From NCBI GenBank assembly GCA_033220425.1, contig CM065647.1, forward strand, positions 2,852,001-2,916,000: a DNA stretch of 64,000 nt, given 5' to 3'. Numbering within the stretch: the first letter of the stretch is position 1; every line of letters begins with the position of its first letter. A program made the translations under genes and the position numbers. This document shows positions 1-64,000 of the stretch, piece by piece. Below the pieces are notes generated by a model. The model saw only the letters and a list, made by a program, of their open reading frames with translations. It was not told the DNA's origin and searched no databases. The DNA comes from Lepraria neglecta. Taxonomy: Eukaryota > Ascomycota > Lecanoromycetes > Lecanorales > Stereocaulaceae.

Positions 1-42
1 TTCGTCTAAGAGCCATGCTCATAGACAGTTGTGTGCCCCTAA

Positions 43-573
43 ATCCAGGCCCTGAGGCAGGCATTTGCGCCCGTTTCCCCATTCCTCAAATTTATTTCTT
101 TGAATGACAATGCTGATGCCAAATCTGTAGGTGTCAATGCAATCGATGCGGACACATCCAGCGGCTGCTTTCTCGACTTCCCTGATGTGCAGGTGCCTGC
201 TGTGATGTTTTCGTGTCAGGATATTAAGGACGATCCGCCGGCTGAGAGTACGAGTACGGTGTCTGCTGCGACGACAAAGCCGGCTATGACAACTGCTAGG
301 AAGACGACTGGGTCTCCAACGTCAGCAGCTACGACGACATCCAGGCCATCCGCTACGTCGACAAGCTTGGCACCCGCAAAGACGAGTAATGCCGCTTCCA
401 GCCCTGGACTTCCGCAAAGCGACCAGATAGCGTTGGGCGTTGGACTGCCCGTTGCAGCGATTGTGGTGGCGCTTTTAGCGTGGTGCATTCCCAAGCCGTG
501 GAGTAAGAAGAAGAAGCATGGAGGCAGTCCAGCCTCGTCACAGGCTCCATTGGTGCCTCCAAGGTGGTTTTGA
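43..573 (+). CDS. C-terminal part of a Ser/Thr-rich single-pass membrane protein (cut by window start)
   Basis: The frame is open from 43, just after an in-frame stop at 40-42, so the coding part probably starts at a splice acceptor near 48 or 60 and the real N-terminus lies upstream or outside the window. A short Cys-containing segment is followed by about 75 residues very rich in Ser, Thr, Ala and Pro. A transmembrane helix follows (from about IALGVGLPVAAIVVALLAWC), then a basic cytoplasmic tail starting PKPWSKKKKHGG. This layout of glycosylated stalk, one helix and short basic tail is common in fungal wall-stress-sensor-like and other surface proteins. No ectodomain is visible to name a family. 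The membrane topology is well supported and the function is unknown. Confidence 0.6.
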   Translation: MQALRQAFAPVSPFLKFISLNDNADAKSVGVNAIDADTSSGCFLDFPDVQVPAVMFSCQDIKDDPPAESTSTVSAATTKPAMTTARKTTGSPTSAATTTSRPSATSTSLAPAKTSNAASSPGLPQSDQIALGVGLPVAAIVVALLAWCIPKPWSKKKKHGGSPASSQAPLVPPRWF

Positions 574-1039
574 TGGTCAGGATGTCTTCTTTCTGACGCT
601 TAGTAATGATTTAATGTTTCGGTGTTCTGAATCGGAAAGCCTCATTTCATGTTTGCTATAGCATTGACTAGGGACACTTTCAGTAGCTTAATAGAGCCAG
701 GGTCTTTGTTCGGGCTGCATCGAATTAACTTGTCTTCTCTCTGATATGCCTTGACACCTGTAGGCTTTGAAACACGAGCTTATCTTCCCGAATGGATTTT
801 CGGAGACCGTGGTACCCACAAGTAGGCCATTTCCTTTGAAAGAAGGCAACCAGTTGGCGGTATGAGAGTTCTCCTGTCAGTCTCGGCATTGGCGATTAAC
901 CAAACACGCCAAGGCCCTAGCGTATTTAGCCTAAATGGCTTAAATGGAGAGAGCACCACACCACTTGTGCGAGTTATATTCAACGTTCGCTCTTCTGATC
1001 ATGAAGTATATGTTCTCCATCTGAAATAATTGTACCATC
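574..1039. other. intergenic, no gene seen
   Basis: I see only short frames without coding character. The stretch presumably holds the 3' end of the upstream gene and the promoter of the dehydrogenase gene that starts at 1040. Confidence 0.6.
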
Positions 1040-2463
1040 ATGACTTCCGCAAAGCCAAAGCTGGTCTTCGCAGGTCTCGGAGCTATGGGGTACGGCATGG
1101 CGTCCCACCTTCTAAAATCAGGCTTTTCTGTAATCGGGTATGATGTCTACCAGCCTGCCATGGAACGACTAGTAGCTGAAGGAGGCCAATCAGCATCTAC
1201 TCCTCGAGAAGCAGCCATGGGCGTGGAGTTCTTCGTTTGTATGGTGGCAAACTCGCTACAGGCCACGCCGCTTCTTTTCCACCCAGACACTGGCGCTGTT
1301 GAGGCTTTACCAAAGAATGCATCCATCCTGATGTGCTCGACTGTAGCACCTGCTTACATCGATGAAGTCAAGAGATGTCTGCATGAGATTGGAAGGTCAG
1401 ATATTCGCTTGATTGATAGCCCAGTTTCCGGTGGCACAGCTCGAGCAGCGAATGGAACACTCTCTATTTTCTCCTCTGGAGAAGAAAATTACCTTTCCAA
1501 TGCTCATACAATACTCCAATGTCTAAGTGGCAAGCTCTATAAGGTTCCAGGAGGTCTGGGTGGTGGCTCAAAAGCAAAACTTATACATCAAATTTTTGCA
1601 GGGGTTAACATTGCAATGGCTTCAGAAGCTATGGGGCTCACCGCTGCCGCCGGATTGAATACTCAAGAAACATTCGATGAGTTGAAATATGGTGAGGGCG
1701 AGAGTTGGATGTTTAACAATCGAGTGCCACATATGCTTGATCCAACATTGCCACCGTATTCTGCAATCACTATCATTGCCAAAGACGTCGTAAGTCTCCT
1801 AAATCTCGCTTCAACGACTTCCTCATCTACCTACGTCGCGCTTCAACTGTCTCTTCTGCCTGACTCACCCTTCTGATATAATGTTGTGGACAGGGAATCA
1901 TAACAAGCACTGCCCGAGACTTCAAATTCCCTCTACCCATGATCTCAACCGCAGAACAGCTTTACTTGACGGCCATATCTGCCGGCTGGGGAAAAGAAGA
2001 TGACTGCGTCATGACTCGATTGTATCTACCCGGCCGACCGGAACTGGTCATGCAACGCGCGAAAGCCATTGATGATACCCGATCTACGGATTTGACTGTT
2101 GATGACATCAAAGATCTTATGGGTGGGGTCCATTTAGCTGCAATGGCCGAAGCCATGTCGTTCTGCGAACACCTCGGTATCGATACGAATCTCATGTATG
2201 ACATAGTCAGTAATGCCGCTGGGGCTAGTGCGATTTTCTTGAAGACCTTTGCGGATATGCAAAAAGGAAACTGGAAATTGAGATCGGTTGCTAGTGTCGA
2301 AGAGATTAGAGATCGACTTGTAAGTATAATAAGTCTCATGTCGGAAGCTATCGGATACTGATTTGAAGCTTAGATGCACTCTGTGGAGAAGGCTTATGAA
2401 CTTCGATACCCTCTATTTCTATCATCGGCTGCTTTGCAGGTGATTCACCGTCATTTGGGATAA
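1040..2463 (+). CDS. 3-hydroxyisobutyrate dehydrogenase-like beta-hydroxyacid dehydrogenase with two C-terminal domains
   Basis: Three exons join in frame: 1040-1789, 1894-2319 and 2374-2463, giving 421 aa. Introns are GTAAGT...ACAG and GTAAGT...TTAG. The N-terminal Rossmann fold shows GLGAMG at residues 12-17. The substrate-binding motif is SPVSGG near 128. The family's catalytic Lys is probably K180 in GGGSKAKLIHQ, although the usual Asn-Asn after it is His-Gln. An all-helical NAD_binding_11-type domain follows, and a second copy-like domain starts around HLAAMAEAMSFCEHLG. Ordinary HIBADH is about 300 aa, so this is the longer fungal form. Known enzymes of the superfamily oxidise beta-hydroxyacids with NAD(P). 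The substrate cannot be read from sequence. No targeting peptide is evident, so it is probably cytosolic. Confidence 0.88.
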
Positions 2464-3264
2464 TGTTTGCTTCCAGATACAACATTCTACATCGTGCTTT
2501 GGCACCAACGTGCTCGCTATATGACAAATTATCTAAAACTAAAGCACTTGTCATGCTCATAGCATGCGCAAACCAGCAGATAAACGCACTCGGTGCGAAG
2601 CTGGAAAATCCCAGAGCCAGGATTGGTAGGGATCTTCTTGACAACTTCTCCGTGCTAAATAATCACTACTCTGGAGCATAGCGCTCCAATTACATCGCAA
2701 AGCTGTGTGTGTTTACAAAGAGAGTGCGGGGTCTTGTATACTGCCAGGGCAAACATCCGTGGTAACTAGGAAAGCCAGTGGATGAGCGAACACCATTCTT
2801 GGCTTACTCAGGCAAAAGCCCCAGCAATTCATTCATTGGATTTGCAAGCCAGCCTCGGGAAAGCTTCTTGATACAATTTCTGCAATCCCAAGGGTACGAG
2901 GCCCGTGAAATCGCCGCATTCTGAAGGGATCTAACCCACTTGTTGGCAGAGTCTAAGCTCTACAAAAGTTATTCTAGAGCTGCAGTCAGGGTCTTTGGGT
3001 GAGGAAATTGGCAAAACGCTACATCCGAAAGCTCAGAACGGCCTTTGCCAGCCGCCTCCTGTTACTGAACGGTCTCAAAAGTATGGACGTCTTCCGATCC
3101 AAAGGGAGCTCCCAGGGGTACGGCCCCGGGTCAACTCAGAGAGAAGAGGGCTCAATCAATGCAGTAAGATCCGAGAGCAAGCATCGCATGTCGACTACTT
3201 ACAAGTCACCATTTCATTGTACCCTTGAAAGATCTCAATTTGGACAGGCATGAGGAGGGTGTAA
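2464..3264. other. intergenic, nothing convincing
   Basis: Short overlapping frames on both strands have no recognisable domain or codon pattern. I annotate no gene here. Confidence 0.55.
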
Positions 3265-3750
3265 ACCCCAGCTACACACATCTGTGATCGGCTCCGCGAA
3301 CTCTGCGTAGACAACGCGGTCAACCTTCTTGAAGAAGAGCCAAATGACCTCGCTATCATTTACAGCCATGGTGTGGATGACTCCACTCGCCCCTCCACCC
3401 CGTACTTCCAGACTGCAATCGTCCTCTACACCGAGCTGTGGCCCGGGCGCGCCAAGAAGGGATTCAGTGGACAAATTGGCGGACCCAGGGCCAGGACTAT
3501 TGAAGGAGCGTTGGAAGCGTTGGCACAAGACACGTCTAGGAAGCTGCAAATGCAGATTGAGCTCGACGAAAAGCGCAAGAGATGGTTGTGGAGACCGCTT
3601 CAACCGGTTGAACCTGGTTGCTCGTTAACTTGGCGGCTTGTGACTAGAAAGCCGGATGAAGGTACACCGAGCCAACAGAGCAGTGAAAGGGGTATACAAT
3701 CGGTCAGTGCAGCAGCGAGAAGGGTATATACCCAGCCAGTAAAGCAGTGA
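3265..3750 (+). CDS. hypothetical open frame, possibly one exon of a decayed gene
   Basis: The frame is open from just after the stop at 3262-3264 to the TGA at 3748-3750. The first 115 or so codons look protein-like: a charged N-terminal half with Leu/Glu-rich helical character, then a Pro/Gly-rich central part, then a Lys/Arg-rich helix around KRKRWLWRPLQP. The last 40 residues become Gln/Ser/Arg-rich and contain short repeats, so coding may stop earlier or the tail is degraded. The first in-frame ATG is only at 3373, inside the good part, which argues for an upstream exon or a lost start. No family recognised. Confidence 0.3.
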   Translation, partial: TPATHICDRLRELCVDNAVNLLEEEPNDLAIIYSHGVDDSTRPSTPYFQTAIVLYTELWPGRAKKGFSGQIGGPRARTIEGALEALAQDTSRKLQMQIELDEKRKRWLWRPLQPVEPGCSLTWRLVTRKPDEGTPSQQSSERGIQSVSAAARRVYTQPVKQ

Positions 3751-3955
3751 GAGGGGTAGGAAACATTTGTTCGGAGTTATGACATGTACTGTTACCACTA
3801 CAACCCTGAACAAGAAGTCACGAGTCCCGCTCTTTCCCTTCCTTGTGACAATCTTCTTGCTCTTCCTCCTCTCTATAATGGTCGAACATGGCTCAAAATC
3901 TCCGGAGTGGTTAGCGACGGCACCAACGGCGAAGCATAGGCTGTGATATTTGCGG

Positions 3956-5250
3956 CTAAATATTAAAAGCAACAAAGTTTAATTCTACCCTCAGCTGATT
4001 TTTGACAGCGAAAGCAAGTTCTTCCATGGTGATTACACCAATGCAATTTCCTTCTCCACAGGCTTTTCCTACCCAGAAGCCATCAACATGTATCTTCCCC
4101 AAGCCTCTGCGACACGCGGCATCATGCTGCATTCGTTCAATAAGCATGACCCTGTACAGCGGCCAGGGCTTGTGCATATCAAAGACTCGACAATCAAAGT
4201 CTGGACTCATAGCCATTTCGTCTTCAATAATAGGAAACGGGCCACCGACCTCTTCCTTTGTAATATCTCCAGACCATTCTCTCGTGGGTGGAGGATTCTT
4301 CACATCCCTTTGGTAGAGCTCATTACGAATATCATCTGTCAATGTCGTTTGAATGAGTACAATAAACTCGTGATTTCCACCAAGTCGCTCGATGATAGAC
4401 ATCGGGACTGTGACGGTCCTAACGACCTGCTTTCTGAAATTGAATATATTCAGTCTATATGGCTGACGATAGCACATGATCGGATGCGCATAGTTGTCCG
4501 GATTGATACTCTCGTCGATCTCTTTCCTATCCAGGGAGAAGATACCGGAGTAGGTCTTGAAGCGGAGATATTTCAATTTCGATGCTTCCACCATAGGGTC
4601 GTGTGCCCCGCTCCACACAAGCAATATTGGAAAACTGAAACGCATGTCCGGCTCTCCTTCCTCCGCATAATAGCTCCAAGGTATCGTACCCTCTGTGTCA
4701 ACTCGCTATTCCCAATATCTCCATCCTGGGAGGTCTGGACATGCGTCCACTCCTTCTTCGGTCGATATGATGCGGTAACCTTGCCATAGCCCATCCTCCG
4801 GCCACAGCATTCGTGGTCTATTATTTTGGAAAGGCTATACGTAATTTTGCCTATCCAGCCTGCCCACAGCCAGCTAGTAAATATTGGGAACGCAGTTCCC
4901 TCAACTTGGACAGTACATTGCTAGAGAAATTCGTCAGGTTGCCAGAGTATCAAAAAGTCTAACGCAGTCTGTGGGATCACGAAACAGAGAGTGCTTCTGA
5001 ATCTATGTTCAAGAATTTTAGAAATGCCTGCAAAAGCATCCATGACATCTTGAGCGTGTGTAATGTTACGCGGTGTGAAGGCTTCCACAAAAGCCTGTTA
5101 GAGAACATCATTGTCTTCTTTGCCTGTATCCCCGATCAGCCAAAAACTACCTGGAGAATCTGACCGACCTTCGAGATCCTCGCAGAATTGGGCATGGCTG
5201 CAAGAGAAGTGCACTTGCTGCTCTGTTACCACGAGTAAACGTCGTGAGTT
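3956..5250 (-). pseudogene. degraded heterokaryon-incompatibility (HET) protein, C-terminal half
   Basis: Read on the minus strand, the region follows the order of a HET protein downstream of the HET box. First comes a segment RRLLVVTEQQVHFSCSHAQF (near 5180-5240), then EAFTPRNITHAQDVMDAFAG, then an ILWQPDEF segment. A decayed FPSWSWAGW equivalent follows, seen as SWLWAGWIGKITY near 4830-4890. The C-terminal part has LYRVMLIERM and ACRRGLGKIHVDGFW, as in HET proteins ending in YRRG-type motifs. The last 229 codons (4645-3956) are open. Upstream there are in-frame stops after NDVL and DEFL, and a frame change near 4700. The N-terminal HET box was not found upstream of 5250. I read this as a relic; splicing could account for some of the interruptions. 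Confidence 0.6.
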
Positions 5251-5397
5251 TGAATATATATTAGTATAAACAAGACTACGCGGAGCAATTTATAAGAAGT
5301 ATTATTTGTATTGTCTAAACTATCGACGCCGTCGGTTGATCGCCGGAGGTACTACCTCGAAAGAGGTGTTAGACTCGCTGGCGCTTTCGCGAAAGAT

Positions 5398-5482
5398 TGC
5401 TGCGCCCTGCGCCTTGCGCGCGCCCTGCGCCCTGCCGGCTCGCCCTTCGCTCGCAGTAGGGCTTAGGGCTTGTGGGCCTGGA
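5398..5482. repeat. GC-rich low-complexity patch
   Basis: Reiterated gcgccctgcgcc/gcgcgcgccctg words form a short GC-rich island in otherwise AT-richer noncoding DNA between the HET relic and the tandem repeat. The word order is irregular. I see no gene. Confidence 0.5.
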
Positions 5483-5684
5483 CACAAGGCAGGAGAGTCG
5501 GGGTAAGTGCATCAATTGCATCTCGTAATGTCTTGCAGTGGAAGGATCAACAGTTCAGGAGATGTACTTTCTGTAAGAAGCTCTTCCCAGAGGCGAAGTG
5601 AATTCGACTTCCTGATTTCATCATGATTTTAGCGCCTACTGGCCTTCACTACGGAATTCTATGGAATGCGAAAGAACACAGGAG

Positions 5685-6010
5685 GCGAAGTATTCCAGCA
5701 TGCCTTCTGCCAAGAGAGCTCTTGTATGAGTATCAAAAGGTACCATCCTGGCTCAATCAAAAACCTGTACGTTCCCGGGATTGGGATTTTTGAGAAGCAA
5801 TTCCGGCAAGAAGCTATTGCATGAGTGTGAACAGCTACCATTTGTGCTCAACGGGAAAATGTGTATATGGCTAATATCGGGATTTATGAGCAGAGATTCC
5901 CGCGAGGAAGTTGTTCCATGAGCTCAGGATTGCTGCAACGGGGGTAATTGATGAAATAGAGAAAAAGGCAGTCTTGCAGATGCTGCATATTTCTTTGAGA
6001 AGCAAGAAAA
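5685..6010. repeat. imperfect tandem repeat, about 100 bp period, three units
   Basis: Three diverged units can be aligned by eye. Each begins with an attcc-gc-gaag word, continues with ttg(t/c)atgag about 25 bases later, and ends in gggattt(t/a)tgagaagc-like sequence. Unit junctions lie near 5690, 5795 and 5895. No frame runs through all units with the same phase, so this is probably noncoding. The origin is unknown; a worn mobile element is possible. Confidence 0.5.
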
Positions 6011-6542
6011 GGGGACTTTTGAAACGAATGTGGGGCGAGAAGTGAATACTATTAGCAAAAAATGGAGTCAATTAACGGAATATTTCAGGCACACTGTGAT
6101 GCCATGATTGGCTTCACAGCATAATTAATGAACTTTGTGCTTCTAAATCTTGGTAGCTGAACCTCGCAAGTATGTCTTCATCGTTCTTAGGCTTGGTGGT
6201 GAACACTAAGCCTGGTGAGAGAAATCGTGCTTAGAGTTGGGGATAGGAGAAACCCTTTGAATTAAGGGAGGCTTGGAAACTTAGAAAGAGCCCTGAGTAA
6301 GTACCCCAGTACTCTAGAATGGATCACGGTCTGTTTTAGAGATTCGTCGATAGCTATACAAATGCAAGCTCGTCCATAAAAAGGGCTCGAAGAGGCTGAT
6401 ACCGAAGCTGCTCAAGATGCCACTGAAGGCAAGTCCGACCGAGGCGCGATGTCGGCGAAACGGCGCCCTATGGCCTAGTCTACGCTAGAACTTACTAGTG
6501 GAGTTCGTGTGTACCTGTGTGACCTGTCCTTTCTCGTTCTAC

Positions 6543-9500
6543 ATGTCTTTCGGAAGACCTGCATTCCACGCCCGTCTTGTTCTCCTCGCGAGCTCTTCGC
6601 TGCACGGTCCCAAGACTCAACATTTTTGCCATTTTGCTAGGAAGAGCGCACCCTCACTCGCCTTTACACACTCGTTCAAAGCAACTTCGATACGATCCTT
6701 CGCCACCATGTCACCCATTGAACGTGTCACAGACAAGCTAGAGGCTCCAGATCTTGACAATAGATCATATCTAGTCATACGACTACGGAACAAGCTCGAA
6801 GCCCTTCTTGTACACGACCCAGATACAGACAAAGGAGGTGCAGCTGTCAACGTCAATGTTGGAAGCTTCAGTGATGCAGATGATATGCCAGGTATGGCCC
6901 ATGCGGTGGAGCATCTCCTGTTCATGGGTACCAAGAAGGTATGCACTCCAAACTAGCCCTAGAATCTGGCTTATCATTTCCAGTATCCAAAGGAAAACGC
7001 CTACAACGAATACCTGACTGCACATTCTGGCTACTCGAACGCATACACTGCAGCTACGGAGACAAATTACTATTTCGAGGTGGCTGCATCGGCAGAGCCT
7101 GGCTCGGAAGCCACCACCAACGGCGTCCCATCATCTCCTCTCTATGGAGCCCTCGACCGCTTCGCACAGTTCTTCATAGCCCCGCTCTTTCTTTCCTCTA
7201 CACTCGACCGTGAGCTCAAGGCGGTGGACTCCGAGAACAAGAAGAACCTACAGAGTGACAACTGGCGACTATCTCAGCTTAACAAGTCCCTGTCAAACCC
7301 AAAGCATCCGTATCACCACTTTTCTACCGGCAATCTGCAGACACTAAGAGATGAGCCACGGAAGAGGGGTGTGGATGTGCGAAAGGAGTTCATCGACTTT
7401 CACGACAAACATTACTCTGCCAACCTGATGAAGCTAGTCGTACTAGGGAAAGACTCGTTAGACGAGTTGGAGACCTGGGTCGGAGACCTTTTCGCTGGTG
7501 CTCATAATAAGAACCTCCCTCAAATGCGATGGGATGGGCTGCAACCGTACACAAAAAATGAGCTTATGACTCAAATATTTGCCAAACCTGTCATGGATCA
7601 AAGACTGCTGGATATACACTTTCCCTATCAGGATGAGGACTATATGTACGAAACACAGCCAAGTCGCTACATCAGCCACTTGATCGGACATGAGGGACCT
7701 GGAAGCATCCTTGCATACATCAAGGCAAAGGGCTGGGCCAATGGACTATCAGCTGGGCTTATGAATGTTGGGCCTGGATCAGCCTTTTTCACCGTCTCCA
7801 TCAAGTTGACTGAAGAGGGTCTCAGAATCTACGAAGAGGTGGTCAAAGCCGTCTTCCAGTACATATCCCTTATCAAAGAGCATCCGCCTCAAAAGTGGAT
7901 CGTTGAAGAAGTCAAGGGCATGGCAGAGGTGGACTTTAAGTTTGAGGAAAAAGAGTCTGCGAGCAACTTTGTCCGGTCGATGTGTAGCACAATGCAAAAA
8001 CCGCTACCTCGAGAATGGCTTCTCAGTGGTACGAATCTCATACGAAAATTCGATTCCGATGCCATCACGACCGCCTTGAAGTATCTGAGAGCGGACAATT
8101 ATCGATTGACTATTGTCAGTCAGACATATCCAGGTGATTGGGATATGAAGGAAAAATGGTACGGTACGGAATATAAGGTGCAGCCCATCCCAGCTGAATT
8201 TGTCGCTGCCGTCAAGAAAGCCGAAGCGACGACTGCACAGAACAGGCTCTCAGATCTCCATCTACCACACCGGAATGAATTTGTACCATCAAAGCTGACA
8301 GTTGAGAAGAAAGAGGTTGAGGAACCCATGAAGGCGCCAAAGCTGATCCGCAACGACGAGACTGTTCGTTCGTGGTGGAAGAAGGATGACCGCTTCTGGG
8401 TGCCTAGAGCTAACGTCTTCGTCACGCTGAGGAACCCTTTAGCTTCGGCCGTCCCTGCCAATTCTGTGAAGACGAGGATATACTGTGCCCTTGTCAAGGA
8501 TGCTTTAGTTGAGTACTCGTATGATGCTGAGATTGCCGGACTTGAGTATGAGCTTGGAGACTACCATGTTGGCATGGGCATTGATATTAGTGGTTACAGC
8601 GACAAGATATCCGTGCTACTGGAGAAGGTCCTCACAACGATGCGCGACTTAGAGGTCAAGCCAGACAGATTCAAGGTTGTGAAAGAGCGGCTAGTACGAG
8701 GGTATCGAAATCACGACTTCCAGCAGCCGTACCATCAAGTTGGTGAATACACTAATTGGCTTGGTTCAGATAAAGGCTGGATCAACGAGCAATATTTGGC
8801 GGAGGTCACCCAACTCACGCCGGAGGATATTTCGAGTTTCTATCCCCAACTTCTTCGTCAACTACATCTAGAGATCCTGTGTCATGGCAACATCTACAAA
8901 GAGGACGCCCTCCGAGTGACAGACCTGGTCGAATCAACACTCCAGCCTCGAATACTCCCTCAAGCTCAATGGTCGGTGGCCAGGAACCTCATAATGCCAC
9001 CGGGGAGTGACTATACCTATCGAAGAACTTTGGGTGACCCGGCGAATGTCAATCACTGCATTGAATATTACCTTTTTGTTAGCAATGGTGTTGACAGGGA
9101 TTTGAGGGCAAAGACTTTACTCTTAGGCCAAATGACAGACGAAGCGGGCTTTGATCAATTACGGACTAAGGAGCAACTTGGTTACATTGTTTTTACGGGT
9201 CCAAAATCCGCAGCTACGACAATGGGTTACAGAGTGATCATCCAGTCAGAGAGGCCAACGGAATATCTAGAGGAGAGAATCAACGCTTTCTTGGCAATGT
9301 TTGGCAAGTCACTTGAAGGAATGTCGCAAGAGGAATTTGAAAGCCACAAGAAGAGTATCATCAACAAGCGGCTCGAAAAGCTCAAGAACCTTGATCAGGA
9401 GAGCTCCCGGCTCTGGAGTCACATCAGTAATGAGTATCTCGACTTCTTGCAGAGAGAGCATGACGTTGAGCATATTAAACCATTACAGAAGTCGGACATG

Positions 9501-10037
9501 GTCGAATTCTTTAACCACTACATTCATCCTACATCACCATTTCGAGCGAAGCTGTCGGTGCATATGATTGCGCAATCATCACCTAAGAGTGTGGCTGCAC
9601 ACATTTCACCCACTGAACAGAAAGAGAAGGTCACCACCTTGCTTGGGAAATATCTGACAACTATGGGCGTAAATGCCGATGTAGACAAGCTTACTAGCCG
9701 GCTGGAAGCGATCGACGTGGCCGGAGGAGATCAGGCTGGCATCGTTGACGCAGTTGCAACGTACCTAGATGAAGACGTACAGCTATCAGAAGAGGATACG
9801 GATGCAGTCCTTGAGCAAGGTCAGCAACTGCTAGGAACAGTCTTGCCCAGTCTTGGTATCGAAGTCAAACAGTCGGTTGATGGTGTGGAGGGGCAGAATT
9901 TCCCAGAAGCACCGCCTGTCAAGAAGACTACATTCATCGAGAATGTGCGTGATTTCAAGGCCAGCCTGGAGTCGACTGCCGGACGAAGACCAGTCACTGA
10001 TCTGACTGAGTTCGAGGATACGGAGCCTAAATTGTAG
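6543..10037 (+). CDS. STE23: M16 metallopeptidase, insulin-degrading enzyme / a-factor-processing protease
   Basis: Two exons, 6543-6938 and 6984-10037, are joined by a 45-nt GT-AG intron and encode 1149 aa. The inverted zinc motif HAVEH (H120, E123, H124) lies in exon 1. The third ligand, E209, is in the RELKAVDSE segment of exon 2, as in insulysins. The rest matches the four-domain M16A layout, including the ERPTEYLEERI region and the typical C-terminal domain. In yeast, Ste23 trims the a-factor precursor and degrades small peptides. From the first ATG the N-terminus is basic, rich in Ser, Arg and His, and free of acidic residues for about 50 residues, which suggests a mitochondrial presequence. 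A second in-frame ATG at 6708 sits in a strong context (ccaccATG) and would give a cytosolic form. The tail of about 150 residues is acidic and variable. Confidence 0.95.
6701..6710 (+). promoter_or_regulatory. internal translation start of STE23, strong Kozak context
   Basis: The second in-frame ATG (6708-6710) is preceded by cgccacc, a better match to the eukaryotic initiation consensus than the first ATG at 6543. Starting here removes the 55-residue basic leader. Confidence 0.5.
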
Positions 10038-10593
10038 TGACAGGGAGGCAGCGGTGGCGGACTAGGTGTAGTAAGCGGGAATCTCAATGTCCTAGAAGGG
10101 AGATTTCCTCTCCTTCGAATACATTCTCACGCATTCTAGAGGAATTTTTCATAGCCTCACGGCCTGGTATACAAGCATTCCCATAAGTCTCATAGACGGC
10201 GGTGATCTGCAAAATAGATGCATTACTAAGGGTATTAGCCAAGCTTTGGCCCTCATTTACCCTTGCTGGTTGTGAGTATGTGAATATGCTGCGTCATAAT
10301 TCTCCGCGGGCTGTACTTTGGCATGGCTGTTGACCTTCGGAACTTTACATCCGGTTTGTGTCACTGTGAAAAGTAGGGCCCGGTTGGTGAGAAGGTCAAC
10401 ACAAACAAGGCCTTTATCCATACAACACTACACATTTGATCACATCCGGACCTACTTCTGTCCAAAACATTGGCCGACTACCCTTCCAACTGACACATAG
10501 CAGTCTTTGTGCTTACGGAATTACTCTACATCTCCGCCAATATCCACAGTAGCAACGCATTACAACGCGTCCTGCAAGCTCACCTCGTTCAAA
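10038..10593. other. intergenic between STE23 and the P450 pseudogene
   Basis: Only short frames are seen. The stretch should contain the STE23 terminator and the former P450 promoter; I recognise no specific motif. Confidence 0.5.
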
Positions 10594-12398
10594 ATGGCCA
10601 CACCAGGTCAGATTTTTGCCGTCCTTGTTGCACTCGCAGCACTCCTGGTTGGCTATGATGCAGCCAACGCTCCGGGCTATAGCCAGCCTCACATGCTCGT
10701 CTGGTGCCTTTTCGCCATCTTCATGAGCATTTCTTCGTGGCTCCTATGGGAATGTTGCCTGTATCCAGGGGTTTACAGCCCACTCCGCGACATTCCAAAA
10801 CCACCTGTAGGTCCTCTTTCTGAACATGCGAGAAGGGACACTGACCGTCATTCCAGGGCAACACCATTGTTTCTAGCCAGTGATACAAGCGGTTTCGTGA
10901 ACCTGTGGGTCAGTCGATGCGCAACTTAATAGATCTAGTCCCCAACAATGGCATCAGCCGATACCTAGGCATATTCAATCGCGAGAGACTAGTCGTCACG
11001 AACCCCAAAGCGTTGGCCGAAATACTCGTGCATAAGAGCTACGAATTCATTAAGCCCCCCCACTTTGTTTCTGGTATCGGACGAATCTTGGGTGTTGGCC
11101 TCTTGTTGGCCGAAGGAGAAGAGCATAAGGTATGTCATCAGGGCTGTAAGATCGTCCCATTCTCTGCTGAGTGTTCTATGCGATTCAACAGATGCAACGG
11201 AGACACTTCAATGGAGACACTTCAATCTAGCCTTCACGCGCCAGCGGATACAACACCTCTACCCACTCTTTTGGACGAAATCAAAGAGTCTGATCGACGC
11301 CCTGATCGCGAACAACTGGCACGCTCCGGACAAGCCTGAAAAATCTGTCGATGTTTGCGAGTGGATGAGCAGAGCTACCCTAAATATTATTGGCGTAGCC
11401 GGCATGGGCCAGGAATTCAACGCCATTCAACACCCCGACAGCGAACTTTATCAAACGTACCAGAAGTTGTTCAAGCCAAGTCAAATTGCGCGTGTCATGG
11501 GGCCAAATGGGTCTCATCATTCCTGGCTGGGCTATGCGCAATATTCCGTAAGTCTTGCTCCCGCTGAGAAGCCCGCGATTGTTCTGTCTAACCTCAAAAA
11601 CAGCATTCAACGAAACAGTGTTACCTCCTACGCAGCCAAGGTCATCAAGCGAATCTGCCGTTCCGCTATCCAACGTGCGAAGGCTAACCCTCCAGCCCCA
11701 AATGCCAAAGGCTCCTCCCTACTTTCCATTGCCCTCGCATCCGGTGGCTTCACCGATGACGACCTTGTCAACCAACTGATGACATTCTTGATCGCGGGCC
11801 ACGAAACCACTGCCTCCGCACTTTCCTGGTGTATCGTTATGTTGTGCAAGCATCCTGAGATGCAAGCAAAACTGCATGACGAACTCCGTTCTGGCCTCCC
11901 GAATCCGCGAACCACATTTCACTCTGTCAATGCAAACGAATTTGATCCTCTCCCATACCTCAACGCTATATGCAATGAAACTCTCCGTCTCTTTCCACTA
12001 GCCCCTCTGACGATTCGTGTCGCTGCGAAAATTACTACCCTCCTTGACCACGTCATTCCCAAGGGAACCCCCATTTTCCCCTCATGCGCAGTCAACGTGA
12101 GCCGTGATCTCTGGGGCCACGACGCTATGTAATGGAAACCCGAGCGTTGGATCGGGGACATGCGGAGCGATAGCGGCGGGGCTACAAGCAACTACACCTT
12201 TCTCTCGTTCCCACAAGGTGAGAGACGCTGCATCGGTGAAGGTTTCGCAAAAGGCGAATTGAAAGTATCGCTAGCTGCGCTCGTGAGTACTTTTGAGATG
12301 GAATTTGCGGAGGGGGGGAATGGAAGGGAGATGTGAAGAATGGGTTCACTGCGAAGCCTAGCGACTTGTTCGTGAAGCTGATGGTCGTGAACGAGTGA
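10594..12398 (+). pseudogene. cytochrome P450 pseudogene
   Basis: The N-terminal anchor (about residues 5-45) is followed by the Pro-rich hinge LRDIPKPP, then after an intron (10807-10856) by YLGIFNRERL and ALAEILVHKSY. A second intron (11130-11191) leads to RRHFN, the C-helix region. The I-helix AGHETTASAL, the ExxR motif ETLRLF, the PERW motif and the heme loop FPQGERRCIG are all present, so this was a complete class II fungal P450. It is broken in at least four ways: an in-frame TGA at 10881 (probably TGG in the ancestor), a 14-bp tandem duplication at 11199-11226 that shifts the frame, a TAA at 12130 just before WKPERW, and a frame change at a run of seven G at 12312-12318. Beyond that run, reading on gives a normal P450 C-terminus ending at 12398. 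The splice near 11548-11603 does not keep frame either. The substrate is unknown. Confidence 0.9.
11199..11226 (+). repeat. 14-bp tandem duplication inactivating the P450
   Basis: The word ggagacacttcaat occurs twice in direct succession (11199-11212 and 11213-11226). Removing one copy restores the conserved P450 reading through the C-helix. An insertion of 14 is not a multiple of three. Confidence 0.9.
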
Positions 12399-13290
12399 AG
12401 GCCTTAGCTACGTAAATAGATGGAAATAGGGGGGGATAATGGTAGCTTATGGACGTGAGGATGGATAGGATACAAGATCGTTGTCGCTTGCGTCGGGGTT
12501 TGCCCTCATTAATGTTGTCGCGCATGCAATTACGACCCTGCGATATCGTTCAATGGAATGGTGATTGAGCCATCGTGATAACTGACATGACAGAGATGTG
12601 TGGCAAATATAAGCGAGATGTCAGGTGTTGATGAAAGAAAAGCTTGTGAGTGCAAAAATAACGACGTTTAGGAAAACAAAGAACAGAACGACGAAAAAAA
12701 TAGAAGCCCCGAATCTTCTATCTTCTTGGGACTTGCAACCCTGATCACCGACCCTAGCAGGTAGAGATTCACCCATCCTACGAAATCAAGTGATAAATAC
12801 CTCTGAACCGAACCCTCGTAGCCAATGTGCGAGTGACTCCAAATGTTGACGAGAACCGTCAAGCTATGGAGAGCCACTGCGAAAATAATTTGGCAATTCT
12901 ATTTACTTAATTTCGGGTCATTGCGACGAAGTGGTGTGGTTGGCTTGGCGTCGGTGGTGAAACTTGATATCAACATATAGAATGCATGGCGAAAATTCGT
13001 TTGACAGTTGAACTCCCAGAACCCATTTGGCAGCGCATTCTTGTCCGCTTGTACATAATTTAGCAGGCTGTGTAGGCTGCAGAGGTAAGCAGACGTGGAA
13101 ATCGACGTAGTCACAGCTTCGTTGACAGCTCGAATGAACGTTTCCCAAGCTCCTTTGGGTTTGATGTTACCACACTTCTGACGCTGTTGTCAATCACAAT
13201 GGTACCGTTAAGACTCTACGATTATCAGTATTGAATTGCGATCAGCCCCACGTATTGGTTGAAGTTCCATTTGGTGATTCTAATTTCCAG
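12399..13290. other. noncoding stretch 3' of the P450 pseudogene
   Basis: Frames on the minus strand at 12899-13148 contain several Cys codons, but there is no start with a signal peptide and no clear splice pattern. I could not support a gene. Confidence 0.45.
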
Positions 13291-13335
13291 ATTCAACACA
13301 CGATTCAACACACGATTCAACACACGATTCAACTC
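13291..13335. repeat. 12-bp tandem repeat, about 3.7 units
   Basis: Three exact copies of attcaacacacg (13291-13326) are followed by a partial fourth. The array lies about 90 bp downstream of the stop codon of the truncated repeat precursor. Confidence 0.9.
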
Positions 13336-13423
13336 AAAGCAGTACGCGATCGCTAATCCCCACTCATATCGCCCACTTCTCTTGCGAAAACCACAAGGCC
13401 AGCAGAGCCCCAAGTAAGACCAT

Positions 13424-13774
13424 CTAATCGGCTCCAGCTTTCTCAATTGGCGTATTGATGAATTCCTCACCTACTGGCCGCTTGCCATTGCCAGCTCTCT
13501 CAATCTCCGAGGAGACTAACTCAGCGGCGTCGACGGTCCTCTTATCTTTGGTAGCTTTCTCAATTGGAGTATTGATGAACTCTTCATCGACGATTCTCTT
13601 GGCCTTTGTAGGCTTTTCGATGGGAGTGATGATGAACGCGTCGTCCACAGTGCGCTTCGCGTTGGCAATCTTTTCGATTTCGGAGGAGACGAGTTCGGCC
13701 GTATCGACGGTGCGCTTTTTGCTGCCGGCCTTTTCGATTTGAGAGCCTACAAGGGTCTCGTCGACGGTTACCTC
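13424..13774 (-). pseudogene. truncated Kex2-processed repeat precursor (paralogue of the 15942-16351 gene)
   Basis: On the minus strand the open frame 13774-13424 encodes six consecutive units of 17-20 residues. Five end in Lys-Arg (SKKR, NAKR, KAKR, KDKR, NGKR); the last is followed by a stop. Two unit types alternate: TVDxAELVSSEIEK and (T/I)VDxxFI(I/N)TPIEK. Lys-Arg is the Kex2 cleavage signal, so the product would be cut into a family of acidic peptides of about 18 residues. Upstream an in-frame TGA (13775-13777) closes the frame. No signal-peptide exon was found in the next several hundred bases, and the first unit is two bases out of register with the intact gene. I therefore read it as a 5'-truncated copy; a distant first exon is not excluded. 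Confidence 0.75.
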
Positions 13775-14781
13775 TCATTCCGGGTTATCTCAGCGAGTCC
13801 GAGGTCATCCCTATTCTTATGTTTATGTATTTCAACAAAACGGAAGGCTAACCACGTAAAAACGAGAGGTCAGGAATCCTACTAATCAGTGCCAATATCT
13901 CTGTTTCGATTGAGGACGATTGCCTAAGTAGAACCGTAAGTCAGCAATCGAAAATTCGATCCACTGACCCTCAGAGCCTAGATGAGTTAGACATCAACAT
14001 CGCCCATCCAACACACTGCGTGTTCACTTAAAGCGTGCTTCATGAAAGCTCTGGAATCCGTAGACGTGTTCACAAACTCAGAAGCCCAAAACGGAAACAA
14101 AGCATGCTCCTCTCGAACGCGTCAAAGCGCGATTTCTAAGAGAGGAATAGGGATGGATGAATAGCTTAAAGTCACAACCTTCTCTAAAGGTCATATCAGA
14201 ACTACAGAAGTCTTGTTCCGCTCTCCAGGCAATTGTTTCTAATCTGATGTTGAAATTTGGCAAGAGGAAGCCGCGCCCTAAACTGGGATCCAGAGATACC
14301 AAGGCAGTAGTCCCGTTAGGGTTAGCTAATGTGGTATGAATCAATCACCCACCTCTTTAGCCCCCAAAAAATCAGCAAGACAACCTATAAATCTTCAAAT
14401 TGGGCTGCTGATAAACAACTAAGACGGCTCGGTACGCCTTTCTTGATGGAGCTTGATACGTTATATTCTTGATTGGCCTCAGTGGTATCGCTCTGCAGCG
14501 CAGGTCTGCTTGTTTGCAGTCGCATGGCTTGTACAGGTTACAAAGATAACGAAGCTGTATCTTCGAGAAGCTATTTACATTCATAGATCAGTCTGCTCGT
14601 CAAGAAATTCTCCCAAACCAAGTCCGTCAACCCTCCTCCAACCTAGTTCTATCACAGATGTATTGAACATGCACCATAATCCATGCTGCGTTGTCGAGGA
14701 TCTTGCATGCAAGAAAGCCGTTAATTTAGACCAGACCAAGTGGCAGGTGGTTGCACATATTAACCGACCTTGAATCTCTCG
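13775..14781. other. noncoding stretch between precursor relic and Cys-rich peptide gene
   Basis: I searched the minus strand for a signal-peptide exon that could belong to the truncated precursor and found none. The minus frame at 14078-14344 has no hydrophobic start and resembles nothing known to me. Confidence 0.45.
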
Positions 14782-15041
14782 CTAAGTACAGCAAGTCTTC
14801 GTACCACACTTGTAGCAGTACGGTCCCACTGTGTCGACACCACGCTCTTTGATGGCCATCTCGGCAACTGCGTCAGAGGCACCTACGCACATCAGCATTA
14901 TAGAATAGAGGGTGGTTTCATCGAATCATTTGTGATTTTAGATGGCTGGCCAGGAAGCAACTTACCACTGCTCATGATGGGACTGGCCATAGCTAGTGGC
15001 AATAATGCAAGGAGCACAGTTGTGAGAGTAGGGAAATGCAT
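14782..15041 (-). CDS. tiny secreted Cys-rich peptide precursor, 58 aa
   Basis: Minus-strand exons 15041-14966 and 14882-14782 are joined by an 83-nt GTAAGT...GTAG intron and encode 58 aa. Residues 1-19 form a signal peptide with the core TVLLALLPLAMA. A short propeptide ends in ...AIKER, and the C-terminus is GVDTVGPYCYKCGTKTCCT. That 19-residue tail has four Cys and two Tyr and is probably the mature peptide. The cut after Glu-Arg is not a classic dibasic site here, but the duplicate at 19132-19203 has Asn-Lys-Arg at the same place. The intron position and the split Gly codon after the leader match the repeat precursor at 15942-16351. I know no homologue. It could be a defence or signalling peptide or a substrate of the nearby DUF3328 oxidase. 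Confidence 0.7.
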
Positions 15042-15941
15042 GCTGCTGGTAATGTGTATAGACAAGTGATTCCAGAGGCTGGTATTGTGCTAAATGTTGA
15101 AAGGCGAGAACTATTGGACTTAGATGTTGGGAATGGATGTCTTCTTATCCTTGAGCTATCAACGTGAGGTCCTTCCTTTCTTGGCATCAGCGCCGTTAGA
15201 CCAAACAAGCTCTGCAGTAGCCACGCCCTAAGGTAGGCCGGCAGTTGACGTTATACAATTTCTTGGCCAATCGCATCTAACGTTTCCCTGAGCAGATCTT
15301 CATATCACCGGAAACCATTTGCCGGCGGGATCTCGTCGGCGTCTTAATTCGTCGCTGCGGGGTGGGATCATCGATTGAGATTGGGGCAACAGTAGATATT
15401 GGGATGAGTGACTGCGGTGGCGGTGTGATCCGCGCAATATCAAGACCTATGGCTAATTGGAGTTCGGAGAGCAGCTAACTCTAGATGACTGCAAGTTTGC
15501 TCGCTTAGGTGCCCAGTAGCAGTGCATGCATGCAACCTTCCGGATCGAGACGTACTAGTGCTTCACGACAATGGATGGCAAAGAGTCTAGCCTTTTTACG
15601 CGGCACATTCTCAAATCAACTAGAAAGGTGCCAGTCGGTCTTCGATTAAGCTGGTGCACTTAGGATTTGGGTGTAGAGTAGAGCAATGTGGCTCCCAGAA
15701 CAGGGACTGGGCGTGAGGCTCTGCTCAGGTATAACTTTATATGGTAAGAACAAGGCGTTGAAATGGGTTTGAAGATGCATATTTGGGCTGAGTATCAAGA
15801 AGAATGCTCTAAGTGCGAGCTCGCAACAACTCAGTAAATCAAAGAAACACTACCTTTACTGCCCTGAACTCGCAAATCTCACCCGGCGAAAAAGTCAAAA
15901 CCACGTCAAAATAAGCAACACTACAGCCCACGTCTCGCCAT
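15042..15941. other. intergenic with a CGG-N10-CCG motif
   Basis: No gene is seen. The motif at 15309-15324 (CGG, ten bases, CCG) has the form bound by some Zn2Cys6 regulators and lies about 270 bp upstream of the Cys-rich peptide start. One such match can occur by chance. Confidence 0.35.
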
Positions 15942-16351
15942 TCAACTGTTCTCCTGTATGCTCTTGGAGGCGTCGACGGTCCTTTTGTCCTTGGTAGCCT
16001 TTTCGATCGGAATAATAATAAACGCGCCATCCACAGCACATTTTGCGTTGCCTGCCTTCTCTATTTCGGAGTAGACCAATTCAGCTGTGTCGACGGTGCG
16101 CTTGGCTTTAGTAGCTTTCTCGATGGACGGCTCGCACACTTCAGTCTCGTCGACGGTACGTTTAGCAGAATTGCTAACTATACCTGTGTACAAAGATCAG
16201 TGTGATGCTATGAGTAGTTAGAAGTGATGGACCACAACATTGATGAAGGGCGAGGAGACCTACCAACATCTGCGAGTGGTTTTGCGGCTGGTGCGGCGAT
16301 GGACAAAGTCGATAGTGCGAGAAGCACAGCAACGAGGGAAAGGCGGTGCAT
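15942..16351 (-). CDS. secreted Kex2-processed repeat precursor (KEP / fungal RiPP-type), 109 aa
   Basis: Minus-strand exons 16351-16264 and 16183-15942 are joined by an 80-nt GTAGGT...ACAG intron. Residues 1-20 form a signal peptide (hydrophobic core SLVAVLLALSTLSIAA). After a short leader the protein is built from repeats that begin TVD and end in Lys-Arg: a leader ending SNSAKR, then a unit ending KATKAKR, one with TAELVYSEIEKAGNA, one with GAFIIIPIEKATKDKR, and a final TVDASKSIQENS. One site has become Lys-Cys instead of Lys-Arg, which would fuse two units. This is the architecture of fungal Kex2-processed repeat proteins, some of which are dikaritin precursors modified by UstYa-type oxidases. 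A DUF3328 gene starts about 800 bp away. Only one unit holds a Tyr, so a classic Tyr-crosslinked core is uncertain. Confidence 0.8.
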
Positions 16352-17093
16352 GTTGATCAATCGTATGAGGACGATGGTCGAGTATGAAAGCCTCGTAGGT
16401 GTTGGAACTTCTGAGGTCGTTGAAACAGAATATGAGGAATGTGGCCGAGGGATGTTGGCTTTATTACTCCAACGGCTACCCTTGTCGGGTATCACCGTTG
16501 CATCTTGGCAAGAGTATCGTATTGCGTGCTGGTGATTTGGAACGCTGCAGGAAATTCCGATGACTTAGGTTGCATCGCCGAGCTTGTCCGAAGCTTTTGC
16601 TATCAGCTATAGGTAAGTAGGACTCTTCACGACAGCAACTGTGCTATCTTTTCACTATTTGTAAGCTCTTATTTAAGCTCGTCGATGCAAGAGCCCGAAA
16701 CATGTTGCTGCAGGCAGTGTTCTGGGTCAACTGAAGAGATCATGTGCATGGAAGAGATCGAGACCACACAAAGACCTACCTGCAAGGGTAGAAGTCTCCG
16801 ATCAAGGAATGCATGGTGTGAGATTCGTAGCTTGAATATACGAGCTTGGCACTGGATGAGCTAACAGAGAGTCTACACGAAGATATCTAGACAATCTTCG
16901 TAAAAGGGATGCTGCATTTTGGCAACGGTGATACCGAACGAATCATGAACAGGTCGCGGGGCGTTGATAAGTCGATGAGGTATTCTGTGAAATGTTGGGA
17001 GAGCAGGACTGTGTTCGGGATCGTTCATGTTTTTTACCTTCACGCTCGTTCTCCTCCACATTCTGCAGTACGAACAAAGCAAGTCTCGAGGTT
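16352..17093. other. divergent promoter region between repeat precursor (-) and UstYa-like gene (+)
   Basis: The two genes start facing away from each other about 800 bp apart, so this stretch probably holds both promoters. A minus-strand frame crossing it is a shadow of the UstYa exon and has no start of its own. Confidence 0.5.
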
Positions 17094-17100
17094 TATAAAA
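17094..17100 (+). promoter_or_regulatory. TATA-like box of the UstYa-like gene
   Basis: TATAAAA lies 59 bp before the ATG at 17159. A short upstream frame (ATG at 17109, seven codons with stop) lies between them and could dampen translation if transcribed. Confidence 0.45.
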
Positions 17101-17158
17101 GTGCAAAACATGGCATTTCAATCTCAGTAGAAGAAAATAGGAAAGCCGGAATCGGTAT

Positions 17159-18137
17159 ATGAAGCTAGCGAATCTTCCGAGACTCTCTTGCAAGACTTCG
17201 AGCCGCGAGGCCTGGAGGAATCCTCGCAAAGTGTTGCCATGGATCATGCACGGCATTTTTCTCGCTATTTCAACCTTCGTGTTCATCTCCGCCTTCGCGA
17301 AAGGTGAAGAGCCTGATTGTATCAAGCGTCACAAAGCTTACTGTGAGTATGGTCACCATCAGCCGTAACCTTGGTGCTGATCATGATGTTATCGCAGCAC
17401 CGGCCAATGAAGCACTCAGATACCTTGACGAGCCGACTCAATTAAATGAATCCTTCACCTTTCCATCCATCTACCGCGGGGACCCAAACGATGAGATTGA
17501 TGCCGCTTGGTCAAAGATCACTGACAGTAAGCCAGCTTCACTCTTCGAGCCAACTAGGATCTTTTGAACACCGATTGACCATGCGCAGTCGGAGCCATGA
17601 GAATCTCAGAAGAGGAGCTTGAGAAGTTGAACCCTTTATTCGCAAAGAGCGCCGTCAGATGCCCCGAGAAAATGGGCGGAGGATACATGGGCAGTCTTGA
17701 GGTCTTTCACCAGCTGCATTGTGTGGTAAAATCCTCAAAGCTACCTCATGCTAGGGAACCATAGGCTGACCCCCAGATTGCAGAACCTCCTGCGGCAATA
17801 CACACACACCCAGAATACTACAAGATGCGCATCATTTCTTGGGAAGACCCAGAAGATACAGTTCGCACGCATATTGGTATGCAGCCTCTGACTACAACAA
17901 CTCCTAGATCACTGCATCGAGCTTCTCCGCCAGAAGGTCATATGTGATATAGATGTTGGTGCTATGACCTACAACTGGGTCACTGTTCGAGACGCTCCTT
18001 GGCCTAATTTCAATACATGGCATAAGTGTATGGATTTTGACAAAGTGCTGAAATGGGGTCTCGACCACCAGGTTCCCTCAAAGGGTGAAAAGATGAGACA
18101 GACTGCCAGGATGACGGTGCTACCAACACCGCCATGA
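17159..18137 (+). CDS. UstYa-family (DUF3328) oxidase
   Basis: Five exons (17159-17342, 17398-17526, 17589-17725, 17777-17876, 17908-18137) give 259 aa. The order is typical of the family: a short cytosolic N-terminus, one transmembrane helix at about residues 26-46, then a lumenal domain with YSPANEAL, SIYRG, DAAW and the two signature motifs HQLHC (145-149) and DHCIE (184-188). Characterised members (UstYa/UstYb, cyclochlorotine CctO) carry out oxidations and cyclisations on fungal peptides. A repeat precursor stands divergently about 800 bp away. Odd point: just after HQLHC the expected NLLRQYTHPEYY is out of frame by two bases at an AC run (about 17800-17810). Only the upstream acceptor at 17776 keeps the frame, and it changes ten residues to IAEPPAAIHT. 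The gene may be functional with a changed loop, or newly damaged. Confidence 0.85.
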
Positions 18138-18218
18138 TGGTTGGTACGGTGCAAGTAAATCATTGCATTCTATTTGCATGCTATCTCTTGGTCTGGCATC
18201 ACGTAGTGCTAAATACAA

Positions 18219-18909
18219 TTACATGCTTCGATTAGAAGCAGATCCCATCTCCACGTCACCCTCCGCAGGCAAATTCTTCCCAGACACTGGGTCAAATACC
18301 CCCGGTTTCTGGAGGCCAAGATGCCCACCAGCGTAGCGTAGGTTCAACCCCCGGGGTGGCTCACGGGGCTCCGGAGTCGCCGTGTACTGCGACGCAACGT
18401 CATCGAATAAGTTGTCGCCAGGAAATGCTGGCTCGATCCCTGCCTGTGCCCCTTCAAGAGCGCATTGTTAGAGCACGATCAAGAGACATTATTGTACAAT
18501 CATAGCTTACCAGGCGCATCTTCTCGCTCGCTTCTCACAACATCCTTGTCATCAATGGCAGCATCGTTGGTATTGTCGACACTCAAAACCTCAAATCCTT
18601 CCGTCAAGTCGTCCCAATTGTGCAGCCCCAAGGACACCAGGTGCACTTCCGGATTGTTCTGAAAAGCTTGGCTCACGCGCTAGAAGCCAATCCAGCGCTC
18701 CCACACTCAGATATAGCGGTTTAGGCGTATAGACTCTAGCTTGCGTTTTCTGCGCTGAAGTATTGCAAGAATTCATCGGCGAAATGACCGCGGATGAGCG
18801 GCACTGACTTCATCTTTATCACGACAATGCGGCGATGCTTGTAAGCCGTCATCAGATCCTCGCGGTCACGCGCAAGCTTCTTTGGGCTCTGTTTGACGGA
18901 TTTAGGCAT
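18219..18909 (-). CDS. hypothetical protein, 188 aa, with a GC-AG intron
   Basis: Minus-strand exons 18909-18745, 18679-18511 and 18451-18219 join in frame. The first intron (18744-18680) would start with GCAAGC, a GC-type donor; the second is GTAAGC...GAAG. The N-terminal half is basic and contains a segment like a small alpha/beta domain (HRRIVVIKMKSVPLIRGHFA, then NPEVHLVSLGLHNWDDL). The C-terminal half is disordered, acidic and Pro/Gly-rich, with RGLNLRYAGGHLGL. No family recognised. It lies between the UstYa-like gene and the second Cys-rich peptide copy, so it may belong to the same locus. If the GC donor is not used, the gene is broken by a TAG at the end of exon 1. Confidence 0.5.
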
Positions 18910-19131
18910 GTTTGAAGGTGTGATAGAGCTTGGTGAGTGCTGTGTCTGATCTAGGTAGAGCCTGGAGTGGTCGCAAGTGTGTGTTGAGTCTGAGGTTCGT
19001 AGGTGTTGATGCTAGAGTGTACTGAACTTAGAAGATGTGGGCAGCTGCCTAAATTTATAGTTGAGAGGGCTGGGAAATGAAGCCTCATGTTCGCGCAAGT
19101 GTGACAAGGCTACGTGCGGAATTAAGCGGCT

Positions 19132-19203
19132 GTCAACAAGCGGGGCGTCGACACTGTGGGGCCCTATTGCTACAAGTGTGGTACAAAGACTTGCTGTACC
19201 TAG
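19132..19203 (+). CDS. second copy of the Cys-rich peptide exon (terminal part)
   Basis: The plus-strand frame reads VNKR followed by GVDTVGPYCYKCGTKTCCT and a stop, identical in all 19 residues to the C-terminus of the gene at 14782-15041. At the DNA level the 21 codons from Arg to stop differ at eight third positions, all synonymous. The first bases after the stop (tagcgagagatt) are also shared. Here the peptide is preceded by a proper Lys-Arg Kex2 site. The frame is closed upstream by a TAA at 19123-19125, so an upstream exon is required. I found no signal-peptide ATG within about 300 bp. A neighbouring frame just upstream encodes SCSRKCDKATCGIKR, also Cys-rich and ending in Lys-Arg, but one base out of phase. 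The 5' end is unresolved. Confidence 0.55.
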   Translation, partial: VNKRGVDTVGPYCYKCGTKTCCT

Positions 19204-19561
19204 CGAGAGATTTGAAGTAAGTCAATATATCCGGTCACTTTGTCAATTGATCTGTGTGGCTGAAGCTAACCGCATTCAGGAGCATCAGATCTCCGGGCCC
19301 ATGGATGTGGGACTGGTGGATGTTGAGGATATGCAGTTGATGGGATGAGGATAATTGTATATAAATGAGAAATATTATTTGGCAATACAGCCCTACTGTC
19401 TCTGTAACCTGCAATCATGACGTACAAACGAATTTAAATGCGTTGCAGACGTTATCCGTGAGGTCAATCGGACTTGTGGCGTATCAGTATAGGCACTTGG
19501 TGCAGAGAAACGTGCCAAGCCTCGGCAGACCTGCCTCATGTAATTGCCAAGAAACCACTTA

Positions 19562-19585
19562 ACGCGTTGTCGCGACAAAACGCGT
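19562..19585 (+). promoter_or_regulatory. paired MluI cell-cycle boxes upstream of MCM5
   Basis: Two ACGCGT hexamers (19562-19567 and 19580-19585) flank a perfect 12-bp palindrome, ttgtcgcgacaa. They lie about 100-120 bp before the MCM5 start. ACGCGT is the MCB element bound by MBF (Mbp1-Swi6), which drives G1/S genes including MCM genes. The sites are seen; the factor is inferred. Confidence 0.75.
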
Positions 19586-19682
19586 CGCTTCCAACGCTAG
19601 TCTTTGAATATCCCACTGTCTCTATTTATCAATCTCTTCCCTCCTGCGTAGCCTCTACGAGCATTCCAGAGCCTTCTCCAAG

Positions 19683-22010
19683 ATGGATCGACAATCAGCC
19701 TACTCTCTCAGCGTGCTTGCCCCAGACCCAGATGCCAGCGAAGGCTCCCGGAGCCAAATACAAGCGCAGCTGCGAGAGTTCATACTCGAATTCCGCTTAG
19801 ACAATGCCTTCATCTACAGGTATGCGCAACTTCCTTTCGAAAGTCCTCCTACTGATGAATCCAATGAAGAGACCAATTACGAGAGAACGTCCTTGTCAAA
19901 CAATACTACTGCGATGTCGATGTTGCCCACCTGATCTCCTACAACGAAGAGCTTGCGCACAAGCTTACGACACAGCCAGCCGACATCATACCTCTCGTAT
20001 GTAGAAATCATCCTTTATCGACTACAACTTACTGAACACGCGCAGTTCGAAGCAGCTATCAAAGAATGCACCCACCGCATCGTCTTCCCCTCCCAGAAAG
20101 CCAGCTCCCTCTCCCTACCTGAGCACCAGCTCCTCCTCCACTCCTCCGTCTCCCAAATCTCCATCCGCGATCTCGATGCGACCAACATCTCCCACCTCGT
20201 ACGGATACCTGGCATCGTCATTGGTGCATCTACACTCTCCTCGAAATCGACCGCACTCTACATCCAATGTCGAAATTGCCAGCATTCGGAAACGTTGGCA
20301 GTAAGCGGTGGTATATCTGGAGTGACACTTCCACGAGTCTGTTCCAGCAAGAGAGCTCCAGGAGACCCAACAGACAAATGCCCTCTGGATCCATATTTTG
20401 TGGTGCATGAAAAGTGCCAATTCATCGATCAGCAGATTTTGAAGCTACAAGAAGCGCCTGACCAAGTGCCAGTGGGAGAGCTGCCGCGCCATATCAAGAT
20501 CTCAGCAGATCGATATCTCACCAATCGGGTGGTTCCGGGTTCAAGATGTACGATCATGGGAGTCTTCTCGATCTACCAAAACAAAGAGTCGAAGGGATCT
20601 GGAAATTCAGCTGTGGCCATCCGAACACCATATCTTCGAGCCGTCGGCATATCGACTGATGTGGACCATACGGCAAAGGGCAATGCAATCTTCTCAGAAG
20701 AGGAAGAACAAGAGTTCCTGGAGATGAGCAGAAGACCAGACTTATACGAGGTCTTCGCTAATTGCATTGCGCCATCGATATACGGCAACAAAGACATCAA
20801 GAAGGCTATTGCATGTCTACTGCTTGGTGGCTCGAAGAAGATTCTACCAGATGGCATGAAGCTTCGAGGAGACATCAACGTCCTACTGCTTGGTGACCCC
20901 GGAACAGCAAAATCTCAGCTTTTGAAATTCGTTGAGAAAGTTGCACCAATCGCTATCTACACTTCAGGCAAAGGTTCTTCAGCGGCTGGTTTGACAGCAT
21001 CAGTACAGCGAGACACCAATACACGCGAATTTTATCTCGAAGGAGGTGCAATGGTGCTCGCAGATGGTGGTGTAGTCTGCATAGATGAATTCGACAAGAT
21101 GAGAGATGAAGATCGAGTAGCCATACACGAAGCGATGGAGCAGCAGACCATCTCGATAGCCAAAGCAGGTATCACGACAATCTTAAACGCCAGAACATCA
21201 GTACTCGCAGCAGCAAATCCAATCTTCGGTCGATACGATGACCTGAAGACGCCTGGAGAGAACATCGACTTCCAGACTACCATCCTCTCTCGTTTCGATA
21301 TGATCTTCATTGTCCGGGACGAGCACGAGAAGGGACGAGACGAGAGAATAGCTAGACATGTTATGGGTATTCAGATGGGAGGACGAGGAATGGAGGAGCA
21401 GACAGAAGCAGAAATATCAGTGGAGAAGATGAAGCGTTATATCAGCTATTGCAAATCGTGAGCCCGCTTTCCCCCTTTCTTTCCAATCCTTATCCCGGTA
21501 GCTAATAATGTTTTCAGACGCTGCGCACCCCGCCTCTCCCCTGAAGCTGGAGAAAAGCTCTCTTCACACTTCGTCTCCATCCGCCGCCAAGTCCACTCCG
21601 CTGAGATCGCCTCCTCCACACGCTCCTCCATCCCCATCACTGTCCGCCAACTGGAAGCCATCATCCGTATCACGGAATCCCTCGCAAAACTCTCCCTCTC
21701 TCCAATCGCTCTCGAATCTCACGTCGACGAAGCTATTCGCTTATTCCTTGCGTCGACGATGGATGCTGTGACGCAAGGCGAGGGTCAAGGAAGCAGAGAA
21801 GTGATGGAGGAGGCGAGCAAGGTGGAAGAAGAGCTGAGGAGGCGGTTACCTGTGGGTTGGAGTACAAGCTTGGCGACGTTGAGGAGGGAGTTGGTTGAGG
21901 GGAGAGGGTGGAGTGAGCAGGCGCTTAATAGGGCATTGGTTGTGCTGCAGAGGAGAGAGACGGTGCAGATTCGGAATGGGGGTAGTCAGGTTTATAGGAG
22001 TGGTGCTTAG
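19683..22010 (+). CDS. MCM5: DNA replication licensing factor, MCM helicase subunit 5
   Basis: Four exons (19683-19819, 19870-19996, 20046-21457, 21518-22010) encode 722 aa, close to the usual length. The N-terminal domain carries a zinc-binding set starting CRNC at about residue 163 and continuing with later Cys residues. The AAA+ core has Walker A GDPGTAKS (about 371-378), Walker B CIDEFDKM and the arginine-finger motif LSRFD. The C-terminal part resembles the winged-helix end of Mcm5. The protein is one of six subunits of the Mcm2-7 ring loaded at origins in the nucleus. Three introns are GT-AG, two near the 5' end and one near the 3' end. The promoter carries MCB boxes, which fits G1/S control. 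Confidence 0.97.
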
Positions 22011-22260
22011 GTTTTGAATTCGGGAGACAGGAAATTGTGGTGAATGATGGCGTCTAGGTGGGAGAAGCATGTAGAACATGTTATGTACAACGGCCAAGAC
22101 GGGTTAATTCATCATTCGACTCTATCTCGAGAGTCAGTATTGCCATTCGAATGAATCTATTTGAGCCAGGATACAAGTCTTAGGGGTAGAGAGCGTGTGG
22201 TAAGAAGCTATTTGGGAGCCGATTTTCGTGCGTGGAGACAAATTTTAGAAGTGGAGCAGA

Positions 22261-22508
22261 GCTTTTACCAAAGATCTAATCTCCACAGCAAAGGATAGCG
22301 GAAAAGGACTGCCTCAGAGCAGAATTCTTGTCTAGACATACCTCAAGAGCAGGATACAGGGTGAAGAGAAAAGCCGTGTCGAAGCGGGGTTCTTGCCAAA
22401 GGTTAAGTCTTAGGAGCAGGAAATAGGATAGAAAAGCCTGTATAGTAGGGGAACCCGCACCAAAAGACATGTTTCGGGAGCAGTGAAAAGGTTTTTTGGG
22501 AGGCAACA
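22261..22508. repeat. imperfect tandem repeat, about 65 bp period, about four units
   Basis: Units begin near 22262, 22327, 22392 and 22457. Shared words include a start like ttcttgccaaag, a central (a/g)gagcaggaa and a downstream agaaaagcc. The last unit contains ccaaaagacatgtttcggga. A related array lies at 25735-25936. The array sits between the 3' end of MCM5 and the unknown gene at 22875. I see no conserved frame. Confidence 0.6.
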
Positions 22509-22874
22509 GCCCGATAATTGCACTTATGACCTCCTTCCCTGTTTATTATACTGTCAAACACCGGATGAACTCAATGCTGAAGCCTTTAGTAAATGTGCGC
22601 CGGATACTCGAGGAGAACACTTAGAACTAAGACTTGTGAGAATTCAGCAACACCTCCCGAAAGTTACCTGTTCACCATAGATGTACCCATTTATTCGATG
22701 TGAGGTTCGAAGAAAATGGCTAGTCCATCTCCCAGTTCCGACAATAGAGGCCCAAATGAACGACCAATGAGATACATACGTTCCCAAATAAAAACTCCGA
22801 TCTCACGCCAGTCACCGCTCCGTCGCTCTAGACTGCATAGAACCGGTAGCTTCATATGTCATCTAGGTCGTAGG

Positions 22875-23840
22875 TCAGAGTACTAAACCAACTTGTATCA
22901 CGCTCACAGCTGCAGCTGCTAGACGGCCCGCTTGATTACGCTGAGCACGAACGACGACTAGTACCTTTTCTCGATCCAGCAATTCTTCCCAGCTATCAAT
23001 GGCTATATGTTCACGTAGCGGAGGTTGCCCTGGCGGGTGCTTACATTCCCTGAGAGGGGAGTATCGAGTGAAGAGGTGGCTCTTTAGCATGCGGAGAACG
23101 TCAAGGTCTGCAACCCATTTGTCACGATCGTGAACGGATACAAGCGATTCAAGGAAAAATAACTCAACATCTTGTCCCCCGTGCTCCCCAATGATGACAG
23201 GCATCGTGTATTGAGTGGACGATAAATGGAGCGAAGTGCTTGCAAAAGAGTTGGCCGCCTTCCCGTCGAACGGCGCATGATTCACCAATTCCCAAGTATC
23301 GGGCTCGGGCTTGCGAATCAGGGGATGTTGAGGAGGAATGAGCATAGCTATACCAGCTCGACCTATGTTTCCGACCACCCGTAGCACTTCATCGTCCTTC
23401 GAGCCTTCGCCAGGATCGCTAAGCAATTGGGCAGCAACAAACAAGGAGTTGCCTGAAGACATAGCAAAGACATGCTCGAGAACATATGGTCCGACATCAT
23501 ATGTACCCGAGTCAAACATGGCAATACAGGCAAATGCTTGGGCGAGACTTAGTCTGTCGTTGAAATCGTCCCGCCCACGGTATGGCTCTATTTGCCCGCC
23601 CTCTTCGATTGGAGTCGCCCATAGATCCATTTCCTCTGTCTCTGCATCTTTCATGTTGCTCCCCCCAACCCACAGCGATTTGTGCAACGGCTTGGATGCA
23701 ACGGTAAGGGCAATGGTAGCATTAGGCATGAGCTTGTAGATCGATATTGCAGACGCCAGTGCTTGCAAGGAACGATGGTATTCTGGACAACGAACCCAAG
23801 CACCTGCATGTGGCATGAGGCAGCCGATCAATAGCGACAC
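22875..23840 (-). CDS. conserved fungal protein of unknown function (main exon)
   Basis: The minus-strand frame runs without stops for 321 codons. It has the feel of a globular fungal family: AWVRCPEYHRSLQALASAI at the start, then VVGNIGRAGIAMLIPPQHP, LVNHAPFDGKAANSF and ETLVSVHDRxxWVADLD-like text, here ESLVSVHDRDKWVADLDVL. No catalytic motif is obvious. The frame opens with a GTG, not ATG. A splice acceptor just before GAWVRCPEY (acatgcag/gtgc) suggests that an upstream exon provides the start, possibly the piece at 23930-24096. I recall similar fungal hypothetical proteins, but no function is known to me. Confidence 0.65.
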   Translation of the reverse strand: MSLLIGCLMPHAGAWVRCPEYHRSLQALASAISIYKLMPNATIALTVASKPLHKSLWVGGSNMKDAETEEMDLWATPIEEGGQIEPYRGRDDFNDRLSLAQAFACIAMFDSGTYDVGPYVLEHVFAMSSGNSLFVAAQLLSDPGEGSKDDEVLRVVGNIGRAGIAMLIPPQHPLIRKPEPDTWELVNHAPFDGKAANSFASTSLHLSSTQYTMPVIIGEHGGQDVELFFLESLVSVHDRDKWVADLDVLRMLKSHLFTRYSPLRECKHPPGQPPLREHIAIDSWEELLDREKVLVVVRAQRNQAGRLAAAAVSVIQVGLVL

Positions 23841-23929
23841 AAGGTATCTATATCAAGAAGAGTCTCAAATTCCTCCAGCAAATATTTCCTCTTCTTGATG
23901 GACAATTTTAGCTACTCTACGCTGGGCGC

Positions 23930-24096
23930 CTATGTCCTTGCCGGTTCGATATCGTCATCCACAAATTGATCCATTTCCTCCTTTGATCCTGCTGGTCTTG
24001 CTCTATACAGTGCAGCAACGTCGGTGTCACCATAGATAAAATCAAGCGAGTGGGGTTCATTGCCCCACGGAGCGTCTCTCAGGTAGATGTCTTTGG
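23930..24096 (-). CDS. possible upstream exon of the unknown gene at 22875-23840
   Basis: On the minus strand a clean frame reads DIYLRDAPWGNEPHSLDFIY and continues acidic to EPARxx before a stop. It is protein-like, on the same strand and about 120 bp from the main exon. No ATG was found before a (CAAA)n run. Link and start are inferred. Confidence 0.35.
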
Positions 24097-24099
24097 GGG

Positions 24100-24140
24100 T
24101 TTGTTGTTGTTGTTTGTTTGTTTGTTTGTTTGTTTGTTTC
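24100..24140. repeat. (GTT)n/(GTTT)n microsatellite
   Basis: About three GTT units are followed by about seven GTTT units on the plus strand. The tract is noncoding. Confidence 0.9.
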
Positions 24141-24879
24141 TGAGCAATGGCAGCGGTCGTAATGGTGGATCACGAGCTGTCCGATTGGCTTTGATGCCTG
24201 GCAATCAACGTTGGGGGAGTACAACCTTAGATGTTTGTGGATGTTTGCGAGTCTATCTGGTAGGTTATTTGCTCAGCGTTGGCTTAAAAGAACACCATTA
24301 TCCCCTGGAGGACCAATTTAGCAGATCGATGCTGAGCTTCGATATCAGAGCGAGTTCACCATCGTAAAGGATGTTGAGTGGCAGGATAAGTGGTGACGAG
24401 GCTTTTGACGTGCGCAGGGGCGGCTCCCTCGAGTGTGTCAAAGCTGGGAGGTGTCAAGATCTTCGGTGTGTCAAAGCTAGTATTGACGCGAAGTAAATAT
24501 ATAGGTACGTCAGCTCATCAAGCCTTGCACGTCTTGTCTTACAACACCACCTCCAGTCGGCATTCCCTCCTTAGCGTACTTGCGCTAAGCTTCTAGCTTT
24601 GTGTCATGTACTAAACCCTAACACATAATGTCCCTCTGGGAGAGGCATACCGTGGTGCATCATTCTCGATTAGGACTCCGAGTCTTATGGCCGACAAGTC
24701 AAGGTAACTCGAAAAGATCCTACCCAAAGTCTCCTGTTACTACCTGCTCCACAACACCTCATCTGGTACAAGTCAGACACTCAAACAACATCGAGGTTTG
24801 TCAGAACCTATAGAAACTGTCCGATATTACTGCTGATCTTGCATAATACAGTCGCCGCCATGGGGGTCACATCTCTCCT
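24141..24879. other. no gene seen
   Basis: Short frames only. An ATG in good context at 24858 (gccgccATGggg) opens a frame of a few codons that I could not extend by splicing. Confidence 0.4.
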
Positions 24880-25680
24880 TCAACACATCACCGGTATCTT
24901 TTGAGAAAACAAATAGAAGAAACGTGGCTGACCGCTAGTAGTTGGTGCTGCAAGGTCGGCTCGCACACATGCCTCACGAAGAAGCATCTCTACCCATGTC
25001 GCTTTCATCCAGGGAGCTGTTCCCGACAACCAAATAAATGTCCTGAGTGCCTCGACCGCTGGGCCCGAAAAGAGCAGCAGGAGATGGAGCAAAGGTTAAG
25101 GAGAAACACTTGAAAGTCACAAAGCAAGCGAACGGTAGGACGAATCACCAAGCAAAGTCTTACCACAAAGGAAAGAATGGAAGGCACACCAATTTCAAGA
25201 CTGAATGAGTAAACACTGTTGCCCACTGACGGTATGTAGCCAAATATTGTTTCAATCTTCCAGACGCTAATTGGCTCCAGGGACACAGCTAGATGGGGGA
25301 TTCCTGAAGGACGGGCCAAATGGGTTTGCTTACGATGTCCCAATTGCACACGAGTCGGAGGGAAGGGTGTTATTGGTGGCAATTTTCAACCTTGTCCGAG
25401 CATGCATGCCATATTTTTGCCATTAGCCAACGCCTAGGATGGATCTTGTCGAGTTTGTTTGTTGTCGGGGGTAACCAAGCATTTCTCATGAAACACGCAG
25501 ATCCTGTACAATGGAAGGTATGACCAGACTGCGGAGTATTTCAAGCTCTCAAAAATTCTCCACAAGGGATCATGTATCCTAGTAAATCGAAAACAATTAC
25601 TCACATCTATGTTTATCTCTTGAGACTCTGACATATCGCAACGAAAGATGGTACTAACTTTGATCGAAGTGACATCCACG
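24880..25680 (-). pseudogene. unresolved, probably decayed multi-exon gene
   Basis: Minus-strand blocks look protein-like but do not join in frame: SVGNSVYSFSLEIGVPSILS (about 25300-25160) followed by a GTAAGA donor, then AVEALRTFIWLSGTAPWMKA and MLLREACVRADLAAPTTSG (about 25060-24930). A possible first exon begins at the ATG at 25634 with a GTGAGT donor ten codons in. The acceptor that would link the second and third blocks gives an immediate stop. The hydrophobic and aromatic content suggests a membrane or globular fungal protein. I cannot name it. Confidence 0.35.
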
Positions 25681-25734
25681 ACCGGCAGATTTCGGAGTCA
25701 GCATTGCTCTTTGGGGAGTAAATCTAAACCAGGT

Positions 25735-25936
25735 CCAAAGTCTTGCGAGCAAGATAAAGGGTATAAAAGGTTGTTTAGGAGCAGGGTACAGAGAATAAAA
25801 GACTACAAAGGCGCAGACTTCGCACTAAAAGATAAATCTCAGAGTACGACCTTAAAGGCAAACAACTGTCCGAGAGCGGAAATTTTGCCAAAAGACGTAT
25901 TTCAGGAGCAGTGAACAGACGGATTGGGAGGCACTT
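25735..25936. repeat. imperfect tandem repeat related to the array at 22261-22508
   Basis: About three units of about 65 bp. The last unit (ttgccaaaagac at 25885-25896, then ggagcagtgaac and gattgggaggca) aligns closely with the last unit of the other array. The array lies about 370 bp before the VPS54 start. Confidence 0.6.
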
Positions 25937-26300
25937 ATAGAAATTGGCAATCGATAGAAGCTGATGCTGACTTACTAAAAGCACTCTCGGAGCTGGACAT
26001 GGCACAAGAGGAAGGAGAATTGAAAGGGATGGCTGACCGAGTTCGGGCAAAGTCTTCCCAATGGCATTGGATGCCCGAGCTACAGCGATGTTCGCAGTTG
26101 ACAGTGACAGTGGAAGACTGCGGTCAAATCGCAGGCTTGGCATGGCGCCTGGCGCCACCGCGCTTGCTAGCGGCATCGAGGCTTGGCAGACTTCCAGATT
26201 CATCAGCTCCATTCGTACTTGAGGCCAGCTATCATGTCCGGTTATTGATGGAGACGAGCTCTCACAAAGGAGCCCCCATGCCGTCTATAATCCACGCGAC

Positions 26301-29300
26301 ATGTCCTCCCCTGCACCAAGGCGATCAGTGGACAATCAAGTATCGCCCTTCACGAGCCCATCCCAAAATCAGTACCCTTTTCCCCAAATCGGCTCCCCTC
26401 AAAGCCCCGGCTCCAGCAGTCGCCATGGCAGAAGGCGAAGCTCAGTGGCGAGCTCTATTACATCAATCGGTGGAGTCTTGGACACGGCGCCACAGGATAG
26501 AGATTCGATAACAGAATTGGGCAACAATGGTTCGTGTACATCGGAGAAAACCTCGCGATCTTGCTGCTAATGATCTCTGTGAATACAGCCATCGCGACAC
26601 TCCTCCAACCACCCATAGTCCGCACTGGCCTGGTTCCTTACGCATCCGCCCCGAGCTCACAGAAACTCCCCTCCGCCAAAGACATACCTCCGGTCTCCTT
26701 AACGAACATTCCCCACATCGAGTCTTCGGCTTTTCTACCATATCTCAAGCAAGCTGGCTCTCTTTATGACGCTTTTCAGCGTGCGAAGGAGAGTGAAGGA
26801 ACCGGGCCGTCACAGTCCAAACGGCCGCGAACATCATCCAAGAGTGACCAGCTGCCAGGCATACTGAATCAGGGGCACCATGGCCGGCAAGGAAGCATGT
26901 CCAGCATTTCCAGATCGGAAAGTGTATTTCTATCACTTGGGTCTTCTCTTGAGGGACCTCAGCCGAGGCGGAAAGTGAGTCCAGGATCGTCCAGGAGAGG
27001 GCCGCTGACTGTTGCTCCGCTGTCCACTATACCCGCCGTCTACTTTGAACCAGATTTCCACTTGGAAAACCCCAGGACTTTTGATATCGTTAGCGAGAGA
27101 TCAGAAATCGTCAAGCAGCCACCTGGGGCTAATGGAGCTGTGGCGACTCCAGGACAGGGTGGAAGGAAAGCACTTGCTACAAACGCCATTCTGCAAGAGA
27201 AGTTGTCATGGTATATGGATACAGTGGAAGTTCATCTGATCTCGTCAATATCTACGGCATCATATTCGTTCTTTGCCGCCCTCGGTTCCTTACGAGATCT
27301 GCACGTAGAGGCATCAGCTTCTGTCGCGAAGATCAAAGCTCTGCGAGAGGACTTGGCAAGCTTAGATCGGAATATGGCGGTTGGAGGGCTCAAAATTGTT
27401 GCCATGCGCAGGCGGCGCGAGAACATGCGAAAGCTTGGCGACGCAGTCCAGCAGCTGCGCGAAGTAGTTGATGCAGTGACCCACTCTGAGGAACAGGTTG
27501 ATAAGGGCGAAATTGAGGAAGCCTTGCATGGCCTCGTCGAGGTCGAGTATCTCATCACAGGCCAGAGGATTGGAGGCCGACAATCGGACAAAGACGCGCC
27601 ATTAGCCCAGGACCGAATGGTAGATCTTCGCGGGATCAAGGCACTAGAAGGGGCAGGGAACGATATCGCTTATCTAAGGTCAAGGATAGGAAAAAGCTTC
27701 GAGACAAGATTTCTGGAGGCTCTACTCTCGGATTTACGAAAGCATGTCGATGGCACGCCTTCGAATGTAACCTTCCAAAGATGGGATAAAGCCTCACAAC
27801 GAAACCGAGGCGTTCATGCCAGAACGCCATCTGTTTATCCAGCGTATCTGCAGATAGACGACTCTCTACGAAAAACTCTGCAGTCGAATTTAGAAGGACT
27901 AGCCCAGTCAGATAGCATCAAGCCTGCCACGACTGCCTATCGAGAAGCCGTGTGGAAAGAGGTGAAGACTCTCATTCGACGACACCTACCAAGCTCCAGC
28001 GACGACGATAATGAATCGACCATGTCAGCATCTACACAAGGAGGCCGTCACATGACGCAGCAAGAGAAGTCTTCAGTGCTGGCGCGGAATTTGCGTGCTC
28101 TTGATCCCGAGGATGCGGAAGATATGCTGAAGAAGATCTACTCAAACGTTGGAGAAGCTCTGCGAAGATTGGGCACGCAGGTGAAAGTTGTCTTAGACAT
28201 CACCAGTAGCTTTGACAGTGCCCCAGCCATAAGAAACGCGAGATCGCCCATGAGTCCACCAGCCGCAAATATGGACAGCTACATGAATGCAGCTCCTATT
28301 TCTCCCACCACTCGCGGTACAGTACAACAGGAAGACATTCAGCAGACACTGGACATGTCAAATCTCCTGGGCCAAGCTGTCGATATTGCGCAAGCCCAAA
28401 TCACAAAGATCCTTAAGGTCCGAGCGGAACAGAACACTCGCCTTCCTTTACCACAATTTCTAAGATACTTCCATCTCAACAGATTATTCGCAGACGAATG
28501 CGAGGCCGTGTCCGGACGAGGAGGCATGGCGCTCAAGACTGTGGTCCACACTCACATCAAGGACTTCGTCCATCTTGCGGGAGATATAGAACGCCAAAAT
28601 CTGGTGCAAAGCATGGATGCTGATCGTTGGGACGCGAAAGATTTTGCGGAGAAAGACGATCAACTGCTGTCCTACGTCATCGACGCCAGTACTAAGGATA
28701 TCGAGGCTTGGACCAAAGCTTCTATGATTTGGTCCGACGAAGCAATCGGTGTAAATGGTGACCCGCAGACCAATGGGACTGTAACCAATGGTACAGCAGC
28801 AAAGGACAAAATCCGTAGCGCAACGATCGACGAACAAAAATTCGTCCTTCCGGAGTCAGCGCTAACAGTTCTTCACGGCATCGGGAAATTTGAGCAGCTC
28901 ATCACGGGCATACCGAGCATGACGCAGGAGATCACCTCTTCACTTCTCGAATACCTCAAGCTCTTCAACTCTCGATCCTCACAACTCATCCTCGGCGCAG
29001 GAGCGACAAGAAGTGCTGGCCTCAAAAACATCACTACTAAGCACCTGGCACTCGCTTCTCAAGCTCTGAGCTTTGTTACCGCATTAACGCCCTACGTCCG
29101 AGAGTTCGTGCGAAGGCACTCCTCGGGCGCTGGCAGCTTGATGGTTGAGTTCGACAAGGTCAAGCGATTATACCAAGAGCACCAGGCTGGCATCAACGAC
29201 AAGCTTGTGGACATCATGAGCGGAAGGGCGACTACACACGTCAATGTCATGAAGAAGATCGACTGGGATGCCGCATCGACCGGTCAAGTGGCCAATCCTT

Positions 29301-29720
29301 ACATGGAGACGCTAGTCAAGGAGACGACTACACTGCATAAAGTGCTCAGCAAGCATCTACCAGACATGACGGTGCGGATGATCATGGATCCTGTTTTCAG
29401 AAGCTACCGCGAGCAATGGGGTAAGGCGTTCCAGGATGTGGACGTCAAGACGGTAGCTGGGAAAGACAGGTATGTATCTCGAAGACTTCCATTCCTACTA
29501 AGTGAATTACAAGAGCTAATGTTCCCTCAGGATGCTCCGGGATGCTGAGCTCTTCAAGTCGCGCCTCAGCAAGCTCGACAGTGCTGCTAACATCGGAGAT
29601 CACATCCTCAACATCGTCAAAGGGAAAGTTGTTGCCGAGCCTGCTACACCAGCCGACAACAAACCCGCCAGCACAGACACATCGTCAGAGAAGCCCCAAG
29701 AGAACGGCGACAAAGCATGA
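26301..29720 (+). CDS. VPS54: GARP complex subunit Vps54
   Basis: Three exons (26301-26529, 26589-29469, 29531-29720) give 1099 aa. The first intron has a GTTCGT donor. The N-terminal 180 residues are disordered, Ser/Pro-rich and basic. A helical region with LRDLHVEASASVAKIKALRE and a coiled coil follow. The C-terminal domain contains FNSRSSQLILGAGATRSAGL, the strongly conserved Vps54 motif, then LALASQALSFVTALTPYVRE. Vps54 with Vps51, Vps52 and Vps53 forms the GARP tethering complex that receives endosome-derived vesicles at the trans-Golgi. The last exon is short, acidic and probably dispensable. The ATG at 26301 is the first that gives an uninterrupted spliced frame. Confidence 0.9.
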
Positions 29721-29958
29721 GCCACCGTTTCTGCTTGGTATCTCATTTCTACACACGTCATTTGCCTATAATCTTGATCTCTGGCATTAGCAAGGCGTTG
29801 GTAAGGTTCAGGGGAAGCGTGCATCTTGGGACTGTATGTATAGAACTCTACCGCCGTTTTCGGACGGTCGTAACACAATTTGCTTTTTTGGTATCTCATG
29901 GACGTAACTAGATAATTCAATGCAAGGACATCTCCTCAAGCTGGCAACTTTATCAGCA

Positions 29959-29982
29959 ACATTGTGCACAACATTGTGCACA
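29959..29982. repeat. 12-bp direct duplication in the VPS54/ERG20 convergent intergenic
   Basis: acattgtgcaca occurs twice in tandem (29959-29970, 29971-29982) and contains the palindrome GTGCAC. It lies just downstream of the ERG20 stop. Confidence 0.8.
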
Positions 29983-30002
29983 TGCAATATTACATCTCCA
30001 AA

Positions 30003-31137
30003 TCATTTCGTCCTCTTATAAATCTTTCCCAAGAAATCCTCAAACACCGCCCTCTTCAATCCATGATTCTCATCAATCTTCGCAATCCTTTCCCTAATCT
30101 CCCCCACAGCGTTCTCCTCATACTCCAAATACACCTTCTCCAACTCCAACTCATTAAAAACCTCCTTCGCTTTCTTCTCCATCGCCGCATCTTTCCTTCC
30201 ATAGCACTCATCTAATGTCTTTCTCTGCTGGGGACTTGCCCTCTTCAATGCCTGGTTGATCAGCCATGAGCATTTATTGTCTTGGATATCCGTTCCAATC
30301 TTCCCAATCGTTTCAGGCGAGCCGAAGCAGTCGAGGTAGTCATCTTGGATTTGGAAGTATTCCCCCAGCGGTATCAGAATGTCTTTTGACTGCTGCAGGG
30401 TCTCGGGTGTGGCGAGTTGGAGGTAGTGCAGCGCCAGCGCAACAGGTAGATAGAAGCTGTAATAAGCTGTCTTGTAAATGACGATGAAGGAATGTTTTTC
30501 TGGCGAGAACTGGTCGAGATCGACATGATCTTCCGGCGCTGTGAGTAAATCGCAAGTTTGGCCCAGCTCCGTCTGGAAAGTCACTTCATGGAAAAGCTCA
30601 ATAAACTCCGCGTACTCAGGGTGCGTCTTGAAGTGTTTCTTAAGCAATATGTATATCGATGCCTCGAGCATGAACGCGTCATTTATAGCAATCATGCCGA
30701 CAGCAGGTTTCTTGTACCAGCACGGCTGCCCGCGCCGCGTTATGGAGGAGTCCATTATGTCGTCTGAGACTAGGAAGAAGGCTTGCAGGAGCTCGGTGAG
30801 CCAGCCTAGGGTTGCTGTTAAGTGGTAATCCTCCTTGGTGAGGGGGCCACCTAGGAGGGTGCTGGCGCTGTCGGGGACGGAGATGCCGCGGTTTAGTTTG
30901 CCGCCCATTGTGTTGTAGTTGAGTGACTGCAGGTGTGGATAGAGGTTAGCTATGGCCGAATGGGAGGTTGTGGGGGATGATCTGGGGACTTGGGTACGGG
31001 GAGTTGGTACATACATCTTCGTACCACTTCAGAGCATCGGCGGGGATGTTGTATTGCTTTGCATTCTCCTTGAGGTCCTCGACGAGGGAGGGGAAGACTG
31101 CTTCGAAGTCTTTTTTCTTGCCTCCTTTGGAAGACAT
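30003..31137 (-). CDS. ERG20: farnesyl pyrophosphate synthase
   Basis: Minus-strand exons 31137-31015 and 30926-30003 encode 348 aa, the normal length. The 88-nt intron is GTATGT...GCAG. The junction gives [17 protein letters not shown], the conserved start of the catalytic domain. The first aspartate-rich motif is DDIMD and the second is QDDYLD; LNRG and the [11 protein letters not shown] loop are also present. The C-terminus IYKRTK fits the family, whose last residues cover the active site. The enzyme condenses IPP with DMAPP and then with GPP to make FPP for sterols, dolichol, heme a and prenylation. A nearer acceptor at the end of ...CATAG does not keep the family sequence. Confidence 0.96.
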
Positions 31138-31642
31138 TGTGGACGATTGGGAGAGCCGCGAACTCTGGGGCGGATAGTAGAGGGAGTATGGGGTTCAAAG
31201 AGGTCTTCTGGAGCTTCTCCCGGCAGGAGTGGGTATTATTTGATAAAATTCAATGGCAGAAAAACGAAGATTCGTTCGGGATCGGGCTTGCCCAATTGGG
31301 AAATGCCTTGCATATGATCTGCGACAGGGATGCCCGTCGGCGTTTTGACGTTATCGCCGTCGACAGCGCGCTCTTGCTGTAAACACTATGCGATCACCCT
31401 TATACAGCTCTCACAATAAGTTGCAGAAATAGTCTGCTCTCGAGAATAATTGAGGTGCCGTGAGACGCGTCTTGTACAGATGCCGTGATCTTCTCACTGG
31501 CCGAATCCATTCAGAATCCAATCTCGCTGCAGATCTACAATCCATCATCGGAGAAGGGTGCAACTAGAGGTGTGAGTTGTTTGAAAGCCTGCACTTTCCG
31601 ATCTCTCCGAGATTCTTCTCTTTCAGATCGTCATAGCAGGCT
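31138..31642. promoter_or_regulatory. bidirectional promoter region of ERG20 (-) and CDC23 (+)
   Basis: The two starts point away from each other about 500 bp apart. I did not find a sterol-regulatory or other named element that I would defend. Confidence 0.5.
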
Positions 31643-33761
31643 ATGGCTACATTCACCAAAGCTAATGCGGACTACCTGAGGAACACCTTACAAGAGGCCG
31701 TCGTGAAGTGCTCGGAAAGATGTCTTTATCAGTCTGCCAAGTGGTATGCAACTCCCACATATCGCTCGATGTACTGTTATGGAGCTTAATAATATGCAGG
31801 GCAGCCGAACTCTCAGTCTCCCTCCCCACGCTACCTTCGGTCTCCTCATCCTTCGACGCAGACACTGATTCGCAGATGCAAGATGTTGACCCACCTCCAA
31901 TATCTCCAGCGTTCCATTTCGCCAACAATGATCCCGAAGAAGCACGCCTTGAAGCCCAAGACTTGTCCAGATATCTCCTGGCAAAGTCATATTTCGACTG
32001 CCGAGAGTACGACCGTTGTGCAGCAGTCTTCATACCCTCAGCTCTGCCGAGAGGCCCCTTATCTCCCACATCACCGAATAGCAATCGCCGAACGCCTACG
32101 AAAGCTGGAAAGGGCAAAGGAAAAGATTCGGGTGTCATCACAGAAGTCGGGTCAGAGCCTCCCAGCAATGCACTTCCCAAGCTGAGCCAGAGGGCGTTGT
32201 TCCTTGCCCTTTACTCAAAATATATGTCTGGCGAAAAGAGAAAAGACGAAGAGAGTGAGATGATCCTCGGTCCTGCAGATGGAGGCAGTACCGTCAACAA
32301 AGAGTTGGTGGGTATCACGAGGAGCCTCGAAGGCTGGTTTGCAGATCGAGAGGCTAGAGGCCTTAGTGGTAGTAATCAGGGCTGGTTGGAATACCTATAT
32401 GGCATCGTACTAGCCAAGGGAAAGACGGAGGAAGATGCCAAACGATGGTTCATTAGAAGTGTACACCTCTTTCCGTTCAATTGGGGCGCATGGCTTGAGC
32501 TGAGCGAGCTGTTGAACAACGTCGAAGAGGTCAGTGTATTCCCGGAGGAAGGTGGCTTTGGCTGACAGACCCTCATTAGCTCCAAAAAGTTGTGCCAGAG
32601 CTACCGCAGAATCTGATGACCTTGATTTTCCATCTCTACGCAAGCCAAGAACTCTACCAGTCCACGGATCCAATTCATAAGGAGCTTGATGAACTAGAGA
32701 ACATCTTCCCTGACAGCCAATTTTTGAAGACCCAGCGAGCCCTACTATACTACCACTCAAAAGGTATGTCCATATCATGCAGTGCATGGAGCAGACTGAC
32801 GAGGGCAGATTTCGATGAAGCCGAAACCATCTTCTCTGCACTCCTACACGCAGATCCCCACCGCATTGACTCCCTTGATTTCTACTCTAACATTCTCTAT
32901 GTCATGTCCGCAAGACCTAAGCTTGCCTTCCTCGCGCAAGTTGCGACTGCAACAGACAAATTCAGACCTGAGACCTGCTGTGTTGTAGGAAATTACTATT
33001 CGTTGAAGTCTGAACATGAGAAAGCGGTGGTTTATTTTCGCCGTGCGCTGACCCTGGATCGAAACTTCCTTTCTGCATGGACCTTGATGGGCCATGAATA
33101 TGTGGAGATGAAGAACACTCACGCAGCAATTGAGAGCTACAGACGCGCTGTTGACGTCAATCGAAAGGATTACAGGGCCTGGTATGGTCTTGGTCAGACA
33201 TACGAAGTTCTCGAGATGCATCTCTACGCACTGTTCTATTACCAACGAGCAGCAAGTTTACGGCCGTACGACCCCAAGATGTGGCAAGCTGTGGGCAGCT
33301 GCTACGACAAGGTCGACAGACCCGTCCAGAGCATCAAGACTTACAAGAGAGCCCTGGTAGCTGGTACATACTACGATCAGGGAAGCTCATTCGGATCTGG
33401 CACGACAGCCGGGGAACCCACTGGTGTCCTAGACCCCGAAACACTATACCAGATTGCACTTATGTACGAGAAGCTTAACCAACTTGACGACGCTGCGTCA
33501 TATATGGAAATGACGCTAGCCCAAGAGGAAGGTCCTGAAGAAGATGATGACGATGAGGCAGGGGGCCATGGAATTGGAGTCACAACCACTACATCTAAAG
33601 CACGAATGTGGCTTGCGAGATGGGAATTTAGGAGAGGCGCGCACGTACGAGCAATGGAATTAGCGAACGAGTTGTGTCAGGATGGCGTGGAGGTTGAGGA
33701 GGCGAAGGCGTTGATTAGGGATATGAGGGCAAGAATGGAAAGTGGAAGGAGCCCGTCATGA
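31643..33761 (+). CDS. CDC23: anaphase-promoting complex subunit 8 (Cdc23), TPR protein
   Basis: Four exons (31643-31743, 31800-32529, 32580-32763, 32809-33761) encode 655 aa. The N-terminal LYQSAKWAAEL is typical of Apc8. A disordered insert (about residues 50-150, with [20 protein letters not shown]) separates it from the TPR array. The C-terminal half has regular TPR units, for example [20 protein letters not shown], then [24 protein letters not shown] and [12 protein letters not shown]. Cdc23 is a scaffold TPR subunit of the APC/C ubiquitin ligase that drives mitotic exit. An acidic run ([14 protein letters not shown]) interrupts the last repeats. Confidence 0.94.
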
Positions 33762-34377
33762 CAGCTCTGATGGTGAAAGCTTCAAAGCCCCTCTCTCCTG
33801 CTCGGACTGCCACCATATTTCCCCCCACGGGAGCTGACTGTAACCTCGCCGCCTCAGTTCGGTCACAAAGCTGCCTCAGCAGCACAGATCTGGCAGAGAG
33901 CTTGCTTCAAACAAGGACGATCTGGGATTCAATGATTGTCTTTGTTCCACTTGCAATCGCAATTTCAGCACCGACTAGCCCAATTTTGCTTCCGAGAAGT
34001 AACTCAGAGACCACACGCATTGCCCGCTTATAGAAAAACCTAGCGCATGGCGGTGCGAAAATCTGGGGACTTGAGTGTCTGGTGGTGCGTTCTCGATGAT
34101 CCCCGCTCATATTTGCGATATTCCTGTTGCAGGGACGACGCAGTGCAGGTTTCGAGGTTGTATTGCTGGATTAAAATGAGCCAAGTTATTCCATGTTCCA
34201 TACAAATCGTTTCGACGATTTGACAGAGCTTCAGTCTTCGTGCTTATGTGGTGATCTCGAATATGCTGCACCGTGGGGCCAGTCTTGCGCATTCTTCAAC
34301 AAGCCTATATAAATGTGCTCTTCTCTTAAGCTCTTGACCTATTATCAACAAACAAAGTCCATTGCACTAACGATTCA
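33762..34377. other. intergenic; TATA-like element before the secreted protein gene
   Basis: No gene is seen. tatataaatg at 34306-34315 lies about 65-75 bp before the candidate starts at 34378 and 34392. Confidence 0.45.
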
Positions 34378-34391
34378 ATGTCTCCGCCGAG

Positions 34392-34854
34392 ATGTTTCCA
34401 TTGCTCAAAGTGAGTGCCGCCGAGACGAAATGAGTCCGCCTTACTGACGGTCTCCATTGTATGTTTCTTGCGCTCGTCGCTATCGCCCATTCAGGCAGTG
34501 CATTTCCTAGCCCAATCCACCCGCAGATGCAACCTCGGCACTCTCCCCCTCCAACCCTCCACGACCCTAATCGACGGCACCTGCAACACCTTCTCCCCCA
34601 ATACCACGATCCCACCCTCCGTCATCGGCTTCCAAGGCTACAAAGCCGCTCTCAACAACGCCAGCACCGCCGCATCATATAACAAATCGTGCAGCTTTGT
34701 GTTTTATGAGAGCGTGCAATGCGGGACGCTAGAACAGACGAGCAATGAGGTTGCTGTGCCGAGGAATGCGACGGAGTGTAAGCCGATTGAGTTAGATTTG
34801 TTGGAAAATTTGGTTAGTATGGAGTCGAGGAATATAAGGATGAGTTGTGCTTGA
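34392..34854 (+). CDS. small Cys-rich, probably secreted protein, about 125 aa
   Basis: Proposed exons are 34392-34409 and 34495-34854 with a GTGAGT...TCAG intron. The long second exon is clearly protein-like. It has six Cys (in RRC, DGTC, KSC, VQC, TEC, SC contexts), several Asn-x-Ser/Thr sites and a compact size, as in small secreted fungal proteins with three disulfides. The start is uncertain. The spliced N-terminus MFPLLKAVHFLAQS is a weak signal peptide. A better one (starting MFLALVAIAHSG at 34461) is out of frame with the Cys-rich part by one base, so a frameshift or another splice form is possible. No named effector family recognised. Confidence 0.5.
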
Positions 34855-34923
34855 CCTTGTGGGTGGTTTGGCTTGAAGAGTGTACTTGAATGCTGAAACT
34901 CTTGAATGCTTATCGTTCGCTGA

Positions 34924-35390
34924 CTATCTTCGTACTATTAACTTGGTCCCCCAAACAAGACCCCCAGCCAGCACTCTAGCAGCTCCAAGGCTGTCATGTC
35001 CCCGGTAGCTTGCCGGAATCCGCGTTGAAGCAATTGAGAGCGTGCCAGCCACCAATATTCGGCATTTTGAACCATCTTTGCGGGCGCCAATTGAAATTGT
35101 GCTTGTGCCAGAAGTCATTTTAAAGGAGTCGGAAGTCCCTGATATTGATCCCTCGAGCTCTCAAGGCCTCAGGAGTCATTCGGGGATCAAAAAAGGCTAG
35201 CTCGCCAGTCCTATCGTTTGCATACCTGTTGGAGACAACCTTGTCACCAGCACGTTTATAGCATACAATGCGCCATCCAGTTTGAAGCGGACCGTGTCTG
35301 GGATCTTCAATTTGAACATCTCCAGTCTTGCGGTCAAGGAAACCATCGTGAACACCTTCAAATTGTGGAACAGAACGTCTCACACGCTAC
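34924..35390 (-). pseudogene. fragment with a WW-like domain, C-terminal piece of a larger lost gene
   Basis: On the minus strand the frame 35383-35120 encodes GPLQTGWRIVCYKRAG and RYANDRTGELAFFDPRMTPE followed by ALRARGI. This matches a WW-like fold (W, central aromatic, NDRTGE...DPR) of the kind I recall at the end of some fungal HET and related proteins. Below the stop at 35120 another frame gives WHKHNFNW and NIGGWHALNCFNADSGKLPG, so coding once continued. No start or other domain is found upstream. I treat it as a relic. Confidence 0.45.
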
Positions 35391-37359
35391 CAATTGTCTA
35401 GAAATGGGCTAAGCAAGGCTGCACCTTCCATAAAGCCATCAATTCAGCATTCACCTACTACTCTGTAGTGCCCGACGTTTTTCAGTCGCACGACTAACGG
35501 TGCCTGACATCCAAGAAGTATGTAGACTTCTTCTTGGTTTCGGTATCCTTTTGACCAAAGTCAGACCAATCTATCTGCTTCCGAAGCTATGGTCGGGTGA
35601 GGTATGCTGAACTTCATTCTATCAGCGATATAGTCTCTCTATCCAATGCTCCCAGATCCGAAGATTATCAGCGTCTTTGGAGTATGTTGATTTTGCTGCA
35701 CTCGTCTTCAAGCTCCTCAAATACAAGGGCAAATCGGCTGATGAAAGGTGAAACAGGTTACCGTTTTGATTTGCAGAGATCGGACTTTCATGCTTAATAG
35801 TGATTTCGTAAAATCCTCCGCTCCCATCACCGTTCCCTCTCCTTCCATGCTGGCTTTCGGCCTCGTCACAGGAGCGATGATAACAGCGAAGCAATTGAAG
35901 ACGACCTCAGGGACAAAGACTCAGCTTAAAAAGTTGCTTGCCTAAGGTAGCTCCCGCTCAGACCAACGCGGCTTCTCGGCGTCAAGCTCCCTCAGACTGC
36001 AGCTCCGCTTCGGGCATGAGCTCCCATCCAGTCCCGTCAAGTGCTTGACGGTGTTCACAATTTGACATGATATATAGGGTTTTGGACAGGTTTTCGCCAA
36101 TTCTGGCTTCTCAAATGGGCCCTCACCGAGCCGCAATCTGCCTAAAGTTAGTTGACTGCCCTCCTCAAGCTCCGAAATTTGGCTCAACCCCCACAAAAGT
36201 TCTTGTAGCTTCGTGATTTATGACAGACATCATGATAATTGAATGGGGCTTGTCAGAAAGCGCGTTTCGAGGGCCAGGCTAGCATTACAACTTGGCCGGT
36301 AGCCAAAAAGACATGAACAAGTCTTCCTCCCATCTAGACCCCACGTATTGACGGCCGGCTCCACAACCCCATCTCTCGATTCGGTTTCCCCAATTCATTG
36401 CTGAACAAAAGGCCATATATAGCGGCAGTTGCTCCTCTGCAGGTCCATTTGCTGTCTATCAGACTGCAAACGGAAAGTAGTACACGATCGGAGCCCTTAC
36501 TTTCTTGGCAGGTCCCCCTAATCAATGTTGAGGATCCTACGCATCTCCTTCTCAAGTTGTGGAGTCGTGGCCTCGGAATTGGGAGCTGTATGATCTACCA
36601 TGTCGTGGCAGCGTGTAAGGTGTTTAGGCTGGATAGTTAGATTGGTTGAATGGCATGTCTCCGCAAATTCTGTGTCCAGTCTAGGACAGTCCAAGATATG
36701 TAAGTTGCTTTACGGTTGACAAAAAAAGTGGTAATTGCGTCACAGCTTTGCCGCAGCCGAATCTGACTGGGTCACTAGCATTAGGTGTTTTCAGCTCTTG
36801 TCCAATCAAGCATCAAGCACCTCCAGCTGGAGTTCTCACTGCAAAAGCCACCAAGGTTTGAATCAACAGTGTCGTTTCAGCAAGAATTCTGGTGTGTAAG
36901 TTCCATTCGGCTTTCTTTGTCGCTGGTAAGGTTGCAAATCTATCTTGGACTATTACTGTCTCGGCTCTCGCTGTTGCCGTACTTCGCTACGGTGGCGCAT
37001 CCTCGTCAAGTGAAGAAAGAATAAGGCCGTGGGAGCTGAATGCTTCCCCCATTCACGTTCTAGCGGAACAGCCTCGCTTACTCGGGCACCCTTTACCCAC
37101 AACTAGCCCCCTTCGCACTGTTGACAAACCGTTACGCTCACAGCGTACGTCACCGCCGTCGCTGATCTACCTCCTGAGAAGCCTTCGAAGGTCATCCGTC
37201 TTCTTTGAGAGTGAACCTCGTTATTGTCACCCGCCCCAAATATACTGGTCAAAAGCCAACACTCTCTGCAGGTAAGCTGCCCAAACACTCAATTGCAATT
37301 CAGTACTGAGAAGCGGCGCAAGGCCAGAATAGATCATAAGACAACTGAGCCCACCAAAA
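35391..37359. other. about 2 kb without a supportable gene
   Basis: Many short frames on both strands, none with a domain, signal peptide or consistent splice pattern. Probably eroded intergenic DNA. Confidence 0.5.
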
Positions 37360-38398
37360 ATGTCTGGTCCAGCTCCATCTGGGTCGCACAGGTGATCACC
37401 ATCTTTTCAGGAAGTTCATCCCCACCTGAGGCCTCCGTTTCTCCAGACTCTCCCACCAGTGGTCCATCCCTGATACTTTTCCACGCGAAGTCCGCGACAT
37501 GATCTACATGGAATGTCTTGTGATTGGGAAGATTTCACCCCTACAACGGGCTTGCAAAGGCCCAAGAAAAGAGAGACAGTTATCATGCAAACATGGACGA
37601 ACAACTCCGATCTTACGGTTTAAAGGAAGCAAACGACTACGGTGTTCCATCGGTAGCTCTGCTACAACTCAATCATGCAATTCACGACGAAGCCAAGCCA
37701 ATTATCTACAGCAAAAACACTGTCATCCTCCCTGTAGCCTCTTTGGCGGCCAAGTCCTTGCCCTTAACACCCCAGAAAAGGGGCTCCTCATTTATTCCTT
37801 GGAAGTAAAGCTTAATTTCGCTGGTGAGGACCCTGCCGAAAAAAACGCCATCTACGACAACAGCATAGGACACCTTCAAGACATTGTGCTTCAACGTCCG
37901 TACCAAGCTTCTCGTGGAGATCTAAGCGATGAATACGCCGAGTGGGGCTCAGAATTCCACATGGATTGTAAGGAGGCCCTTGAGAAAGCCTGGAAACACA
38001 AGGTCTCGCCGATCTTGGAAGATATGAAGTTAGACGAGCTCGTAATCAATCTCTCGGACGCCTGCTGCCCACATCACTGCTGCAACTGCTACAAGATGTA
38101 CTTGCGAGCGCTATGGCCTTTTCAGCCTGGCTTTGCCCACGAACTAGAGTACTAAGACATTAAATTCATCGGAATTGAGGACTCTTTTAATGAGCAGTAT
38201 ATCGATCCAGCTGTCGGGCCTCACGACGACACTTTCGAAGGACAATTGAGGTCGTGGACAGAATATCGACATCAGGAGGACGAAGGAGGTCAAAACGGCG
38301 ATGGAGATCAGGATGATGACAGAGATCGGAAAGACTATGGTGACCAAGAATGGTTCACCGAGCAGTGGGAGGATGAGAGGGTGTTCCAGGGATGGTAA
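37360..38398 (+). pseudogene. 2EXR/F-box-like protein pseudogene
   Basis: The pattern is that of fungal 2EXR-type proteins: FPREVRDMIYMECLVIG (about 37480-37530), then ALLQLNHAIHDEAKPIIYSK (about 37660-37715), then ALNTPEKGLLIYSLEVKLNF (about 37760-37820). These three blocks are not in one frame. The first and third share a frame and the middle one is shifted by +1, so two opposite indels lie between them. Further down an in-frame TAA (38153) is followed by about 80 more codons of good acidic sequence ending EQWEDERVFQGW and a TAA at 38396. The ATG at 37360 is only a guess for the start. Confidence 0.6.
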
Positions 38399-40161
38399 CA
38401 GTCGGTAGACCGCAGCTCTGACTTGGTTCTGCCAACAGCTGGCTTGCTGCACCCTTGAGGTATTGGAACATTTTTCTTAGCATGCGGATGGAAAAGTTGC
38501 AGCGCATCCAGCCTCGACAGGAAATGGCTTCATAGCATGCAATTTAATGAGCCTTTTTGAGGAACAATAAAATTGGAGATCAGAGACGCCGTACTTCTAG
38601 CTCTATGAAACGTGTTTTCATCGCCGGAGCTGCGTTGTCCTTCCACCATATAGTGTCCACGTCACACGTAATATCTCCACTCTGATTGATTCAAGCCAGT
38701 ATAGTCGAAATTGAGACATCGAGAGAGTTTCTTAGTTGCCAACACCATGCTGTTTGCTGGATCTCAAATTTCATTTCCCCAAATACAAGAGCCCGCAACC
38801 TCGATATTCAGATAGCAGAAGAGTCTCGAGGCTAACCAAAACACGCGAAAATACGTACGATATGTTCTTTTGGCTACTCGGAAGGAGCTGTTGCGAAAAC
38901 AATAGGTTAGAAGATGAGCTCTAAGCGCCCACTATCAAACTATGAGCAGTACGGATCGTGCAACTTCAATATTCAAGTATCCAGTAAGCAGTAACATTAT
39001 GAGGGATACATGGCATGGCCATTCCAAACTTACATTTCTCGATCATCACAACCAAGAAGACGGGAATCCAGTCTAGGAGACAAGCGTGAAAAAGACCAAA
39101 AAAAAATCCCGAAGAAGTATGGAACGTGCCGTTGTTGGGCTTGCAGGAGCTGCCAATGTGGATGCTTATAACATATCTAAGTTCCCGAACTGGGCGGAAT
39201 ACACTTTTCCAACGGCCGAGAGCCTGCATTTGAAAGAGTCAGTGAGTTTTAGTATGAAGACCGTTTCGGCTTCTAAACATGTAGGACAATTCAAATGCTA
39301 TCTATATCTTTTGTAAACTACGGGTCGAGTGGCTTTGAAGGAGATTGTCAATCTTAATAGCAACTAGCACCGTAACAAGAAAGCGTCCACGAGGGATAGC
39401 AATGTTCACGCCGAAGTCCATGCCACGTGATGTTTAATTTTTTTGTGTTGTCAACAGACTGCAATTCGATGCATAGACGTACATTTTAATCTATAAAGCA
39501 AAACTGTCTGCACATCAGATACATATTCGTGTATCCACTTCCCTTGTCAAAAGCAACGCACACCATCAAGGCTCTCCCTTCCATTCGCCAACAATCAACG
39601 CACCCACCATCCCCACGCTCATCCCCCAAGGCCACAAACTCAAGCGCCGGAGGCGAACTCGTCTGCTCAGGCGGAGGCACAGAAGTGGTGTCAGAAGCAA
39701 TCATGAGGATGTCTTCGCTTACAGAGCTGGCTCTCGCACTTCCCAAGTGGTTGACCATCCAGCCCTTTCAGGCCTCCCACCGCAGGCCAAGCCCTCGTCA
39801 GCTCTCCCAGCATGAAACAACTTTCCGGATCCCACACAATGCATGCGCCTCGTAACAGCTTGAAACAGACGGTGACCTCAATAGGCAGTATGGTTGCGAG
39901 CTGAAACCGTTATTGATCCTTTGTGAGGGACGCAACGGAACGACAAAAACGGCGGAACATCCCTAGACAAGACTTAAATACGAGGCTTTCGTAGTTTGGG
40001 TGGAGGGGTAGTGGGTTTCATTGAGACTGCAGGTCATGTACTTGATTGTTGGATGGTAATCGACTTGTAGAAGAGGCAATGTTTGCGGTGAGAACAGTCG
40101 TGAGATTCATCTAATTCCTGTGTGTAGTAAACACTGGAATTTGGTTGCCTTAAGGCGTTAA
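38399..40161. other. no supportable gene
   Basis: Overlapping frames at 39486-39855 on both strands mirror each other in a biased Ser/Pro-rich stretch, and neither has a start with domain support. An A9 run at 39101-39109 is the only low-complexity feature. Confidence 0.45.
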
Positions 40162-40222
40162 TGCGCCCCAAGAGGATTCTTGAAGCTGGGAACCTAACGT
40201 TGACCACTTGAGCTATATGCGT
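40162..40222 (-). tRNA. tRNA-like relic
   Basis: On the minus strand the segment reads like a tRNA start: tagctcaagtgg matches the A-box consensus TRGCnnARYnGG exactly, preceded by gcata. The following part (gttaggttcccagcttcaag) does not form a good anticodon arm, the B-box is poor (cttcaagaatcc), and the acceptor ends pair weakly. It is probably a decayed tRNA or tRNA-derived SINE head, not a working gene. The anticodon cannot be assigned. Confidence 0.3.
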
Positions 40223-40387
40223 AATGATTCCCATCGACTATTATTAGTATGTTTCTCCTGATGCCACGTATGATATTAGGGGAATATATAAGACTCTAAT
40301 GAACCAGGAAATGAAATATTATGAGAAGAGAATTCCCCTACATTGAATAGTCCTCAGGCAGTCTCTTTTCCAACCAATACAGCAACC

Positions 40388-40813
40388 GTGTTCTTCACAC
40401 GTGTCTTCCTCATCTCCGCTCTCGCTGCTCTAGCCAGTGCCCAAGCAGCTACTACGAGCCTCAACCCCCAAGTAACACCCCATCCTCCCCCTACTTCTAC
40501 TCCGCTAATAACAGTAGGAAAGCAAGGCCGTCAACGACCTCGTATCTCACCAGAACTCCTGACCGCCAATCCCGTCTTCTCAAGCGCCGTTCCCTCAAGC
40601 GTGGTGTCCGAGATCATCAACAACCCGATTTACCTGCAGCCCGCTTTTAGCGGCACTGCTATTCCTACCAGCGCCTAGGCAGTCTTGTTTAGCGTTGGTG
40701 CTATAGAGAATAGTATTGCTTCGAAGGATGTAGCGGGCCCGGCGCCGACTAATGCTGTGAAGGTCAGTAGTGCAATTTTGGCTGCTGGAGATGCCGTGTT
40801 GGTTTTGTTGTAA
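40388..40813 (+). pseudogene. small secreted, GPI-anchor-type protein, start and middle codon lost
   Basis: The frame begins with a signal-like segment FFTRVFLISALAALASAQA preceded by GTG (40388) where an ATG would be expected. It continues through a Thr/Pro-rich stretch, meets an in-frame TAG at 40676-40678, and reads on for 44 codons to a hydrophobic end (KVSSAILAAGDAVLVLL, then TAA), which looks like a GPI-attachment tail. CAG to TAG and ATG to GTG are each a single change. Function unknown. Confidence 0.55.
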
Positions 40814-41387
40814 GCGGGCACTAGAGAGATGATAGAGTATTGGATGGCGGGCTCGGGCACGATTCCAGGATTACAGGAACGTAGTATTTAATGTCGCTGA
40901 ATGAAAATCGCCCCTAATGTCTCAGCTCTTCGCTTGTGTATTGCTTTTGCCAACTTCTCACAATGATTTTATCTCCGTAAAACCTAGATTGATACTGAGA
41001 TGTCATACGTGTCCCCAACTCCCCCCGACACTTCCATTTTAAGTATGTAGCTCTAAGTTGGGCCACAATGGCAGACTTCGAGTTTATCACGCTGAGACTG
41101 AAGAGTTTCCATCTTTCTCGGCAAGCGTGAGAACGCTTACATTGAGTGTCATCTCATAGTCCTTGTCGCAGCTTTCTCTTCGTTCAGAGCCAGCGCGGTC
41201 TCATGGTCTCAGGTAATGATGCAGTCCCGTCGGGCAACATGTGGTATTTGGTTCAGCCATCAAATCTCATACTTTAGTAGGCTTTGTTAGTGCATCGACC
41301 AATCAGGCTAGAGAAACGAGGTCATAGGACCAGATGAACGCAGGTGTCATAATGCCCAAAGCTTTCCCCACGTTAAAGTATGACGTA
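40814..41387. other. intergenic, left flank of the transposon
   Basis: No gene or named element seen. Confidence 0.5.
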
Positions 41388-42622
41388 CTCGTATTGCCCC
41401 CCAAACCGCCACTCCCCCCAAACCGCCAGCCGCTAAGCCTAATTGGGAGCGCTAATAAATGATTTATCAATGCCACTATTCAATGCCTCCATTCCATTGC
41501 ATTACATGGCCATGTGGCCCAATTGGAGCTCTACAAGAGGCCCTGCTATTCAGACAAGCCATATCTCATGTGGTTGGTGCAGCACATCCATCCGAATCCT
41601 CGAATACATAACTCTGCTTGCGATATCATATTCCAATTCGAACTCGAAATCAGGCCTGAAAACGCGATTGCAATGCTTTCCTCGGCCTGCACCTCCTTCT
41701 TCATTAGGTATAGCGCCTATTCAAGGAGTCGCCGTGGCTTCCTGATAATTCGACCTCCCTGTATGGCCACTGGAGTGGGCGATAGCTCTCGCATAAGGAC
41801 TGGCTGCTCCGGCCTCGCTAATGTATCTGATATGTGTGCTCGATAAGGTATAGCTGCTTTTATTCAGGGTGCTCTTGGTGTTACTAGGGGTCGCATTGGA
41901 AGCCTTTCTCATCCATATTGTACGTATCCTGGTCTTCTACCTTGTACTGCTGCTTCGTTGTATGGTAGAGCTCGAACTAATAAGCTATCGTTTCAGGGTC
42001 ACTGGCGATATTGTTCCTGTCTTTATCCATAGGCGAAAGGAATTTCGTTTTTAGATCAGGATGGCGATTGAAGAACTTCTCAACCCAGTAATTGCCTAGG
42101 TCTTTTATATAACCTCTCTTTCGAAGTATCCGCTAGGCTATAGACCGCAATTGCATGACCCTTGGTGGCCACCCCCATTTTCCGAGTTATATTATCCATC
42201 TGGCGATTACGGCTTCTTCTGCTGGTGATAGTAATTGTTACTCCTGGCTGACTTCATTCCTTGATCTGGCTCCTTTAATTCGATCTCGTAGAGTAGTCCG
42301 ACTGATTCGGAACCGAGTAGCGATCTGGCAAGTCGATTCGGCTTATAGTGTTCCAATGGTTTCGTGATAATAGTTTATAGCCAACAGGATCCTTTACTCT
42401 TTCGGGAGCTCCAGAGGGCCTATCTAGAGGTCTTCTTGCTCTAGTAGAAGGTCGGCAGGGTCGTCAGAGCCGTGGAGCGTTGATATAGCCATTACGGTGG
42501 CATGCAATGGGTGGAATGGAGGAGTTTGAGTATGATTTTCGACATACCATTTGATAGTTTGCCTAATTAGGTTTAGCGGCTGGCGGTTTGGGGGGGACTG
42601 GCGGTTGGGGGGGCAATACGAG
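41388..42622 (-). mobile_element. internally deleted Fot1/Pogo (Tc1-mariner superfamily) transposon, about 1.24 kb
   Basis: Terminal inverted repeats of about 58 bp begin ctcgtattgccccccaaacc on the left and, read inward, ctcgtattgcccccccaacc on the right. Both contain a doubled ccccccaaaccgcca-like word. The element is flanked by TA on both sides (41386-41387 and 42623-42624), the target duplication of this superfamily. On the minus strand, with many stops, one can read RFRISRTTLRDRIKG (Psq-type HTH), IARWIIQLGKWGWPP, LGNYWVEKFFNRHP and YNMDEKGF, the CENP-B-type HTH and the start of the DDE domain. The remaining catalytic part is missing. It is dead and non-autonomous. Confidence 0.88.
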
Positions 42623-43007
42623 TACTGGCTGTTTTAACCGTTGCCGTTTGAGCTTCACCAGATGTTTGCGAGGCCTCCAAAACGGCCAGTGAAATCCCAA
42701 GCCTCGTCTAGGATCTCAATCATCCCGTACAGCCTCTCATTGAATTATAGACTGAGTGACATATTGACAGGAGAGTTTGCCCTTGAGGACGAAAATTTTG
42801 ATGGATCGCCGCGCCCGGAGCTAGCGAGTCTTGGCGTTTATGTCCGCCTGTAGCCATCCCCAACCCAACTTCTCCTTCAGCTTTTCACCTCTACAGGATG
42901 GGCAATCCTCCTCACGTTGGATACTTAATTTATTAACCTACACTCCTTTCGTCCTTTCTCACCTTCTGTCTCTTCTCTAGCCATCTCGGGCGCGCTCAAC
43001 TGCATAG

Positions 43008-43193
43008 GTAAGTCACCGTGGTACCTTTCACAATAATGCGGGGAACTCTACAGCTTCTCTATTCTTGCCCCACCCATACCATCAAATGCGAAGCTCTTTC
43101 GCTGACTACTAGCCATGCAAATAGAACCTTATTGCCCCCTCCTCCTCACAAAGAACCCATTCCCGTTGGGTTGACGTCAGGGCGCTGAAGCAG
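43008..43193 (+). other. probable 5' UTR intron of GSY1
   Basis: A consensus donor GTAAGT at 43008 and an acceptor ending CAG at 43193 frame a 186-nt stretch that ends 16 bp before the GSY1 ATG. Inferred from splice consensus only. Confidence 0.4.
43172..43179 (+). promoter_or_regulatory. CRE palindrome TGACGTCA near the GSY1 start
   Basis: A perfect 8-bp CRE lies 31 bp before the ATG, inside the probable 5' UTR intron. It is the classic site of bZIP ATF/CREB-type factors, known for stress and cAMP responses in fungi. Binding here is inference. Confidence 0.45.
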
Positions 43194-43209
43194 TGGTACC
43201 TCCGTCACC

Positions 43210-45639
43210 ATGTCTACATATACCAATGGGTCCGGATCCGTTGAGCATAAAATCATCGAGAATGCAGAGTCCATAGGCCGCGACATCCGGAATCATATGC
43301 TTTTTGAGGTCTCAACGGAGGCAGCCAATCGAGGCAAGAGAAATGAAGCCTGCTCATAGGTAGATTATAGCTAACACTGTTCTAGTCGGAGGCATCTATT
43401 CTGTGATCAAATCCAAAGCCCCTGTAACCACCGCAGAATATGGCGATCGGTACACGCTCATCGGGCCTCTGAACCGCGCTTCCGTAAGTAACGATCATGT
43501 TTCCCAAAACAAATCTAGGCTGACTGCCCAATCCTAGGCCGCTGTTGAAGTCGAACCACTCATTCCCACGAACCCAGAACTCGCAGCAACAATCGAAAGT
43601 ATGAAAGTTAGGGGCATTGGGCTCGTCTATGGGAGATGGCTGATTGAGGGCGCACCTCGGATCTTGCTCATCGATACCAAAACCGGCTATCGTTGGTTGG
43701 ACGAGTGGAAATCAGACCTATGGAACTCTGCTGGGATCCCTTCGCCACCGGGAGACGACGAGACGAACGAAGCGGTAGTGTTTGGGTACCTTGTCGCTTG
43801 GTTCCTTGGCGAGGTATGAATCTGGAATTGGACACCAAAGAAGAGGATGCGAGCTGACGGTGCTATAGTTTGTGTCGCATGAGAGGAAAAGAGCAATTAT
43901 TGCACACTTCCACGAATGGCTCGCTGGAGTGGCTCTACCATTGACCAAGAAGCGAAGGATAGACGTGACAACCATTTTCACAACACACGCTACACTCCTG
44001 GGAAGATACCTATGCGCTGGGTCCGTTGACTTCTACAACAACCTCCAATATTTTGATGTCGACGCCGAGGCCGGCAAGCGCGGCATATACCACAGATATT
44101 GCATCGAAAGAGCTGCAGCACACGCAGCCGACGTCTTCACCACTGTCTCTCACATCACGGCCTACGAAAGCGAACACTTATTGAAACGAAAGCCGGATGG
44201 TGTACTACCCAATGGTTTGAATGTCAAGAAATTCTCCGCCATGCACGAGTTCCAAAATCTACATGAGCAGTCAAAACAGAAGATCCATGATTTCGTGCGA
44301 GGACACTTCTATGGCCACAACGACTTCGAACCAGAGAACACTCTATACTTCTTCACGGCTGGTCGATACGAGTACAGGAACAAAGGAGTGGACATGTTCA
44401 TTGAATCTCTAGCGCGACTGAACCACAGACTGAAAAGCGAAGGATCAAAAATGACTGTAGTTGCATTCATCATTATGCCAGCGCAAACGACATCGTTGAC
44501 AGTGGAAGCGCTGAAGGGACAGGCCGTCATCAAGTCACTTCACGACACTGTGCAGATCATCGAAAGAGAAGTGGGAAAGCGACTTTTTGAGCGAGCTTTA
44601 CATTGGCACGAGGGAGACGACTTACCCGAACACAAAGACCTTTTGAGCAGCTCCGACAGGGTCATGCTTCGGAGACGGCTCTTTGCTATGAAGCGCAACA
44701 TGTTACCTCCAGTGGTAACACACAACATGGCCAATGACGCAGAAGATCCAATCCTAAACCAAATACGTCGAGTTCAATTATTCAATCACCCATCGGATCG
44801 TGTCAAGGTCATCTTCCATCCCGAATTCCTCAACTCTGCTAATCCCGTCCTGCCCCTGGACTACGACGACTTTGTTCGCGGCACACACATGGGCGTCTTC
44901 CCGTCATATTACGAACCTTGGGGCTACACACCGGCAGAGTGCACAGTTATGGGCGTTCCCAGCATCACTACCAATCTATCTGGCTTTGGTTGCTACATGG
45001 AAGAGCTCATAGAGAACGCTTCAGACTACGGCATATGTATCGTGGATCGTCGAACGAAAGGCGTAGATGACTCTGTCAATGAGCTCACGCGCTTCATGTT
45101 TGACTTCGCATCCAAGAGCAGAAGGCAACGGATCAACCAGCGTAATAGGACGGAGCGTCTTAGCGATCTCTTGGACTGGAAGAGAATGGGGATGGAATAC
45201 GTGAAGGCTAGGCAGTTGGCTCTTCGCAGAGGTAAGAAAAGACTGTGGCTGGCTCTTTTTAGAGGTATTAATTTGTCGTGCAGCATATCCTACCTCCTTC
45301 GACGATGACTACGATGAAGCTGGCATTTTCGATGCAATTGAGCCTAAACTTGCGCGTCCTCTATCCGTTCCCGGATCGCCTAGAAGTCGCTCTGGTATGA
45401 TGACACCAGGCGACTTTGCTTCGTTGCAAGAAGGTCGTGAAGGTCTGAGCACAGAGGACTATATTGCGTGGAAGCTGCCGTAAGTATCAACTCAATCTAG
45501 TGCCAGAGGCTTTGCTAATCTCACCTTCAGTGAGGAAGAAGATCCAGATGACTACGCGTTCCCACTGACACTCCGATCCCCAAAAAAGGCTACGCCGATG
45601 GGATCTCCCTTGCCCGGAACGGTGAACGGTATCTCTTGA
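43210..45639 (+). CDS. GSY1: glycogen synthase (GT3)
   Basis: Six exons (43210-43333, 43386-43483, 43538-43813, 43869-45231, 45284-45479, 45531-45639) encode 721 aa. The first intron has a GC donor (GCAAGA...CTAG); using it restores the invariant [18 protein letters not shown]. The catalytic region [20 protein letters not shown] carries the family's two glutamates. The arginine-rich regulatory helix [20 protein letters not shown] is the glucose-6-phosphate sensor known from yeast Gsy2. The tail [14 protein letters not shown] and later MMTPGDF resemble the phosphorylated Ser/Thr cluster that inhibits the enzyme. It extends glycogen from UDP-glucose in the cytosol. Confidence 0.96.
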
Positions 45640-46258
45640 GGAAGCTGGAAACGACTGTTGACCCTCCCCGGCCTCATTGTATAGTGCATGTCCTGTCTTT
45701 TGGATTCTAACTCTCTCTTCCTCTGCTTCACTGGCGGTAAGAGGTCTGCATCCTTGTAAGATATGCATGAAGCTTGCTTAACCTGTCAAATATTAAGCTT
45801 CTCCTTCTCTAATTTGCTATTGTCCCAATATGTTACAAGCTACTATTGCAACAAATGCATTCTCGGTGAAGGCTATACACCCGCCCAAGCGCATAATCGT
45901 AAACATCACACAGTATCTGCCTGCTTTCTACAATGGCCAGTCATGCCCACCGTTCTCCTTGTCATTTCCATATTAATTGTGGTATTCGTCCCAAGATTCT
46001 TCGTTGGACAGGACATTGACATTCAGTCCTTCCATTAATTTCCTGCAATTAGAAAGTCCGGAATGGCATCTAGCAAGATACATAAACCCAACGCCGCACT
46101 CCCAACTCCTCTCATCTACCAAGTCATACTCAAGCATCATCCACAGATCCCAAAGCGCATCAACTCCAGCAACAGCGGCAGCAGCAGCACTCCACAGTCA
46201 CCAACAACATTGCTCTATTCGAACCCAGCTCATCTCCAAGCAGACGAGGTCTTACACC
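45640..46258. other. intergenic
   Basis: GSY1 3' end and the promoter of the next gene. The frame that continues upstream from 46259 has Ala/Ser-rich low-complexity sequence without a preferred start. Confidence 0.45.
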
Positions 46259-47745
46259 ATGTCTCAGACAAATTTCTCGGACCGGACGCATATCTTCGGA
46301 AAGGCCCCGACCAATTCCCTCCGAGAACGTCTCAGGCAACTTATTCATCGAGCAGCCATACTTCCAATCCGCTTTCTGAGTCACGTTCTTCGACCGGATC
46401 GTAAAAGGGTTTCCGCGATTCTTTTCGAGGGCTCCTCAGACGAGCCATTTTGCATGAATCCACCCTCGCCCGCCTCGACCAGCTCCGTGCAGATCGAATT
46501 TAGTCCCCCCATTACCGTACGCAACCCGACATTGGCTGATACTCCCATTGCTTCTGCCGTCATTTCGCCATCGCGGTTCATTCACTCACGCTTGCTCGGC
46601 TCGCCCATCTCCATGCAGATGGACTTTGGTCCACTCCACCCTACCGTACGTAATCGTACCTCGCGTGACCTTTCTCTTGCTACGACCACCACTCCGTCGT
46701 CAAGCTTGCCGCCAGTAGCTAATCCCATCTTTCAAGAAATTTCAAGCGCTTTCAATGCTTCTATGCTCGAGACTAGTCGTGATCTTCGCGATACGGGGGA
46801 AGCTCTTACTCTGCAAGGATGTGATGACTCCGGGAGTTTCCTGCCAGGTGCGTCGGTCCAGTCGACCTCTACTGCTGATAATGTGTTGCACGCAGGACGA
46901 AGCCGCTAGAGGGCCGGAACGAACCAGTTACCGAATAGTAGAGCTGATCATGCAGATGCTGCCCAGGCAGAGAGGTCAAGTCGCGGTTGGCAAAACACGG
47001 GCCAATCGTTTGGTCCCCTGACAGCTCAGGAGTTTCCAAAGCCTATATCTCACAGTGGACCTGGCTCTCGCTTTCCTGACAGACCTGACCTTCGCCATGC
47101 TTCAGCTTATGCCGCTGGGTCACAAGCTGAAGATCCTTCTGAGCCTCACATTCCTGCTCAGAATATACAACGACAGCCCGAGCTGTCCACTGTCGAGGAT
47201 TCTTCAGCAGCCCCCGAGACTGCTGAGTCATTGGGTATGGATACTGTCGAAGATGTAGCTGAGTACTTTAGCCACCTCGACGTCCTTACCAATTTCGACC
47301 GCTGGGGCAAAAATGCCAAAGAGAGACGGCGACCCCTTGAAACTCCCAGTCAAGAACTTCCTAATCAGATTTCACGCCAAGCCCAGTCTTCGGATACCTC
47401 GGAGATAATGCCGTCTAGCCTTCAAGTCGGCACAGAATCGGGCTTCTCTGAAGCTTCGCCTACCTTCGAGCAGGAGAAGGGTCAGAGCTCTTTCTTCAAG
47501 GCACGGAAGCAGCTGCTAGCCTTGCACCAACAACTCCGCCTCTGGAATCCAGTCCTCCATCTATCGGCAACCTGCTTTTCGAGTCAGATCCTGATGATGG
47601 TTTGGCAGGTATTGTACGGAAATATGGTGCGAAGAGACTAAGTGGAGAAGTCAGAGCGACTATCAGTCATTTGGAACGGATTACAGAATTTGAGCCGTTC
47701 TCTGATGGATTTAAAGGTGGGCAATGGTTTAATGTGAAAGGTTAA
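46259..47745 (+). CDS. hypothetical, mostly disordered protein (gene model uncertain)
   Basis: The ATG at 46259 opens a Ser/Thr/Pro-rich frame with a basic amphipathic patch (LRERLRQLIHRAAILPIRFL). A TAG at 46907 lies inside a likely 108-nt intron (46848-46955, GTGCGT...GCAG), which keeps the frame. Downstream coding is acidic, including VEDVAEYFSHLDVLTNFDRW. Near 47480-47520 the protein-like reading moves to another frame (EAAASLAPTTPPLES, then IVRKYGAKRLSGEVRA) and ends at 47743-47745 with WFNVKG. I could not find an intron for this switch, so it is either a frameshift or an unrecognised splice. No domain recognised. Confidence 0.45.
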
Positions 47746-48211
47746 ACTTGGACTATAAAATTGGCCAGGTAGGATATTTTTGTGTAGGTGGGTTGTGTTT
47801 CATATAAAGCGTGCTTCATATACAGCAACAGCCTCGTGTCCTACATAGCGGTGCGTTTTGTCTAGAATTAATTCTACATAGATCTAATACAAACTTGATG
47901 TTCTGTTTCAGCGAGGTCTGCCTTCATCCTCAGACCAGAAATTTCAGGCGCCAAACGACAGGCATCGGGTTCTGAACCGATATCGGTAACATGTTACACG
48001 AAAATGCGGGTCTTTTTCATCATCCCGTTCAACATTGCGCTGGCCCCATCATCACACCCCAGCGCCATCACCATAACACAGCCTACAGCAACCCTCAACC
48101 TTTGTTTACCTCAACCCAAAACAGAACATCCCTTCTTCAACTCCAACCACACCTCACCAATATGTCCCCTACATTCTCACACACCTCCACAACTACCCCA
48201 CAACCTTTATC
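47746..48211. other. intergenic
   Basis: A C/A-rich stretch at 48045-48200 biases all frames; no gene is supported. Confidence 0.45.
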
Positions 48212-48593
48212 ATGACATCCACGCCCAACTCTCCTCGCGTCGCGCTCCTCCGCGCCAAGCTCACCCTCGTAATCGGCGACAGCGACATAAACCCAGCCTA
48301 CCACGAGATCAAAGCCACGCGGCCCAATGCCCTCGACGAACCTTGTTCCAATGACATGAGTGGGCCGATGAAGCATGTTGGTACGCACAGCTGCCACCAT
48401 CCTCACTCTTTACCTCATGTTTCTAACCCTGAAACTTGTAGTTCTCAACAAAACTTTCGCAATGTCCGGAGTCGATTCCGCAGACCTCGCGTGGCGCATC
48501 TCTCATGCTCAGCCTATTGATTGCGGTGAGAATATCAAGCTTTGGTGTAAGGTCAACTCCGTCATTTCAACCGAAATAGAATTTTCATATTAA
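48212..48593 (+). CDS. possible small two-exon gene or 5' part of the following kinase relic
   Basis: ATG at 48212 opens MTSTPNSPRVALLRAKLTLV and reads to MKHV. A GTACGC...TGTAG intron (48380-48440) joins to LNKTFAMSGVDSADLAWRIS and then a GTGAGA donor near 48524. Protein-like but short; I recognise no domain. It may be the original N-terminus of the decayed gene starting at 48639. Confidence 0.3.
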
Positions 48594-48638
48594 CTTGGCT
48601 TAGTGAACGACGTTATCATGCGTGACATAATGCGGTAG

Positions 48639-51600
48639 ATGGGCACTGACTTGAGCCATGATCTCGCATGGACTCAATTCCCTACTGTGAGTCCCAATTT
48701 CTTCTGGATGATTGGGTGGGTGAATGAGATCATGGGTAAGACTAAAGAAAAGAAAGATCGATTCAAGGACGTTCTAGAGAATATTCACCTAGATCGTGTT
48801 GCACATTTCGCTTCCACCGTTCGGCGTCAGGGTCATGCATCGACAGCGCTCGGTGTAAGTGTACTCCAAACGAATACCTACACGTAGAAAAGAGTGAAGA
48901 CTGACTTGAGAGCTGCAGGCTTCATCTAAAAAAGGTGTTGGCCACAGAATGTGAAGTTGAGTCTCAAGCTCTTTGTGGTTCATTCCACATCCTTTTTCGC
49001 ATCCGATTCGCAGATGAAACTCGATGGATCCTCAAAGTCCCAGCCACTGGTCACAAAGATAAATGGGACCTCCAGTCTGCACAAGGCTTGCGCTCCGAGG
49101 CTCTCACTATGCGCCTCATCAAACGCAAAACGATCATACCCGTACCAGAAGTCTACACTTTCGAATCTTCCATCAACAACACCATTGGGTGCCCTTTCAT
49201 TCTAATGCAGTACATCGAGGGTAAACCGCTTTTCCGCGGCTGGTTTGGGACCCCAGAAAAGGAGCGTGAAGCCTTCCGGAAGACAGCATTGAAGGACATC
49301 GTCCAAGCCATGGTCCAACTCGCCAAGCTCATTCGATCGAGGTGGTTCCCTTGTCTTTGACTCTAGAGGCGATGTAGTCGACATTGGCCCCTCGAGGATT
49401 ATGGACTGGCCTGCGATATACAAAGACAAAGTTTGCCGGCATCGAGGCATCGCCCCACTTCCGTGAGCGAGAGCCGATGGATGATCCAAAGGACTTTCTA
49501 CTTTTCCTGGCTGATAGAAGCGGCGAGACTTCGAACCGGAGCAAGCACGAGCAAGGGCTCGACAAGCTCTTGCGCATGATGATTGGCTGGCTTACTGACG
49601 AAGACGGAGAGAGTCACAAATTTGTCCTTAGCCATCCTGACTTTGATATATAGAACATCCTAGTCTCCGATGATGGCTCTCTATGTGCTATCATCGACTG
49701 GGATTGAGTTGTAGCCGTGCCTCGACGCGTCGGATGCCAGAAGTATCCTATCTGGTTGACTGAAGATGTGGACCCTTTCGCGGAGTGTCCGCCTGAAGAG
49801 AGATCCCCTTTAGCGCTTCGGCGCTATCGGAAGATTTATGCTCACTCCATAGAATCCTATCTCAAAACACTAGGGGCTGCGCGTCCGGCTTCGGACAATG
49901 CAACCCAGGCTTTGACACGGGGATCACTGCTGGCTGGGAGATTGGAGCATGCAGCGAAGGCTGCGGAGTTCACGGTCCGAAGGCTGGGATGACAATGCTG
50001 TTGATGCTTTCCTTGCTTCTAGGAAGAGCTGCGAGAGTGGAAATGCCAATTCTGGCCCGGCCGGATCGAATGGGACTGGAGCAACGGAGACTGCGGCCCC
50101 AGCAGGACGACCTGTTCGCGCTATGCGCGATGCTGGTCGTCCCAGACTGGCAAACCCCGCCCCTAGAGTAGAAGCATTGTCGGATGTAAAGCCAGCACAG
50201 ACAGGCCAAGTCGCCCTTCCTCTACCTCCTCAAGGTGTCCAGTCCCAAACACCCGTCCCTCAGCTGGAACCTTCAACGGAGGCAACGCCAGCGCAGACAA
50301 AGCGTTCCATCGGTCCTTTGCCCAACAATCATGTCCCATCCGAAAAGCCTGTCTCGGAGACGAAAATTGCGACGGACGCGTCACTAGTGGTGACGAAGCG
50401 ATTCGTTTCTCCCTCTCGTTCTTCCACTACTGCAAAGCGTACTCCCGAAACGAAGCCTTCAACGGAGGCAACGCCAACACAGAAAAAGCGATCGATCCCT
50501 CCTTTGGCCAACAACCATGTCCCATCTGAAGACCTTGTCTCCGATAAAAGACCTGCAACGGACGCATTGCCAGTGCAAACAAAGCAAGTAGTCTTTCCCA
50601 CTCGTCCTCCACCTTCGAAAAAGCCTACCCCTCAACCAGAGCCTTCCACGAACGAAAAGCCGGGAAAGATAAAGGGAATCGCTCATCCTCTGCTAAGCCC
50701 ATGTTCCCGATCTCGAACGCCTTCCCTTGTGTTGGAGCCTTTGGCAGACGCAACGCAAGTGCAGATTGAGAGCTTCACGGCTTTGTCAGCGCAAAGGACC
50801 TCTGGAGGCGAGGACAAGCAACTTCAACTTTCCACTGAGTGTGATGACATAGTAAAGGCAGCAGTCATTGATGAGGTTACCCGGGAGATTGCCACCACGT
50901 CGACCATGGCACCCTGCAAGTGTGGAGTAGCTCGACTATGTAGCTGGACCGGCAAAAAGATTCGACGAACTACAAAATTTCTGCATCGCGGCAAGCCAGC
51001 TGGTAGTGGTAAGAAGAACCATGGAGATGTTCGAGCAACCTCGAACGAGGAAGAAGCTGTTGCGAAGGCATCCAGTAAAGTGAGAGTTGCGCAATGCGTG
51101 TGTCTAACAAGTGCAAATATGCCTAGAGGTATGAGCAAGATGCTGCACACGAACAAGAAGGAGAACTCAAGAAGAAGGGAGAGATCAGGAATGAGGAGGG
51201 GTTGAAGAAGGAGGAAGAGATAAAGAAATGCAAACTGCCCCCTGATTTGGCAAAGAACTGTATAACTTCGGACCGGGAGGCGTACCTACGCCGCTGCGGA
51301 GTTGAAACTCGGGACTTTCTCTACCATCCTTCGCAGCTACGAGCCAGACCACACTCGGAGATATCTCTTCTCAAGGTGCCATCTGGAAACCGAAACGCAA
51401 ATGCTAGACAACACATCAACAAATCACGACCTGATGATCCAGAGAACAAATCCCAAGATTTCAGACAGCCTCAAGTGAGCGGCTTGGAGAATGGCGACCT
51501 CGATTCCACTGATGCCAAGGATGTCGTTGTTAACATTTCGAGACCCGCAGAGGTGACGAGCAATGATCTTGTCGCAACGCCGAGGCCGGAGGAGAAGGCA

Positions 51601-52442
51601 TCGACGCCCTAACTGGCTCTGGATGACAGGGATCAGATACAGCCCAAAGCCGGGGAAACAGAGACTTCAGAGCGAAATACTCCCACCGCCAAGGCAGCTG
51701 CTTCGGACTGTGGAGAAAAAAAGTCCAGGAGCCAGGATACTGATACCTCAGAAGAAACGAGCGTTCATATCGAAAAGGAAGCTTTTACGCCTCTTATTAA
51801 CGATGAGGGCAAGGTGTGTGGAGTCAAGATGCCATGCAACTGTGACCCAAAGAAAACCTCAGCCCATTTGCGCCAAGTGTCGATATCATCCAGCAGCAAC
51901 AATACTGGAAGCACTGAGATACTGGCGAGCTCTTCTTCATGAATCATGTCGGCCTCAAGCTCGCTTGCTCGAGTGTCCTTCAAGGGGCACAAGCTTGTTA
52001 CGGACAAATCTTTGATGGTCCCAAGATTTGGGAGAAGGTTAAAGTAGCTAAGCTACTGGCCAAGTGCCGAGCTAATAGGAAGTGGTGGAGCAAGCAGAAG
52101 GGACAGGATAAGGTGAATGGAGAAGCTCAGATGGAGGTGCAAGGAAAGAAGGATTATGAATGTGATGAGAAGGAGGTAGAGAAAGAGAGAGCAAGCGCCG
52201 CATTCATGAAGGAGAACGGTGCTCAAGACCCAGCGAAGGGTCAGCGCGGGCGTGAGCAAGATGACGATGGCCAAGATGGCGAAGAGAAGGCAGCTGGCGA
52301 GAAGGCATCTGAGTATGTATTCGTTGATCGCGGTGGCTTCGTGCTAGAGGAAGTTGCTAGGGCGGCATATAACGGTCCTCTCCATGAGAAGCGTCTGCGA
52401 CGACTGAAGGTGGGCTTCCTCAAGCTTCTCGATGGAGCTTGA
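48639..52442 (+). pseudogene. large decayed gene: aminoglycoside-phosphotransferase (APH)-like kinase with long disordered C-terminal part
   Basis: Kinase-like blocks appear in order: RIRFADETRWILKVPATG, ILMQYIEGKPL, SLVFDSRGDVVDIGPSR, LSHPDFDI-stop-NILVSDDG (the catalytic HxDxxxxN loop) and AIIDWD (the metal-binding loop). About 700 codons of disordered Pro/Thr/Lys-rich sequence follow, including two diverged copies of a KRSI-PPL/GPL-NNHVPSE segment. The end, YVFVDRGGFVLEEVARAAY followed by a basic helix, resembles the tail of fungal APH-family proteins. Lesions include a run of six A at 48928-48933 one base too long, a two-base loss near 49332, TAG at 49651, TGA at 49705, a frame change near 49985, and stops near 51205, 51610 and 51940. 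It looks dead as one gene; parts could persist as shorter ones. Confidence 0.6.
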
Positions 52443-54052
52443 TGATTGTGACAGTGATTGTGATTTGGCGACGGGTTCTTTTGTGTGATTTCATGTTTCC
52501 ATTGCAATCTTGGTAAAAAGTGCCTGCGCATGGGAACGAAACAGACTTCAGGCGATGATACAGACGTATAGGCGTTTCTCTGGGTTATTTTTCGAGGGTC
52601 GATTTCATATCATATTTCTTAGGCTTGATCTTATATCATGTTCAAGGAGCCTTCTCGTTCCTGAAAAGCAGCATCACAAACCCAAAAACACCCAAGAACA
52701 GACTACCAAAAATTAGCCCAAAACAAACCATACGCAAAGGATATTGTCCCAACACAAACGCTATTCCAACAAGAAAAACCAAACATCAACGCCGCCGCCT
52801 AACCACCGCAGTCGCACCAGACACAAGATTCGAATTACGGCTGATTACACGCCGTATATGGTTGGCATTCTTGACTGACATTAGCCTCTAGTCTGTATCT
52901 CTACGGAGGTCCCTTCACCTCAAGAGTATGATAGCTCAATATCCAGCTCCAGTGGTACTGAAACCGAGAGCCCAGGATCGCTCTTCTCCTAAGTCGGAGT
53001 CTACAATCGGCGTTGCGCGGGGCCAACCCGCCGGCACGTATGGTGAAAAATGCGTTAAACTACCATGACATGAGTTAGTAGCTTAATTATTTCAACACAT
53101 GGGACTTGAGTACTCATCTATTGTTTCAAATATGGAACGGTTATATGACGTTTTAGCTTCATTCAACATATTCATCATGAATTGATTCCTATCTCGTATG
53201 TGTATATGGCTTGCTTCATCTCGTTGCCTTCCGCATCCTGGATCATTACCAAAGGCTACGGGGGGCGAACAGGTTTGATGTTAGCTCATTTGAGCACGTT
53301 GATGTACTAGCTTCAACCTGTTAGTTCTCTAGATCATGAAATATATATAGTAAAATAATAGTCATATGGCTTGTTCGTGACTGAGCATCAACAATTAAAC
53401 ATTAGACTTACGATGAAAACATTGAAAGCTCCTTCCGCAGGAGGAGCAAGACCCGGAAGACCAAAGAAAAGGTTGACATTGCTGCGGTGTACCCGCGTAT
53501 CGCTGGTGGCTATCGCCCCTGCCGTTCTCGTCATGGTGCCAATCCACTCCACGCGCGCGACGGTGTCCATTATGATGGCTTTAATCTAATATTTATTGTG
53601 AGGATCATATGCCGTTCCTCCATCTAGTGCTAAACCTGTACTTACGGACGAAGCTTGCTGATGAATATGCTACTGCAGTGAGCAAGTCAATTCACTGTCT
53701 CCAATTTGATCGTGGATATTCTTACTTTGCGGTGCGAAAGAGGAAGGAAGCGAAGTCTAAACAGAGGCAGCTACTCACAGTATGGGTTTATGGTAGGTTG
53801 GAGCGTAGGAATGAACGCGGCCGTTGAAAACAACAAGCCAAGAAGTCGCGCCAAATGACTCATCGGTACCGAACTTTCGGGACAATCGAATATTGCTCTT
53901 TCTTCACATCCATCTGAAGACTTTCGTAAATACCATCCTCCCGGCATCTCTCTCAGCACATCTTCTGTCGTCCTCAAGACCCTTGCAGACCTAGCAATCA
54001 GAAAGCACCACGACCACTCCACCACAACCGTATCCATCACCGACTTTCTAAC
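52443..54052. other. AT-rich stretch without a supportable gene
   Basis: A 60-codon frame near 53400-53590 (DENIESSFRRRSKTRKTKEK, then AAVYPRIAGGYRPCRSRHGA) looks more protein-like than its surroundings but has no start and is closed upstream by a TAG. The rest is AT-rich and uninformative. Confidence 0.45.
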
Positions 54053-54553
54053 ATGTCTGCTTCTCAAGCTAACAACCATAGTGCTCGAAGCCATCAGACA
54101 ACCTCCTCCCTATCCTCTTGCTCCTCCAAACAAACGCAATTAAGAGCGAAGCACCAACCCAACCACCCTCCTCTCCCTCAGCACAACAACCACAAACCCA
54201 CAGACCGAACCTCAACAGTCATAGGCTCGCGAATCGAGAAGAAGCGAACAAAAAAATGCAAACACCCCGCGAACAAAATCCCAGATAAAAAAATGGTTAC
54301 ACCTACTGGGGAGATGATCGTGGTATACATCAATAACCGGCTTGGAAGAAGAGAAGCAATACCTTGTTTTCCTACGGATACGATTGGTGACTTCAAAAAG
54401 GTGGCTGCGCTATACTTGGGTACGAAAGCAGAAGCAATAATGCTGAAGAGGCAAGGGCAGCGGCCGCTGAAGGACACGTTGACGCTGGAGGACTACGAGA
54501 TCGGGAATATGTCGAGTTTGGATCTTGAGACTGATACCACTGCAGACTCATAG
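54053..54553 (+). CDS. Hub1/UBL5-like ubiquitin-fold protein with long basic N-terminal extension
   Basis: A single frame of 166 codons. The last 75 or so residues are a Hub1 domain: IVVYINNRLGRREAIPCFPT, DTIGDFKKVAALYLGTKAE, IMLKRQGQRPLKDTLTLEDY and SSLDLE. The Asp equivalent to yeast Hub1 D22 (in PTDTIGD), which contacts HIND motifs of spliceosome proteins such as Snu66, is kept. As in Hub1, there is no C-terminal Gly-Gly. The first 90 residues are Ser/Gln/His/Lys-rich and disordered, unlike the ordinary Hub1 of about 75-100 aa, and there is no intron in this frame. It may be a diverged paralogue rather than the housekeeping gene. Confidence 0.7.
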   Translation: MSASQANNHSARSHQTTSSLSSCSSKQTQLRAKHQPNHPPLPQHNNHKPTDRTSTVIGSRIEKKRTKKCKHPANKIPDKKMVTPTGEMIVVYINNRLGRREAIPCFPTDTIGDFKKVAALYLGTKAEAIMLKRQGQRPLKDTLTLEDYEIGNMSSLDLETDTTADS

Positions 54554-55417
54554 TTTCAGGAGCCCAGGCTAGGCCAGATTGATGACATATTATGAAATGT
54601 TTTCAGGATTTTCCAGGATCTTTTGTGTGCAATCTTCCTGTGAGGCGGGTGCGGCGAGTGAGACGGGTAGCAATTCTGGGACTTGGCTAAGCGAATGTAT
54701 ACTATAAACGAATCAAACCTTTTACCCTTTCACCTAATAGCTTTTCTAATATAAAGCTTTTTCCTTTAACTATACCCTAGTCATGTGTATGATATGAGTA
54801 TACCTCACGTCTTTGTTGGGTAGTGTTGTCGCTTGTGGTAGGTAAGGAAGGGTGGCGAACCTAACTGAGGTTGATTGGTTGCTTCATTTTACCTGACTAG
54901 GACGTACCATGACATCAATGAGCGTCTTATGCCTATAACACGCCTTCCTTTCCGAGCTCCTCGACAGCATTAATGCTCGGCCTTAGACTCTAGTATACTC
55001 CTTAGCTAGTAGTGCTTGGTCTCTAGAGTCAGAATGAAACAGCTTCAAATGATTTACATTTGGAAAAGGCTGGGTCTTCATACGTATACATCAGAGTGAG
55101 TGCTAGTGTCAAGATTTCAGCCGCACAGGGCTGCTAGCAAGATTTTCTTTTGCTGAAATTGACCGCATCATCAACAACCTTGTCACCATCGACCACTTTA
55201 CCCACCCAAATTACCCAGGCTTTTACGTTCACACTTCGAGAAATCAATATAAGGCCTAAGGAGTATAAGCAGGCAAGGAGGACGAGGCCTTTAAGACAGC
55301 CAGGATTGGAGGTCGAAAGCGTTAGATGCCAACGGCCATGTCCACATCCCTGGATGACCTGTCATCGGGACGACGGGGGAGGCGCTTTAGGACGAACGCT
55401 TAGAGCACTTTCATAAG
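54554..55417. other. noncoding or eroded coding DNA
   Basis: AT-rich part 54640-55000, then short frames. A frame ending in DERLEHFHKM just before 55418 is in phase with the next feature but interrupted by a TAG near 55390. Confidence 0.4.
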
Positions 55418-55726
55418 ATGCAAGATAATGTGGTTGACTTCCTTGTACAGATATCGAGCGTGTATGATGGGGTGATGGACGAGAGAGAGAAATTGATGGG
55501 AAATGAGGGCGAAACATCTGGACAAGGCCGTGGACAAAGTTCCAGAGGAGACTTTAGGAGGGAACTGAGGAATTCTCGGGAGGAAAGTCGTAGGGGGGGG
55601 GCGCAGGGACTATCAATATTCGATCTTGCTCTTGGTCTCGAGAAAGTAACCGCCGAGATTGACCATGAGGAGTATCTCAAGGGACTTACCGATGTGTTCG
55701 ATGGAATGAAGAAGACGACTGAGTGA
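55418..55726 (+). CDS. hypothetical open frame, 102 codons
   Basis: MQDNVVDFLVQISSVYDGVM is followed by a charged helix, a Gly/Arg/Ser-rich linker (GQGRGQSSRGDFRRELRNSR) and an acidic helical end. The phase continues upstream past a TAG, so this may be the tail of a longer broken gene. The seven-to-eight-G run near 55596 is a possible slippage site. No family recognised. Confidence 0.35.
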   Translation: MQDNVVDFLVQISSVYDGVMDEREKLMGNEGETSGQGRGQSSRGDFRRELRNSREESRRGGAQGLSIFDLALGLEKVTAEIDHEEYLKGLTDVFDGMKKTTE

Positions 55727-55914
55727 CTACCCGACTGGGTACTGCATTGATGTTCCTTGCGCCATTCGTATACTGGTTCAATATGAAATATGGAGAAAGT
55801 TGCAAATACTGTCCCTGTAATCTTACTCTGTCGTACATATTTGTTGGATATGCGTACTTTTGTAAAGAAAGGAAAAAGGCTATGACAGACTGATGGAAAT
55901 CCGCAGGCAACTCG

Positions 55915-58280
55915 ATGAGACTTTCAAACCGCGCAACTAAGACTGTCCGGCCAACTTCAGAGCAACACCAGCACGATTATCTTGCAGGCTTCTATAGGAC
56001 TGTGAAACGCTTTGTTCTTGACCATGTACGGCATCAAAACGATATATCCGCCACGGAGACCAAGCTTTGTACGAGGTATAGCGACATTGATTCTGACTCG
56101 CTGTTCTTTGATGATGTGAGACAAAGGATGCGATTCTTGGGAGGTTTTTTTTTTGAGAATCCAATTGAAAGTATGCCGTTCAGAGAAGATCCCACTGATT
56201 TTGGCACTATCAAGGAAGTTCGTGCTAGGTCCAGCGAGTGTAGGTTGTGCCAGCTTGTCCTCGATCCCAGAGTGCAGGTAGAAAAGAAACAATCTGAATA
56301 TCAAGGATATCCGCTACCAGAGGTCTCGGACGATTGGTCTCTGTTCTTGACTACGAGAGGTGCTCGAGAAATGGAAAGAGATGGTGAGCGATTTGGCAAA
56401 CTCTACGAGCGATCTGCTCCTCGGGTTGCTAAGCTATATGTTCTTGTTGTACAATCTGGAGACGAGGGTGAAATCACTTTGAGCGCAGCAAGGTGGAAGG
56501 CTCGGAATTGTTTGAGATTTATCGAGCTCCTGGAACATCCAGCGCTGCCCCGAGACCAGTTGATATCGGACACCGTGGACTACGGTGTACTGTTGCAATG
56601 GATCAGAACATGCCAGGTAGGACACCGGACCTGCCAATCCAGGCCCAATAGGGCGCTGAAAAAGAGACGACCCAGAATCTTTGGAGGAGATCCTTTGTTG
56701 GAGAGGTGGAAAACCAGACTAGCCATCTAGGATGACAAGTTTTGGTCGGCCGCAAAGACTTTTACTAGATTAATGAACAGGCTTCTGTGGAGTCTAGAGA
56801 GTCGGTATCCTTTTGGTCTCTCTGAGGTGCGATTCATCGACGTATACACTCGTCGACTGGTGAGCTCCGAGAAGTTAATCGAGTATACAATTCTTAAGTA
56901 CGTCTGGGGAACGGCCAAACAGCAAATAAGAAGCCCACACGACAATGACCGTGACTTGCTGGGCTCCAATCTTCCGCAAACTATCGAAGATGCTATCAAA
57001 GTCACAGCGAGGCTTGGCTACCGGTACCTTTGGGTCGATAGCGTCTGTATAGATCAGACGAAAGATGAAGAAAAACGAAGGCTATGTCGAATGATGGACA
57101 TTATTTACAGCCGTGCTATCGTGTGTCTAGTAGCAGTGTCTGGACAAGATGCAAATTCCGGCCTTCCTGGCATATGCCCAGGATTCAGGACATTTTTACA
57201 GAACGCAAAACGGTTTCATAGTATCACGATTGGGCACTCGTAGCCAACCCTTTACGATTCTATGTATGTTTCCGTTTGGGTTACGCGTGGTTGGACGTTC
57301 CAGGAATTGCTCTTGTCAAAATGGTGCCTCTTCTTCACCGAGAGCGAGGTGTTTTTCTATTGCGCAGAATCAGAGTGTCGGGAATCCGCATGCCACGGCA
57401 TGAGATATATGGAATCCTGGGATCTAGAGTCAAAGCCTTTACCCGACTATAGTGAACATGTCAAAACCCTTACCAATCTCTACACCAATTTGTCCGTCAT
57501 GGTACTTGGAGTGCTCTGTACATAACTTGTGTGTAATGGTACACGCAACGAGCTTTAACATTCCAAAAGGACGCTCTAGGCGCTTTTGCTGGTCTAGCGC
57601 GGTGTATTGAAGATATCACAGCCACCGCCGAGCCAGGGAGAGCTCCTATGTGTTTCGGGCTTTTCGCGAGTATGGAGGACTCGGGCGAGGTCGACTATAA
57701 TCTGTCATTCAGCCTGGCGTGGCTGCCAAAGGCCCTTAAACTTACATGTCGGCTGGATGATCAAATAAAGACGCGCCCATTGTTCCCTTCCTGGTCTTGG
57801 GGCGGATGGTGTGGCATCATTACATATAGAATGCAAAGTGTTGTCAGAGAAGACGATGGAATTCGATGGTTCGTCAAATTTCAGGATGAGACAGAAACAG
57901 ACATTCCACATCTCCCTCACCCAAATTATCTCGAGGATCCCACATTAGGAACGGACCGCATTTTCGCAAAATATGGTGTACATCTGGGCGTTATTCTCCT
58001 TGACGTGTTGGTCGGTACGTGTACTATATATACTGAGACGCCTCGTACTTCACTATATGCCTCCATGTTCCTTTCGACATTTTCAGGCGATACTCCCGTG
58101 CCAGATCCCACCAACATACAAACAGGCGAAAAGAACGACGAATGGTCCATTAATCTCTTTGGTCCTTGGTCACCTCCTACAGCGGTCCAAAAAGTTGGCA
58201 TCATGGACACAAATGATGTGATATGTGTCATGCTGATCAAGCGGATTGACAATCTAGCGTATCGGATCGTTACAGGCTAA
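55915..58280 (+). pseudogene. HET-domain protein, disrupted
   Basis: A first part of 271 codons (55915-56730) has CRLCQLVLDP and a region before the HET box. An in-frame TAG (56728) is followed in the same frame by the HET box: YTILKYVWGTAKQQI, LPQTIEDAIKVTARLGYRYL, WVDSVCIDQ, MDIIYSRAIVCLVAVSGQDA. Another TAG (57241) comes at a frame change. The next frame carries TRGWTFQELLLSKWCLFFTE, and a final one holds SLAWLPKALKL, FPSWSWGGW and GVHLGVILLDVL, the usual C-terminal half. At least one junction (around 57525-57570) could be an intron, but the stops at 56728 and 57241 lack good splice sites. HET proteins trigger cell death after nonself fusion. Confidence 0.75.
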
Positions 58281-59342
58281 GTTACACAAGGGGCCTGGTT
58301 TGAGAGTAATAGCGCGAGGGAAGACATATACCTAGCCTAGAAAGAGTATCATCCGTCTTAGGCTTTTTGATGAACCATAAAATGAGGTGAGCCAATGACA
58401 GTCATCTTTACTTGATATACTTCAACCAATGTTGACACAGCATCTAGCTATATCAATTCTCTTCCACCGCTCTGCAACTTTCGCAATAGGCTAGGCGGAA
58501 CAAGTCGTAATCATTTCGCCCAAGTACCTTGCGAAATCCGTGATCTTACCTCTGGTGGCCATTTAGCTAAGTGTGGTTTATTGGCACGACGTAGTCATAG
58601 TAGAAACGATAATCTGCTCAAAAGTACTCCAGTAGCTCAAAGCTTGCTAAAAACAATACAACAAATTTTAGAGTATATAAGAATAAAGCATTCATACCTT
58701 CGTATTTTCCACTTCCAGCACTTTTCCTTTCGTCATCCTACATATTCCATAATTATATACCGCATCTTCAAACCATATTGACAAATTAGTGTTCTCACTC
58801 CTGGAGCTATACACACCGGCACAAGTGGATATGTAAATAGATGCTTGGGCGGTCCAACGCCAGGGCTAGCAAGCCTAGAAAGGCCATAACAGGTGCCCCA
58901 GCGCTAGAAAACTCCCATGCCTAGGCGGCATAGACCTGGAGTGTAGATAGGCTATATATAGGCTATGTATAAGGTGCGGGTGGGCGGGAAAGAACTGCTA
59001 TGGCTCTGAAAGAGATGAATTCGACTGAAGAGCCAACTGCTGGTGGGATGCTCATACAAATAGTGCTCTCAGGACGCACGGATCTCTCGCTATGGCCCAT
59101 GGTCATGGCGCATGGCTGAAACAGCACCTGATCATGAGACACAGTCCCACTGTAGCGACCTTAACCCTCCCTTACTGATAGCACAAGTATAGCTACTACA
59201 TCGCTTCACCTCAATAAAACCTTATTGAAGATAACTATTATCTAAGTTTTAAATCAGCAACCGTCTCGGCCAGAAAAGCGAAGTCTTATACGAATCATCC
59301 AATACTAAATAGACCTTTAAAAGGATACTCGCTATAAGTTTA
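58281..59342. other. AT-rich intergenic
   Basis: No gene seen. A short repeated word taggctatata/taggctatgta lies near 58948-58970. Confidence 0.5.
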
Positions 59343-59471
59343 TTAATAGAGCCGGAAGCTATAATGCTGAAAAGGCAGGGAGTACGCCCTTTCAAAGATG
59401 AGGTGACTCTAGAGGATTATGAGGTCAGTAGTAGGTCGTCGTTAGATATGGAGGTTGTTGCCAGGGACTGA
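59343..59471 (+). pseudogene. Hub1-like relic (C-terminal 40 residues)
   Basis: The frame reads LIEPEAIMLKRQGVRPFKDE, then VTLEDYEV and SSLDMEV to a TGA. It aligns with the second half of the Hub1-like gene at 54053-54553 (AEAIMLKRQGQRPLKD, LTLEDYEI, SSLDLE). The first half of the domain is not recognisable upstream. A truncated copy. Confidence 0.7.
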
Positions 59472-60038
59472 ATTGAGAAGCATTTTCGTCTTGACTTCAT
59501 TGGTGGAAGGGGGAGAACCGGAGCATCGTCCTCAATCTTCTGTAATTAGGAATAATGAAAATTTAACCTCGATGCCAACTTGCAACGTTGTGGTTATTTA
59601 CCCTCGCCAGTGAAAAATAGACCGGAATTAGGCATTTTAGTCAAAACTTCAAGGGCTGAAGCTTGGCAAGTAAAGTCTTCAGTGCATTCGACTAATAATT
59701 CAAGTCTAGTGTGCGCGGTTTGTGAATCAAATAGAGCTAGAAATATGAATCCCAACGGCGGAGTGGAATTTGGAACCTGTCAAAATTGTTGTCGAAGTCT
59801 AGCTTATATTAAGTAGCCTTGATGTGAAATCCCATTTTTGAGCGTCCAATGTGCAGGATGGAAATTTGCTCAAATCGGCTCGAATAACGGCTCCTAGTGT
59901 TGTTGAAGGCCCACATAGAGACCTCGCCAAAATCATGCCCCCGGCCTTGTTGCTCTAGCGATACTAGTCTGCGCTAGTGTGCCGCGATATTTACTTGCCA
60001 ACAATTTGGCATCTATCAACCATTGCATCACGACTACA
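59472..60038. other. intergenic
   Basis: A short frame at 59580-59819 has two CxxC pairs (CAVC, CQNC) but no start with support. Otherwise nothing. Confidence 0.4.
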
Positions 60039-60995
60039 ATGGATACAAACACGAGAAGCGGACTTCTTCAGCTTTCTGACCTCGTCCGGTCATTCCACGC
60101 CTCATTCGGGAACGATACCAGAGTTCAAGGAGACCCGATCTCAGATAGTCTTTCCAACACTTTTCGGCTAACATTAATTCCTCAAAAATATCAAGTCTTT
60201 TGGAAACCTCGACCTCTTAACCAAGACGCCTTCAGTAATGTAGTCAGCAAAGTCAGAGACCAACGAGAGCTTCCCGCCTATTTACTATTTCCGCCCGTAG
60301 GAAAATCTTTCGAGATAGACGAGGCGTACCGCAGAAGCAGGAGCACTCGCGCCGATATCTTCACTTATACATCTAATGGCATCTTTCACAGCGACGACTT
60401 TTGCGACACCGAAACCGGCCAGTGTGAATTCCTTTGCCTTGAGTATGCGCTCTATCTCTCTTCCCCAACCTAGGATGCTTAGAGTACAGTGCGGTGCTAA
60501 TTTCGCGTCCAGGGATTTATACGTCTACCATCAGATATTCGTAGAAAGTATTATGGTCTTCTGCTCGCCTCCCAGGCCCCATATTACTATTATATCCATC
60601 CAGCCACAACAAGGACCTCCTGACAACCTCGTGCTCACCGAGCTACTCACCTTGATATACTGGGGGACGCATTTCGCCCGTCGTGTGAGAAAATACGGTT
60701 CATTGCCTGTAAGTGATATACTTATATCGAGATGACAAGGAAAGGACTGATGTGTGGCTGCTTATAGATACGAGTGGTTTCAATCTGCGATACTAAGGCA
60801 CGTTTCCTATCGGCGAACCTGAGCCCCGAGTACTTGAGATATATAGCGTCAGAAAAACCAGACAAGGAAGGTCTCCCAGGGAAGCTGGATATCAATATTG
60901 GGGCATACTATGAGATGAGCAAAGACGAGGAAGTTGTACAGTTTATGAGAGAGCTCGTGGATATCCCTGTTTCTCGTTCCGTTCAAGATAGCTAA
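60039..60995 (+). CDS. hypothetical protein, 288 aa, three exons
   Basis: Exons 60039-60442, 60474-60708 and 60768-60995 join in frame. The second intron (60709-60767) is a good GTAAGT...ATAG. The first has a good donor (GTATGC), but the frame-keeping acceptors give a length of only 31 or 40 nt. The protein has an N-terminal helical part (LLQLSDLVRSFHASFG), a central Tyr/Phe-rich part with CDTETGQCEFLCLE, and a helix LVLTELLTLIYWGTHFARRV. No domain, signal peptide or transmembrane segment recognised. It lies among HET and Hub1 relics. Confidence 0.5.
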
Positions 60996-61896
60996 TGAAT
61001 TTGATACTATGGACGCTTTGTATAGTGAGGATTCTACAATTGACACGGCCTATCTCATGCATCTGCTACACTGTTCTTGCCGACAACTTACTGCGCTAAT
61101 CTCAGAACGTGGGATACTCTCTATTCCCTGAAGAAGCTATATTATGGTATATTTCGGTAGGATCTTTGATCTGTCGGACATTAGTCTTGTTCTCGACGAG
61201 CATCTTCCTTGACCGGGTGAGCCTATACTCACAAATAGTTTCGTTCTGCATGCTTCCTGACTCGTATTCAAGGCTATACAGTCGAGTTGACTCCTTCTCC
61301 CGCGAACCCTCCTCCCTCCGAACGATGATCTCTCTATGAAATCTCTTCATAAATGCCTCTCATCCTCACGACACTAAATACACTCCTACGAGATTCCCTC
61401 CCTGGGAAGATACGTCCATGTAAACCTATACGATAATATACTATGCTGGAAAAATGGACTCTTGCCTGGAGGTTCTGCCAAATTTATAGCAAACATGCTA
61501 AGTAAGGGACACTTGCTGAATTACTCCAAGTCAATATTGCAAGCGCAGCTGTGTCCAACGATAAAATCTGCCTTTCGGAGTCTTCATATTGCCTGCATCG
61601 ACTCCTTTCCCAACAACCAAGAGCATTAAATGTTCGCTCCGAGTCCAATCATTGTGTCGTTATTCGACTCATGATCGCCTGCACCCTTCGCCTTCCAATC
61701 TCGTAAACCTGCAAAGCGCCTCTCAACTACAGCTATACACATCCAACAACAGCAATTCTCCCGATTGAAGACCCAGCCAACATGCCAAACTTCGTTCCTT
61801 TCAACTTAAGCATAGCAGAGTTCCTTTCTTTCAACTTAATGCCCACCACAACCACTTCCCCCGACAACGTGGCAGGCTTCCTTCCTATCAACTTAA
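60996..61896. other. no supportable gene
   Basis: A 40-codon frame at 61008-61130 (MDALYSEDSTIDTAYLMHLL) follows directly after the previous stop and could be a lost extension. Otherwise nothing. Confidence 0.4.
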
Positions 61897-61930
61897 CGCC
61901 CACGCCCACGCCCACGCCCACGCCCACACC
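61897..61930. repeat. (CCCACG)n hexanucleotide repeat
   Basis: About five units of gcccac/cccacg. In the plus frame 61782-62009 it would encode Thr-Pro repeats, but that frame has no other support. Confidence 0.85.
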
Positions 61931-62053
61931 GCACACACCAGAACACATCCAAATCTACGCCAGCAACTCCTTCGGCCAGAGGATAACGATGCCATGCCAA
62001 GGCTGTTGATGTAATACGCTATTAACCTAATATATATCAAAAATCTATTCCCT

Positions 62054-62190
62054 AGGTCTTGGCGGTTTAGATGGTTCCAACCACCTACCATATAAGTTAA
62101 ACGGACTAAACCGGGACCATTAAGACCTCAAACCGGTCTAACTACGAGTGTCAAAAAGGTAAACCAGCCACCTAAACCGCTAAGAAGTTA
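62054..62190. repeat. small inverted-repeat element, MITE-like, about 137 bp
   Basis: The left arm contains cttggcggtttagatggtt. The right arm reads aaccagccacctaaaccgct then aagaag, whose reverse complement matches the left arm apart from a short insertion and a few changes. The inside carries further aaaccgg words. No target duplication could be fixed by eye. Confidence 0.45.
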
Positions 62191-62249
62191 ATATGAAAAA
62201 GCTCGTTTATGATCTTTAATCAAAAATCCGACTGGTCCTAGATCTGACC

Positions 62250-62711
62250 AGTGAGGCTGCCGCGAGCTTCTACGAGGCCTGGAATCAAGTTCTCGAAGAA
62301 TACTGATCGTGTCATCTTTCCTATCCTAGCGACGTGCTAGTCGCTAAGGCGGGCATCGCACAGATGCTAGAAAAGCGTACTGGACTGACATGGTTCAGGG
62401 GTGCGTGGAAAGAGTTTCTGCCAATGGACCTTCTCTGGTATATGCATGATCATTCCAAAACAGAGCGCTCTGACTCCTTTCCTTCATGGTCATGGGCTAG
62501 CGTACCCCATGGATCAGTCAAATTGCCATTACTACCAATTACATATGAAGATCAAAACCCTACAGGCTTAGCTGACAGTACACGGCACGTGACAATTGAA
62601 ATGAAGGCCCCCCTGGTGCCCGCCAGACTGATACCTACAAAGTGCAGCTGGAGTGATGCCAGTACTCATGGTGAATACAAGCTTGAGGTTGACGGGCATC
62701 CCGTAGAATAG
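62250..62711 (+). pseudogene. HET-protein relic, central to C-terminal segment
   Basis: The frame reads ASFYEAWNQVLEEY, a TGA, then SDVLVAKAGIAQMLEKRTGL, AWKEFLPMDLLWYMHD and FPSWSWASV, the standard block that follows the HET box in fungal HET proteins. Reading past the TAG at 62711 gives a little more coding-like sequence. The HET box itself is absent. Confidence 0.7.
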
Positions 62712-63663
62712 TATCTCCGCGTGGCCAGACGAACGGCACGAAAAACCCTTCGATCTCTTCTGCCTGCTGATCGTGAAAAATGACGAACACGATTGGAAAA
62801 GGGGAAACGGTTTGTTGATCACCCGGTGCTATAGGCCACAATGCAATTACCGACGGGTAGGATATTTTGCGTACAGGGTCCGCGAGAAGCAAGCTTTGAA
62901 GGCATGTAAAGTCGCAGAATCGACATGCAAAACTATCACCCTTGTTTAAGCAGTTGTGGTTTGGGATACAAAACGCATCAAATCCCTTTTGGGAGTGGGG
63001 AGGATATCAGCAGACGGAAACAGCGAGCATTGAGAATAGATCAGTCGTCGGTGAAGTAAGGGAAGGTTGACAGATGAATTGTTGCTCCACCACTGATGCA
63101 ACAACAAGCACGACTCTGGAAAAGGCCATTTTTCATTTCGAGCACCGAAAGTGAAGGTTCAGAGAGGGAGAGGGTATGAGGTACTGGTGTTAGTACCAGC
63201 CAGCATGCGAGTCCCGTTGGCTGTGGTGGTAGTGGCGATCACAGACTTAGCTTTCATTATACGTGTATGGAGTTGGTGCCGAAAAGTAGAGACTGATGAG
63301 TAGGCACTCAATAGCTGAGCAGCCTAGTCCATTCAAAGCAATGTTTTTACGCGTTCACTAGTGAGACAGCCATAGTCTATTCTCACAAGCCTCGGCGTTC
63401 AACATCGCGGTTGGGAACTGCTTCATCTAATGTGCTCTCGCTATTATCTCGTCTCCCATACCTCTATCTGCTCCCTACCAACTGATGAGCCACTGCAAGA
63501 TAGGGCCGCCTCGGGGGAAGGGATGCCCCCGGGAACGACAGAGAGTATAATGTAACGCCAGAACAGGATCGAACAGAGGTATCATGCCTGCCCATTTGCC
63601 CGCGTAGAAATAACAAAGGGTCCTGCTGGAGAAATGAAGTACCATTCTATTTCCATTCGTCGC
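62712..63663. other. intergenic, downstream of VPS1
   Basis: No gene seen on either strand. Confidence 0.5.
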
Positions 63664-64000
63664 TCACTGCACCTGGCTAACAATCTCATTCGCCTTGCCC
63701 AGACTCTCCACCATCTGTAGGCACTCCTTCCGCCTCCTGATTGTGTAGTCGCTCTCTTTCAGCAGGTCATCGAGTTCGGTCGTGCGGTACATTTGTTCGA
63801 AGAGCTCGCGTTGCATTTCGTCTTTTGTGAATCTGGGAAGGGTGTCAGCAAGAGGTGTCCGGGGCTGCTTAGCGCGTACGGAAGACTTACTGCACAAGGT
63901 TGAGCATAATGGCTTTGGGGACCATGTCTATCATGGTCCTGCGGATGATGTTGTAGTATGAGTTGATCAGCAGCTCTGGGAATTCATTAGTAAACAGCGA
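63664..64000 (-). CDS. VPS1: dynamin-like GTPase Vps1, C-terminal GED (cut by window end)
   Basis: Minus-strand pieces 64000-63891 and 63832-63664 are joined by a 58-nt GTAAGT...CCAG intron. The sequence PELLINSYYNIIRRTMIDMV, PKAIMLNLVQFTKDEMQREL and SDYTIRRRKECLQMVESL is the GTPase effector domain at the end of dynamins, closer to Vps1 than to Dnm1. Vps1 works in vacuolar and peroxisomal membrane fission. The GTPase domain lies beyond the window. Confidence 0.9.

Follow-up and report, generated by a model that had tools for sequence, protein, structure and literature searches.

Dikaritins such as ustiloxin, phomopsin, and asperipin-2a are encoded at loci where a DUF3328/UstYa gene carrying HxxHC motifs adjoins that of a secreted, Kex2-type repeat precursor; their core peptides contain Tyr, and a tyrosinase is clustered with them in the case of ustiloxin and phomopsin. 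Such precursors belong to the KEPs, proteins that combine a signal peptide with KR-terminated repeats (Le Marquer, 2019; Umemura, 2020). Among the 7878 KEPs counted in the survey of Umemura (2020; PMC7329392), 2560 are without a homologue and 1758 are accompanied by DUF3328 genes. Since Tyr occurs in 65.6% of the repeats of these 1758, about a third are Tyr-free. The same survey reports that DUF3328 genes are enriched beside KEP genes generally, and that pheromone KEPs are without them, with three exceptions. In lichen fungi, UstY homologues with HxxHC are widespread among the Lecanoromycetes (Pasinato and Singh, 2025), although that study reports its two clans to be without conserved repeats, and its main text does not name Lepraria. 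A precedent for cyclization through Phe is provided by victorin (PMC9233826), which differs in being a chlorinated toxin of an oat pathogen.

The locus described here lies in a 64,000-nt stretch of the genome of the lichen fungus Lepraria neglecta (the window), where the precursor gene KEP1 (OEA41_003418) adjoins a UstYa/DUF3328 gene (OEA41_003419). It shares with the dikaritin loci a presumably secreted repeat precursor next to a UstYa gene with HxxHC motifs, and with KEPs the signal peptide and KR-ended repeats. It differs from the dikaritins, however, in that its repeats are mostly Tyr-free, its oxidase is probably defective, and no tyrosinase occurs in the window (of 16 matches genome-wide, the nearest on the same contig is ~2.5 Mb off), and in also having a Cys-rich peptide gene and a partial copy of it. 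Since the oxidase and several of its neighbours look worn out, the locus seems partly decayed and would be one more case of a known type; we therefore favour, with some reserve, its reading as a dikaritin-like locus for ribosomal peptides (KEP plus UstYa) that has partly decayed.

KEP1 is encoded on the minus strand by two exons (16351-16264 and 16183-15942) separated by an 80-nt, phase 1 intron. Its reading frame is complete, and the spliced product of 109 aa is identical to P0004, the annotated L. neglecta protein OEA41_003418. The protein opens with MHRLSLVAVLLALSTLSIAAPA, which is hydrophobic and, judged by hydropathy, a signal start, and continues with four TVD/AVD repeats ending in KR, one of the dibasic sites being KC. 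A second precursor, KEP2 (13771-13424, minus strand), has six repeats ending in TPIEKAGAD and lacks its 5' end together with the signal exon; no signal start showed up upstream of it when 13770-15000 was scanned for hydropathy. In the block common to both precursors dN was 0.13 and dS 1.21, values that show past purifying selection on the repeats. Tyr occurs in one of the four KEP1 repeats, which is not of the PIEK type, and in none of the six KEP2 repeats. Among nine PIEK-type repeats from the window and from relatives, the presumed reactive position is Phe in eight and Tyr in one (P0003), so that the core Tyr of dikaritins is not a feature of these repeats. The TPIEK type follows the pattern acid-x-[FY]-I-x-T-P-I-E, which by eye is reminiscent of EDYXI and YVIPID, with no homology implied; the original prediction, which saw no match between the repeats and any known core, was to this extent only partly right.

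In one search, relatives of KEP1 were confined to Lepraria and two further records, with L. finkii among them, and none of 38 pattern matches in viral contigs was confirmed. The repeat sequence was not encountered in the main texts of Le Marquer (2019) and Umemura (2020), where Lepraria, PIEK, and TVD do not occur as word starts. Weak Pfam matches of the precursors (Qua1, YdaS_toxin, His_Phos_1, AbbA, and LsmAD) were all under cut-offs and were taken as chance. An alpha-pheromone identity was ruled out by motif, by eye, as the precursors have neither a two-Cys motif (RFCHLPGQGCSK or a PCW end) nor PYGXPXG, the motifs being those quoted in PMC6339444.

The UstYa gene (17159-18137, plus strand) scored 176 bits against the Pfam UstYa profile, and family-guided splicing places its exons at 17159-17342, 17398-17526, 17589-17725, 17777-17876, and 17908-18137. 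The UstYa profile had no match in the PDB at E <= 1. Two anomalies, which the original prediction had overlooked, were found in the part of the gene that carries the copper motifs. The first motif, HQLHC (17708-17722), is followed by ~10 residues unlike those of any of the other 15 sequences of alignment A1, which excludes three of the 19 UstYa matches (P0018, P0020, and P0021, all short) and retains the short P0012; a further alignment, A2, covers all 19. A 31-nt intron (17877-17907) interrupts the second motif, compared with 52, 59, and 68 nt in the three paralogues found to have this intron and with 55, 62, and 51 nt for the other introns of the gene. An intron of 31 nt is probably too short for splicing. 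Family-guided splicing nevertheless keeps all four motif histidines, and since the frame stays open under this model, an altered protein may be made; the annotated protein, P0005, is without the second HxxHC motif. In CctR, a binuclear copper site is made up by the corresponding HxxHC(x)nHxxHC, alanine mutants of which are reported to be without any activity (PMC12435403). From its sequence, the oxidase at this locus is probably not functional.

Further upstream lie the remains of a cytochrome P450 (11365-12132 and 12160-12336, plus strand; Pfam p450, 111 and 37 bits), the two halves of which are separated by an in-frame stop. The original prediction had described a secreted Lys-Arg repeat precursor at 15942-16351, a truncated second precursor, a tiny gene for a Cys-rich secreted peptide, a DUF3328/UstYa gene, and a dead P450, and every one of these parts sits at the position claimed for it, with the structures given here; its assignment of the locus to the type known from dikaritins, a Kex2-type repeat precursor beside DUF3328/UstYa, likewise agrees with our results.

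The Cys-rich peptide gene (exons 15041-14966 and 14882-14782, minus strand) encodes 58 aa across an 83-nt, phase 1 intron, and its signal exon resembles that of KEP1. The last 19 residues, GVDTVGPYCYKCGTKTCCT, include four Cys and two Tyr and are preceded by KER, which is not a canonical dibasic site. These 19 residues and a stop recur at 19144-19203 on the plus strand, preceded by NKR, within a region of nucleotide similarity at 19128-19228; all seven nucleotide differences between the copies are synonymous. This second copy, which the original prediction had missed, is the new observation at the locus, and the peptide is odd and strongly conserved. The sole hydrophobic start found upstream of the second copy, at 18134-18137 in the extreme end of the UstYa gene, was rejected as its signal exon for being far away. 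A search for relatives of the peptide gave two candidates, none at E <= 0.1, and its exact DNA pattern was found in no viral and no bacterial or archaeal contigs, collections not expected to contain fungi. The one PDB match (E 1.1) was taken as chance. A scan of the surroundings of UstYa genes for further Cys-rich tails yielded many unrelated ones, which also occur in the background, and none resembling this one. It is conceivable, though very unlikely, that the locus yields, or once yielded, a second product, a secreted, 19-residue peptide with four Cys and Tyr, in which a KEP-type signal exon has been joined to a new C-terminal peptide that a basic-site protease would free, that selection would keep constant, and that would have been among the substrates of the UstYa oxidase; it would represent a new fungal class of Cys-rich RiPPs or signalling peptides.

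KEP-UstYa pairs are not confined to this locus. A scan identified a KEP in 7 of the 22 UstYa regions of the L. neglecta genome, and an eighth, at L017, was recognized by eye, post hoc and outside the shuffled control. The scan gave no hit in window positions 20001-64000 or in any of eight sets made by dinucleotide shuffling of the 22 regions; it detects KEP2 and was not built for the intron-split KEP1. With pieces of at least 6 residues it first gave 13 stretches, among which the KEP2 stretch appeared three times, from overlapping loci and the window. The limit was raised to 10 residues after this first result and one copy was kept per region, giving 10 stretches, among which two of the IVEGSSKD type (L021) and one antisense stretch (L015) were left out of the KEP count. 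The repeats of three of the eight KEPs are without Tyr or nearly so. Hence the type claimed for the locus is right, but as a novelty it does not stand alone. Similarly, the repeats are mostly Tyr-free as had been stated, but the suggestion that acidic, mostly Tyr-free repeats may mean new chemistry is weakened by the Tyr-poor KEPs of this genome, by the third or so of repeats that are Tyr-free in the surveyed KEPs with DUF3328 genes, and by an oxidase that is probably defective. The anticipated conservation of the precursor-DUF3328 linkage in relatives gained no support from one indirect comparison, limited to the longest contig per record, in which none of the 19 UstYa matches was listed with a contig as long as those of the three other precursor relatives.

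In the mechanism we propose, KEP1 would enter the ER through its signal peptide, and Kex2 would cut after Lys-Arg to release acidic peptides that are some 17-20 residues long with their basic ends and alternate between TVDxAELVSSEIEK... and TVDxxFIxTPIEK... types. A membrane-bound, two-copper UstYa would then oxidize a side chain, most plausibly the Phe or Tyr of the TPIEK type, and the peptide would end up cross-linked or hydroxylated. Since the oxidase of this strain has most likely lost its function, any peptide from KEP1 would be linear.

A cluster that still works, in which UstYa is made with its altered stretch after HQLHC, splicing removes the 31-nt intron (or the assembly is in error there), and the Phe/Tyr repeats are cross-linked, would account for the intact KEP1, the 176-bit UstYa score, and the four motif histidines under family-guided splicing, and victorin sets a precedent for Phe. 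We consider it unlikely, given two separate anomalies in the copper-motif part of UstYa, a second copper motif left out by the annotation, and the incompleteness of KEP2, the P450, and the second Cys-peptide copy as well. The mostly Tyr-free repeats, together with an oxidase that looks dead beside a KEP1 that does not, would also suit a precursor of linear signalling or host-interaction peptides that never needed the oxidase, the adjoining UstYa being incidental; the indirect comparison of longest contigs, with no length in common between those of the 19 UstYa matches and those of the three other precursor relatives, points the same way. This is quite unlikely in view of the recurrence of KEPs in 7 of the 22 UstYa regions by scan (8 including the one by eye), and of the reported enrichment of DUF3328 near KEPs but, three exceptions apart, not near pheromone KEPs (PMC7329392). 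That the substrate was instead the Cys-rich, Tyr-containing 19-residue peptide is extremely unlikely: its two Tyr, a signal exon like that of KEP1, and exclusively synonymous change between copies fit the idea, but the available text of PMC7329392 and PMC9233826 describes no UstYa with such a substrate, no relative of the peptide was found, and the first copy follows KER and not a canonical Kex2 site. The partly decayed, dikaritin-like locus thus remains our preferred reading, although several observations count against it, namely the intact KEP1 frame, the open UstYa frame, a possible sequencing error, Phe in place of Tyr in eight of the nine PIEK-type repeats, and the unsupported linkage in relatives.

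These results show that KEP-UstYa pairs are common within one lichen genome, and they provide repeat sequences for lichens, where the 2025 survey reported no conserved ones for its two clans. The locus seems to show a cluster caught in decay, and its Cys-rich peptide, whose copies differ by synonymous changes alone, offers peptide chemistry a clear target. Should the oxidase of related species prove to act on repeats with Phe, the copper DUF3328 enzymes would have a wider range of substrates.

Precursor 1 (window 15942-16351, minus strand), a Kex2-processed repeat protein (KEP) gene, consists of a signal exon, an 80-nt phase-1 intron, and four repeats. Its spliced product is identical at every residue to OEA41_003418 (P0004), a hypothetical protein of Lepraria neglecta (Stereocaulaceae, Lecanorales), a species for which PMC11353741 cites a chromosome-scale genome (Pfeffer et al. 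2023). KC replaces KR at one site, and the final repeat ends unlike that of P0002, a relative from L. finkii. Precursor 2 (13424-13771, minus strand) has six repeats, and no signal exon was found when one was looked for; the two precursors were each other's sole genome matches at E <= 1. Their repeats are of two types, TVDxAELVSSEIEK and TVDxxFIxTPIEK. Among the nine PIEK-type repeats of the window and relatives, eight carry Phe and one (in P0003, a precursor protein) carries Tyr, and two shorter variants also occur, one containing Tyr and one lacking an aromatic residue; the likeness of [DE]x[FY]IxTPIE to EDYXI and YVIPID is a lead only. A 131-nt ungapped block shows 30 differences between the precursors, of which 18 fall at codon third positions. 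Since dN is 0.13 and dS 1.21 in this block, purifying selection acted on the repeats once they had been duplicated.

The Cys-rich peptide gene (copy 1, 14782-15041, minus strand) reads MHFPTLTTVLLALLPLAMASPIMSSG..., followed by an 83-nt phase-1 intron, KER, and GVDTVGPYCYKCGTKTCCT. KER differs from the canonical Kex2 site, which weakens the case for cleavage of copy 1 there. A second copy of the 19 Cys-rich residues, preceded by NKR, lies on the opposite strand at 19144-19203. All seven nucleotide differences between the copies across these 19 codons are synonymous. Four of the six preceding residues differ; seven changes placed at random left the peptide unchanged in only 3 of 200000 trials. 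A search for relatives of the peptide found none, and it is the most novel part of the locus. Its signal exon shares 33 of 57 positions with that of precursor 1, a count not reached by any of 528 other signal-like starts, most of which are probably not genes; the runners-up reached 26 (precursor 1) and 29 of 57 (Cys-rich gene, with the signal exon of L017, a UstYa region elsewhere in the genome). Codon shuffling never reached 33 (0/20000). Since both introns are also phase 1 and similar in size, the first exon is probably common by descent. Synonymous divergence is high between the Cys-rich copies (7 changes in 13 synonymous sites) as between the precursors, which would be compatible with a single old duplication of the precursor and Cys-rich gene pair.

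The published account of CctR describes DUF3328 proteins as binuclear copper enzymes, with HxxHC(x)nHxxHC located in a four-helix coiled coil and activity wholly lost in motif alanine mutants (PMC12435403). The window's UstYa gene (17159-18137, plus strand; protein OEA41_003419) matched the Pfam UstYa family over positions 7-218 of 220 (176 bits), with splicing guided by the family. The first motif, HQLHC, is kept, and the ~10 residues after it (IAEPPAAIHT) align as unlike those of relatives, most simply through a local frame slip. The second, HIDHC, is interrupted by a 31-nt intron, which would be below spliceable size; the other three introns are 55, 62, and 51 nt. A pattern search, which missed the remaining UstYa regions, found the same split in three paralogues, whose introns there measure 52, 59, and 68 nt; in four others the motif is unsplit, and two further unsplit matches were excluded as not UstYa-like. 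Sequencing error could account for these anomalies. Since the annotated protein (P0005) also omits the second motif, we consider the gene probably non-functional, and the locus probably partly decayed. Short open frames adjoin UstYa at 18591-18909 (minus strand); that at 18591-18776 matched no Pfam family.

Conserved linkage of precursor and UstYa in relatives gained no support. The precursor search gave 198 candidates, four at E <= 0.01 (P0004 itself, one from L. finkii, and two more). In an indirect comparison of only the longest contig per record, none of 19 UstYa matches (E <= 1e-20) had the 31,234, 72,533, or 31,250 bases of the precursor relatives, an outcome that unpredicted genes, the word-based search, or the longest-contig restriction could also produce. 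The top UstYa relative besides the window's own showed 48% identity across 92-93% of the length, and partial relatives 53-57% across about half. Orthologous UstYa genes in these genomes are thus not supported.

The original prediction of a dikaritin-type locus held for the pairing of a KEP with UstYa, which dikaritins share; however, Tyr is mostly missing from the repeats of the window locus, and none of 16 genome tyrosinase matches falls inside the window. Since its product is also only predicted, we regard the locus as dikaritin-like rather than an assigned dikaritin. We found no published description of it, although the repeat sequence was not queried and supplementary tables could list OEA41_003418 or the cluster. 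Genes for an M16 peptidase and MCM, probably housekeeping, flank it (7428-10037 and 20556-21461).

From the genome's 42 UstYa matches, 22 regions were defined: that of the window, 20 stretches of 10 kb, and one of 7 kb. In L016 (C1:6120501-6130500), a tyrosinase match lies ~2-3 kb from a pair of UstYa matches, and the KEP scan found no KEP. In L015, either strand of a tandem repeat (1529-1781) can be read through as repeats ending in KR/RR; of the two, the minus strand (ANDADEADGNYQGKR) is the better KEP fit. L018 (C2:3977401-3987400) has UstYa matches and a KEP at 2738-3148 with eight repeats of type DASEDAIAYPDSYKR; judged by sequence, it is a dikaritin-like locus with Tyr, cleaner than the window's. 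Tyr occurs in the repeats of L013, L014, L015, L018, and L024 and in none of L017 and L021. Visual inspection showed a signal-like start upstream of these KEPs; in many cases it lies in a different frame or is cut off by a stop codon, so that a short intron seems likely. Scanning for KR/RR-ended repeats detected a KEP in 7 of the 22 regions, with no matches in eight shuffled sets or in window 20001-64000. An eighth, in L017, was noticed through its signal exon and identified by eye (Tyr-free, minus strand from offset 6215: SPEKDVGDAGIMKR FPEEDVGDAATMKR ...). Therefore, the window locus is one among several KEP-UstYa loci of this genome.
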